From positions 1 through 48,688 of the forward strand of contig NZ_BMZH01000016.1 in the NCBI RefSeq assembly GCF_014652695.1: 48,688 bases of DNA. The letters run 5' to 3'. This document shows positions 1 to 48,688 of the stretch, piece after piece. Within the stretch, counting starts at the first letter, position 1. The number at the start of each line of letters is the position of its first letter. A model generated the notes under the pieces. It saw nothing but the letters and a program-made list of their open reading frames with translations. It was not told the DNA's origin and did not search any database. Source of the stretch: Algimonas arctica. Lineage in GTDB: Bacteria; Pseudomonadota; Alphaproteobacteria; Caulobacterales; Maricaulaceae. The position numbers were made by a program, and so were the translations under genes.

Positions 1-1850
1 CGTGATGGCGACCGCTTGGTCCGTCGTCGTTGCGCCGTCATTCGCCGTGACAATCACATCATAGACATTATTGCCGCCCGCATCCCCGGGCGCCTCAAAG
101 TCAGGTGACGTGAGGAACGCAACCGCACCGGTGTTCGTATCAATCGAAAACAGCGCCGCGTCAGTCCCTGACAGGCTATATGTCACCGCACTACCATCGG
201 CGTCCATTGTGCTCGCAGTATAGGCCGCCGATTGGTTTTCCGCGACAGACGCGGTTGCAGCGCTCGTAAAGATGGGCGCATTGTCATTTTCATTCGTCAC
301 GGTAATCACGACCGCTTGATCGGTGGTGGCTGCGCCGTCATTGGCGCTCACAATAATATCATAGACGTTATTTTCGCCGACATCCGACGGGGTCTCAAAA
401 TCGGGAGCATTTAGGAATGCCACCTCACCCGTCGCAGCATTAATCGTGAACTGAGCGGCATCCGCCCCTGACAGGCTATAGGTCACCGCGCTGCCATCAG
501 CATCCGTCGTTGTCGCCGTATAAAATGGCGTCTGAAGTTCGTCTTGGTTCTCCACAACGCTGATAGTTACGCCAGACGTAAACACCGGCGCATTGTCATT
601 CTCATTGGTGACCGTGATGGCGACCGCCTGATCCGTCGTGGTGGCGCCGTCATTCGCCGTGACGACGACGTCAAGGACATAGTCGCCGCCCTCAGGCCTA
701 CGTGGACCAATTATAGAGAAATTCTTTCCGCCAGCATCTCCAGGAGTCTCAAAGTCTGGGGCCGTGATGAAGGTAATATCGCCCGTCGTCGCGTTAATAT
801 CAAACAGAGCTGCGTCCGCGCCAGAGAGAGAATAGGTGACAACACTGCCATCGGCGTCCGTTGTGGTCGCAGTATAGACGATGCCCGTTGCATTCTCGGC
901 GAAAGACGCGGTCGCAGCGCTCGTAAAGATCGGCGCGTTATCATTCTCATTCGTCACCGTGATGGCGACCGCCTGATCCGTCGTGGTTGCGCCGTCATTC
1001 GCCGTAACAATCACATCATAGACATTATTGCCGCCCGCATCTCCGGGCGCCTCAAAGTCAGGCGACGTGAGGAACGCAACCACACCGGTGTTCGTATCAA
1101 TCGAAAATAGCGCCGCGTCAGCGCCAGAGAGCGAATAGGTGACGGCACTACCGTCGGCGTCCGATGTGGTCGCAGTATAGACGATGCCCGTTGCATTCTC
1201 GGCGAAAGACGCGGTCGCAGCGCTTGTGAAGACCGGCGCGTTATCATTCTCATTGGTGACCGTGATGGCGACCGCCTGATCCGTCGTGGCTGCGCCGTCA
1301 TTGGCGCTCACAATAATATCATAGACGTTATTTTCGCCGACATCCGACGGGGTCTCAAAATCGGGAGCATTTAGGAATGCCACCTCACCCGTCGCAGCAT
1401 TAATCGTGAACTGAGCGGCATCCGCCCCTGACAGGCTATAGGTGACCGCACTACCATCGGCGTCCGTTGTGGCCGCTATATAGACAGCACCTGTTGCATT
1501 CTCCGCGACCGTCGCGGTTGCAGCGCTCGTAAAGATCGGGGCGTTATCGTTTACATTGGTCACCGTAATCGCAACCGCCTGATCCGTCGTGGTGGTGCCG
1601 TCACTCGCCGTAACAATTACATCATAGACATTGTCATCATTGGCGTCTGTTGGCGCCTCAAAATCTGGAACCGCCATAAAAGTAACAATGCCTGTCGCGG
1701 CATCAATGTCGAATAACGCTGCATCTGTTCCAGACAGCGTGTAAGTCAACGCATCGCCATCCGGATCGACGACTTCGGTCGTGTAAGCCAAAACACCGTT
1801 TTCCTCAACGAAAACCGAAGAAGTCGATATGAACTCGGGGGCCTGGTTTG
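1..1850 (-). repeat. Tandem cadherin-like coding repeats with a ~960-bp higher-order unit
   Basis: About six repeats of roughly 303 bp lie in the adhesin gene; boundaries can be tracked by the NENDNAP codons near 279, 591, 936, 1239 and 1542. On top of this, 326-483 is identical over 158 bp to 1286-1443 (offset 960), and the repeat at 1-180 closely matches 958-1137 (offset 957). This indicates recent block duplication of three repeats at a time. The repeat between 591 and 936 carries a 42-bp (14-residue) insertion around 680-735. Confidence 0.85.
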
Positions 1851-3213
1851 CTAGATTATCGACCGTTATCGTCTCTTGGATACGGACAATGGAATTCCCA
1901 TCCGTATAAACGATATACGTAATTCCATTTTCAGTGACAGCAGCACCTTGTGTGAAGTTCCCAGTGCTTAAATCAACAAAACCTCCATTTTCCCCGAGAA
2001 TATCGACGATTGCATTGCCGTTTTCATCTCGCTGTTCCGTCAACGCAGCAATGCCTGCTGCATCAAGACTTATCGACGAACCCTGAGATGTGCCGAAGTC
2101 GATAACTTCAATTCCACTTATTCCACTCACACCATCCTTGCGCGAGCTGGAGCTCTCGACCTTTTCAGCGACGTCACCAGCATTCGAAATCGTTAGATCA
2201 AGAAATAGATTGTCCGCCCCCATTTTTAGCGTGTCTCGTCCCTCACCGCCAGCGATAGACACAAAGTCTGTCCCGGAAATCGAAATGCTATCGTCCCCAG
2301 CTAAACCATCAATGGAATCGCCAGACCCAACATCGGTGAAAGTGTCTCCCTCTTCAGTTCCGACGAAGGTGTCACTGACCTCTGTTCCGACAAAGCTCTG
2401 GGCTTCAACGACATCTTGAACAGTTACATCCACATCTAAAGAGGCGCTATCCTGACCATCGGTTGCAGAGACAGTAACCTGATAGACATTGTCTCCATCA
2501 GAATCAGCGGGGTCTTCGAAATTAGGCGCCTCTTTAAATGTCACGAGACCCGTGTTGACGTCGATATTGAATAGTCCCGCATCAACGCCAGAGAGGCTAT
2601 ATGTCACGTCATCACCATCCGCGCATGTGGCAATTTTCTGAAACGCCTCAACGCTGTTCTCGGTCGCAGTAACAGGAGAAGGCGGTTTGAATTCTGGGAC
2701 AGCATTCAATTTAACAGCCGCGTCTTGGAAGGCTGGCTCAGCGGAACCTCCGCCGCCCATCGCCGCAACGGCTAAGCCCGCGACACCTGCGGCACCTCCG
2801 ACATAAACTCCTGCGCCTCCAAAGCCCGTACCGGCGCTCGTTCCGTCAGAAACAACCGAGAATATCAAGCCTTCAGAATTAACAACAGCTTGAGAGATTA
2901 AAATGGAATCGCCTTCAAACTGAACCGATCCCGCATCAATGACAATTGTGCGACCGTCCGACAAAACAATTTCCAGCCCGCCGTCGGCCAGTTTCTTGAC
3001 GGATTCAATGCCATCGATCACCGCTAGATCAACAAAAGCAATCGAACCAGCTTCTCCGGATTGAGCCGCCGCCGCATCGGCCAACATAGCGAGACTGAAC
3101 GCAGCTACTGCAACCGCACTTTTTCCAAGGCGTTTTGTTCCGGAGGATAAACTCGCACTATTCGAAACAACTGAGGTCACACAACCTTCGAAAGATAGCG
3201 TTTCATCGTACAT
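1..3213 (-). CDS. Giant cadherin-repeat surface adhesin (N-terminal part, runs off the left edge)
   Basis: One open frame runs from an ATG at 3213 (good Shine-Dalgarno GAGGA just upstream) to base 1 without a stop, so at least 1071 residues are seen and the C-terminus is outside. Residues 30-50 form a signal-like or membrane segment (KSAVAVAAFSLAMLADAAAA). Residues about 55-110 resemble the prefix domain of BapA/LapF-type biofilm adhesins (GSIAF, LSDGRTIVID). Residues 127-157 are a Gly/Ala-rich hydrophobic stretch. One cadherin-like repeat follows, then a short degenerate RTX-like segment (SIDGLAGDDSI, SIAGGEGRDTL; about residues 270-320). Then come tandem cadherin-like repeats of about 101 residues, each ending near ITVTNENDNAP. 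Families of this build are usually type I secreted, calcium-stabilised adhesins for surface or cell attachment. The family is clear; the export route is inferred because the C-terminal secretion signal is not in the window. Confidence 0.88.
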   Translation of the reverse strand, partial: MYDETLSFEGCVTSVVSNSASLSSGTKRLGKSAVAVAAFSLAMLADAAAAQSGEAGSIAFVDLAVIDGIESVKKLADGGLEIVLSDGRTIVIDAGSVQFEGDSILISQAVVNSEGLIFSVVSDGTSAGTGFGGAGVYVGGAAGVAGLAVAAMGGGGSAEPAFQDAAVKLNAVPEFKPPSPVTATENSVEAFQKIATCADGDDVTYSLSGVDAGLFNIDVNTGLVTFKEAPNFEDPADSDGDNVYQVTVSATDGQDSASLDVDVTVQDVVEAQSFVGTEVSDTFVGTEEGDTFTDVGSGDSIDGLAGDDSISISGTDFVSIAGGEGRDTLKMGADNLFLDLTISNAGDVAEKVESSSSRKDGVSGISGIEVIDFGTSQGSSISLDAAGIAALTEQRDENGNAIVDILGENGGFVDLSTGNFTQGAAVTENGITYIVYTDGNSIVRIQETITVDNLANQAPEFISTSSVFVEENGVLAYTTEVVDPDGDALTYTLSGTDAALFDIDAATGIVTFMAVPDFEAPTDANDDNVYDVIVTASDGTTTTDQAVAITVTNVNDNAPIFTSAATATVAENATGAVYIAATTDADGSAVTYSLSGADAAQFTINAATGEVAFLNAPDFETPSDVGENNVYDIIVSANDGAATTDQAVAITVTNENDNAPVFTSAATASFAENATGIVYTATTSDADGSAVTYSLSGADAALFSIDTNTGVVAFLTSPDFEAPGDAGGNNVYDVIVTANDGATTTDQAVAITVTNENDNAPIFTSAATASFAENATGIVYTATTTDADGSVVTYSLSGADAALFDINATTGDITFITAPDFETPGDAGGKNFSIIGPRRPEGGDYVLDVVVTANDGATTTDQAVAITVTNENDNAPVFTSGVTISVVENQDELQTPFYTATTTDADGSAVTYSLSGADAAQFTINAATGEVAFLNAPDFETPSDVGENNVYDIIVSANDGAATTDQAVVITVTNENDNAPIFTSAATASVAENQSAAYTASTMDADGSAVTYSLSGTDAALFSIDTNTGAVAFLTSPDFEAPGDAGGNNVYDVIVTANDGATTTDQAVAIT

Positions 3214-3712
3214 GAACAATTCCTCAAACAAACCACCCAGCAAAGATTGCTCAAGTAGGCTTCATCCTCAAAATTTTCTCGGAAAAGAGGGCGCCCAATC
3301 CAGTAATCAATTCGTATTAGACACGTTCATTAAAAATGCGCGTGAAAAAAATACATTTTTTCGTTTTGGCCAAAAGGGGCGGGAGGTCTTCAACTAGGCC
3401 CACACGTGGTCTAAAAATTCATTCTTCTAACCCAACTCACAAACTCGCCCCTCTTCGCAAAGACATTTCTAGAACCAGTCGAAGGCCTTATGTCGGCGTG
3501 ATGTCGATCAGAGCTTTGAGAACTAAATCGTTATTATGCGAACCGACGCAGGGAATAAATTGGGCGTAACCACCGCTCAATATCGCCGCGCCTGCGTGTA
3601 GCCCCTTGACCCCATAACGCTCTCTATGGTTTGAGAACGAAAGACGAACACATACAATTGCCGTTGTGGGTAAGGCTGAGGATAAATCTGTGAATAAGCG
3701 TGGGATAACGGG
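3214..3712. other. Divergent intergenic spacer (499 bp)
   Basis: No gene is supportable here; the short frames across it show no recognisable protein. It separates the adhesin (minus) from the FAN1-type nuclease (plus), so it should hold both promoters. An A/T-rich patch lies at about 3331-3365. The right end carries the 12-bp-periodic array described separately. Confidence 0.6.
3665..3708 (+). repeat. DnaA-box-like 12-bp direct-repeat array
   Basis: Three 9-mers start exactly 12 bp apart: TGTGGGTAA at 3665, TGAGGATAA at 3677 and TGTGAATAA at 3689. The third fits the DnaA-box consensus TGTGNATAA perfectly and the other two have one mismatch each. A fourth, shortened copy (TGGGATAA) starts at 3701. 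The array ends four bases before the nuclease start codon. It could be a DnaA-binding regulatory site, a minor DnaA-titration site, or chance; one array is not enough to call an origin. Confidence 0.4.
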
Positions 3713-5917
3713 ATGAACCGAGCGCGGGCTCATGATCATGTTCGCGCAGAGCAACGTCGCTTTCGCCGGGCAAAGACGGGCAGTGCGTGGAAACCGCGCG
3801 AACTCCCCCAATTTTATTACCTGACGCATTTCAATAGCTTCCTAAAGGATGTTCACGCCAAACACTTTGATCTTCTTGGTAAGGTCGATTTGGGATTCAT
3901 CGCCGCGTTTGACGCGCTGCCCCGCAATGCGCAGGCCACCTACGTCCGGATGGCCAACCGCCGGGGATATGTCTTTGACCGCGATAAGTTTGCCTATGAC
4001 GAAATCACAGATCAAACCCAACAATGGGTGACGCTCCGCGATCAGAATTTCATTGACCCCATCGCGAGCCCTCTTTTCCGGGACTGGCTATCAAGCCTTC
4101 CCAAGCCCGATCTCGTCGCCTTTATGACCGATACGATGTGCGCGACGCTGTTCAAGAAGAGCTGGAAGAAGTCTGTGCTGGTCGATCTCGCCCAATCTCA
4201 GACCGACCCGTCCGATGCCGTCATTCCTGAGCGCTACGTCGGACAAGGACGACGTGAGGCGCTGCAATATCTACTCTTCCTCTATTTCGGGCGGATCGAG
4301 GATAACCTTCAAACTCTCACCCATCGAGACCTCGGCCTTGTTCGGGATACGAATGATGATCAGAGCGGTCCTCAATTTGACACACCGCAAGAGGCAAAGA
4401 TCGCGTTCTTCTACGCCAAGGCCTTGCACGACCTCCGTAACGGCACGGATTTTGACGCGACGCGATTCTGCGAAAGCTTCGACACGTGGCCAAGGCCAGA
4501 CTGTGACCTGTCGACCCGGCATCACGATAAACTCCTGCAAAAATTGGGCGGCTGGTCAGAGCGGCAAGAGGACCACGACCGCGCCCTGCACCTCTATACG
4601 CAGAGCGACGCGCCGCTCTGTAATGAACGCGTTATTCGCATTCGCTGGACGCGAAACGCCGACGAGGACAGGCAGTGGTGTAAAGCCCGGCTAGAATCCC
4701 TGATCGAAAACCCGGGCTCTGATTCAGAAGCCAGCTTTGCCGAAGATTTTTACGCGCGTAAATTTCATAAAAAACGCACCTCTGCGACAACGGACCTTCT
4801 GCGCACGGCGACAGTGCTGACGCTGGACGAAGCCTTTCGCAATCAACCAGAACGAGCCGTGCTCAAACATTATAAAGCCAAAGGGATTGATACCTATCGG
4901 TCTGAGAATGTGCCGTGGCGCAATCTGTTTGGCCTGCTGTTTTGGGATATTCTGCACGATGGCCATCAAGGCCGTAGGCGCTTACCCGAAATTCTCCGCG
5001 CGGGGGGATTTTACGCTGCGCATCAGACAGAAATCGAAGCGCGCCTGAGCCGTTTAGACAATCCCCCTTTGGCCCTTCTCGATCTACTTCGGACACTGTC
5101 CATGCATTACAGCGAAGATAGCGCCCTCGTGCATTGGGGCTCGCGCTCGCTCGACCGGATCAAAGCGCTCTTAATACACGCGCCGCGCGGCGGGGTCGCC
5201 CACCTGCTTCGGTTAATGTCGCAGGATTGGCGCGGGACAAAAGACGGGTTTCCTGATCTCATGCTCATTGAGGACGGTCGCGTCAGCTTTGTTGAAGTGA
5301 AGACGGTCGGTGACAGTTTGCGCCGCAATCAGCTCACACGCATGCGCCAACTCTCCGCCGCCGGATTCCCGATTAAAATCGCAAAGATCGAATGGGCCGT
5401 TGACCCTAGCCAGCCCTATGTTGTTGTCGATGTTGAAACGACAGGTGGTCGACCCGGATTGCACCGACTCACTGAAATCGGTGCCGTGAAGATGATCGGC
5501 GGAAAGGTCGTGGATGAGTTCCAGACGCTGTTAAATCCGCAACGCTCGATCCCACCGAACATTACCCGGATCACGAACATCACCAATGAAATGGTCGCGG
5601 GTGCCCCTATTTTCTTAGAGATCGCTGAGCAATTTCGTGAGTTCATGGGCGACTCAATATTTGCCGCACATAATGTCAATTTCGATTATGGCTTCATGTC
5701 GGCGGAATATGAAATGATCGACCAAAGGTTTCGCTATCCGAAACTCTGCACTGTCGCGTCAATGCGCCGCTTTTATCCGGGCCATCGCTCTTATTCGCTT
5801 AAAAACCTCTGCCGCGATTTTGAGATTGATTTGAAAAGCCACCACCGGGCGCTGTGTGATGCCAAAGCGGCCGCAGAACTCCTGATCCTGATCAATGAAA
5901 AACGCATGATGGACTAG
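3713..5917 (+). CDS. FAN1-type structure-specific nuclease fused to a C-terminal DnaQ-like exonuclease
   Basis: This 734-residue protein has two nuclease parts. Residues 1 to about 565 look like bacterial FAN1: the N-terminal YYLTHFNSFL block, a helical middle, VPWRNLFGLLFWDIL, and a VRR-NUC (PD-(D/E)xK) core with GFPD (D515), then VEVK (E528, K530), then a conserved Gln. FAN1 proteins cut branched or flapped DNA and act in interstrand crosslink repair. From about residue 568 a DEDDh exonuclease domain follows: VVVDVETTGG, AHNVNFDYGFM, and a final HHRALCDAKAA with the catalytic His and Asp. This domain resembles the proofreading subunit of DNA polymerase III. Both catalytic sets look intact. 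There is no frame break between the domains, so I read it as one bifunctional repair nuclease. The start codon is not strongly supported by a ribosome site. Confidence 0.85.
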   Translation: MNRARAHDHVRAEQRRFRRAKTGSAWKPRELPQFYYLTHFNSFLKDVHAKHFDLLGKVDLGFIAAFDALPRNAQATYVRMANRRGYVFDRDKFAYDEITDQTQQWVTLRDQNFIDPIASPLFRDWLSSLPKPDLVAFMTDTMCATLFKKSWKKSVLVDLAQSQTDPSDAVIPERYVGQGRREALQYLLFLYFGRIEDNLQTLTHRDLGLVRDTNDDQSGPQFDTPQEAKIAFFYAKALHDLRNGTDFDATRFCESFDTWPRPDCDLSTRHHDKLLQKLGGWSERQEDHDRALHLYTQSDAPLCNERVIRIRWTRNADEDRQWCKARLESLIENPGSDSEASFAEDFYARKFHKKRTSATTDLLRTATVLTLDEAFRNQPERAVLKHYKAKGIDTYRSENVPWRNLFGLLFWDILHDGHQGRRRLPEILRAGGFYAAHQTEIEARLSRLDNPPLALLDLLRTLSMHYSEDSALVHWGSRSLDRIKALLIHAPRGGVAHLLRLMSQDWRGTKDGFPDLMLIEDGRVSFVEVKTVGDSLRRNQLTRMRQLSAAGFPIKIAKIEWAVDPSQPYVVVDVETTGGRPGLHRLTEIGAVKMIGGKVVDEFQTLLNPQRSIPPNITRITNITNEMVAGAPIFLEIAEQFREFMGDSIFAAHNVNFDYGFMSAEYEMIDQRFRYPKLCTVASMRRFYPGHRSYSLKNLCRDFEIDLKSHHRALCDAKAAAELLILINEKRMMD

Positions 5918-5949
5918 TCGTCCTATCGGCCCTGTGCCAGAGGCATGTA

Positions 5950-6867
5950 ATGACTGTAACGGCATTCGACCTTAACGAAGACACGCATGCGCAGATCGAT
6001 GCTATGCGGGGGCGAATAGACGCGTGCCTCGCCGCTCTTGTTCCCACCGCGGACACATGGCCCCGTCAGTTACACGCGGCGCAACGTCATGCCCTGCTCT
6101 CTCCCGGTAAACGGTTTAGACCGCTGCTCACAGCTTTTCTCGCCCAAGCCTGCGGAATTGATGAGGCCAGACAAGAGGCCGCGATGGAAGTCGGCTGCGC
6201 GATAGAAATGGTCCATGCGGCGTCGCTGATCCTCGATGATCTGCCCTGTATGGATGATGCGAATCTGCGCCGAAATCAGCCCACCACCCATGTCGCATTC
6301 GGCGAAAGCACGGCGATCTTATCAGCGACGGCGCTACTGAACCGTTCCTTTGGTGTTGTGGCCCGCAATGGGGCGCTGGACGCCGAACAGCGCGCCGAAC
6401 TCTGCGATCTTTTATCTTATGCCGTTGGCACAAGCGGTTTAATCGCCGGACAAATGGCCGACCTTGATAATACCGGCAGCGCGAGTGTATCGGAAATCGA
6501 GCGTGTCAATCGCTTGAAGACCGGGGCCTTATTTGACTTCTCCGCCGATGCCGCTGCTATAATGTCTAATAGCCCCGCCGCACAGCGCGCCGCGCTCAAA
6601 GACTTTTCACGCCAAATCGGCCTTGCGTTTCAGTTACTGGATGACATTAAAGATGTTCTACAGCCCCCTGAAATAAGTGGGAAAACATCCGGACGCGATA
6701 CAGGAAAAACCACGTTGGTCGCCAAACATTCCATGTCAGAAACCAAAGCGATGCTAGAAACCTATCTCGCCAATGCCAAAACAGCCCTCTCTCGCGCAAA
6801 CCTTTTGACCACGAAAACGCTCTCCGCTTTAATCGACCGTCAGTTCTCTTTTCTCCGCGATCTCTGA
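5950..6867 (+). CDS. crtE: Geranylgeranyl (or farnesyl) diphosphate synthase, CrtE/IspA family
   Basis: A 305-residue short-chain trans-prenyl transferase. The first aspartate-rich motif is LILDDLPCMDDANLRRNQPT and the second is AFQLLDDIKDV; GKRFRPLL near the N-terminus binds the pyrophosphate. The enzyme condenses isopentenyl diphosphate with allylic diphosphates. The EMVHAASLILDD context matches CrtE of carotenoid-producing alphaproteobacteria, and the next two genes are carotenoid ketolase and hydroxylase, so geranylgeranyl diphosphate supply is the likely job. The ATG at 5950 follows AGAGG. An IspA-like farnesyl product cannot be excluded from sequence alone. Confidence 0.85.
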   Translation: MTVTAFDLNEDTHAQIDAMRGRIDACLAALVPTADTWPRQLHAAQRHALLSPGKRFRPLLTAFLAQACGIDEARQEAAMEVGCAIEMVHAASLILDDLPCMDDANLRRNQPTTHVAFGESTAILSATALLNRSFGVVARNGALDAEQRAELCDLLSYAVGTSGLIAGQMADLDNTGSASVSEIERVNRLKTGALFDFSADAAAIMSNSPAAQRAALKDFSRQIGLAFQLLDDIKDVLQPPEISGKTSGRDTGKTTLVAKHSMSETKAMLETYLANAKTALSRANLLTTKTLSALIDRQFSFLRDL

Positions 6868-6982
6868 TTTTGATATGTTGGCAGAGGGCAGATCGTCGCA
6901 AGCCTACCCCGCCTTGAACGGTTCCAACTGTTGCGAATTTAACCTATAAGAGCGACAAAACCCAAACCCGCGAGAAGACCCT

Positions 6983-7705
6983 ATTTCCGCTACCCGCGAC
7001 ATATCCACGCCGAATAGAGGTCCGCTTTTCGCGGCTCTGCTCGGTGGAGCGTGGATTGCGGTTCATTTCTATGCCGTCTTTTTCCATGTTATAGGGGATC
7101 CGTGGGTCATAACAATTGCCCTAATTGCCGTCCAAATTTGGCTTTACACAGGCCTATTCATCGTGGCGCATGACACGATGCACGGCTCTTTTTCTCCGGG
7201 ATACCCGGCCCTTAATAAGTGGGTCGGGCGGATCATTATGGTCTGGTACGCGGGCTTTTCATGGGACCGCATGCGCACCGCGCACCACCAGCATCACGCA
7301 ACGCCGGGAACCGAGGACGATCCAGACTTTTACGCCGATAATCCGACTGATTTCTGGCCGTGGTATGTGCAGTTCTTTTTACGTTATTTCGCGTGGACGC
7401 AAATCCTCGTGCTCGCTGGTATCGGGGCGGTCTATATGCTGCTCGGCGCTTCTTATTTAAACCTCGTCATTATGTGGGCAGTTCCCGCTATCGCCTCATC
7501 AGTCCAACTCTTCTATTTCGGCACATACCTGACCCACCGCCACGGCAACACTTTTGCTGATGAGCATCTCGCCCGGACCAATAACTACCCGCGCTGGCTC
7601 TCGCTGCTGACCTGTTTTCATTTTGGCTACCACCACGAACACCACCTCTATCCGAATGAACCTTGGTGGCGCCTGCCGGCGCGGAAGCGGGAGCGGAGAT
7701 TGTGA
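6983..7705 (+). CDS. crtW: Beta-carotene ketolase CrtW (start codon non-canonical or uncertain)
   Basis: A membrane-bound di-iron oxygenase of the fatty-acid desaturase superfamily that adds keto groups at C4/C4' of beta-ionone rings. His clusters are visible in order: HDTMHGS, HHQHH and HHEHH, plus LTHRHGN. Hydrophobic segments lie on both sides, including one upstream (LLGGAWIAVHFYAVFFH) that belongs to the family. The frame is open from 6950, after a TAA at 6947, but contains no ATG, GTG or TTG before a GTG at 7163, which would remove the first membrane segment. I place the start at ATT 6983, preceded by GAGAAG; CTG at 7037 is another option. A sequence error or frameshift near 6940-6990 would explain it equally well. 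It overlaps crtZ by four bases. Confidence 0.8.
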   Translation: MSATRDISTPNRGPLFAALLGGAWIAVHFYAVFFHVIGDPWVITIALIAVQIWLYTGLFIVAHDTMHGSFSPGYPALNKWVGRIIMVWYAGFSWDRMRTAHHQHHATPGTEDDPDFYADNPTDFWPWYVQFFLRYFAWTQILVLAGIGAVYMLLGASYLNLVIMWAVPAIASSVQLFYFGTYLTHRHGNTFADEHLARTNNYPRWLSLLTCFHFGYHHEHHLYPNEPWWRLPARKRERRL

Positions 7706-8172
7706 GTCCATGGGCCGCGACGCTGACCGTTATATTCGCCGTGATTGGCATGGAAATTTTTGCGTGGGCTATCCATAAATATGTGATGCACGGACCCGGT
7801 TGGGGGTGGCATGAAAGCCATCATACGGAGACGAAAGGATTGTTTGAAACCAACGATCTCTACGCCGTTGTGTTCTCTGTCTTTGCAGCCGGGCTCTTTA
7901 TCGTCGGCTCGCTATGGTGGACACCTCTATGGTTTGTCGCGCTCGGACTCACCGTTTATGGGCTCCTCTACGGATTTGTACACGACGGGTTGGTACATCA
8001 ACGCTGGCCGTTCTTCGTCAAAACACGTGGGTTCTATATGAAACGCCTCGTTCAGGCGCACCGTATCCATCACGCCGTCCACACACGCGACGGGGCCGTC
8101 TCTTTTGGTTTTCTTTGGGCGGAAGATATTCGCAAATTGAAAGTTAAACTCAAGTCCGCTGCGGATCAGTGA
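7702..8172 (+). CDS. crtZ: Beta-carotene 3-hydroxylase CrtZ
   Basis: Product of about 156 residues that hydroxylates the C3 positions of the carotenoid rings. With CrtW it gives zeaxanthin, canthaxanthin or astaxanthin-type pigments. The conserved His motifs are HKYVMHG, WHESHH, FVHDGLVHQRWP and HRIHHAVHTRDG, and about four hydrophobic helices are present. I choose the GTG at 7702: it overlaps the crtW stop (GTGA) and GGGAGCGGAG lies just upstream. The frame is open further up to a TTG at 7663, but that start would lie deep inside crtW. Confidence 0.9.
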   Translation: MSPWAATLTVIFAVIGMEIFAWAIHKYVMHGPGWGWHESHHTETKGLFETNDLYAVVFSVFAAGLFIVGSLWWTPLWFVALGLTVYGLLYGFVHDGLVHQRWPFFVKTRGFYMKRLVQAHRIHHAVHTRDGAVSFGFLWAEDIRKLKVKLKSAADQ

Positions 8173-8753
8173 GCAGTTTCGGCCCCGAGGACCTGATCGC
8201 ATGCTACCGTCGCGGTGTGTTCCCGATGGCGGATAGCCGAGACGCAGAAGGCTTGTATGTGATGGAGCCAGACACGCGCGCTGTCTTTCCGATTGAGACG
8301 TTTTCGCCGTCCCGATCCATGCAAAAATTTGCGCGTAAAACCCCCCTTAAAGTAACGATCAATAACGCGTTTTCTCACATTATTACGGCCTGCGCCGATC
8401 TTCGCGAAGAAACGTGGATCAGCTACGGTATCGAATGGCTTTACGGTATTTTAAATGAGCGTGGAGAGGCCCATTCCGTCGAAGTTTGGGATGGAGAGAT
8501 ATTGGTCGGTGGTCTTTACGGTGTCACACAAGGCGGGGCATTCTTTGGGGAGAGCATGTTTTCAACCCAGACAAATGCGTCGAAGCTGGCACTCATACAT
8601 CTCATTGACCGCTTACGCGCACGTGGGTTCACTCTGCTTGACGCACAATTCATGACGGATCATCTGGCGACACTAGGCGCGATTGAAATCACCAAGGCCC
8701 AATATAAAAAATGTCTTGAATCCGCACTTTTGATCGACACATCGTTCGACTAG
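8169..8753 (+). CDS. aat: Leucyl/phenylalanyl-tRNA--protein transferase
   Basis: A 194-residue Aat protein. It moves Leu or Phe from tRNA onto proteins with N-terminal Arg or Lys, marking them for ClpS/ClpAP degradation (N-end rule). Signature blocks are present: YRRGVFPMADS near the start, ETWIS, HSVEVWDGEILVGGLYGVTQGGAFFGESMFS in the core, and DAQFMTDHL. The length is close to other alphaproteobacterial Aat proteins, which lack part of the enterobacterial N-terminus. The GTG start overlaps the crtZ stop (GTGA), so the gene is probably translationally coupled to the carotenoid genes although unrelated in function. Confidence 0.93.
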   Translation: MSSFGPEDLIACYRRGVFPMADSRDAEGLYVMEPDTRAVFPIETFSPSRSMQKFARKTPLKVTINNAFSHIITACADLREETWISYGIEWLYGILNERGEAHSVEVWDGEILVGGLYGVTQGGAFFGESMFSTQTNASKLALIHLIDRLRARGFTLLDAQFMTDHLATLGAIEITKAQYKKCLESALLIDTSFD

Positions 8754-8790
8754 GACTTGCGCCTAAAAAACTCGACGTTACGGTAATCTC

Positions 8791-10143
8791 ATGATGACAC
8801 TTCGATCCTGCCTCGCCCTTTCCGCTGCGCTCCTCGTGGCCTGCACTTCCGCCGATGATAGCGAGAAAGAGACAAAAGCTTTCGAGCTACCGACCGCCTT
8901 CCCAAGCACCTACACACCGATGGCATCTACGACGACGCTCATCACCAATGCCGCCATTATTGACGGTACTGGCGCGGCAACATCGGCCAACTCTCTTTTA
9001 ATAGTAGACGGGCGCATTTCAGCGATCGGTACAGACCTAAGCGCCGATGACGCGACTATACTGGACGCAGGTGGACGGTTCGTAACGCCCGGCATTATTG
9101 ATATACATAGCCATCTCGGCAATTATCCGACGCCCAGCGTCAATGCACATAGTGACGGCAATGAAGTGACCTCGCCGATTACGTCCGAAGTGTCCGCTGA
9201 ACACGGCGTTTGGCCGCAAGATCCGGGCTTTGACGAAGCATTGCAAGGCGGTGTCACGACCCTGCATATCCTCCCCGGATCCGCTAACTTGTTTGGCGGG
9301 CGCGGCGTGACACTTCGCAATGCCCCATCGCGCACCGTCCAAGGGATGAAGTTTCCGGACGCGCCCTACACACTAAAAATGGCCTGCGGCGAAAACCCAA
9401 AGCGTGTCTATGGTAACAAAGGTGGCCCCGGGTCTCGTATGGGCAACATTGCTGGATACCGGAAGAACTGGATCAAAGCGGCGGAGTATAAGAAGAAAAT
9501 CGAAGATGGGGATGAACCTACGCGCGATCTTCAGCTTGAGACCCTTGCCGGTGTTTTGAACGGCGACATCCTCATTCAAATGCATTGCTACCGTGCTGAT
9601 GAAATGGCGCAGATCATCGACCTGTCCAAAGAATTTGGCTATAAAGTCACGACATTCCATCACGCGGTTGAGGCCTATAAAATTGCCGATTTGCTTGCCG
9701 AAAACGGCACCTGTGCAGCGATGTGGGCCGATTGGTACGGCTTTAAGATGGAAAGCTATGACGGCATTCTGGAAAACATCCCCTTCGTCCATGCGGCGGG
9801 AGCTTGTGCCATGATCCACTCGGACGATGATAAAAACATTCAACGCCTCAATCAGGAAGTCGCCAAGGCGCGCGCCAATGGCAATCGCGCTGGATTGGAT
9901 ATCTCCAAAGAAGAAGCGTGGACATGGCTTTCGACTAACCCGGCCAAAGCACTGGGCATCTTAGACGAAACAGGCACACTCGAAGTTGGCAAACGCGCGG
10001 ACGTCCTGATTTGGAACGGAGACCCCTACTCCACTTTCTCGCGCCCTGACCAAGTCTATATAGATGGCGCCTTGATGTTTGATCGCGAAACTGGATTGAA
10101 GCCTCAGTCCGACTTCCGCCTTGGTACGGAGATTGCCCGATGA
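8791..10143 (+). CDS. Exported amidohydrolase, lipoprotein
   Basis: A 450-residue protein of the imidazolonepropionase-like amidohydrolase group. The N-terminus has a lipobox (LLVAC, Cys18), so it should be a lipid-anchored envelope protein. After a small beta-sandwich region (LITNAAIIDGTG) the metal-binding set is visible: DIHSHLG (HxH), the His of QMHCYRADEM, FHHAVEAY, and the Asp of HSDDD. The C-terminus (NPAKALGI...GTLEVGKRADVLIWNGDP) is typical. The substrate is unknown; relatives hydrolyse cyclic amides or dipeptides. Start may be ATG 8791 or 8794. It overlaps the next gene by four bases (ATGA), and that gene encodes a degenerate relative, so the two products probably act together. Confidence 0.85.
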   Translation: MMTLRSCLALSAALLVACTSADDSEKETKAFELPTAFPSTYTPMASTTTLITNAAIIDGTGAATSANSLLIVDGRISAIGTDLSADDATILDAGGRFVTPGIIDIHSHLGNYPTPSVNAHSDGNEVTSPITSEVSAEHGVWPQDPGFDEALQGGVTTLHILPGSANLFGGRGVTLRNAPSRTVQGMKFPDAPYTLKMACGENPKRVYGNKGGPGSRMGNIAGYRKNWIKAAEYKKKIEDGDEPTRDLQLETLAGVLNGDILIQMHCYRADEMAQIIDLSKEFGYKVTTFHHAVEAYKIADLLAENGTCAAMWADWYGFKMESYDGILENIPFVHAAGACAMIHSDDDKNIQRLNQEVAKARANGNRAGLDISKEEAWTWLSTNPAKALGILDETGTLEVGKRADVLIWNGDPYSTFSRPDQVYIDGALMFDRETGLKPQSDFRLGTEIAR

Positions 10144-11387
10144 AACACCTCCTTCTCGCGTCCGTCGCGTCCTTGCTTACGGCCACATCTGCTTTCGCTC
10201 AGGATATGTTCCTCGATAACGTCACCGTTCTTGCGTCTGATGGCACGCGCCAAACGGCCGACATTCAAATGCGTGACGGTATGATCACCGCGATGGGGCC
10301 AGAATTGGCCGCCACAGACGGCTCGACCTTTATGACCGACGTTTGGGTAAGCCCCGCACTCGTGGCCTCTGTCTCCACGCTCGGCATTGTTGATATTGGC
10401 GGCGAACGCGACACAAACGATACATCGGCGAATACTGATCTTGCCTCAGCGTCACTCCGAGCCTCTGACTCGTTTAATCCGCGCGAAGTTCATATTGCCA
10501 ATGCCCGTCGGCGCGGCGTTCTTTATGCCGCCATCGTGCCCAATCCCACGGGCAATACAATCTTTGGCGGAACGGGGCTTGTTGTCAGCCTCGACGGCAC
10601 AAATTCGTCTGTCTTGAACGACACAGCCCTAATCCATATTGCTCTCGGAGAATCTGGCGCGCGGCGCGCGGGTGGCTCTCGTTCGGCCGCAATGTCCCAA
10701 CTTCGTGGCGCATTGGATGATGTCCGCCGCAGCTATCTCACCCAAGATGAAGGTGATGTTCTGCGCCGCCGTGACGCGCGTGCCCTTCGTGCCGTTGTTG
10801 CCGGACGTGTGCCGCTCATGATTAGCGCCAGTCGCGCTTCTGATCTTATGGCGATTATTGCACTGAAGGCTGACTATCCCGCGCTCGATATTATTGTCGT
10901 TGGCGCCGAAGAAGCCCATCTCGTCGCCAATGAGTTGGCCGGCGCCGGCATCAAAGTGATCGTCGACCCGCATGAAAATCTGCCTGACAGCTTTGATTCA
11001 GTGAATGCATCGCTCGATAACGTCGTCGCCATTGATGCCGCAGGCGTCGATTTCGCTATTTTGGGTCTCTCTTCGTTCCGCACAATTAAGGCGGGGGGCT
11101 TGGCCCACCATGCTGGGAATGCCGTTGGCAATGGCCTATCACGGGAAGCTGCTTTCCAAGCGATCACAGGAACACCGGCTCGTTGGTTTGGGATCGACTT
11201 AGGCACTATGGATGTGGGGAGTCCCGCCTCCCTCGTTGTCTGGGACGGTGATCCACTTGAAGCCACGTCGGCCCCTGTCGCCATGTACCGCGACGGAGAG
11301 GCTCTCTCGCTGGAATCGCGTATGACAGCCCTTCGGGACCGCTATAATCCGACAATTGACGATGATCGGCCCTATAAATACCGATAG
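10140..11387 (+). CDS. Amidohydrolase-like exported protein, probably non-catalytic
   Basis: A 415-residue protein with a Sec signal peptide (LLASVASLLTATSAFA). It has the amidohydrolase architecture: the N-terminal sandwich, and the C-terminal NGLSREAAFQAITGTPARWFGI plus GSPASLVVWDGDP. The HxH metal motif expected after VSPALVA is missing; the site reads STLGIVDIGGE. The other expected metal ligands are also not evident, apart from DPHENLPD. I infer a partner or scaffolding role for the preceding, intact amidohydrolase, to which it is coupled by a 4-bp overlap. It could instead use another active site. Confidence 0.8.
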   Translation: MKHLLLASVASLLTATSAFAQDMFLDNVTVLASDGTRQTADIQMRDGMITAMGPELAATDGSTFMTDVWVSPALVASVSTLGIVDIGGERDTNDTSANTDLASASLRASDSFNPREVHIANARRRGVLYAAIVPNPTGNTIFGGTGLVVSLDGTNSSVLNDTALIHIALGESGARRAGGSRSAAMSQLRGALDDVRRSYLTQDEGDVLRRRDARALRAVVAGRVPLMISASRASDLMAIIALKADYPALDIIVVGAEEAHLVANELAGAGIKVIVDPHENLPDSFDSVNASLDNVVAIDAAGVDFAILGLSSFRTIKAGGLAHHAGNAVGNGLSREAAFQAITGTPARWFGIDLGTMDVGSPASLVVWDGDPLEATSAPVAMYRDGEALSLESRMTALRDRYNPTIDDDRPYKYR

Positions 11388-11447
11388 ATCAAGTCAGTCC
11401 AATCGCTGACGTCCGTGCAGGGTGACGCAAAACTGATGGGAATGAAT

Positions 11448-11867
11448 ATGACTGCTAACTGCCTTTGTGGATCTGTCAGTGTCACAATTGATGCCAAGCC
11501 TGAATTTATTCACGATTGTAATTGCACTTTATGCCGAAAGTCGGGCGGCGCTTGGGGCTACTTTTCGCCTGCAACTGTTCACGTCGTTGGTGAAACAACA
11601 TCTGTAATGAGGAAGGATAAAGATAACCCTGCTGCCGAAGTTCAATCTTGCAAATCCTGTTCTGCCACAACGCACTTCACAATGGCAAAGTCCTTTACGG
11701 ATCAGCACGGGCCCGTTGATATGATGGGCGTAAATATGCGACTGTTTGACACTGACGGGCTTCATGGCGTCGAAGTTCGTTTTCCTGATGGCAAAAATTG
11801 GACAGGCGCCGGACCGTTTAAATATAGGCGCAATTCGATGAAAATTGGCAGCCATGAAGCTTGGTGA
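11448..11867 (+). CDS. GFA / CENP-V domain zinc protein
   Basis: About 139 residues of the glutathione-dependent formaldehyde-activating (GFA, Mss4-like) fold. Zinc-binding cysteines are arranged as CLCGS, then CNCTLCRKSGG, then CKSC; the CRKSGGAWGYF stretch is characteristic. Members bind zinc and are linked to glutathione adducts or small-molecule detoxification, but most have no proven reaction, so no substrate is assigned. Possible starts are GTG 11415 and ATG 11436, 11442 or 11448; I chose 11448 because MTANCLCG is where the family normally begins and GGGA lies just upstream. It stands alone between the amidohydrolases and the helicase. Confidence 0.75.
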   Translation: MTANCLCGSVSVTIDAKPEFIHDCNCTLCRKSGGAWGYFSPATVHVVGETTSVMRKDKDNPAAEVQSCKSCSATTHFTMAKSFTDQHGPVDMMGVNMRLFDTDGLHGVEVRFPDGKNWTGAGPFKYRRNSMKIGSHEAW

Positions 11868-12037
11868 ATCGCTCTGAAAACGGTCGTTCAACTAAACAGA
11901 TTCCAACTTATAGCATCCCTTGATATTACTGTGCGCCCGTGTAGGGTGCGCTGGCCTGAGAGGTGCGTGCGAGAGTCGCATGCGATGCCGCCATCAAGAC
12001 CGATGATGCCCGGCGCCTGGCCCGAAAGAACACCCAC

Positions 12038-13807
12038 GTGAGCTCCAAAGACTCCCCGACTGAAATATCCCCTGACGCACCTGTCGACATCACCTTTGCA
12101 GAACTTGGCTTAGACGCCAAAATTCTGAAGGCGCTTGGCGAGATTGGGTACGAAAAACCGACGCCTATTCAGGCCCAAGCTATTCCATCTGCGATGCAAA
12201 ACCGAGACGTTCTCGGCATTGCCCAGACGGGTACGGGTAAAACGGGCGCCTTTGTGCTCCCAACCATGCACAAACTGGCAAAAGGGCGCGCCCGCGCGCG
12301 TATGCCGCGCTGTTTGATCATCTGCCCAACTCGCGAACTGGCGGCTCAAGTGGCCGAAGATGTGAAGACCTACGGCAAATATCTAAAGCTCGAAACCGCC
12401 CTGCTTATCGGCGGCGTCTCCTTTGCGGAACAAGACCGGAAATTGACCAAAGGCGTTGATATTCTGATCGCGACGCCGGGTCGCCTGCTTGACCAATTCG
12501 AACGCGGTAAAATTTTGATGACAGGTGTGCAAACATTGGTTGTCGATGAAGCGGACCGCATGCTGGATATGGGCTTCATTCCCGATATTGAGCGTATTTT
12601 CCAAATGACGCCGTTTACGCGCCAAGTTCTGTTTTTCTCGGCCACGATGCCGCCTGAAATCAAACGATTGGTCGATCAATTCTTACACCAGCCTGTTACG
12701 GTACAAATCGCGCGCAGAAATTCAACTGCCAAGACGGTTCGTCAGCGGATCGCCCGCGTTCCCTCGTCCGATGGTAAGCTTAAGCGCACAGCGTTGCGCA
12801 AGATCATTGAAGGCGAAACTGTCGATAGCGCGATTATCTTTTGTAATCGCAAAAAAGACGTCGATGTTGTTGCCAAGTCATTCACAAAGCATGGCATTAG
12901 CGCGGAACCCATTCATGGGGATTTGGCACAAAGCCTGCGTACAAAGACTCTCGACCGTTTCAAAGCGGGCGAAATTAAATTTCTGGTGGCGTCTGATGTC
13001 GCCGCACGCGGGCTTGACGTGTCCTCCGTCAGCCACGTTTTTAACTATGACGTCCCTTTCCACTCCGAAGATTATATTCACCGGATCGGCCGGACAGGCC
13101 GTGCGGGCCGTAAAGGCGACGCCATCATGCTCGTCGCGCCGTTGGATGATAAAAATTACAGCAGCATTCTCAATCTAATCGGTAAAGATTCGATCGAAGA
13201 AATTGAGATTCCGGACGTTGATAATATGCCGCGGGAAGGCCGAGGCGGAAACCGCGGCAATAGTCGTAGCGGAAGTAGCAAGGGTCGTTCATCCGGCTCA
13301 TCATCGCAGTCTTCATCCTCGCGTGGTAATTCCAGCCGTCGCCCTGCACCAAAATCTGAGCCAGTTCAGTCCGAAACCCCGGCTGTTGAAACGAAAACCG
13401 AAACGCCTGCAAAGCCAAAACGTGAACCACGTGCCAAGACAACGCGGACACGCAAAGCGCCCGGTAGACAATCAAATACGGCTTCGAATGATACGGCCCC
13501 TGTCCATGCGGACCTGACCGCGACGACGTCGAAGAACACTACACCTGAATCTAACACCGCTGCGTCCAAAACGCCCAGCCGTCGCCCAGCACGATCGCGC
13601 TCTAAGCCGCAGTCTGATGAAAAAAATCAGTCGGAGCCAAAACGTCAGTCAAGTCAGCGTGAAAAATCCGAGGTTAAGAAGCCTTTTGAGCCAAAGTCAT
13701 CCACGCCAAAATCATCGACGAATGCACGCGGGAAATCAAAATCCCGCGGAAATTCGAGCAAAGAGGCTGGATTTGGCGGCGATATGCCGGCTTTCTTCAA
13801 TCGCTAG
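12038..13807 (+). CDS. DEAD-box ATP-dependent RNA helicase, RhlE-like
   Basis: A 589-residue helicase that unwinds RNA secondary structure in ribosome assembly, RNA decay or cold adaptation. In order: the Q motif (FAELGL...PTPIQAQAIP), motif I (AQTGTGKT, about residues 62-69), PTRELA, TPGRLLD, DEAD (170-173), SAT, then the second RecA domain with IIFCNRKKDVD, VASDVAARGLDV and HRIGRTGRAGRKG. From about residue 390 the rest is low-complexity Ser/Arg/Lys/Pro-rich tail with repeated SKGRSSGSSSQ- and PKSS-like blocks, probably a disordered RNA-binding tail. A longer frame starts at GTG 11963, but the GTG at 12038 (VSSKDSPTEI) is nearer the family start and follows GAAAGA. Which of rhlE or another paralogue it is cannot be decided here. 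Confidence 0.9.
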   Translation: MSSKDSPTEISPDAPVDITFAELGLDAKILKALGEIGYEKPTPIQAQAIPSAMQNRDVLGIAQTGTGKTGAFVLPTMHKLAKGRARARMPRCLIICPTRELAAQVAEDVKTYGKYLKLETALLIGGVSFAEQDRKLTKGVDILIATPGRLLDQFERGKILMTGVQTLVVDEADRMLDMGFIPDIERIFQMTPFTRQVLFFSATMPPEIKRLVDQFLHQPVTVQIARRNSTAKTVRQRIARVPSSDGKLKRTALRKIIEGETVDSAIIFCNRKKDVDVVAKSFTKHGISAEPIHGDLAQSLRTKTLDRFKAGEIKFLVASDVAARGLDVSSVSHVFNYDVPFHSEDYIHRIGRTGRAGRKGDAIMLVAPLDDKNYSSILNLIGKDSIEEIEIPDVDNMPREGRGGNRGNSRSGSSKGRSSGSSSQSSSSRGNSSRRPAPKSEPVQSETPAVETKTETPAKPKREPRAKTTRTRKAPGRQSNTASNDTAPVHADLTATTSKNTTPESNTAASKTPSRRPARSRSKPQSDEKNQSEPKRQSSQREKSEVKKPFEPKSSTPKSSTNARGKSKSRGNSSKEAGFGGDMPAFFNR

Positions 13808-13810
13808 GCT

Positions 13811-13829
13811 TTAATCGCGCGTTGCGATT
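13811..13829. terminator. Possible bidirectional terminator hairpin
   Basis: A perfect 7-bp stem (TAATCGC / GCGATTA) with a 5-base loop lies between the convergent ends of the helicase gene and guaA and includes part of the guaA stop. The flanking T-runs are weak, so the call rests mainly on position. Confidence 0.35.
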
Positions 13830-15399
13830 ATTCCCATTCAATGGTTCCGGGTGGCTTTGACGTCACGTCATAGACAACCCGGTTCACCCCCCGCACTTCA
13901 TTGATGATACGTGTCGCCGTTTCGCCCAGAAATTCGTGGCTGTAGGGATAGTAGTCCGCCGTCATCCCGTCTGTTGACGTGACCGCGCGAAGGGCCAGAA
14001 CGAAGTCATATGTCCGGCTATCGCCCATAACACCGACGGTTTGCACCGGCAGAAGCACGGCAAAGGCCTGCCAAATATCATCATAAAGCCCGTGTTTACG
14101 GATCTGGTCGAGATAGACGGCGTCGGCTTCACGTAGGATATCGAGGCGTGATTTTGTGATCTCACCGGGGCAGCGTATGGCCAGGCCAGGGCCCGGAAAT
14201 GGGTGACGACCGACAAAGTCATCATGCAAGCCTAGCTCGCGGCCGAGCGCCCTCACCTCATCTTTGAACAATTCGCGCAAAGGTTCGACCAGTTTCAGGT
14301 CCATCCGCTCCGGCAAGCCACCCACATTATGGTGGGACTTAATTGTGACGGATGGCCCGCCATCAAAGGAAACAGACTCGATCACATCAGGATATAGGGT
14401 TCCTTGGGCGAGGAACTTTGCGCCGCCGACCTTTTTGGCTTCGCGCTCGAAAATATCAATAAAGGTCCCACCGATGATTTTCCGTTTCCGTTCCGGATCG
14501 GAGACCCCCGCCAGCAGGCCGAGGAATTCATCGCTCGCATCCACATGAATCAAATTAATGTCGTAGTGATCACGAAACAGGGCTGTGACTTGTGCGCTTT
14601 CGCCCATGCGCATCATGCCGGTGTCGACATAAACGCACGTTAGCTGATCGCCAATCGCTTCATGGATCAACACGGCCGCAACAGAACTATCGACACCCCC
14701 GGAGAGACCACAAATCACCTTGCCGTCACCGACTTGATCTTTGATCGCTTGGATCATTTCGCCTTTAAAAGCGGCCATCGTCCAATCGCCGTCAAAGCCT
14801 GCGATTTCATGCGTGAAGTTACGTAATATACGCGCGCCATTCTCCGTGTGAACAACTTCCGGATGGAACTGAACACCATAGAAACGTCGTGCTTCGTCGG
14901 CAATCGCTGCCAGTGGAGCATTGGGACTTTTCGCAATTATTTCAAAGTCCTTGGGCATTTTGCTAACGCGGTCGCCGTGGCTCATCCAAACCTGTTCGCG
15001 GTCGGTTAGACCTTCAAACAACGGGGATGACCCTGTCTTTTCCAGATAAGCCCGTCCAAATTCTTGCTCGTCGGATTTTTCGACCGCGCCGCCCAATTGG
15101 GCCGCCATTGTTTGCTGTCCGTAACATATACCGAGCACAGGCACACCCAAATCAAAGATGCCCGCATCCGCGCGAGGACTGCCAGCATCAGCGACACTGG
15201 CCGGACCGCCAGATAGGATCACAGCTTTGGGATTAAACGAGGCGAGAAATCCGGCATCAACTTTATTGTACGGATGGACTTCAGAATACACGCCACTTTC
15301 ACGCACACGCCGAGCAATCAGTTTTGTAACCTGAGACCCGAAATCGACAATCAGCAAACGCTCATGTTGCTGAATAATGTCGTCGTGTTGTTCGCTCAT
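13828..15399 (-). CDS. guaA: GMP synthase (glutamine-hydrolysing)
   Basis: A 523-residue enzyme converting XMP to GMP using ATP and glutamine, the last step of guanine nucleotide synthesis. The class I glutamine amidotransferase domain shows LILSGGP, the nucleophile loop GICYGQQ (Cys92) and FHPEVVHT. The ATP-pyrophosphatase domain has [11 protein letters not shown]. The dimerisation domain has [13 protein letters not shown] and ends in PPGTIEWE, the normal C-terminus. I start at the ATG at 15399 (MSEQHDD); a longer frame from 15486 would run into rsmB. The ATG overlaps the rsmB stop (ATGA), so the pair is coupled. With guaB upstream, two successive enzymes of GMP synthesis share this cluster. 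Confidence 0.96.
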
Positions 15400-16673
15400 T
15401 TCGTCCGTTCCATTACTGCGAAAAAGAAGCCATCTGTTCCTGTCGAAGCGGGTGTCATCGTTAAAGTAAGCCCGTCTTCTGACCAAGGTTTCGGGCCATC
15501 GACGCCAAACCGTTCTTCGAACACTTCGCCCGCGCTCAGCAGGGAAAATCCCTTATTGCGGTCCAAAAAGGCGTAGACTTGGCCTTCATTTTCTTCGGCC
15601 AACATCGAACAGGTGACATAGAAAAGAAACCCGCCGACTTTCACGAATTCAGATCCTTGATCCAGAACCGTGACTTGTTCCTTACGACGACGTTCCAACG
15701 CATTTTCTGTCAGACGCCATTTGGCATCCGGCTTCCGACGCCACGTCCCAATACCCGTGCACGGCGCGTCAATTAAGACACGGTCCATAGCCCCTTTAAG
15801 CGCAGGCAATGTTTCGGCGGGTGGGGCAATGACCTCTATAATTGAGGCCCCGGCCCGCTCGGATCGTTGCCAAGTTGGAGCGAGACGGCGTTTGTCGATA
15901 TCATAGGCGTAGATTTCGCCCTTGTTGAGCATGTCAGCCGCAAGCGCGAGCGCCTTGCCACCCCCGCCAGCACAGTAATCCAGAACCTTGTCGCCCGGCT
16001 GCGCCGCACAAAGAAGGCTAACCAACTGGCTACCCTCGTCCTGCATTTCGATTTTGCCGCGTTGGTAATCGGATGTGGATTGCACATCAGGATGACGCCC
16101 AAACCCGATAATTGGCGGGTGGCGTAAACCGACAGGCGAGAGCGGTGTGGCAATCGCATCCGTTGCGATGTCGGTTCGTTTTGCCTTGATCGTGTTGACC
16201 CGCATATCAAGCGGCGGACGCTTGGCGAGCGCTTGACCCTCTTTGATCGCGTCTTCGGTAAAGTTGTTCTCAAACGCAGGCCAAATCCATTCCGGGACAT
16301 CGGCTTGAATCCAATCCGGGGCGCTCGACAGATCAATTCGTCCGCCAATGTTCGCGCGCTCGTCGTCCGTGAGAGCGGCGGGTGAGTGCTTATCTTCGGA
16401 ATCAAACTCCAGCTGCTCTAAGGAAACGCCACAGCCCCAAACGGCCCCGGCAATCGCTAGAGCCCGTGGGCTGTCATCATCCATGCGGTAGGCAAAGCTA
16501 CTACGGTGGCGCAGCGCGTCATAAACAATATTACCGATCGCGGCCCGGTCTTTGGATCCTGCAAAGCGATGCGCTTTGGCCCAATCCCGTAGCGCCATAG
16601 CCACAGGTGTGCGTTGCGTGAGAATGTCCTGCAGAACTTCTTCTGCGGCGGCGATACGTCCACCAAGTCTCAT
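15396..16673 (-). CDS. rsmB: RsmB-type 16S rRNA (cytosine-C5) methyltransferase
   Basis: A 425-residue protein with an N-terminal NusB-like helical domain and a C-terminal SAM-dependent RNA m5C methyltransferase domain. Motifs: [14 protein letters not shown] (SAM site), [12 protein letters not shown] with the PC cysteine, and [12 protein letters not shown] with the second, nucleophilic cysteine. RsmB modifies C967 of 16S rRNA. The start at ATG 16673 is favoured over a frame from 16751, because it overlaps the stop of the upstream membrane-protein gene and gives the usual N-terminus. Exact target specificity among NOL1/NOP2/sun proteins is inferred. Confidence 0.88.
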
Positions 16674-17029
16674 GAAAATGTTCCTGCAAAAGCAATGATC
16701 GCTACAATGAAAATGCAGATGATCGAAAAAAGACCCGATGCGACATACCACTGAACTGGATCACGAAAAATCATGAAAGCATGGATCGCTAGTCCAACTA
16801 ACGCAATGGCCCATAGAATGCCTAAGACCCAATTATCATGTGGGGCTGCCGCCATCAAAGCAACTGAGAGCAACAACAACCCTGAAGACAATGTTCTTGT
16901 TGATTCAGAAGCCTGCTTCAAAATTTCAAATGAAATCATCGAATTTTTGATGCGTAAGTATCTGCACAGGCTCAAAAGTGCCGAACCGACATAATAAGCT
17001 AAAGCAGGTCGAAGGTAGACAACATCCAT
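16670..17029 (-). CDS. Small multi-pass membrane protein, unknown function
   Basis: A 119-residue protein not recognised as a named family. Hydrophobic segments are visible at about residues 8-22 (weak), 49-61, 69-85 and 95-115, suggesting three or four membrane helices with little outside the membrane. It lies three bases downstream of guaB and overlaps rsmB by four bases, so it is co-transcribed with the GMP-synthesis genes, but position does not reveal a role. Overlaps at both ends support it as a real gene. Confidence 0.65.
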   Translation of the reverse strand: MDVVYLRPALAYYVGSALLSLCRYLRIKNSMISFEILKQASESTRTLSSGLLLLSVALMAAAPHDNWVLGILWAIALVGLAIHAFMIFRDPVQWYVASGLFSIICIFIVAIIAFAGTFS

Positions 17030-17032
17030 TTT

Positions 17033-18529
<1,497 letters not shown>

Positions 18530-18551
18530 TCATCCGGCTTGCCCGCAAACC

Positions 18552-19331
18552 CTATTCGACAGGTCGGAAGCCTTTTGCCACAAGATATATTTCTGGTGAG
18601 CCTTTGCGCGAGCTTTTCGGCTTCGCATGGCGCACGAACTCAAACCGTTCCCGGAGCCGCTTTAGCAGCTTTTCTTCGGCCCCGCCTTGGAAGACTTTCG
18701 TGATGAAATGCCCCCCTGGTGCAAGGACATCGAGGGCAAATTCCGCCGCCGCTTCGACCAAAGCGACCGTTTTCAAGTGATCGGTCTGCTTATGTCCGGT
18801 CGTATTCGCGGCGAGATCAGACATGACAAAGTCAGGCGCGCGCTCCAAATGTGCTTTGAGCTCTTCGGTTGCACCCTCAGCCATAAAGTCGAGATGCAAT
18901 ATTTCTGCGTTCGGTACGGACTCAACTTGCAAAATATCAATACCGACGATTCGCCGTGCGCCCCGCTTAAAGGCCGCTTGCATCCAACCGCCCGGGGCAC
19001 AGCCCAAGTCGACGATGAGAGAATTCGGCGTGATCAAATTATAACGATCATCTAATTCTTCGAGCTTAAAGGCTGCGCGAGAGCGATAGCCCAACTCTTT
19101 GGCCCGCTGCACGTAAGGGTCATTGATCTGCCGCTCGATCCAGAGCTTGGAGCTAATCTTCCGCCCCTTCGCCTTCCGAACCTTCTTATGCAGCATACGA
19201 GTCGCATTATCGGCTCTAGGCTTGGTCTGCCGTGAACGCTTTACGCCCGACGGTTTACCGCCATACATCTTGCCATCGGAGACTTTGCCGTCAGAGGCAT
19301 CATCATCATTATTCCCATTATCATCGGTCAT
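18552..19331 (-). CDS. rlmE: 23S rRNA (uridine-2'-O)-methyltransferase RlmE (FtsJ)
   Basis: A 259-residue FtsJ-family enzyme that methylates the 2'-OH of U2552 in the ribosomal A loop. The K-D-K-E set is visible: RSRAAFKLEEL, VMSDLAANTTG, HFITKVFQGG and SRKGSPEIYLVAKGF. The SAM-binding sequence is VDLGCAPGGW. Residues 1 to about 60 are an added low-complexity, charged extension (first acidic, then Lys/Arg-rich) before the core at SSKLWIERQ, a pattern common in alphaproteobacterial RlmE. Its ATG overlaps the stop of the Ppx/GppA gene (4 bp). Confidence 0.93.
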   Translation of the reverse strand: MTDDNGNNDDDASDGKVSDGKMYGGKPSGVKRSRQTKPRADNATRMLHKKVRKAKGRKISSKLWIERQINDPYVQRAKELGYRSRAAFKLEELDDRYNLITPNSLIVDLGCAPGGWMQAAFKRGARRIVGIDILQVESVPNAEILHLDFMAEGATEELKAHLERAPDFVMSDLAANTTGHKQTDHLKTVALVEAAAEFALDVLAPGGHFITKVFQGGAEEKLLKRLRERFEFVRHAKPKSSRKGSPEIYLVAKGFRPVE

Positions 19332-20479
19332 TCGGCGGCATCCTTCGTAGAAGCTTGAGCGTCTTCAATACGCCCCGCCCCAATCAGACCGATCAACATA
19401 CCTTCGCGTAATCCACGGTCTGCGACCCGGATCATCTTGGACGGCCACATTTCGCACACCACATCAATAATCGCGCAGCCCGCAACGAGCATGCGTGCGC
19501 GGTCTTCGCCAATGCAAGGTTCCTTCGCCCGGTCTTCCGGCGAACGCGAGGCCATATCACGCGCCACAGTGACTGCATCATGAGAGCGCAGCCAGAGACC
19601 ATCAACTTTATTCCGCTGATAGTAGGGGAGCTTCAGGTGAATGCCCGCGAGTGAGGTGATTGTCCCACTCGTGCCAATCAAATGCCCTCGCCCCTCTTCA
19701 AACGCCCGAACAAACCGCGTATCCGCGCCTTGCTCACGGATCGCTTGACGGATCGTTTCTTTCATATCCGCGTACCATGCTTCCCGGTCCGCATGTTCAG
19801 GAACTTTATCGGACAGGGTCACGACACCCAGTGGCAGTGAGCACCAGGCACTAATAGGCGGACGATGCAGGCGGTGACTTCCACCATCCCGTAACTTTCG
19901 TACATCGACCCATGATAGTTCCGTTGACCCGCCGCCAATATCAATCACCAGCGCGACATCCTTTGTTGGATCGACAAGCTTGACGCAGCCCATCACCGCC
20001 AGTCTAGATTCGACCCGCGGCGAGATGACTTCGAGTGAAATACCGGTTTCTTTTTTAACCCGATCCAAGAAAAAGTCGCCATTACTCGCCCTGCGGCACG
20101 CTTCTGTAGCGACGCAGCGCCAGCGTTTGACGTGTTTGGCTTTCATTTTACGGGCGCAGACTTTTAAGGCTTCAACCGCCGCGTCCATACTGGCTTCGTC
20201 CAAAGCCCCCGTATGGGCTAAATTATATCCCAAACGAACGACTTTTGAGTAGCTATCGACAATCCTGAATCCGTCAGAGGTTTCACGCGCGATGAGCAAG
20301 CGGCAATTATTCGTGCCGAGATCGAGCGCCGCAAATGTGCGTGATGAGTTCCCACCTGAACGGGGGCCCGTTCGGCGCAAATTATTCTGTCGCCTTGCCC
20401 GTCCCCGCCCTTTTTCGGTCGCACTGCTCCCCTCGGGTGCAGGCTCCGGGACGGAGCCGGACGGTTCGTTGTCCGGCAT
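19328..20479 (-). CDS. Ppx/GppA family phosphatase
   Basis: A 383-residue ASKHA-fold phosphatase acting on polyphosphate ends or on pppGpp. Motifs: ALDLGTNNCRLLIA (phosphate loop 1), VIDIGGGSTELSW (loop 2) and IGTSGTITSLAGIHL. A Pro/Gly/Arg-rich, probably disordered N-terminus precedes the fold. I begin at ATG 20479, which has an excellent AAGGAAAG eight bases upstream; the frame remains open to a TTG at 20629 that overlaps the sulP stop, but that would add 50 residues of non-family sequence. Being shorter than E. coli Ppx/GppA, it lacks their C-terminal extension. Polyphosphatase and pppGpp phosphatase activities cannot be told apart here. Confidence 0.88.
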   Translation of the reverse strand: MPDNEPSGSVPEPAPEGSSATEKGRGRARRQNNLRRTGPRSGGNSSRTFAALDLGTNNCRLLIARETSDGFRIVDSYSKVVRLGYNLAHTGALDEASMDAAVEALKVCARKMKAKHVKRWRCVATEACRRASNGDFFLDRVKKETGISLEVISPRVESRLAVMGCVKLVDPTKDVALVIDIGGGSTELSWVDVRKLRDGGSHRLHRPPISAWCSLPLGVVTLSDKVPEHADREAWYADMKETIRQAIREQGADTRFVRAFEEGRGHLIGTSGTITSLAGIHLKLPYYQRNKVDGLWLRSHDAVTVARDMASRSPEDRAKEPCIGEDRARMLVAGCAIIDVVCEMWPSKMIRVADRGLREGMLIGLIGAGRIEDAQASTKDAAE

Positions 20480-20625
20480 GGCCGTGTCTTTCCTTGGCGG
20501 CCGTCGGTTCGCGCAATCCGAATTCGGTGCGCGTCGCCTGACGTCCTTTAAGTCTTCTGTCCCCTCGCTGTTAGCGAGCGGACTGATCCTGCGCAAGCCT
20601 ATGATTTTCGACGGCTTTGCGCCGC

Positions 20626-22374
20626 TCAATGCATGTCAATGTGATCATCAAGGAAGGACCAGTCAGGCGCCGGACGAAGGGCCTCCATCGCTTCATGTTG
20701 CGACAAGAAGATCTGTCCTGTCAGCCGATCAAGGAAAGAGGACCGGAACAACCGTTCCCGCACTCGGCTTTGCATATCGGAAAAGTGCAATGCGATATTA
20801 GCCGATTTAAGGCGATTGTTGATGGTCTCTAGCGAACTCAAAGCCGACGCATCGATCCGATTGACGGCAGTACACATGAAAATCAAATCCGTCAGCTCGG
20901 GGTTTTCTGATACAATCGTGGCGACACGGTCCTCCAATGTCCGTGCATTCGCATAATAAAGGCTTTCATCGATCCGCATGGTTTTGACTTGATCATTGGT
21001 TTCAACCACAAACCGTTGCGCATCACGATAATGCTCTGTGCCGGGGAAACGTCCCACGAGCGGCATGTGAGGATTAACTGTGGTCCGAATATGCAGCGCC
21101 ATCGCCAGCACAACGCCGACCAAAACCCCATATTGCACCCCTAACATTAACACGGAGAGGAAAGTGGCAACAGCGGTGACGCCATCAATCCGAGAATAGA
21201 CCCATGTCCGCCAGATCGCTTTGAAATCAAGCAAGCTGAGACAGGCAATGATAATCAGAGCGGCCAAAACGGACAGCGGAAGAGATTTCAGAAGCGGCGT
21301 CAAAAACATTGCCGTCAAAGCCATTAAGGCGGCAACGATAATGCCCGACAGAGGGGTCTCAGCCCCCGCTGCCGCATTAACCGCCGACCGCGACATGGAG
21401 CCGTTTACGGCATAGCCGCCCGATAACCCCGCCGCGATGTTTGCAGCCCCCAACCCCAATAGTTCACGGTTGGCATTGATTGAATCCCGTTGCCGCGCCG
21501 CCAGCTCCTGCGCCGTCGACGTGCTATCCACGAAAGCGACAATGGCAATCACCGCAGCCGGAACAGTCAGCGACTGGATCAAGGAGGTCTCTATCATAGG
21601 AATTCGGAACGGCGGTAACCCGCTCGGGACGGCACCAACAATCGCAAGGCCCTTTTGGTCGAGTCCTATCGCCCAACTCACAGTGATAAATAGGCCGATG
21701 ATGAAAATCGGCGCCATGCGCGACGCCAGCTTAGCCATATTGCTTGAGACCCCGAGCCTAACCAAGCGGTAGGCAAAACTATTTCTCGCCAGATAAAAAC
21801 TGAGCAAGGCCAGCGACCCGACGCCGACCGTGATCAGGCTTGTTTGTCCAATCTGATCGCTCAGATTTCTAATCATTGAAAATGCTGTGCGGCCGCCCCC
21901 ATCAACGCCAACAATATGACGTAATTGACTGATAACAATCAGAAGTGCCGCACCTGTTATATAAGCGGACACGACCGGTCGCGAGACGAAATTCATTAAA
22001 AAACCCGCCTTGAGTAGCCCTGCTCCGATCAACATCACCCCGACCATCAAGGCAATGGCGGCGGCCCCAACGACCCGTAATTCTTCTGGGAGCTCATAAA
22101 TGGTTGCGGCAGTCATCAGCGAAATCACGGCTGTCGGACCGACAGTCAATTGTCGCGAACTACCTAAAACCGCATAAGCTAAAAGGGGGGTAATTGAGGC
22201 GTAAATGCCGACCTTGGGCGGCAGGCCTGCGAGCAAGGCATAGGCCAAGGATTGCGGCACAAGCAGGATCGTCACAACGATGGCGGCGACTAAGTCACTC
22301 GAGAAACGAGACCCTGAATAATCCCCGATCCAACCCCATTGTGCCTTCACGGCGGATCCCAGCCAGCCACTCAT
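20626..22374 (-). CDS. SulP-family anion transporter with STAS domain
   Basis: A 582-residue inner-membrane transporter of the SLC26/SulP family. The N-terminal signature VVTILLVPQSLAYALLAGLPPKVGIYAS and GSSRQLTVGPTAVISLM are present, followed by 10-14 hydrophobic segments to about residue 435. The C-terminal cytoplasmic STAS domain covers about residues 450-570 (DESLYYANARTLED, VNRIDASALSSLETINNRL). Substrates in the family include sulfate, bicarbonate and dicarboxylates; no carbonic anhydrase or sulfate-assimilation gene lies nearby to decide. Confidence 0.9.
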   Translation of the reverse strand: MSGWLGSAVKAQWGWIGDYSGSRFSSDLVAAIVVTILLVPQSLAYALLAGLPPKVGIYASITPLLAYAVLGSSRQLTVGPTAVISLMTAATIYELPEELRVVGAAAIALMVGVMLIGAGLLKAGFLMNFVSRPVVSAYITGAALLIVISQLRHIVGVDGGGRTAFSMIRNLSDQIGQTSLITVGVGSLALLSFYLARNSFAYRLVRLGVSSNMAKLASRMAPIFIIGLFITVSWAIGLDQKGLAIVGAVPSGLPPFRIPMIETSLIQSLTVPAAVIAIVAFVDSTSTAQELAARQRDSINANRELLGLGAANIAAGLSGGYAVNGSMSRSAVNAAAGAETPLSGIIVAALMALTAMFLTPLLKSLPLSVLAALIIIACLSLLDFKAIWRTWVYSRIDGVTAVATFLSVLMLGVQYGVLVGVVLAMALHIRTTVNPHMPLVGRFPGTEHYRDAQRFVVETNDQVKTMRIDESLYYANARTLEDRVATIVSENPELTDLIFMCTAVNRIDASALSSLETINNRLKSANIALHFSDMQSRVRERLFRSSFLDRLTGQIFLSQHEAMEALRPAPDWSFLDDHIDMH

Positions 22375-22411
22375 GACAGGGGCTCAATACGCTTGAATGT
22401 TTTGAGGGGTG

Positions 22412-22837
22412 TCAGTTTTTCTCTCTTGCAGCAAAATCAATCAAAGGCTGACGGATTTGACCGAGCTGATAACCGGCGGCGCTAACCGCGTCTAAAACGC
22501 CATCAACGCCGAGTTTGTCGACATGCGCAAACGCCCACAATGCCGCCGAGCGCGTTCCCGAGGCACAGAAAGTAACGATCGGACGGGGCGCTGATTCATA
22601 GGCCGTGATCGACGCTTCGATCAGACCCGGCGTGAGCCCCCCCGCCATCGGAATATGGTAATAGTTTCGCGACACCGCCATTGCGGCTTGCTCAACTTCA
22701 TCCGACATCGGCTGAAGGGGCGCTTCTTGATCCGGACGGTTATTGATGAAACTCATCACGCCTTGCTCTGCCAAGGCGAACAATTGCGCTGGCATCAACT
22801 GTCCCGTGACGAACACATCTCCCGGAAGCTCTTTCAT
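22412..22837 (-). CDS. DUF442 / TIGR01244-type phosphatase-like protein
   Basis: A 141-residue protein with a dual-specificity-phosphatase-like fold. The active-site P-loop is visible as TFCASGTRSAALWAF (Cys-x5-Arg), and the N-terminal block VTGQLMPAQLFALAEQGVMSFINNRPD is typical of the DUF442 family, also known as the beta-lactamase-hydrolase-like N-terminal domain. Relatives are linked to sulfide detoxification or are uncharacterised phosphatases, so the substrate remains open. The ATG overlaps the tkt stop by four bases. Confidence 0.8.
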   Translation of the reverse strand: MKELPGDVFVTGQLMPAQLFALAEQGVMSFINNRPDQEAPLQPMSDEVEQAAMAVSRNYYHIPMAGGLTPGLIEASITAYESAPRPIVTFCASGTRSAALWAFAHVDKLGVDGVLDAVSAAGYQLGQIRQPLIDFAAREKN

Positions 22838-24828
22838 ACGGCAAGCTGTGCTTTAGCGGCGGCCACAACGGCATCCGTCGTAATGCCGAAATGTTCAAAC
22901 AGCGCCGCGCCGGGAGCAGACGCGCCAAAACTGTCCATGCCCACAAAAGCGCCCTGACGCCCGATCAGAGCGTCCCATCCTTGGCGGATACCGGCTTCGA
23001 CAGCGACCTTTGGCAAATCCTTTCCCAGAACCGAACGAATGTAATTGTCGTCCTGCTCCAAGAAAATATCCATGCAAGGCACTGACACGACTCGCGCCAA
23101 AATTCCTTCACTGGCCAAGCGGTATGCCGCTTGGACACAGAGGTGCACTTCTGACCCCGTGCCAATCAACACAATATCATCGGCCCCCTCGCCCGCTTTG
23201 AGAACGTAACCGCCGCGTTCGCACCAGTTTTTTGACGCATCATCGCGCACGGCCGGCAATCCCTGACGGGTCAGCGCCATAACGCTTGGGCCATCTTTAC
23301 GCTGCACAGCCAATTCCCAACATTCCGCCGTCTCAAGCGCATCGGCGGGACGGTATGTGTAAACATTCGGGATGGCGCGTAGGCTGGCCAAGTGTTCGAC
23401 AGGTTGGTGGGTCGGGCCATCTTCGCCCACGCCAATGGAATCATGCGTCGCCACATAGATCGACTGAATGCCCATCAAACCCGCCAAGCGGACGGAGGGA
23501 CGGCAGTAATCCATAAACACCATGAACAGACCGGAATACGGTATAATGCCGCCATGCAAGGCCATACCGTTCATCGCGGCGGCCATGCCGTGTTCTCGTA
23601 TACCGTAATTGACGTAACGCCCCCCATAATGGGCCGCTTGAATTTCGTCAGATGTGGCGGGCGTCTTCGTTTTGTTAGACCCTTCCAAATCAGCAGAGCC
23701 AGAGATCATATCGGTGAGTAGTTCCGTCAGCGGCACGAGCGCTTTGCCAGACGCGGCACGGGTCGCCATAGTGGGCTTTTCCGCCGCGATCTGATCTTTA
23801 TAGACTTGGAAGCTTTCCAGCCAGCCGTCGTTCAATTCACCCGCCATAGCGCGCTCAAAGTCAGCCTTTTGATCTGATGTGGATAGACGCTTGGCCCATT
23901 CACGGTGATCCTTTCGACCGCGTTTTCCGGGCCGCTTCCAGAGTTTGTAAACATGGTCCGGGACTTCAAAGGGACCATGATCCCAGCCAATGGCCGCGCG
24001 GACGCCCGCAATCTCTTCATCGCCCAGAGGGGAGCCGTGTGCTTTGTTTAAGCCCGCTTTGGTTGGGGCCCCTTTTCCGATCGTAGTTTTACAGGCGATC
24101 ATCGTAGGTTTTTCGGATTTTTTGGCGCGCCGCAGTGCATTCGCGACATGTTGCGGGTTGTGCCCGTCAATCTCGATAACTTTCCAACCGCTGGCTTCAA
24201 ACCGCTTCTTCTGATTCGTCGAATCAGACAGCGATACAGGGCCATCAATGGTAATGTTATTATCGTCCCAAAGGACGGTCAGTTTGTTCAGTCCGAGATG
24301 CCCGGCCAAGCTTATCGCTTCCTGACTAATGCCTTCCATCAGGCAGCCATCGCCGCAAATGACATACGTATGGTGATTGACAATATCATCACCATAGCGC
24401 GCATTCATGTGACGTTCCGCAAGCGCGAAACCGACGGCGTTAGCAATCCCTTGCCCAAGAGGCCCTGTCGTTGTTTCAACGCCCGGCACATGGCCATATT
24501 CTGGGTGCCCCGCCGTAATAGAGCCGAGTTGGCGGAAGTTTTTGATCTGATCCATCGTCACGGCTTTGTAGCCCGTAAGGTGCAACAGGCTATAAATCAG
24601 CATCGAGCCATGCCCTGCAGACAGGATGAACCGATCTCGATCGGCCCAGTTCGAGTCAGACGGATCAAATTTCAGAAATTTGGAAAACAAGACAGTCGCC
24701 GCATCGGCCATGCCCATTGGCATTCCGGGGTGGCCACTATTGGCGCGCTGCACAGCATCCATAGAGAGGGCAGTGATCGCGTTCGCCATGTTACGATGGT
24801 CACGCTGGCTTTGAGAGAGTTCGGTCAT
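22834..24828 (-). CDS. tkt: Transketolase
   Basis: A 664-residue thiamine-diphosphate enzyme of the pentose phosphate pathway moving two-carbon units between sugar phosphates. Visible: MDAVQRANSGHPGMPMGMA at the substrate channel, GDGCLMEGISQEA (ThDP/Mg motif), the phosphate-binding KTTIGKGAP, the pyrimidine-domain region YGIREHGMAAAMNGMALHGG, and THDSIGVGEDGPTHQPVEHL. The C-terminal domain ends in FGITTDAVVAAAK. Full family length. It stands alone apart from the coupled DUF442 gene downstream. Confidence 0.96.
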   Translation of the reverse strand: MTELSQSQRDHRNMANAITALSMDAVQRANSGHPGMPMGMADAATVLFSKFLKFDPSDSNWADRDRFILSAGHGSMLIYSLLHLTGYKAVTMDQIKNFRQLGSITAGHPEYGHVPGVETTTGPLGQGIANAVGFALAERHMNARYGDDIVNHHTYVICGDGCLMEGISQEAISLAGHLGLNKLTVLWDDNNITIDGPVSLSDSTNQKKRFEASGWKVIEIDGHNPQHVANALRRAKKSEKPTMIACKTTIGKGAPTKAGLNKAHGSPLGDEEIAGVRAAIGWDHGPFEVPDHVYKLWKRPGKRGRKDHREWAKRLSTSDQKADFERAMAGELNDGWLESFQVYKDQIAAEKPTMATRAASGKALVPLTELLTDMISGSADLEGSNKTKTPATSDEIQAAHYGGRYVNYGIREHGMAAAMNGMALHGGIIPYSGLFMVFMDYCRPSVRLAGLMGIQSIYVATHDSIGVGEDGPTHQPVEHLASLRAIPNVYTYRPADALETAECWELAVQRKDGPSVMALTRQGLPAVRDDASKNWCERGGYVLKAGEGADDIVLIGTGSEVHLCVQAAYRLASEGILARVVSVPCMDIFLEQDDNYIRSVLGKDLPKVAVEAGIRQGWDALIGRQGAFVGMDSFGASAPGAALFEHFGITTDAVVAAAKAQLAV

Positions 24829-24887
24829 AAGCGCCCTTTGCCACGAAACGCGCCGAAGGTTAACCCAGAAGGTTGCAGGATTGTGGA

Positions 24888-26744
24888 CTAACCGAGACCA
24901 AACGCCACGGCTGTGTGATAAGTTACGGCGGCGGCCAGATAAGCCAGAACAAAGAGGTAGCTAAAGGCGAAGAGCGGCCATTTCCAGCTATTGGTTTCTT
25001 TGCGGATAATCGCAAAAGTCGATAAACATTGCGGCGCGAAAACGAACCACGCGAGAAAGGCCAACCCGGTCGCCATAGACCACTGGCTCGCGATAATGTC
25101 GGTCATTTGACCCTCAACCATCTCGCCTTGCACAGCGTAGATCGTCGCGAGGCTCGATACAGCGACTTCTCGTGCGGCCATCGCTGGAATCAGAGATATC
25201 GACATTTCGAGATTAAAGCCGATGGGCTGCAGCACAGGCAGAATGATATTGCCAATCATGCCCGCGAAAGTCTCGTTTATGCTGACGGCATTACGCGGGA
25301 ACGTAGTCAGGACCCAAATCACGACAGAGGCGGGCAGAATGATTCGTCCGGCTCGGTTCACGAAAATCATACCGCGATCATAGAGACCCCGTAGATAATC
25401 TTTGAAAACAGGCGATTTATAGCTTGGAAGCTCAATCAATAGCCCTGAACTTTCGCCCCGCGCCAAAGTCCGCTTGAAAATTGCCGCCATAATGAAGGCA
25501 AACACGATCCCAACAATAATCAAGCCAAACGCCACAAGGCCCTGTTGTGAAAATACGCCGACCCGACCCTCTGGGATGAACGCGCCAATAATCAGAAAAT
25601 AGACCGGCCATCGCGCCGAACAGGTCATCAAAGGTGCAATCATTATCGTCGTCAGCCGATCGCGTTCCTGCTCGATGGTTCGCGCCGCCATGACACCGGG
25701 GATCGCGCAAGCAAAGGACGACAAGAGCGGAATGAAAGCCCGACCGTTTAGCCCAGCCTTGGCCATGATCGAATCAACCAAAAAAGCCGCGCGCGCCATA
25801 TAGCCCGAGGCTTCGAGCAAGAGGATGAAGGCAAACAAGATAATGATTTGCGGTAAGAAAACGAGAACCGCGCCAACGCCCGCAATCATTCCGTCAACAA
25901 TAAGCGATTGCAAGAGACCGTCTGGAAGCACCGCGGACACGACGCCTTGCAGCCATCCGATGCCGCTCTCAATCATGTCCATAGCGGGGCCTGACCAAGT
26001 GTAGACCGCTTGAAACATCACAAACAAAATACCGAGCAGAATGAAGAGGCCCAAAACCGGGTGCAGCACAAATTTATCGATCCGGTGCGTGAAGGTTTCA
26101 ATCTGATGCACGCGGGACACGGACCTTGTTGTCGCTGATCGGGCGCGTTGCTGTAATTCGCGAACATCCCCGAGCTCGCTTTTCGGAACAGCGGCGCTCC
26201 CATGCTCAACATCACCCGTCCATTCCGTGAGGAAATCCAACAGCGGAGCGCGGCCTGATGCCCGCACTGCTACGCAGTTGATGACGGGAATACCGAGCTC
26301 TTGCCCCAATGCAGGGATGTCGATGTTCAAACCGTCTCGTGCGGCCATGTCCATCATATTCAAGACCAAAATGATAGGCAGGCCGTAATTCTTGGCTTGA
26401 AGGACATTGTGCAAATGGGTTTCGATGTGCGCCGCATCAAGCATAAATACGATCGCATCGGGCGCGCGCTCACCGCTCAGTCGCCCATTGACCGCGTCAA
26501 TCGCGATCCGCTCATCCATCGACTTGCCCGTATTGCCATACACCCCCGGCAGATCGAGTAATTCAACTATCTGTCCATCAGGTAGAGAAAACTCGCCCTT
26601 GCGGTACTCAACAGTCACGCCCGGATAATTTGCCACCTTGGCCCGACCGCCTGTCAACGCATTAAAAAGTGAGGTTTTGCCGCAATTCGGCGCGCCAAGG
26701 AGCGCGAGCCGAACAGGGCGCGCCAAAGTATCTGTTTCAGACAT
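24888..26744 (-). CDS. feoB: Ferrous iron transporter FeoB
   Basis: A 618-residue inner-membrane Fe(II) uptake protein. The N-terminal G domain has GAPNCGKTSLFNALTG (P-loop), YPGVTVEYRKG (switch I), LDLPGVYG (G3) and LNMMDMA (G4). From about residue 225 onward there are multiple membrane helices with two Gate-like regions, including LLSSFACAIPGVMAARTIE and SLIPAMAAREVAVSSL. It is shorter than E. coli FeoB but similar to other alphaproteobacterial copies. feoA lies immediately upstream; no feoC is evident. Confidence 0.95.
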   Translation of the reverse strand: MSETDTLARPVRLALLGAPNCGKTSLFNALTGGRAKVANYPGVTVEYRKGEFSLPDGQIVELLDLPGVYGNTGKSMDERIAIDAVNGRLSGERAPDAIVFMLDAAHIETHLHNVLQAKNYGLPIILVLNMMDMAARDGLNIDIPALGQELGIPVINCVAVRASGRAPLLDFLTEWTGDVEHGSAAVPKSELGDVRELQQRARSATTRSVSRVHQIETFTHRIDKFVLHPVLGLFILLGILFVMFQAVYTWSGPAMDMIESGIGWLQGVVSAVLPDGLLQSLIVDGMIAGVGAVLVFLPQIIILFAFILLLEASGYMARAAFLVDSIMAKAGLNGRAFIPLLSSFACAIPGVMAARTIEQERDRLTTIMIAPLMTCSARWPVYFLIIGAFIPEGRVGVFSQQGLVAFGLIIVGIVFAFIMAAIFKRTLARGESSGLLIELPSYKSPVFKDYLRGLYDRGMIFVNRAGRIILPASVVIWVLTTFPRNAVSINETFAGMIGNIILPVLQPIGFNLEMSISLIPAMAAREVAVSSLATIYAVQGEMVEGQMTDIIASQWSMATGLAFLAWFVFAPQCLSTFAIIRKETNSWKWPLFAFSYLFVLAYLAAAVTYHTAVAFGLG

Positions 26745-26753
26745 AAGAACGGT

Positions 26754-27005
26754 CTAAGACTGTACGGATTCAACAAGAATGACTTGAGCGTCTTTTCGGC
26801 GCAGCGCAATAATGGCGCCATTTAGCCGGACGCTCATCGGGTTCCGCCCAAATAGTCCAAAATGAAGCGGCTCAACACGGTCACCCTCGGCAAACCCAAT
26901 ATCGCGTAACCGTGTTTCCTGAACCGGATCCGTGGTTGAAAATCCGAGAATTCGAGTCCGGTTCGACCGGGCGATATCAGTTAGACGGGTTGGTATGGAA
27001 GTCAT
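26754..27005 (-). CDS. feoA: FeoA, SH3-like partner of FeoB
   Basis: An 83-residue small cytoplasmic protein. The GFSTTDPVQETRLRDIGFAEGDRVEPLHFGLFGRNPMSVRLNGAIIALRR region is the FeoA core, with the SH3-like strand pattern and the LRDIGF and ALRR blocks. FeoA is needed for FeoB activity, probably by direct contact with its cytoplasmic parts. Nine bases separate it from feoB. A possible Fur-type site lies just upstream. Confidence 0.9.
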   Translation of the reverse strand: MTSIPTRLTDIARSNRTRILGFSTTDPVQETRLRDIGFAEGDRVEPLHFGLFGRNPMSVRLNGAIIALRRKDAQVILVESVQS

Positions 27006-27018
27006 AATCTATTTCATA

Positions 27019-27036
27019 GTGAGAACAAGTTGCAAC
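27019..27036 (-). promoter_or_regulatory. Possible Fur-type operator upstream of feoAB
   Basis: On the minus strand the sequence is GTTGCAAC-TT-GTTCTCAC, imperfectly symmetric, with TTGCAA and TTCTCA half-sites like those in alphaproteobacterial Fur boxes. It sits 14-31 bases before the feoA ATG, where an iron-responsive repressor would block transcription. The match is by eye and imperfect. Confidence 0.35.
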
Positions 27037-27159
27037 CGCAAAGGAAAAGCGCATCACTTTTTGACTATGGGATGGTCTGATAAAAACAGTGTGAATTATG
27101 CCGCGAAACACGGTGGACAGGAGTCTATTGCCTGCCTATAGGCACGCCTCAGAAACGAG

Positions 27160-27235
27160 GCCCGAATAGCTCAGTTGGTAGAGCAACGGATTGAAAATCC
27201 GTGTGTCCCTGGTTCAAATCCAGGTTCGGGCACCA
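27160..27235 (+). tRNA. tRNA-Phe (GAA)
   Basis: A 76-nt tRNA with a 7-bp acceptor stem (GCCCGAA / TTCGGGC), D arm AGCTCAGTTGGTAGAGC, anticodon stem CGGAT / ATCCG around loop TTGAAAA (anticodon GAA), T arm CCTGGTTCAAATCCAGG, and an encoded CCA end. All stems pair. Confidence 0.97.
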
Positions 27236-27342
27236 TTCTTTTCCGCGGCTGGCCGCACTCTCCATCTATTTTATCCTACTCAGCCGAAACTGTGGCTCAG
27301 ATCACCTTAAAGCACGTTGGCTCCCAACCCAAAGGATTAGCG

Positions 27343-27702
27343 CTAGTCGAGCAAACCGTTCGCAAGCTCATCTCTCAATTTGAATTTATCGACGACCTTA
27401 GTTATACCGAGGCGGCGTCGATCCTTGAGGTGTTTGGCGTCTATGTCTTTTGAAATCACAATAATCGGGACGTTAAAGGCCGCTTTTTGGAGCTGAGGAA
27501 TAGAGTCGGCTGACGTCAAGCCACGCGACAAACGATCGTCCAGTAAAATAACGTCGACACCTTCTTTCGCCAAATGGGTTTGTGCCTCTTCGATGTTTTG
27601 CGCGTATGTTAGGGTGAAATCGTTTTTATAACGGTCCTTCAAAAGGAATTTCACGAACATAAACTCGTGCTCATCATCATCAACTAATAAAAAACGTCTC
27701 AT
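27343..27702 (-). CDS. Single-domain response regulator (receiver domain)
   Basis: A 119-residue CheY-like protein with no output domain. The acidic pocket is RFLLVDDDEHE (residues 7-9), the phospho-acceptor Asp is in DVILLDDRLS, the switch Ser is in IIVISKDID, and the conserved Lys is in VVDKFKL. It probably relays a phosphoryl group from a histidine kinase not in this window. It is unusually basic after the switch residue (KHLKDRRRLG). No partner lies nearby. Confidence 0.82.
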   Translation of the reverse strand: MRRFLLVDDDEHEFMFVKFLLKDRYKNDFTLTYAQNIEEAQTHLAKEGVDVILLDDRLSRGLTSADSIPQLQKAAFNVPIIVISKDIDAKHLKDRRRLGITKVVDKFKLRDELANGLLD

Positions 27703-28270
27703 CTGCCCTGCTTGCCAAATTTTGGATATTCGTCTTTAAGTGACTCTTAAGTGCCAATTTAATGTGCTCCATACGCCCCTTCCCTTACAAAAAAGACAGC
27801 AAAAATAGTGATTTTTTGGCTCAATAGGCAGAAAACACAGTGTTTATAGCAGATATTGGGACGAAACACTTTCTTAACCCCGACTCTTGACCCCTGTTTA
27901 AACCCCCAGCGTTAGATGTGGCTGCAGGGATAACTTATGTCTCAGGTCAGTATGACGGATACCCGGAGTATTTAGTCTCATTGCCCTTCGATAATGAATT
28001 TGCACTTTCCCTTTAGTGACGTCCTTCAAGGACAGCTCACAGAGTGCCCGAGCTTTTAGATAGGGATTGCCAGTATGGCAGTCTTATAGACCTGATAATC
28101 TATCAGGCTTACCCGTGCCCGCATCCCGTGGATCCTATGGTCCGCCAACGATGTCGCATGCCGAAAGCATCCGCACAGGTCGCAAGGATTTGCGCCAAAA
28201 CCCCACCCTAAAATAATTATCATGATGGTTTCGGCCATCTTCACATTCGGCATCTCTGAAGGGAGCCATA
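27703..28270. other. 568-bp spacer with small hairpins
   Basis: No protein gene is supportable. Three perfect short hairpins occur: GTCCT/AGGAC at 28021-28033, CCTGATA/TATCAGG at 28091-28107, and GATGG/CCATC at 28224-28239; the last would lie in the leader of the small secreted-protein gene. A small RNA is possible but not shown. Confidence 0.4.
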
Positions 28271-28618
28271 ATGACCCTTACTGTTAAAAACCTTGTCGCC
28301 TGCGTCGCGCTTTCAACTGTTTGTTTCACGTCGACCGCTCACGCGGCTGACACATTCAATAAGTTTGGGGCACAGCCCGCAGCCGCGACACAGACACACG
28401 CCGCGCCGTATACGGTTGTGACATATTCAAAAACCAAAGCGTTCAATAAGAAACGCACTCTGAAACGTGTCGTTGAACCTGTAAAAACGGATGCGACATT
28501 TTTAATGAATAATGCGGCCGCGACATCGACGGACCGCTTCAACAAAATGGCGACACAGGAGCAATCTGTTTCTCGTGCGATGCCCGTCCTCAACAAGCGC
28601 GCCGTCACAATTCGCTAG
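28271..28618 (+). CDS. Small secreted basic protein, unknown
   Basis: 115 residues with a clear Sec signal peptide (VACVALSTVCFTSTAHA, cleavage near residue 25). The mature part is basic and polar and carries two related segments, DTFNKFGAQPAA and DRFNKMATQEQS, suggesting a weak internal repeat. No family is recognised. A strong GGGAG ribosome site six bases before the ATG and the clean signal peptide support a real gene. A periplasmic or secreted location is inferred from the signal only. Confidence 0.65.
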   Translation: MTLTVKNLVACVALSTVCFTSTAHAADTFNKFGAQPAAATQTHAAPYTVVTYSKTKAFNKKRTLKRVVEPVKTDATFLMNNAAATSTDRFNKMATQEQSVSRAMPVLNKRAVTIR

Positions 28619-29147
28619 CCCCACATTCGGAGAAGCTTCTAGGCGTCTCCATTAGGGGTAGTGAGATTTCAGCGACTATCGTTCATAGAACGGTGGTCGT
28701 TGCTGTTTGGAGAGTCCAAGGTTTTGGGCTTAATTTGGGCATAGGGCGAAAACGATCCGCACACGCCCGACATCGGTCGCAGCTTGATCGGATTGCCAAA
28801 AACTTGACGTGCCCGGATCAAACGCGTCCAATCGGCGGGTTCACTAGGATCATCCGAGCGTTCGTATTGAGCCAGCCCTCGAGCTGTTCGACGAGACTGG
28901 CAAGTTGGGCATTGTGGCCACTTCTGTGGCTTACGGCTCCACAACAACGCCAGCTCAATCTAGCAGCAAAACATCACCGAGTCAGGGAGACGTTTTCAAT
29001 TTTCAACTCTCGCCTGAATCCACGGCCCATTCAACTACGTGTTGACTAAAAGACCCAACCTCTTAAAATCATAAGAAGTTATTAACTTCATTCTCGTGAA
29101 CCCTAAGGTTCTGATAAAGAGAATAAACCGACGAGACTGAGATATTT
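28619..29147. other. 529-bp spacer with promoter and hairpins
   Basis: A 92-codon minus-strand frame (28669-28947) has a CPTC-like motif but no recognisable family or ribosome site, so I do not call it. The right end holds a good sigma-70-like promoter (see next entry), then a perfect GAAGTT-ATT-AACTTC hairpin at 29075-29089 and GAACC/GGTTC at 29098-29111 in the probable leader of the shikimate-dehydrogenase-like gene. Confidence 0.4.
29042..29069 (+). promoter_or_regulatory. Sigma-70-like promoter for the shikimate-dehydrogenase-like gene
   Basis: TTGACT (29042-29047) and TAAAAT (29064-29069) are separated by 16 bases, close to consensus. Transcription would start near 29076, giving a leader of about 70 bases containing a hairpin. 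Confidence 0.45.
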
Positions 29148-30134
29148 ATGCCTGAAAACCAAGACGTATCTGGTGGACACATTCGGGACTTGTTTAAAAG
29201 CGGTTTGTTACAAGTTGCCCGCCAGCCTAAAGACAGTTTCTTGGACGTTAATACGATAGGCAGTAAGTCCTTATACCTTTTTCCTATCGACCATGACTAC
29301 CCCGGCGGATCGGCAGCCATGCACAATGCGGTATTTCACCAATTTGGAATGAACAAACAGGCCGCCTTTGTTATTGGTGACCCGGCTGACTGCGAAGCTA
29401 TTTTTGCTAAGCTAAAAGCCGATCCCGCTTATGATGGAGGCGGAGCCGGCTCCGGCTTCAAAGATAAAGTCGCGCCCTTCCTGGATCGTTTAGATCAATC
29501 AGCCAAGTCAATCGGGAGTGTAAATGTCATTTCTCGGGAAGACGGTGAGCTAGTCGGTTATAACACAGATGGCATTGGATTTGTCTTGGGCCTGTTGCAC
29601 GAATATCCCGATTGTATTGCGGGACGTAAAGTCGTGATTTTGGGAGCGGGCGGCACGGCCTTACCTATCGCCTACGAGATGGCGCAAAAATCACCATCCG
29701 AAATTGTGATCGTCAATCGTACTGTCTCCAAAGCCGAGAAAATTGCAGAGCTTATCTCTCCCTTTGTAAAGGCGAGAGCTGTCGGTGAAAACGACATTGG
29801 CAATGAAATTGGTACAGCGGGTGTGATCGTCAATACATCGAACAAAGGCGCGCAACCGAATGAGAAATTTTCTGCCTTTGCGCCGATGACTGGGGATGTT
29901 GATGGCGATATGGTCGTTAGCAAAGCGAATGCGGCAAAGATCCCGAAAGATACGATTGTAGCGGACATTCTTTTAGAGCCAGAAACAATCACCATGAACC
30001 TAGCCATTGAGAATGGTAACCGCGTTCATTCCGGTCGTTTCATGAACTTATTTCAAGCCATCCCAGCATTCAAAATTATGACCAAACTGACCGACGAAAA
30101 CTTACAATCGATAATGTCAGAGGCCTTAAAGTAA
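29148..30134 (+). CDS. Shikimate dehydrogenase-like NAD(P)-binding protein
   Basis: A 328-residue protein with the AroE two-domain layout. The N-terminal substrate part contains FPIDHDYPGGSAAMHNAVFHQFG, where AroE normally has the HS-SPxMHN signature, so the shikimate-binding serines are altered. A Lys in GFKDKVAPFLDRLD could be the catalytic Lys, and SVNVISREDGELVGYNTDGIGF matches the AroE core including its Asp. The Rossmann part has VVILGAGGTALPIAYEMA and IVNRTVSKAEK. It is longer than AroE (about 280), with an N-terminal extension. I infer a divergent paralogue with another or broadened substrate. It is transcribed with the following small gene. Confidence 0.75.
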   Translation: MPENQDVSGGHIRDLFKSGLLQVARQPKDSFLDVNTIGSKSLYLFPIDHDYPGGSAAMHNAVFHQFGMNKQAAFVIGDPADCEAIFAKLKADPAYDGGGAGSGFKDKVAPFLDRLDQSAKSIGSVNVISREDGELVGYNTDGIGFVLGLLHEYPDCIAGRKVVILGAGGTALPIAYEMAQKSPSEIVIVNRTVSKAEKIAELISPFVKARAVGENDIGNEIGTAGVIVNTSNKGAQPNEKFSAFAPMTGDVDGDMVVSKANAAKIPKDTIVADILLEPETITMNLAIENGNRVHSGRFMNLFQAIPAFKIMTKLTDENLQSIMSEALK

Positions 30135-30178
30135 GAGCCAAAGCAGAACCTGTAAAATTACGCTTGATAGGAGTTGTA

Positions 30179-30619
30179 ATGGAACTTCCGCGCTATGAAA
30201 TCGCTTTTCGTAAACAGTATGAACCGTTAGTTTTAAATGGCTCTCTGACTGTTGTTTTTCGCCCTAGTAATAGAATTTTTCCAAATAGGAGAGGTTACAT
30301 TCTGGGAGAGACGATTTCAGCCCGGATTATAGAAAAAATTGGATGTGATGAAACAGGCTTTCCTCCCATTTTTAATGATCGAAAAATTGGAGTCACTGTC
30401 TCATCTATACGAGTCATGAATTTGAATGAACTTACGGCGAAAGACTTTGAAGGCAGCTCTCCAGATGTCCATGACATTCATTCGTTAGAACGGCATTTAG
30501 AAAATATTTATAAAAAATCGATGGATTTTTTTGATCGAAAAGTAACAAAAATCGAATTAAGCTACCTGACAAACCCATTGTTAGGAAACAAACTCGAACA
30601 CGAGTCGGATGCACTTTAA
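30179..30619 (+). CDS. Hypothetical protein, possibly ASCH-like
   Basis: 146 residues with no certain family. The order LVLNGSLTVVFRP, GYILGETISARIIEKIG, then SSIRVMNLNELTAKDFEGSS and a helix ending in ENIYKKSMDFFDRKVTKIELSYL recalls ASCH-domain proteins, which share a PUA-like fold and are thought to bind RNA or nucleotides. The likeness is weak. The ATG at 30179 has AGGAG six bases upstream, better than the TTG at 30164. It lies 44 bases after the shikimate-dehydrogenase-like gene and is noticeably A/T-rich. Confidence 0.55.
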   Translation: MELPRYEIAFRKQYEPLVLNGSLTVVFRPSNRIFPNRRGYILGETISARIIEKIGCDETGFPPIFNDRKIGVTVSSIRVMNLNELTAKDFEGSSPDVHDIHSLERHLENIYKKSMDFFDRKVTKIELSYLTNPLLGNKLEHESDAL

Positions 30620-30694
30620 ATATAATAAGAGAACACACTCAATTTACGGAGGAACGTCCATTCCCTCCCCCCGTGATTTGACTTAACCTGACGC

Positions 30695-31510
30695 ATGGTA
30701 CGGTTAAATCAAATTATCTCCCATCGTTTCCGTGGTTTTTCAGACCATGAGAGCACTATGGCGGGATTGATCTCGGCATTGGATTTCGGCGTCAAGCAGA
30801 TCGAATTTGATATTCGACTGACCCGATGCGGCACACCCATCATCACGCACGACGAATCAGCGCATGATTATCGCGGACACGTTCACAAAATTTGTGAGAT
30901 CATGGCGAAAGATATGCCTGCATTAGGTGGGGACTTCGCCCGTATGCCCTCGGCCCGGGACCTCTTTGCCGCCATCGCGAGCCACGAAAACAGCGGTTGT
31001 CTCCTGCTCATCGACGTCAAAGATGCTGGGTTCGAAAAGATGCTTTACGCATTATGTGCTGAATATCGGCTCAGAGAGCGGTCAATCTGGGTCTCTTGGT
31101 TGCCGGAGGTTCTCTATGCGGTTCACGAAATTGACCCGAAGGCCCGGACGTGCCTGTCACATTGGTGCCAATCTCCGACCCTCTCAACGCGCGCCGTACA
31201 TAAAGTTTACGCGGCCAAATTGGGCCATATTGAACGCCCCGATAGGCACTATGTCCATGGCGAACGCTCGGGCTGGTTTGTGGACGGGCCGTTACGGGGA
31301 CGATTGCGTGAAATTGTCGATTGGGTTTGTGTGCCCGCCGGACAGATCAGCGCAGCATTGGTCGAGAATTATCACACGGACGGCACCCAGGTCAGCGCCT
31401 TTTCATACACGTCTCTCGACGCCATGAATTTGGCCGAACAACGTTATGGCCATGACGCCTTTTTCAGTGACGCCAAAGCCCCTTACGAATCCGCGCTAAT
31501 AAACATCTGA
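30695..31510 (+). CDS. Glycerophosphodiester phosphodiesterase-like protein
   Basis: A 271-residue TIM-barrel protein of the GDPD family. The signature is [47 protein letters not shown], with the HR pair, the ExD metal ligands and the catalytic His. [13 protein letters not shown] is the usual later strand. Members split glycerophosphodiesters to glycerol-3-phosphate and an alcohol; the canonical His-Arg-Gly reads His-Arg-Phe here, so activity is not certain. No signal peptide is present, so it is probably cytoplasmic. Its 3' end overlaps the convergent yacG by 15 bases. Confidence 0.75.
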
Positions 31511-31684
31511 ATCGTTCGCAGGTGTCGGGGGCATCGCGCTCTCAGGCACATGTTCATCCGTCGGAATGGCATAGCCGCCCTTGAGCCACCGTCCCAGATC
31601 AACATCTGCGCAGCGTTTTGAACAAAATGGACGCGACGCCTCGACGACATCTTTCTTTTTACAAATCGGGCAAGTCTGTCTCAT
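31496..31684 (-). CDS. yacG: YacG-family zinc protein (DNA gyrase inhibitor)
   Basis: 62 residues with a single zinc site formed by CPICKK and [15 protein letters not shown], followed by the typical GGYAIP tail. YacG of E. coli binds GyrB and inhibits gyrase. It is the last gene of the murA-to-yacG block, its start overlapping the RNase G/E-like gene by four bases, and it converges on the GDPD-like gene with a 15-bp overlap. Confidence 0.9.
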
Positions 31685-32694
31685 CGGTCAGCCCGAACAT
31701 CAAGGCTGTCGCCAAGCTCTACAGTGAACCGCGCGCCCAGTCGTTCAGTCATCGGGGTCCGCCAATCAAACGGCGGCGTACCGAGCCAATCCCAAACCGC
31801 TTTATCAACGGTCAAAACGATCTGTGCACCTGCAGAAGCCTTGGCCTCACGTTCCAAACGCCTCAAGGCATGAATGGCGCGAGTTTCGACTGTCGGCTCT
31901 CCGAAACGGTCATTGAGTTGCGCGTCTAACGAAGCACCGTCCTGTCCACGCGTCATCTCGACCACGCCGAACCGCGAAAACGGCGCGATTCGAATGGAGG
32001 CCGGATCCGCTTCGGCCATCTCTTCCATCACCCGAATCACGGACGCTCTATGTCTTGGTTGCCGTAAGTTTGGAAAATCGATCGCGATTAATCCGCCCAA
32101 GCGCCGCTGGCGCAATTGGCCCATAATCAGCTTTGCGCCATTGATACTGCAATCCATTACGGTCGTCGCGCCGCCCTTATCAACGTCCACAGCAATCAAG
32201 GCTTGGGTGCGGTCAATCGTGATTGAGCCTCCGCCCGGTATGGCGACTGTCCGCTCTGTCGATGTGTCCAACCCCACTGAGGAGGCTTCGAATGTGATGT
32301 CAGGGAAACGCTGAGTCAGTCTTTCCCGTAAATTCAGCGCGAGGACGACCCCCGGTGTATCTCGTGAGGGCTCGCCGATATAGCGAACAACAGGGCCCTT
32401 CTCGGCCATGGCTTCCTTTGCGATCACCACATTAACCCGTTCGCCCTCGGTTAGGCGCGGCATGTCTTTCTGTCCTTTGAAAGACAATAGCGCATCCGGG
32501 CCCTGCCCCATCTGCAACCACATGCCCCCCACGGAAGGGTCGACGGTCGCGATACGCGCGGTCCATTGCTCTCCACAGCGGGGTTTGTTGAAATCGGACC
32601 AGCGGTCGAGATGAAGCTCAACAAGCTTGCGGCCTTCGTAAACGGCCGCGCGAGTTTCCCCGACCAGCTCTTCAATGACGGCGCGACGTTTCAT
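31681..32694 (-). CDS. RNase E/G family protein (short form)
   Basis: A 337-residue protein resembling the catalytic core of RNase G/E. Visible: an N-terminal S1-like region ([22 protein letters not shown]), then [20 protein letters not shown] and [13 protein letters not shown], whose aspartates correspond to the Mg-binding pair of RNase E, then FGVVEMTR. It is shorter than typical RNase G (about 490) and lacks the usual zinc-link cysteines. Such short copies sit between maf and yacG in other alphaproteobacteria, so this looks like a standing paralogue rather than a truncation. Role in RNA processing is inferred. Confidence 0.82.
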
Positions 32695-33284
32695 ATTTTA
32701 ATTCCAGCGGTGCGGAGCATGACAGCCGTTTCATAAATGGGGAGGCCAACAACACCCGTGTAAGAGCCTGAAATAAAAGGGATAAAAGCGCCGGCTTTGC
32801 CCTGAATTCCATAGCCGCCAGCCTTGCCGTGCCATTCCTCACTATCGAGGTAATCATTTAGGGATTGATCGGACAAACGCGCCATTTTTAATCGGGTCTC
32901 ACTCACTTTGGATCGCGACACGCCGTCCGCGTCGATCACACACACACCCGTAAAGACGCGATGGGCGCGCCCACTCATCAAACGAAGGCAAGCTTCAGCC
33001 TCCGCGCGGTCCATTGTTTTCGGGAGGATACGACGACCAACACCGACAACCGTATCCGCCGCAAGAATAATTTGTCCGGGTAACATTTGGCTGACCAAAA
33101 CAGCTTTTTCCTGCGCCAGACGCAAAGCATGCGGGCGCGGCAACTCGCCAGGAATGGGGTCTTCATTAATATCGGCAGGATGGACCGCGTCAGGTGTCAG
33201 CCCAATTTGGGCCAACAACTGTAGACGACGCGGGCTGGCGCTCGCCAGAATGAAACCGTCACCAGACATGACGGGGACTGGCAT
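32691..33284 (-). CDS. Maf-family nucleotide pyrophosphatase
   Basis: A 197-residue Maf/HAM1-like protein that hydrolyses the alpha-beta bond of non-canonical or modified nucleoside triphosphates. The signature FILASASPRRLQLLAQIGL is near the N-terminus; LAQEKA, ILAADTVVG and the later YGIQGKAGAFIPFISGSYTGVVGLPIYET are typical, with the catalytic Asp in AADT. The start could be ATG 33284 or 33269, the latter matching the family start more closely. It overlaps the RNase gene by four bases and follows infA by 14 bases. Confidence 0.9.
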   Translation of the reverse strand: MPVPVMSGDGFILASASPRRLQLLAQIGLTPDAVHPADINEDPIPGELPRPHALRLAQEKAVLVSQMLPGQIILAADTVVGVGRRILPKTMDRAEAEACLRLMSGRAHRVFTGVCVIDADGVSRSKVSETRLKMARLSDQSLNDYLDSEEWHGKAGGYGIQGKAGAFIPFISGSYTGVVGLPIYETAVMLRTAGIKI

Positions 33285-33298
33285 AACTGGCGGGCCGC

Positions 33299-33517
33299 CT
33301 ATTTAAAGCGATAGGTAATCCGACCTTTGGTCAGATCATAAGGTGTCATTTCGACGGTGACACGGTCCCCCGCCAAAACACGAATTCGGTTTTTACGCAT
33401 CCGTCCGGCTGTGTGGGCAATGATTTCGTGATCATTGACCAGTTTTACACGGAAGGTTGCGTTCGGCAGAAGTTCTACGACTTCGCCTTCGAATTCTAAA
33501 AGTTCTTCTTTGGCCAA
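33299..33517 (-). CDS. infA: Translation initiation factor IF-1
   Basis: 72 residues, the exact usual length, forming one OB fold that binds the ribosomal A site. [71 protein letters not shown] is canonical. The start codon is TTG at 33517, with AAGGAC a few bases upstream; no ATG or GTG is available at the family start. This may keep expression low or sensitive to initiation efficiency. Confidence 0.96.
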
Positions 33518-33605
33518 AACTTGTCCTTACTCATCGCCACGAAATGTAGCGGGGTCGTTGGCGCGCTATATAGGGGGTTTGCGCGCGACTAAAAGGGAAA
33601 ATGCA

Positions 33606-34007
33606 CTAGAATTGGCGATCAAGGCGATTGGAAATGACGGTTCGAATCGACCGATATGTCTCCATAATCGCGCGAACATCGTGACTCCCCATTGACGGCA
33701 TGGGAATCGACCAAAGCTCGATTGGGGCATTTGCGCCAAAAATCGCGTTCGCAGCAGCCTTACTATCCTCAGAAAAAGTGATGATACGGGCAAATGTTTG
33801 ACCTGCGACACTCTGCAATGAGCGCGGCTCGTGCTGGCTCATATCAATACCGACGTCGCGCATGACAGACATCATGAGTTCGTCTGCCTCCACGCCCGGG
33901 TCGATTCCGCAAGAGATGGCATCTAGCCCTTTTTTACGGGCCAGCCCCTCAGCCATAGGCGAACGGACCATGTTTAGTTGGCAGACAAAGAGAATGCGGT
34001 CGTTCAT
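33606..34007 (-). CDS. Low-molecular-weight phosphatase / arsenate-reductase-like protein
   Basis: 133 residues of the LMW protein-tyrosine-phosphatase fold. The active-site loop is ILFVCQLNMVRSPMAEG (Cys-x5-Arg-Ser). The general-acid Asp loop (normally DP) is not obvious; the matching region reads SIPMPSMGSHD. It is the last member of the murA-DUF2948-UPF0262 run, coupled by a 4-bp overlap, and lies about 90 bases before infA. Phosphatase activity on protein or small substrates is inferred only from the fold. Confidence 0.8.
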   Translation of the reverse strand: MNDRILFVCQLNMVRSPMAEGLARKKGLDAISCGIDPGVEADELMMSVMRDVGIDMSQHEPRSLQSVAGQTFARIITFSEDSKAAANAIFGANAPIELWSIPMPSMGSHDVRAIMETYRSIRTVISNRLDRQF

Positions 34008-34504
34008 GTTGGCCGCCTATGCAGTGAACAGATTAAAGTGAAGAGACTTCGCGACGTATTAAAACTGATATCCGCTTGGTTTCGCAGGCTATCTGCCAAC
34101 AAGCGCGAGCCTTCATTGTGCAGCCCGCGCCGCCCCATATCGATCGCTTCGATCTGTGCCGATGTCGCCGTTCGGATCGCGTTATGATAACTTTCACAAA
34201 TCAAAAAATAGTCTTTCACGAGTCGACGGAAAGGCACCATTGAGACACTAAAGTGCGCGCGCGGCACACCTAATGTCGTATTAACATCAAATTGTAAGCG
34301 ACGGCCCTCATCCAAAGCGAGCCGAACCATATAAGGACCACTGGGAGAGCCGTGCGGTTTGAATTGATTGTCTTCAATCAGATCGAAGATCGCGACACGG
34401 CGTTCATGCTGCATCTCAACCGATGTGACAGGTAGGCTGGCATCATCAATGTGAAATTCAGCGATCCGGTGATCGCCAGTCTCAAAATCAGGTTCCTCCG
34501 TCAC
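34004..34504 (-). CDS. UPF0262 family protein
   Basis: 166 residues of an alphaproteobacterial family with no proven function. The core EMQHERRVAIFDLIEDNQF, PFRRLVKDYFLICESY and AQIEAIDMGRRGLHNEGS blocks are diagnostic. It overlaps both neighbours by four bases, so DUF2948, this gene and the phosphatase are translationally coupled. In many relatives hisD sits between DUF2948 and UPF0262; it is absent here. Confidence 0.92.
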   Translation of the reverse strand: MTEEPDFETGDHRIAEFHIDDASLPVTSVEMQHERRVAIFDLIEDNQFKPHGSPSGPYMVRLALDEGRRLQFDVNTTLGVPRAHFSVSMVPFRRLVKDYFLICESYHNAIRTATSAQIEAIDMGRRGLHNEGSRLLADSLRNQADISFNTSRSLFTLICSLHRRPT

Positions 34505-34917
34505 GCGGCGTCATGATCCGGTTTGGCGCGCGTCGCCCGACCAGCGCCCACGTCTGATAATAGCAGGTCCAGACCTTCAATCGTGAGCCGCAACACGCCG
34601 CCGCCCGCGAGGGTGATGTCGAGATATCCGGCAGGCGCATCTGTCGGTTCGAACGTAAGGTCAAGGACAACCATAAAGGCGTCCTTTTGGCCGCGTTCGA
34701 TGCCGCGGCTTTGCAACGCCAAAACCCCATCAATACGAACCCCGCATTCGACGCGTTCGGCTTTCTTAGTCTCATGGCGGAATCGCGTCATGCGTAGCGA
34801 GACAGACCGAGCCACAGGATCATAGCGAATATCGCCGACGCGCAGGATCGCATCCTGCAACGCGCTGGCGATGATTTTCAGATCATCCGTATCATTCGCG
34901 AGAAGTTTTAAACTCAT
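34501..34917 (-). CDS. DUF2948 family protein
   Basis: 138 residues matching the alphaproteobacterial DUF2948 family: LKLLANDTDDLKIIASALQDAILRVGDIRYDP at the start, RMTRFRHE in the middle and GGGVLRLTIEGLDLLLSDVG near the end. Function unknown. It is consistently found downstream of murA; here 24 bases separate them, so they share a transcript. Confidence 0.9.
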   Translation of the reverse strand: MSLKLLANDTDDLKIIASALQDAILRVGDIRYDPVARSVSLRMTRFRHETKKAERVECGVRIDGVLALQSRGIERGQKDAFMVVLDLTFEPTDAPAGYLDITLAGGGVLRLTIEGLDLLLSDVGAGRATRAKPDHDAA

Positions 34918-34941
34918 GTGCCAGCCACTTTCAATCTGTTC

Positions 34942-36207
34942 TCAATCGTCCGGAACGCGTTTGATCCGCGCGCCGCATTGTCCGAGCTTTACTTCGATAT
35001 GCTCGAACCCGCGATCAAGGTGGTAGACCCGAGAAATGTGAGTCTCGCCTCGCGCGGCTAGTCCGGCGTTGATCAAGCTCGCCGAAGCCCGAAGGTCCGT
35101 CGCCATGACCGGCGCTCCGACATATTCCGGCACACCGCGCACAATCGCTTCCCGCCCCCGGACGGTAATGTCTGCGCCCATACGCGACAGTTCCGGGCAA
35201 TGCATGAAGCGATTTTCAAAAATATTCTCGCGAATGATCGACACCCCATCTGCGATGCACATCATGGCCATGAATTGCGCCTGCAAATCCGTCGGAAAGC
35301 CCGGATAGGCGGAAGTGTCTATATCAACGGGGCGTGGACGCCCAGTGCCGCGTTCGATCAAGACGGAGTTATCATCAAGGCTCACCCGGGCTCCCGCCTG
35401 AGCGATCAAAGGCCAAAGCGAGCCGAGGTGGTCCGGGCGAACATGGGTCAATCGTACCGCCCCCCCGGCCGTCGCGGCGGCCAGCGCATAAGTTCCGGCT
35501 TCGATCCGGTCTGGCACGACGGAATGTTCAACGCCGCCTAATGACGCCACACCTTCAATCCGGATTTCAGACCGTCCCGCGCCGACGATTTTCGCGCCCA
35601 TGGCATTCAGGCACTCTGCCAGATCAATGATTTCAGGTTCTCGCGCAGCATTCATCAGCACGGTCTCCCCCTTCGCGAGCACAGCGGTCAGCAGCGCATG
35701 TTCCGTGGCTCCGACCGAGACGAACGGAAAGCTAATCTCAGCGCCCTTCAAGCCGTCTTTGGCCGACGCGACAACATAGCCTTGTTCCAATTCGATCTTC
35801 GCCCCGAGCGCTTCCAGCGCTTTCAAATGTAGATCGACGGGGCGCGCGCCGATGGCACAGCCGCCGGGCAAGCTCACCCGGGCATGTCCTTCGCGCGCTA
35901 AAAGCGGGCCCAAGACGTTGAACGACGCGCGCATTTTACGCACCAAATCATACGGAGCCTGCGTGCCGGATAGTTTTGGCGCATGAAGTTTTAACGTGTC
36001 AGTGCCTTCAAGCTCAACGGACACGCCCAAGTGTGACAAGAGCCCCCCCATCGACCGGGTATCGCGTAGACGAGGCATATTGGTGAGCGTCACAGGCTCA
36101 GCAGTCAGCAAGCTCACCGCCATTAACTTGATCGCTGAGTTCTTGGCCCCGCTGATGCGAATATCCCCGCGTAGCGGGAATCCGCCTTCTATAACTATTT
36201 TATCCAT
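34942..36207 (-). CDS. murA: UDP-N-acetylglucosamine 1-carboxyvinyltransferase
   Basis: A 421-residue enzyme performing the first committed step of peptidoglycan synthesis, adding enolpyruvate from PEP to UDP-GlcNAc. [17 protein letters not shown] at the N-terminus, [19 protein letters not shown] carrying the catalytic Cys (target of fosfomycin in the family), [11 protein letters not shown], and [18 protein letters not shown] are all visible. The ATG at 36207 gives the family start MDKIVIEGG; the open frame up to 36297 would overlap the small upstream gene. It heads the block that runs to yacG. Confidence 0.96.
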
Positions 36208-36238
36208 GTGCGGCGCATGACCTGTGGACGAGACGCAA

Positions 36239-36382
36239 TCAAGGCTGTGGTGCGTCTTTTTTCGGGCGATCCAGTTCGGAGGCTTTTCGGCTCGCAACCT
36301 TGCGGCGCCGGAGATTGGCTCGCAATTGCGCCGCCAGCCGGTCTTCGCGCGATTTCTTAGGGTCCGTTTTATTGTCTGACAT
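36239..36382 (-). CDS. Small basic murA-leader protein (47 aa)
   Basis: A 47-residue frame starting ATG at 36382 and ending TGA at 36239, just upstream of murA on the same strand. The central [20 protein letters not shown] is a charged helix resembling small proteins found beside murA in other alphaproteobacteria. No function is known. Calling it relies on that resemblance, its position and its high fraction of ordered codons. Confidence 0.6.
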
Positions 36383-36475
36383 ACGGCTGTTGTAAGCGCG
36401 CTTAAGGGCTTTTCAATAGGGAGTGTGACAGCTATGGAACGGCGCTTCCTGCGGGGTCATCCCGTTTTTTGGAAC

Positions 36476-36550
36476 GCCGCGGTAGCTCAGTGGTAGAGCG
36501 CATCATTGGTAATGATGAGGTCGGGAGTTCAATTCTCCCTCGCGGCACCA
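36476..36550 (+). tRNA. tRNA-Thr (GGT)
   Basis: 75 nt with acceptor stem GCCGCGG / TCGCGGC (one G-T pair), D arm AGCTCAGTGGTAGAGC, anticodon loop TTGGTAA (GGT) on stem CATCA / TGATG, T arm GGGAGTTCAATTCTCCC and encoded CCA. The accessory region begins directly after its 3' end. Confidence 0.97.
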
Positions 36551-37001
36551 GTTTTTTACAAATAATCAATATAAATCAATGGTATAAATTTGTTTTGATG
36601 ATTTCATGTACAAATTTATGTACATACTTGCTTTCGTAGGATCAAAAACGTGAGCACATGATTACGTAAATCAACTTTTTGAGTCTCGTTACCCACTCAA
36701 CGGTCTCAACGGCAGGATTTGATCCAAGTTGGCCGATTCTAGTATCGAACACTGTTGATGTCGCGATCTCCCCTGATCAACAACCCAATTACACCTCCAG
36801 ACCCAACTCTGTTCCAGTAGTGACCAAAAGTGCAGAAAACGTAGAATAGCTCAACGTGGTCTATGTCACCCCTACCACCCCATCCCCCATAGGGGGTCAT
36901 CGTTGCACTCTCGCTCTTCTTTCCGAAATACGGTTTCTCCATTCGGGGAGGTATTCACGTCCTGACTAATTTCTTGATTCCCATAACTAGGAGAATCTGA
37001 A
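36551..37001. other. Spacer after tRNA-Thr, start of accessory region
   Basis: 451 bases, A/T-rich for the first 110 bases, without a supportable gene. The first part carries the palindrome described next. No integrase or integrase remnant was seen, and no direct copy of the tRNA-Thr 3' end was found downstream to 42.3 kb. Confidence 0.5.
36606..36625. promoter_or_regulatory. 20-bp palindrome (ATGTACA-N6-TGTACAT)
   Basis: A perfect inverted repeat with 7-bp arms and an A/T-only centre, 55 bases downstream of the tRNA-Thr gene. It could be an integrase or excisionase arm site left by an element inserted at the tRNA, or an operator for the AlpA-like gene 380 bases away. Confidence 0.45.
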
Positions 37002-37214
37002 ATGGATGAAAAATACCTCAACACGAAAGAAGCGTACGTGCGGATGAACATAAGCCGGTCGACGTTTTATCGGTATCGAAAAGATAACCCCAACTTCCCT
37101 CGACCGTTGAAATTGAGCGAGAGTTGTATGCGCTACAAGCTCTCAGACATCACCCGCTATTGTGACAGTACGCAGGGCGGCCCAGAGTCAAGCAAAGGGC
37201 AGCATCATGTTTGA
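37002..37214 (+). CDS. AlpA-like helix-turn-helix regulator
   Basis: 70 residues of the AlpA/phage-transcriptional-activator type: LNTKEAYVRMNISRSTFYRYRKDNPNFPRPLKLSESCMRYKLSDITRYCD, a winged helix-turn-helix that usually controls integrase or excisionase genes of prophages and satellites. TAGGAGAA upstream is a good ribosome site. It overlaps the next gene by eight bases. Together with the tRNA next door it marks an integrated element. Confidence 0.8.
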   Translation: MDEKYLNTKEAYVRMNISRSTFYRYRKDNPNFPRPLKLSESCMRYKLSDITRYCDSTQGGPESSKGQHHV

Positions 37215-37770
37215 TCGTAGATATATGTTCTCAGACTATCACTATAAGTTTGAAGACGAAAACCAAACGCGGGATTATTTGAATGCGCAGATAGGAAAGT
37301 TCATACCGAATTATTTTCTGACCATTACAATGCATCCTTACTCAAAGATTTTTGAAATTGACCGAGTTATCAGCGAGTTCGCTGAATCCCACCAACGATT
37401 TCCAAAAGAGGTCGTGAATCGTGTGGATTACAAGATGTACGGGCGCAAACATGCCCGTATGCCTAAATCTGAAAAATATTCTTTCATTACTCGCTTAGAA
37501 ACCAAGTCCCGTAACAACACACGCGTACTCCCACATTTTCATATGTATATGGGGAATATGGATTTTGATCTTCAGGATCAGGTCGATGACTTACGTGATG
37601 ACATAATGAAGAGCCTAAGGAAGCTATGTTATCAGATGGGTTTCCAACCCAACATCGATTTTAGGCGGCATGATGTGTCTGAGAATGACTACATCCTAAA
37701 ATTCCCATTGGCGGACATCCAACACATCGATTGGAGAAACGCCTGCCCTCCCATCGAAGACCCCCACTAA
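37207..37770 (+). CDS. Small HUH-motif protein, possible replication-initiator remnant
   Basis: 187 residues from ATG 37207, after an AAAGGG ribosome site. NYFLTITMHP resembles motif I of HUH endonucleases and PHFHMYMG (His110, His112) resembles the two-His metal site. A convincing catalytic Tyr motif (Y-x3-K) is not clear, although tyrosines lie at LCYQMGF and NDYILKF. HUH proteins nick DNA to start rolling-circle replication or transfer. This one is small, so it may be a minimal initiator of a satellite element or an inactive derivative. Assignment is tentative. Confidence 0.5.
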   Translation: MFDRRYMFSDYHYKFEDENQTRDYLNAQIGKFIPNYFLTITMHPYSKIFEIDRVISEFAESHQRFPKEVVNRVDYKMYGRKHARMPKSEKYSFITRLETKSRNNTRVLPHFHMYMGNMDFDLQDQVDDLRDDIMKSLRKLCYQMGFQPNIDFRRHDVSENDYILKFPLADIQHIDWRNACPPIEDPH

Positions 37771-38540
37771 TTTCGAAACGCTTTGATAAACCCTCTTTAG
37801 GCCAGACCATTGAATCAAGGGTTTACCATTGCTTGCTCCATGAGAGCCCTATTTCTCAGTTTAAGATGAGAAGTAGTGTTTAATGTTGCCTAGACCTCAC
37901 TGAGTCCATCACTTAACCAATTGTTTTATATAACTTATTATTATTCATACCAACTCAGCGTTATTGGTTCTGAGAAGGATTGGTTTAAACTATGGGTTCA
38001 AACTATAAGAATGAGTACCGTTAGAATGTGTGACATCTACAGTTCAGTTGAAACCCATGAAGATGGTAATCGCTTCAAATGCACACAGTGTAGACCAAGG
38101 GTGTGACCGCAGACTTATCCTTCGGATGAAAAGCTTATACAAACACCAATCATAGCCGTTTAGGGGTAAAGGCTATCATTAAAGACTGAGTTCATAGGCC
38201 TAAAAGCTTAAGGTGGTCTCCCAAGGGTTAGGTTGTTAGTAGGAGAGCCACTTAATGGTTAGAAGGGCAATGTGGGTTTGAACACTCTCAAGGCTTTAAC
38301 CAATCCACCTACATCACTTCCACAATCAGTACTGGTGCCTGTCAGCCTTACTGACCGTCCACTTAAGGGCTTGACCAACGACAACCTCCGGCCAGCCAAT
38401 TTTAGGCCATTTAATCATCGTCTGCTGAGGTGTCAAAGCGGACCTCAGACGAGCGGCTTAAGACGCCCAAAACCGGCCGCTGGTAATGTTTGCGAATATG
38501 GCCGTTATATACTTTATTTAGGAGACTCGCGTCGGCGCAT
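37771..38540. other. 770-bp low-coding spacer with an intergenic repeat copy
   Basis: No gene is supportable; short frames at 37921-38106 and 38272-38670 have no family or ribosome site. The first half is A/T-rich. The right end contains repeat copy A. Confidence 0.45.
38451..38500 (+). repeat. Intergenic repeat, copy A
   Basis: Begins GAGCGGCTTAAGACGCCC and contains GGCCGCTGGTAATGTTTGC (38475-38493), a 19-mer repeated exactly in copy B. It lies downstream of the EreA/ChaN-like gene, whose stop is at 38541. Confidence 0.6.
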
Positions 38541-39746
38541 TTACTTGGTAAATACGAAAGCCTCGCCTTTTATGGGTTTGAGTGCATTTGATCCGTTCAT
38601 TAATATTACAGCGTCAAAATTCTCCGCCGCAGGCCCATCAATGTGGAAGTTTCGGATCATCGACATATAACCACTGCTGCCCACCAATGCCGGGGACTTG
38701 ATATATGGTGAGCCCGGATTGTTTATATCAAAGAGCATATTTGGCGCATCGCCCATCACAGACTTTGCTGCACCAATCCCCCGTGTTCGAAACATCCAGC
38801 CATTGTCGAAGCTCATCGGTGCCTCAGTATAAAGCTCGCCATTCTTTGGTTTTGGTATGCCTGGAAATGCTCCCGACGGTATCATATTGGAACATGCCCC
38901 TACACATAAAGTTGTTATCGTCGCGACAGCGTCTTTGAATGTCGGCGAGACTTTCTCTGTTCCGCTATTTAAATAAGCCGATAGGCTAGGCGAACCGTTC
39001 GTACCAACCTTATTAATATGAGATATGCCCCATAGACCGTAAAATTTCGCTTCGGGAAGAGCTTTATCCATCAAAGCAATATTTGAGAGGATATGACGGT
39101 AGCGAGAGCTGCCGTCCACACGTGACGCATTGGCCTCCAGCAGCATCATATTTACAGCATAAGCTGTGTCCTCGTCTACATCCGAGAGTGTTTGAGCCAT
39201 TGCAACGAATTTCTCCTTCGACGGTCCGTCTACTCCAATAAACCTAATCTTCTGGTCGTCAGGGAGAGACACGTTTAAGTCTCTGATAGAACGAATTTTT
39301 TTTAAGAAGTCTAAATTTCCCCACTGGGATTGTCGCTCATCATGCCAGGCATTAAACACATTAATGAGGGCCTCATCTTGTCCCGTTCGCAGATAATGAT
39401 TAAATATAATGGCAGTGGCCGGGTCGATTTCAGCCATATAGTCGCGAACGCCCAGACGTTGATTGAGGTGAGTCAGCAGGGCCAAATCGATAGATTGCAC
39501 TCGCGAATACCCGTGCATTTCTCCCAACATAAACAATCGATTTTCATAGAAAGCATCGTCAAAGGCAAAGTTTCCATCGGCTTGGGTCAAGTCGAGCCTA
39601 ACTTCGTTTTCAGATAGATAGTCTTTTTGTGTTTTCGCCGTAAAGCTATCAGCGATGACCGGAAACCAAGGCAGCGCAATGACTAACAAAACGCTTGAAA
39701 GAAACAGAAGGCCGAGCCATTTCAAGATCTTTATTATTACCTGCAT
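38541..39746 (-). CDS. Membrane-anchored EreA/ChaN-like protein
   Basis: 401 residues. An N-terminal hydrophobic stretch (about residues 8-30) is a signal anchor, so most of the protein is periplasmic or extracellular. FMLGEMHGYSR (Glu76, His78) and YMAEIDPATA (Glu106) resemble the metal or catalytic loop of erythromycin-esterase, ChaN and TIKI/TraB-type folds, and INKVGTNG may hold a later His. No specific reaction can be named; the erythromycin-esterase name should not be read as antibiotic resistance. It is flanked by repeat copies A and B in the same orientation. Confidence 0.6.
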   Translation of the reverse strand: MQVIIKILKWLGLLFLSSVLLVIALPWFPVIADSFTAKTQKDYLSENEVRLDLTQADGNFAFDDAFYENRLFMLGEMHGYSRVQSIDLALLTHLNQRLGVRDYMAEIDPATAIIFNHYLRTGQDEALINVFNAWHDERQSQWGNLDFLKKIRSIRDLNVSLPDDQKIRFIGVDGPSKEKFVAMAQTLSDVDEDTAYAVNMMLLEANASRVDGSSRYRHILSNIALMDKALPEAKFYGLWGISHINKVGTNGSPSLSAYLNSGTEKVSPTFKDAVATITTLCVGACSNMIPSGAFPGIPKPKNGELYTEAPMSFDNGWMFRTRGIGAAKSVMGDAPNMLFDINNPGSPYIKSPALVGSSGYMSMIRNFHIDGPAAENFDAVILMNGSNALKPIKGEAFVFTK

Positions 39747-39875
39747 TTAACGCTCCCGTTTGGAGTAAGGCTGGCCTTATGAAGAGGATAATGTCAAGTC
39801 TCTGATAATGGTAAAGGCTAAATAAATTTGAAATTTGAGCGTCTTTAACTCGCCCCACAGCGGCCCCTCAGTTCA

Positions 39876-39925
39876 GAGGCTTAAAACGCTCAAAGATGGC
39901 CGCTGGTAATGTTTGCCAATAAGGC
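39876..39925 (+). repeat. Intergenic repeat, copy B
   Basis: GAGGCTTAAAACGCTCAAAGA then GGCCGCTGGTAATGTTTGC (39898-39916), identical to copy A over 19 bases. It lies in the 377-bp spacer (39747-40123) upstream of the EreA/ChaN-like gene; the rest of that spacer holds a degenerate continuation (GCGGACATTTGCC near 39976) and no gene. Confidence 0.6.
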
Positions 39926-40123
39926 GGCATTCTCCAAAAGAAGGACACTCGGTAAATTCTGTTGCAACCCGATTGCGGACATTTGCCCCATATGCCTCCA
40001 GGTTTTGGGTTTGGAGCTTAACGGACGTTGCCGATGGTAAGTTTCCTAGAAAGATCGACCTTAAATTGGCATAGCAAAGTCTAAAGTTTAGAATCTTTCA
40101 AACTCTAGAGAATCGAATGCATT

Positions 40124-41089
40124 TCAACATTCCTGCCAGTCCAAATGAGGCTCACTACTTTCCAATAGAAAGCTGTCGACCCAATCGTGAAAAACCCCGG
40201 CTTTCAAGACCCTGTCATGCTCATCGGTCGGATGAAGTTGCGCACGATCATTGCATTCAAGCACAAGAGGAACATTTTGCTTGTTTAGAATAATGTCGAG
40301 ACCCACCAATTGCGAAAACCGTTCGTTCGGTAAAGCCCCGGATGCCGCCGTTTTATCCGCGATGCTGTCTATCATCTTCCTAAACAGCGAACAGACACCC
40401 GACCAAAAATTCGCCTCATTTAAGGGTATTGAGCTGGCGAAAAGCTGGCTTGTGTATCGCGGAAGCGTGTCTTTTTTGACCACCGAGTTGGCTGTTATCG
40501 GATTGTCTGCACTCTCGCTGTAGATGATCTTTCCTTCCCGGGCGATCACGCCGGAGAGCCGGCCATTAAAGTAGTTTATGATACCATAGACGCGGATATT
40601 GAAGATTTCGCCGTCCAGCAGGTCTGAACACTCAATGAGCTCTTGCACCAAAATATAACCATCGGAACGACGGAGGTTTTGCAGGTCAGAGAGATTGACC
40701 ACATCCACCGCTTTGCGGTTATGGCCCCGACCCTTTGCAATCATTTTGATGGGAAGGTTGAGGTTGATCTTATGCGTCAGCCTGACGAGATCACGTTTCG
40801 CGCTCAGCACAAAGCTTTCGGGCATAATGGTCATCGCGGCATCGCGACCATGATGTCTGACTAACGCGACCCATAAATATTGCTTTAAACTCAAAAATTC
40901 GACGCCAGGCACGCACATATAGTAGTCATGACAATGGAGCGCTAGGCGCTCCCTTAATAATCGTATGGCCTGTTTTCCGGAAGGGAAATATAGCGGCGCT
41001 TGGCCGCTATATATGGGCGTAATCCCTTGTCTCGAAAATGCCTGCAAGTATGGCTTAGATGTCTCGGGGTAGGTGAGAACATCCATCAT
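40124..41089 (-). CDS. ATP-grasp ligase resembling tubulin-tyrosine ligase (TTL-like)
   Basis: 321 residues, no signal peptide, so cytoplasmic. MPESFVLSAKRDLVRL (90-104), KMIAKGRGHNRKAVDVV (115-131), YILVQELIECSDLLDGEIFNIRVYGII (145-171) and LVGLDIILNKQNVPLVLECNDRAQ (261-284) follow the TTL order: lysine strand, glycine-containing loop, VQ-YI...DGxxFxIRVY, then GLD and E-x-N metal ligands (Asp265, Glu278, Asn280). TTL family enzymes use ATP to join an amino acid to a protein C-terminus or Glu side chain. The gene begins 37 bases after the tubulin-tail protein gene on the same strand, which strongly suggests that protein is its substrate. Other ATP-grasp peptide ligases remain possible. Start may be GTG 41092, ATG 41089 or 41086; no strong ribosome site. 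Confidence 0.72.
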   Translation of the reverse strand: MMDVLTYPETSKPYLQAFSRQGITPIYSGQAPLYFPSGKQAIRLLRERLALHCHDYYMCVPGVEFLSLKQYLWVALVRHHGRDAAMTIMPESFVLSAKRDLVRLTHKINLNLPIKMIAKGRGHNRKAVDVVNLSDLQNLRRSDGYILVQELIECSDLLDGEIFNIRVYGIINYFNGRLSGVIAREGKIIYSESADNPITANSVVKKDTLPRYTSQLFASSIPLNEANFWSGVCSLFRKMIDSIADKTAASGALPNERFSQLVGLDIILNKQNVPLVLECNDRAQLHPTDEHDRVLKAGVFHDWVDSFLLESSEPHLDWQEC

Positions 41090-41126
41090 CACAGATTTAC
41101 TGACTTAGGCCCTCAAAAACGTGGCT

Positions 41127-41519
41127 TTAATATTCTTCGAATTCATCGTCTTCACCCTCACCTTCGATAGAATCAACACCGACTTCTTCATAATCTCGTT
41201 CTAAGGAAAAATAGGGATTTGTATCGTCAAGGTCGTCGCCATTCACGACAAAACCGGCCTCAGTTTCCTCACATGACGTGAAATAAACGTCCGCATTCCC
41301 GTAACCATCTCCGTCTGCGTCTTCATAAAATGTCGTTGGAAGGAAATCGCCGTGGGACCGGATGTGGCTGTTCGCGGCCTTTGACGGCAAAGTCAGAACG
41401 CGAAAGCTACCGTGACCATTATAATGGCAAAGCTCAACCTTCGCCTTTTTGGCCGCAAAGGCGGGCTCGGCAAAGGCTAAAACTGCGACAGTCGCCGACA
41501 AAAGTAAGATATTTTTCAT
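41127..41519 (-). CDS. Exported protein ending in an alpha-tubulin-like C-terminal tail
   Basis: 130 residues. A Sec signal peptide covers residues 1-22 (AFA cleavage). Residues 31-60 (CHYNGHG...HIRSHGD) resemble a small Cys/His motif seen in secreted bacterial proteins. Residues 65-102 (YEDADGDGYGN, Cys83, NGDDLDDTNP) match the metal-binding MopE/thrombospondin-3-like repeat. Residues 106-130 are then almost the C-terminus of eukaryotic alpha-tubulin: LERDYEEVGVDSIEGEGE, an acidic DDEF, and a final EEY. AGGGGG lies nine bases before the ATG, with TTGCAC-16-AAAATA at 41584-41557 as a possible promoter. The TTL-like gene follows. Role unknown; tubulin mimicry or tail modification is inferred. 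Confidence 0.85.
   Translation of the reverse strand: MKNILLLSATVAVLAFAEPAFAAKKAKVELCHYNGHGSFRVLTLPSKAANSHIRSHGDFLPTTFYEDADGDGYGNADVYFTSCEETEAGFVVNGDDLDDTNPYFSLERDYEEVGVDSIEGEGEDDEFEEY
41130..41204 (-). other. Alpha-tubulin tail-like coding segment (25 codons)
   Basis: Translated directly from the minus strand. Against the human TUBA1A tail as I recall it (LEKDYEEVGVDSVEGEGE, EE, GEEY), 19 of 24 aligned residues are identical; K/R, V/I and two E/D changes are conservative, one Gly is Phe, and one Glu is inserted. The terminal Tyr after Glu-Glu, the residue that tubulin-tyrosine ligase adds, is kept. Confidence 0.88.
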
Positions 41520-41724
41520 GTGTAATCCCCCTGAGTGACGGCAGATTATTTTGCGGTATTTTAAAAAAACTTAAAATTGTGCAAGTTGCAGCCCCAAATT
41601 TAGAGTAGTCAATAAGCTCGCAGAATGTCAATCTGATTCAGTGTTGCCAGATCGGTTAAGTCCTTACGATCTCACAAACGATGACATTCTAACGCTGAGG
41701 CGCGAATTTAAACGTGGATATGCG

Positions 41725-41852
41725 GAGCGGCTTAAAATCGCCTCAAGTTGGACACTCGGCTAATGTCAGGTTTAGGGACCATCTTGACTTCAGCTCAGGG
41801 GGCGAAGCGGACCTCTCGAGAGTGTCTTTATTGAGGCGATTTTAAGCCGCTC
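41725..41852. repeat. Intergenic repeat copies C and C' forming a large inverted repeat
   Basis: GAGCGGCTTAAAATCGCCTC plus AA at 41725-41746 is matched perfectly (22 bp) by its reverse complement at 41831-41852. Four unmatched bases further in, GACACTC pairs with GAGTGTC, extending the stem. The core matches copies A and B (GAGCGGCTTAA). A further reverse-orientation copy, with AAGCCGCTCA-like ends and AGCGGACATT, extends to about 41925. Confidence 0.7.
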
Positions 41853-42252
41853 AGTTTCAGCAGCTTTGGGGGCTTAGCGGACATTTATTGAGTGTTTTAG
41901 AACACCCAAGATAAGCCGCTCACCCGTCACTAAATAGATTCATGTAAGTCGATGTGTTTTGTGTGAGGGAATTTGGGTGCACCACTTCACTTGGAAATTC
42001 AGCAAAACACCTGGAAGATCAGAGCTAGTTCGCGGGTGCGTTCGATTGTTCCGTCGCTTGGTTTACTCGAAACTTGGTGATTTCTATCTTTTACCATGGT
42101 CGCACATCCATTCATTCTCAGGCGTGGATAAAACGTATTACGCTCACTTGTTGAGTGTGGCGACATTGTTGGATTAGGCGGCGGCCTCTGAAGTGCTTTA
42201 TAGCGCGCATTTTCCCGGACCGTCATAAAATTGTCTCAAGAAAAAGACAAAA

Positions 42253-42294
42253 CTGTCAACAAACTGATATCTTCCTGTTATCAAATTTTGTCAT
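42253..42294 (+). promoter_or_regulatory. PhoB-box array
   Basis: Seven-base direct repeats at exact 11-bp spacing: CTGTCAA (42253), CTGATAT (42264), CTGTTAT (42275), then TTGTCAT (42288, two bases off register). The consensus half-site of PhoB boxes is CTGTCAT with A/T-rich 4-bp gaps (CAAA, CTTC, CAAA here). It lies about 70-110 bases before the porin gene and should activate the porin-pst-phoU run under phosphate starvation. Confidence 0.75.
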
Positions 42295-42362
42295 CGGGGG
42301 CCCAACATAGCTTGGAGCTGAATCACTGTTCTTAGCATCCTAATCACACCAAGAGATGAGTG

Positions 42363-43493
42363 ATGACGTTCAATAAGGTAACAATTTTCGGCGTATCGAT
42401 GCTGGCATTGTGCATGAGCGCTCCCAACGGCGCCTTTGCACAAGACGCGACGCTCGATGTCGGGGGGCGGGTTATGATTGACTATACAATTGCGGACTTC
42501 GACACGCCTGACTCAAGTATCCGTGATAGTGAAGTCCGCCGAGCTCGCCTTTTCGCCAGCGGCACATATGGCTCTAGCGTCAAATATAAGTTTGAGTTCA
42601 ACCACGCGACAGGTGGTGGCTTAGAATTAACGGATGGCTATGTGCAGTTCGCGCCACAAGACAGTCAGTTCAAATTCAAAGTTGGACATTTTAAGACGCA
42701 CAATTCTCTTGAAGAAGAAACCTCGTCGCGCTTCATCTCTACGATTGAACGCGGTGCATTCACCGATGCCTTTGAACTGAATCGCCGCGCCGGCGTGTCG
42801 ATCAATATGACGGGTGATAATTATGGTGTTGATGTCGGCGCATTCGGTACAAATGTCGAAACGGAAGGTGGCCCTGATGAAGGTTTCGCCTTTGCCGGAC
42901 GCGGCTATTACAACCCAATCAAAAGTGATGACACAATTGTCCATCTTGGCGCGTCATGGCGTTACCGCGAACAAGGCGATTCTCAGTCTGATTTGAGATA
43001 CCGTCAGCGCCCATACACGCATGTTGCACCCGACCGCATCATCAACACTGGACGTTTCGCAGAGAGCGATAATTTTTACGGTGCGGAAATTGCCGTGATT
43101 CGGGACAATATTTGGGCTGCTGGAGAATATGCGCTACTCCGGGCCAATGGCTCAAATGCAAATGAAGATGCTGAGTTTTCTGGCGGGTATATGGAAGTTG
43201 GCATCATGTTCGGTGGTAACAGAACTTACAAGAGCGGTAAGTTCAACCGTCCCAAAGTCGATAAGCCGATAGGCGAGAGCGGCATGGGTGCACTTGCACT
43301 CGTCGCACGCTATGACACGATCGACCTGCAAGATGGTCCTTATCTAGGCCAGTTAAATACAATCGTACTCGGTGCGGATTGGTGGGCCACAAAGCAAACT
43401 CGCTTTGCTCTAAATTACTTCAACGTCGATTCGGAGAACGGTTCCACAAAAAGCGGTAGTGGTATCGTTGGCCGTCTCTCATTTGATTTTTAG
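42363..43493 (+). CDS. OprO/OprP-like phosphate-selective porin
   Basis: 376 residues with a signal peptide ending near GAFAQD. The mature protein opens with the typical LDVGGRVMIDYTIADFD beta-strand and DSEVRRARLFASGTYGSSVKYKFEFNH, the OprO/P signature, and ends in LSFDF with a C-terminal Phe as outer-membrane barrels do. It should form an anion-selective channel for phosphate or polyphosphate. Position behind PhoB boxes and before pstS agrees. Start is ATG 42363 (a GTG one codon earlier is possible) after AAGAGATGAG. Confidence 0.88.
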   Translation: MTFNKVTIFGVSMLALCMSAPNGAFAQDATLDVGGRVMIDYTIADFDTPDSSIRDSEVRRARLFASGTYGSSVKYKFEFNHATGGGLELTDGYVQFAPQDSQFKFKVGHFKTHNSLEEETSSRFISTIERGAFTDAFELNRRAGVSINMTGDNYGVDVGAFGTNVETEGGPDEGFAFAGRGYYNPIKSDDTIVHLGASWRYREQGDSQSDLRYRQRPYTHVAPDRIINTGRFAESDNFYGAEIAVIRDNIWAAGEYALLRANGSNANEDAEFSGGYMEVGIMFGGNRTYKSGKFNRPKVDKPIGESGMGALALVARYDTIDLQDGPYLGQLNTIVLGADWWATKQTRFALNYFNVDSENGSTKSGSGIVGRLSFDF

Positions 43494-43516
43494 ACTTTCA
43501 GTCGAGGAAAAATAAA

Positions 43517-44608
43517 ATGTTTAAGAAAATTCTATTGTGCAGCGTTGCCGCATTCGGGTTGAGCGCGTGTGGAAATGGCGGAGGTAGCGCATCGGATACG
43601 TCGGAGGGTACAGCCGAGACGACACCTTTTACGACAGGGCGCGATCAGATTAAAATTGTTGGATCATCAACGGTTTATCCTTTTGCGACAACAGTGGCTG
43701 AGAACTTTGGGCGAAGCACATCGTTTAAGACACCGATTGTAGAGGCAACGGGTTCTGGCGGCGGTTTAAAGCTATTTTGTTCTGGGCTTGGTGATAATTT
43801 TCCGGACATCACAAATGCGTCTCGCCGCATCAAGGCCTCCGAAGTTAAGCGCTGTGCTGAAAACGGTATTACTGATATTGTTGAAGTCAAAATTGGATAT
43901 GACGGTATCGTCGTCGCGAATTCGACAAAATCTGACCGCATGGAATTGACGTTGCGCGAACTTTATCTTGCGCTGGCGAAAGATGTACCTGATGGAAATG
44001 GTGGCCTAAAGCCAAATGACTACATTTATTGGAGCGACATCAACCCCACTTTTAAAAGCACCAAAATTGAGATTATGGGGCCGCCACCAACTTCAGGAAC
44101 GCGCGATGCATTTGTCGAACTGGCGATGGAGGGCGGTTGCCAGACATTTGACTGGATCAAAGCGCTCAAAGAGACAGACAGCGATACTTATAAAGCGATT
44201 TGCCATGCGTTTCGCGAGGACGATAGTTTTATCGAAGCCGGCGAGAATGACAATCTGATCGTCCGCAAACTAAATGCGAACCCGAATGCGCTGGGTATCT
44301 TTGGTTTTGGCTTTTTAGATCAAAATGGCGACAGTGTTCAAGGCAGCGTTATTGACGGTACGCCGCCAACATTCGAAAATATTTCAGATGGAACTTATCC
44401 CGTCTCTCGTTCGCTTTACTTCTACGTGAAGAAAGACCTCGTTGGGACAGTGCCCGGTATCACAGAATATCTGACAGAGTTCACGAGTGTCCGTGCAAGC
44501 GGGCAAGATGGATATTTATCCGAAAAAGGTCTAATTCCAATGAATGTGGATGAGCATGCGCAGTGGCAATCCCAAGTGCTGGCTCTTGAAACATTAAGCC
44601 TCAACTAA
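43517..44608 (+). CDS. pstS: Phosphate-binding protein PstS, lipoprotein
   Basis: 363 residues. The lipobox LSAC (Cys19) makes it a lipid-anchored periplasmic phosphate receptor for the PstCAB transporter. KIVGSSTVYPFATTVAENFG and VEATGSGGGLKLFCSGLGD hold phosphate-binding Ser/Thr/Gly residues, and MGPPPTSGTRDAFVELAM is the later phosphate loop. It has cysteines at GGCQTF and ICHAF that may pair. 24 bases after the porin gene, overlapping the pstC start by one base (TAATG). Confidence 0.93.
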   Translation: MFKKILLCSVAAFGLSACGNGGGSASDTSEGTAETTPFTTGRDQIKIVGSSTVYPFATTVAENFGRSTSFKTPIVEATGSGGGLKLFCSGLGDNFPDITNASRRIKASEVKRCAENGITDIVEVKIGYDGIVVANSTKSDRMELTLRELYLALAKDVPDGNGGLKPNDYIYWSDINPTFKSTKIEIMGPPPTSGTRDAFVELAMEGGCQTFDWIKALKETDSDTYKAICHAFREDDSFIEAGENDNLIVRKLNANPNALGIFGFGFLDQNGDSVQGSVIDGTPPTFENISDGTYPVSRSLYFYVKKDLVGTVPGITEYLTEFTSVRASGQDGYLSEKGLIPMNVDEHAQWQSQVLALETLSLN

Positions 44609-45564
44609 TGTCAGGCTCTCGCGACTTTACATTGCGGCGGATAAACCGCCGCAACCAAATCAAAGAATATGCGATCCAGAGTGTCCTGATCGCCTGTTCC
44701 TTTGTGGCTATTTTTACGACTATCGGTATCGTCGCGTCCCTGGCATTTGAGGCCTATCGTTTCTTTGGCAGAATACCTCTCGCTGATTTTCTGTTCGGGC
44801 TGGAATGGAGCCCGCAAACGGCGATGCGCGTAGACCAAGTCGGCGCCAGCGGTAAGTTCGGCGTATTGCCCTTGTTATCGGGTACAATCTTGATCAGTTT
44901 CATCGCAATGTGCGTGGCAACGCCGTTAGGTATTTTATCTGCAGTTTATCTCGCTGAATTTGCGCGCCCAAAAACCCGCAATATAATTAAACCTATGTTG
45001 GAACTTCTGGCAGGTATCCCGACCGTTGTTTACGGTTTTTTTGCGGCCCTTGTCGTTGCGCCTATCATTCGAGGCATGGGGTCTGGGGCTGGGTTTCAAA
45101 TTTCTTCTGAAAGCGCGCTTGCTGCGGGGCTCGTAATGGGGATCATGTTGGTTCCGTTTATCTCGTCATTATCAGATGATGTAATCAATGCTGTGCCGCA
45201 GGCACTGCGTGATGCTTCTAATGGAATGGGCGCGACTGAAACGGAAACGATCACAAAGGTCGTTCTACCGGCTGCGACACCGGGAATTATCGGTAGCCTA
45301 CTTCTCGCGGTCTCGCGTGCCATAGGCGAAACGATGATTGTGGTCATGGCGGCTGGCCTTGCTGCGAACCTGACTGCGAACCCATTCGAAGCTGTTACAA
45401 CCATGACGGTCCAGATCGTGACATTGCTGACGGGGGATCAAGAATTCGATAGCGCTAAAACACTCGCGGCTTTTGCGATTGCCTTGTTCCTTTTGGTGCT
45501 CACTTTGGGTTTGAATATCGTGGCGTTGAGAATTGTCGATAAATACAAGCGAAAATATGCCTGA
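44608..45564 (+). CDS. pstC: Phosphate ABC transporter permease PstC
   Basis: 318 residues, about six membrane helices. The permease core is LPLLSGTILISFIAMCVATPLGILSAVYLAEFA, then ELLAGIPTVVYGFFAAL, the EAA-like loop QALRDASNGMGATETETITKVVLPAATPGI, and AVSRAIGETMIVVMAAG. This is the shorter form, without the large N-terminal periplasmic extension of some alphaproteobacterial PstC proteins. Overlaps pstA by eight bases. Confidence 0.93.
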   Translation: MSGSRDFTLRRINRRNQIKEYAIQSVLIACSFVAIFTTIGIVASLAFEAYRFFGRIPLADFLFGLEWSPQTAMRVDQVGASGKFGVLPLLSGTILISFIAMCVATPLGILSAVYLAEFARPKTRNIIKPMLELLAGIPTVVYGFFAALVVAPIIRGMGSGAGFQISSESALAAGLVMGIMLVPFISSLSDDVINAVPQALRDASNGMGATETETITKVVLPAATPGIIGSLLLAVSRAIGETMIVVMAAGLAANLTANPFEAVTTMTVQIVTLLTGDQEFDSAKTLAAFAIALFLLVLTLGLNIVALRIVDKYKRKYA

Positions 45565-46834
45565 CTATCTTCTGACAACATCGCCCCAGATGGCCAAGCG
45601 TCATGCTCGGCATTTGCGGTTCCAATGGTATGGGCGCGTCGCGATCGCGGTTTCTATCTCATTCATGCTGTTGATGTTTACAGCGATTTTTGTTCGCGGG
45701 GCGGGTGCCTTCGAAAAGACAATGATCGCTGTCGATATAGAATTTGCGGAAGCTGTTATTGACCCCAGAGGCACTCGTGTTGAGATGGACCTAAAGCAGG
45801 GCAACTACAAACCCCTTATTCTTTCTGGCCTTCAAGAGGTTGTTCCTAGTGCAACGGAACGCAAGGAGAGAAACCGTCTATACAAGCTCGTAAGCGGCGG
45901 AGCCGCATTTGACCTAGGAGAACGTGTTGCCGCCAAACCGGATATGATCGGCACAACCCAGCGAGTTTGGATCGCCGCCTCATCCGAGGTTGATCTCTAT
46001 ATAAAAGGTAAAGTTGATCCGGAATCTGATGAGGCAGTCCGACGTCTGAACGACCAAGACATCGCGTGGGTGACAACATTGCAACAAGAAGGACGCGTTA
46101 AGAGGAAGTTCAACCGTGTGTTCTTCACAAGTGGAGATTCCCGAGCGCCAGAAATGGCGGGTATTTTAAGTGCCGCGTTGGGTTCTTTTTTCAGTCTCCT
46201 AGTTTGTTTCTTGATCGCCTTTCCGCTTGGTATTCTGACTGCTGTTTATCTGGAGGAATATGCAAAAAAAAACCTGCTGACCAATTTGATTGAAGTGAAT
46301 ATTAATAACCTTGCTGCTGTACCTTCTATCGTGTTCGGTCTCTTGGGATTGGCGGTGTTTTTGAACTTCTTCAATCTACCACGCTCAACCCCGCTTGTCG
46401 GTGGGATGGTTTTGGCACTCATGACCTTACCGACCATTATTATCGCCTCACGGTCGATCTTGCGTTCTATACCGCAAAGCACGCGAGACGCGGCAATGGG
46501 CTTAGGCGCTAGTAAGACACAGACAACTTTCCATCATGTTGTTCCTCTGGCGATGCCGGGCATGTTGACAGGTACGATCTTGGGCATGGCGCGCGCATTG
46601 GGCGAAACGGCACCTTTGCTGATGATTGGTATGGTGGCCTTTATTGTGGATATTCCAAAAGGAATAACTGATGTCGCGACATCCTTACCCGTCCAAATTT
46701 TCTTATGGGCGGATAGTCCTGAAAAAGGGTTTGTCGAATTAACGTCAGCGGCCATCATGGTGCTGTTGGTTTTTCTTATATTGATGAATTTATTCGCTGT
46801 GTATCTACGCAGACGCTTGGAGAGTCGCAGGTAA
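45557..46834 (+). CDS. pstA: Phosphate ABC transporter permease PstA, with large N-terminal insert
   Basis: 425 residues. After the first membrane helix (about 25-47) comes a periplasmic insert of about 140 residues ([14 protein letters not shown] ... [18 protein letters not shown]), as in DUF3333-containing alphaproteobacterial PstA. The permease core follows: [53 protein letters not shown], and the EAA loop [30 protein letters not shown]. Start ATG 45557 overlaps the pstC stop; a TTG-type start at 45533 is less likely. Overlaps pstB by one base. Confidence 0.92.
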
Positions 46835-47637
46835 TGGAAAAGAACAATACAGAGGAAGCCACTGCAGAGACACATGCTTCCGCCCCAATCCTGATCGCTC
46901 GCGATGTTGACGTGTTTTACGGGAAGAAACAGGCCATCAAGAACGTTAGCCTTGATATTCCTGAAAACCAGATCACGGCTCTAATTGGTCCGTCAGGTTG
47001 TGGGAAATCTACGTTTCTTCGTTGTTTCAACAGGATGAATGACTCCATCGATTCATGCCAAGTTAGCGGTAATATTCAGTTTGCGGGTCAGGACATCTAC
47101 GGCCCAAAAGTTGATGTCGTGGCGCTTCGTTCGCGAATAGGTATGGTCTTTCAGAAGGCGAACCCTTTTCCAAAATCCATCTTCGATAATGTAGCCTATG
47201 GGCCAAGAATTCATGGCTTGTCTGAATCTAAAGACCATCTTGAAGACATTGTAATCACCTCTCTTCGCCGCGCAGGTCTCTATGACGAGGTCTCCGATCG
47301 TTTAGATGAACCTGGAACAAGTTTGTCGGGTGGTCAGCAGCAACGTCTATGTATCGCTCGAGCTATCGCCATCGACCCTCAAATTATTCTGATGGACGAA
47401 CCATGTTCCGCGCTTGACCCGATTGCGACAGCCATAATCGAAGATTTGATGGATTCCATGAAAGAGAAATACACAATAGTGATTGTAACACACTCCATGC
47501 AGCAGGCCGCGCGTGTCTCTCAGCAGACAGCCTTCTTCCATCTGGGTGAGTTGGTAGAAAGCGGTGACACGGAGTCAATATTTACCAAACCCGCTCAAAA
47601 ACAAACTCAAAATTATATTTCCGGCCGAATTGGATAA
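46834..47637 (+). CDS. pstB: Phosphate ABC transporter ATPase PstB
   Basis: 267 residues. Walker [10 protein letters not shown], the Q-loop [11 protein letters not shown], signature [16 protein letters not shown], Walker [14 protein letters not shown], and the H-loop [18 protein letters not shown] are all intact. It powers phosphate import through PstC/PstA. The ATG overlaps the pstA stop (TAATG), and phoU follows four bases after the stop. Confidence 0.96.
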
Positions 47638-47641
47638 CTAT

Positions 47642-48361
47642 ATGAGCAATGATCACATCGCTACCTCCTTTGACGAGGATATGACCCGCCTAGAGGCTAT
47701 GTTTCTTGAAATGGGCGGCATTGTCACTGCCCAGCTAAAAGCCGCGACACGGGCCTTACGCAAAGAGGACCGTGCCCTTGCCAAAGAAGTCGTAAAAGGG
47801 GACAAGAAGCTCAATAAAATAGAAGCGGACCTCAACAACCTTGCCATAAAAATTCTCGCCTTGCGCCAACCATTCGCGGGAGATCTTCGCAAGGTTGTAA
47901 TCACTTTAAAAAGTGCGGGCCATTTGGAACGGATTGGTGATTTGACGCGGAATATGGCGCAGCGGACGAACACGATTGCGAAAGCAGAGGCTGACACAGG
48001 GCCGATCGATACATTGATACGCATGAGTGAAATCGTTCAAGATATGATTGCATCCATTATGCTGGCTTACAAAATGCGGGATACAGAACTTGCGATAAAA
48101 GTGCGAGCATTAGACCAAAATGTCGATACATCACACAATGCTCTATTCCGTGAAATGCTCACCTATATGATGGAAGATCTTCGAAACATTTCGGGATGTA
48201 TGCATGTGATGTTTATGGCCAAAAACATCGAACGTATGGGCGACAATGTGGCCGATATCGCCAAAGAGATTGTCTACATGAATACGGGCAATTGGCCTGA
48301 AGGCAAACGCACGAAAAGCGATAAAACAAGTAAAATGATCATTGAGCACGATCTCGCTTAA
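47642..48361 (+). CDS. phoU: PhoU, phosphate signalling regulator
   Basis: 239 residues forming two three-helix PhoU repeats. The metal-binding E/D-x3-D signatures are visible: KKLNKIEADLNNLAIKILALRQP, LERIGDLTRNMAQR in repeat one and IERMGDNVADIAKEIVYMNTG in repeat two. PhoU links PstB activity to the PhoR-PhoB two-component system and represses the Pho regulon when phosphate is ample. ATG 47642 is chosen because it follows the pstB stop and gives MSNDHIATSFDEDM, the family start. phoB or phoR is not seen inside the window. Confidence 0.93.
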   Translation: MSNDHIATSFDEDMTRLEAMFLEMGGIVTAQLKAATRALRKEDRALAKEVVKGDKKLNKIEADLNNLAIKILALRQPFAGDLRKVVITLKSAGHLERIGDLTRNMAQRTNTIAKAEADTGPIDTLIRMSEIVQDMIASIMLAYKMRDTELAIKVRALDQNVDTSHNALFREMLTYMMEDLRNISGCMHVMFMAKNIERMGDNVADIAKEIVYMNTGNWPEGKRTKSDKTSKMIIEHDLA

Positions 48362-48688
48362 GAGTGATATTGACCTATATTCTCTAAGCACTTTTTCTCA
48401 TTAAATGAAATGGAGAGCTTAGGTGGATTTTGGTCCCCTGGTTGTTCATTTCGTCAGTCTCGACTGTCATTCACCGGTCGTACCGATGCCTGACTGTTCA
48501 CTTTGCGGGTTACCTTGCATTAAGTCGAACGACTTAAAACATCCAAATTAAGCAACTGATCTAATGTCCGGTTTGGGGATGGGTGATGTGCCCCTAGCTT
48601 TATAGACACCTTGCTACTTCATTTTGCTGTCATCTCAAATTCGACGGGTGACAACATCCCGTTGTTAGCATGCCTGCGTTTCGGATTG
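48362..48688. other. 327-bp spacer with repeat copy D
   Basis: No gene is supportable. At about 48521-48590 a degenerate copy of the intergenic repeat family occurs (CGACTTAAAACATCC, then CTAATGTCCGGTTTGGGG). The window ends before the next gene. Confidence 0.45.

Follow-up and report, generated by a model that had tools for sequence, protein, structure and literature searches.

Two adjacent genes of Algimonas arctica appear to encode an exported protein with an α-tubulin-type C-terminal tail and a ligase of its own, for which this tail would serve as the substrate. We put this reading at slightly better than even odds (a probability of roughly 0.57). Both genes lie in the 48,688-nucleotide stretch analyzed here (the window), and the features discussed below are collected in Table 1. 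The first gene, P0001, had been described earlier from the letters alone. The second, P0002, is located directly downstream on the same strand and, as judged by its sequence, is a divergent tubulin-tyrosine ligase-like (TTL-family) protein of a stand-alone bacterial and phage type. A single genome is known to carry both genes as a pair.

Table 1. Features of the P0001-P0002 region (positions are those of the window).
Feature	Position	Strand	Description or basis
P0001	41127..41519	−	130 aa, apparently exported, α-tubulin-like tail at the C-terminal end
Putative Sec signal peptide of P0001, MKNILLLSATVAVLAFAEPAFA	41454..41519	−	Cleavage after residue 22; by eye only
MopE-like/DxDGDGYG repeat, P0001 residues 60-102	41214..41342	−	23 loci elsewhere in bacteria
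α-Tubulin-like C-terminal tail, LERDYEEVGVDSIEGEGEDDEFEEY, P0001 residues 106-130	41130..41204	−	PDB search, shuffles, codon bias
Intergenic gap P0001-P0002, 34 nt	41093..41126	−	Consensus scan
P0002	40124..41092	−	TTL-family (tubulin-tyrosine ligase-like) ATP-grasp protein, 322 aa; PF03133
Variable region	36551..42220	.	Between tRNA-Thr (36476-36550) and a conserved porin/pst block; holds P0001 and P0002
AlpA/excisionase-like gene	37002-37214		Within the variable region 36551-42220

The reading frame, strand, and sequence of P0001 given in the preliminary description (130 codons and a stop at 41127-41519 of the minus strand, with tail codons at 41130-41204) were confirmed. Export had been proposed as well, and the N-terminus, inspected by eye, does resemble a Sec signal peptide. 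The body of the protein had been called MopE-like, and residues 60 to 102 proved to be common to repeat proteins at 23 loci in other bacteria, belonging to other phyla (Planctomycetes, Bacteroidota, Myxococcota, and others); the best relative is 60% identical over about these residues. In the alignments with these loci, P0001 displays the FYEDADGDGYG..C..GxVxNxxDxDDTNP repeat of MopE-like/DxDGDG proteins. We take MopE-like to be the proper family name of the repeat; a Pfam scan of P0001 gave no match. Neither Pfam nor a phmmer search against the Protein Data Bank (PDB) revealed a tubulin GTPase domain in P0001, the likeness to tubulin being confined to residues 103 to 130, and the earlier statement that the rest of the protein is not tubulin thus holds. 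In the 17 alignments (13 loci) that extend beyond residue 110, the repeat relatives contain no tubulin-like tail and have a further MopE-like or similar acidic repeat instead; the PGATEI..GIDDD half-repeat that comes next in several of them is absent from P0001. The P0001 repeat had one weak match among plasmids, and a search of phages for P0001 relatives returned none.

When the whole P0001 protein was searched against the PDB, α-tubulin ranked first (best E value of 3.5e-5, with residues 103 to 130 aligned to the chain ends), and all but one of the 40 chains with E ≤ 10 were tubulins. The tail LERDYEEVGVDSIEGEGEDDEFEEY is identical to that of bovine α-1D tubulin at 20 of 25 positions without gaps, close to the 19 of 24 originally reported for the vertebrate tail, and it is of the α-tubulin type both in its sequence and in its EEY end. 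Its BLOSUM62 score is 112, while 40,000 composition-preserving shuffles have a mean of 32 (SD of 5.7, maximum of 67), which corresponds to a z of 14. The concern that unrelated acidic tails might match equally well is met by real control sequences, which top out at 62 for acidic windows (263 windows, 542 other proteins) and at 31 for true C-terminal tails (468 tails). The human tubulin tail was also searched against 385 genomes of the class: the A. arctica genome matched at 29.7 bits (E of 1.6e-6), and 17 other genomes matched at E ≤ 10 with a top score of 17.5 bits. According to these sequence comparisons, the tail similarity on its own is strong, not absolute.

A chance origin would mean that an acidic tail happens to resemble tubulin and that the ATP-grasp gene beside it is unrelated. 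The per-genome E value of 1.6e-6, scaled to 97,973 species, gives about 0.16 chance matches, and parts of the sequence do recur elsewhere. DYEEVG-coding DNA is present in 1 of the 136 other genomes of the family, and a pattern search found six viral contigs, of which five encode small phage proteins with LEKDYEEVG close to the C-terminus and one has FEKDYEEVG inside a protein. The phage proteins (L133-L137) form a small family that apparently carries this start of the tubulin tail by chance. In none of them is the LEKDYEEVG segment followed by EGEGE or EEY, and the match in P0001 spans 25 residues up to the last codon. Chance becomes implausible because a TTL-family gene adjoins the tail gene: P0002 is the sole PF03133 match found in the genome, and its position adds a factor near 1e-3 for roughly 3000 genes (an estimate from 3.25 Mb). 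Shuffles, real controls, and the PDB search all place the likeness beyond chance, and we agree with the preliminary description that a coincidence is very unlikely.

At the third position, the codons that specify the tail are unusually AT-rich (G or C at 6 of 26, with 11.7 expected; P = 0.015). Among control windows, 5 of 528 have a third-position G/C content as low, and the body of P0001 is normal. The AT-rich codons and the presence of the tail in one genome alone would also be expected if 41130-41204 were an assembly chimera or contamination from a eukaryote. Against such an artifact, which we consider exceedingly improbable, the tail is in frame, a stop codon stands right after EEY, the sequence runs on into the TTL gene, and the genome is 99.98% complete and 0.35% contaminated.

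P0002 starts with a GTG at position 41092, directly followed by ATG codons, and no terminator was found by consensus scan in the gap that separates it from P0001. Its sole significant Pfam family is PF03133 (47.2 bits, E of 2.3e-12, cut-off of 20.1); a second family, ATPgrasp_ST, has an E value of 0.02. Passing the PF03133 cut-off is weak evidence by itself, since it is exceeded as well by all six D-Ala-D-Ala ligases that were checked (22.7 to 36.2 bits). These ligases reach PF03133 through a short end motif and score far better on their own family. P0002 is unlike them in that no other ATP-grasp family is significant and both of its parts are colinear with TTL. Scanned alone, the C-terminal part matches TTL with an E value of 8.4e-9, and the N-terminal part matches TTL only (residues 62-175 on 15-128; E of 0.014; 15 bits, below the cut-off). 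The match to the TTL family is therefore full-length and colinear, with an N-terminal part that is weak on its own. RimK, by which a graspetide/RimK-type ligase would be recognized, gave no Pfam match to P0002. Weak PF03133 matches were rejected as TTLs: 27 such proteins were read, 19 passed a crude Ddl filter, and the seven tested by Pfam were six D-Ala-D-Ala ligases and one circularly permuted ATP-grasp protein.

One Myxococcota genome encodes two stand-alone TTL-like proteins (L140:5749-6795 and L141:5761-6771) that are full-length homologues of P0002, scoring 63.5 and 59.7 bits against it and 65.0 and 80.5 bits against PF03133. A third full-length homologue, a TTL-family protein of 426 aa, is encoded by a 735-kb uncultured phage (LR756501.1, L142:5719-6999; 72 bits and an E value of 9e-12 to P0002, 79.9 bits to PF03133); a gene that looks GroEL-like by eye is situated nearby (L142:3044-4657). 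In a search of 20 genomes with relatives of the P0001 repeat, PF03133 TTLs were found in the Myxococcota genome alone. Searches of plasmids for TTL ligases and further searches of viral contigs for relatives returned none. With a profile built from P0002 and both Myxococcota proteins, the polyglutamylase TTLL6 ranked first in the PDB (1e-10, a signal to which the two relatives contribute a part). With this profile, 21 of the 24 matches at E ≤ 1 were TTL, TTLL, or PBY1 (a probable TTL); the other three comprised two entries with uninformative names and one dehydrogenase (E of 0.38). Of the conserved catalytic residues of the TTL family, P0002 retains D266, E279, N281, Q150, and R167. The basic residue before FNxR, which is R, R, and K in the three homologues, is replaced by I163, and the predicted activity of P0002 is uncertain for this reason. 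An AlphaFold2 model of P0002 alone was poor (pLDDT of 33).

A parallel to the P0001-P0002 pair is provided by bacterial TTLs of ~800 aa. At all 12 loci read, 11 in the family and one (G941) elsewhere in the phylum, it adjoins a gene for a Glu-rich protein with GEAEG and/or GEGEAE repeats and, by eye, an export-like N-terminus (L120-L131, in G131, G129, G126, G127, G119, G112, G134, G123, G135, G118, G132, and G941, respectively). The long TTL of G126 scores 205 bits against PF03133, a profile dominated by long TTL proteins finds TTLL6 at 1e-48, and the two long TTLs tested contain a PqqD-like stretch that is under the cut-off. Assignment of P0002 to this long type was rejected: Pfam sees no PqqD match in it, and an HMM of the 12 long TTLs scores it at 14.9 bits, less than 20 of the 27 ATP-grasp controls, which match this HMM through a generic end motif. 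CxxCH is present in the Glu-rich neighbors at all 11 family loci, and Pfam recognized a cytochrome-c-like domain in the one neighbor that was scanned. The Glu-rich part is mostly an internal repeat; it is C-terminal in L125 and in one of the two Glu-rich neighbor genes of G941, the first of which ends in GEGEGEGEGEAEGEAEG.

Seven of the 136 family genomes contain clusters of at least three GEAEGE codon runs, and all seven are among the 11 with a long TTL (Fisher's test, 2.3e-9, a value that overstates independence, since 10 of these 11 genomes are from one genus and shared descent is uncorrected). Single runs are common, with at least one in 59 of the 136. As far as sequences can tell, one arrangement recurs in bacteria, in which a TTL gene stands beside a gene whose product is rich in Glu and Gly and apparently exported. 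The long-TTL pairs look like an undescribed bacterial polyglutamylation system, and P0001-P0002 looks like a second form of the arrangement. For the short TTL type, recurrence is weakened because, in the stretches read, none of the three P0002 homologues has an acidic-tailed, export-like neighbor.

The recurrence of GEGE-type stretches beside other TTLs fits an origin of the tail within the bacterium, where it would have been shaped through recognition by a TTL-fold ligase without descent from tubulin; part of it may be a decayed MopE repeat. Convergence of this kind, which is still compatible with a substrate-ligase pairing, is the main alternative to eukaryotic capture as the origin of the tail. 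It also agrees with the acidic G..EI..GIDDD stretch found at the aligned place in relatives such as L013-L015 and with PGATEIxxNGIDDD there in several. Yet LE[R]DYEEVGVDS reproduces tubulin before the Glu-rich tail, a feature that, we infer, a Glu-ligase should not need, and windows taken from GEAEG repeat proteins reach a score of 39, compared to 112 for the tail of P0001. We regard convergence as unlikely. Capture is favored over it, short of proof, because of the AT-rich third positions and the likeness to the tubulin stretch that precedes the Glu-rich part. Probably, the tail stems from a captured fragment of a eukaryotic α-tubulin gene that would have been retained because it suited a TTL-fold enzyme.

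No orthologue of P0001 or P0002 was recognized in samples of the family (137 genomes) and of the order (398 genomes). In the order sample, at E ≤ 0.001, P0001 had no match in the 397 other genomes, and P0002 had none outside its own; weak matches to P0002 appeared in 10 genomes (E of 0.017 to 0.087). Weak matches to P0001 were detected in 11 of the 136 other family genomes (E of 0.006 to 0.094). The ORF ends examined among them contain no tubulin-like tail, and two end in a MopE-like repeat; one of the matches, L005 at 28 bits, aligns over residues 22-128 with 29% identity and likewise lacks a tubulin-like tail. PF03133 was matched at E ≤ 0.001 in 12 of the 137 family genomes, by the short TTL in A. 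arctica and by the ~800-aa type in the other 11.

The P0001-P0002 pair lies in a region that is variable and probably mobile. DNA synteny with five congeners begins no further left than 42221, ahead of the porin gene, and left of 42221 no congener matched in the stretches compared (that of G057 includes only 597 bases upstream of its match). Diverged noncoding repeats at 38421-38502, 39866-39957, and 41725-41852, with a 33-nt inverted repeat that is 88% complementary, look like what is left of a small mobile repeat. The gene that follows P0002 on its strand (38541-39746) is erythromycin esterase-like at a subthreshold score (23.2 bits, cut-off of 26.4). When DNA of the variable region was compared to plasmids, the best 10 of 35 matches covered the tRNA-Thr stretch alone, on plasmids that we take to be from Alphaproteobacteria; the tally of 35 also includes Escherichia, Salmonella, Proteus, and Pseudomonas. 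A search for rRNA in the A. arctica genome returned none.

We propose that P0001 and P0002 are co-transcribed and that P0001 is a small protein, destined for export, whose C-terminus would act as an acceptor tail of the tubulin type. To this tail, the stand-alone ATP-grasp ligase P0002, which is TTL-like, would attach at least one amino acid in the cytoplasm, before Sec export. The added residue would most likely be glutamate, joined to the glutamates of EGEGE, and less likely a residue at the C-terminus. Glutamylation within EGEGE is the first guess because the nearest solved relatives of P0002 are polyglutamylases and the tail already ends in tyrosine, so that a tyrosine ligase would first need a carboxypeptidase. 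What is exported would then be a protein in which a putative calcium-binding repeat precedes a strongly acidic tail that might bind cations.

The preliminary description had offered capture from a eukaryote or selection as a mimic. The present results lend no support to the animal or algal host suggested there, nor to the engagement of CAP-Gly proteins or of tail-modifying enzymes such as VASH or TTL in a host. Capture is weakly favored by the AT-rich third positions of the tail, while mimicry is made unnecessary, because the adjoining TTL-family gene, which had been missed, supplies a partner inside the bacterium. As a host-directed mimic, exported P0001 would show the α-tubulin tail to a eukaryote and engage the proteins that read or modify it, and P0002 would prepare the tail or act on host tubulin. 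The near-complete tail with its EEY end, the putative export signal recognized by eye, and the location of the pair in a variable region, in this genome alone among those searched, would suit such a role. However, a simple Sec signal leads to the periplasm or the outside and would not take P0001 into a host cell, and the pairing of other TTLs with cytochrome-c-like proteins in relatives indicates that a TTL beside a Glu-rich protein needs no host. We find mimicry distinctly doubtful.

In a broader interpretation of the substrate-ligase pair, the α-tubulin tail would have been captured as a portable tag on an exported metal-binding protein and would be run by the protein's own TTL-like ligase, so that a "tubulin code" would exist apart from tubulin. 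Considered along with the long-TTL/GEAEG pairs of related bacteria, this could point to a general bacterial system in which TTL-fold ligases modify Glu/Gly-rich segments of proteins that are exported; the tubulin code of eukaryotes might be one of its branches. We advance this interpretation tentatively, as possible at less than even odds. If it is true, tubulin tails can be transferred as working modules, the two genes make a minimal system for studying TTL-type tail recognition in E. coli, and exported proteins modified by TTL-fold ligases constitute an undescribed bacterial class. It would also bear on the origin of eukaryotic TTL/TTLL enzymes and of their preference for Glu/Gly-rich tails. 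No published report of TTL/tail-protein pairs was recognized in searches of an open-access library, subscription papers lying outside this scope.

Among known systems, the eukaryotic TTL/TTLL enzymes and the α-tubulin tail resemble the pair in that a PF03133 ligase is combined with a tail that shares the sequence type and the EEY end. In contrast to them, the tail is here part of a small MopE-like, apparently exported protein rather than of tubulin, the ligase is short and divergent, and both genes are bacterial and adjacent. The long bacterial TTLs with their GEAEG/GEGEAE cytochrome-like proteins share with the pair a TTL gene beside one for a Glu-rich, export-like protein; they differ in that the enzyme is long and, by profile, close to TTLL6, and in that the Glu-rich part of the neighbor is mostly internal and not a tubulin-like tail. 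RimK and the graspetide/PEARL ligases are bacterial ATP-grasp enzymes that act on gene-encoded proteins or peptides by adding or linking residues. RimK is the glutamylase of ribosomal protein S6; both also appear in PMC4431377. Compared to these ligases, P0002 has no RimK match, and its candidate substrate is tubulin-tail-like and apparently exported. For TTLL5 and RPGR-ORF15, we know of no gene pairing of this kind. In eukaryotes, a TTLL enzyme modifies RPGR-ORF15 by glutamylation of its Glu-Gly repeats, which have been compared to the tails of tubulin (PMC13052805). TTLL5/RPGR-ORF15 is like the proposed P0001-P0002 pair in that a TTL-family enzyme acts on a tubulin-tail-like Glu/Gly-rich stretch of a nontubulin protein (PMC13052805), and it differs from the pair in being eukaryotic and in involving another protein.
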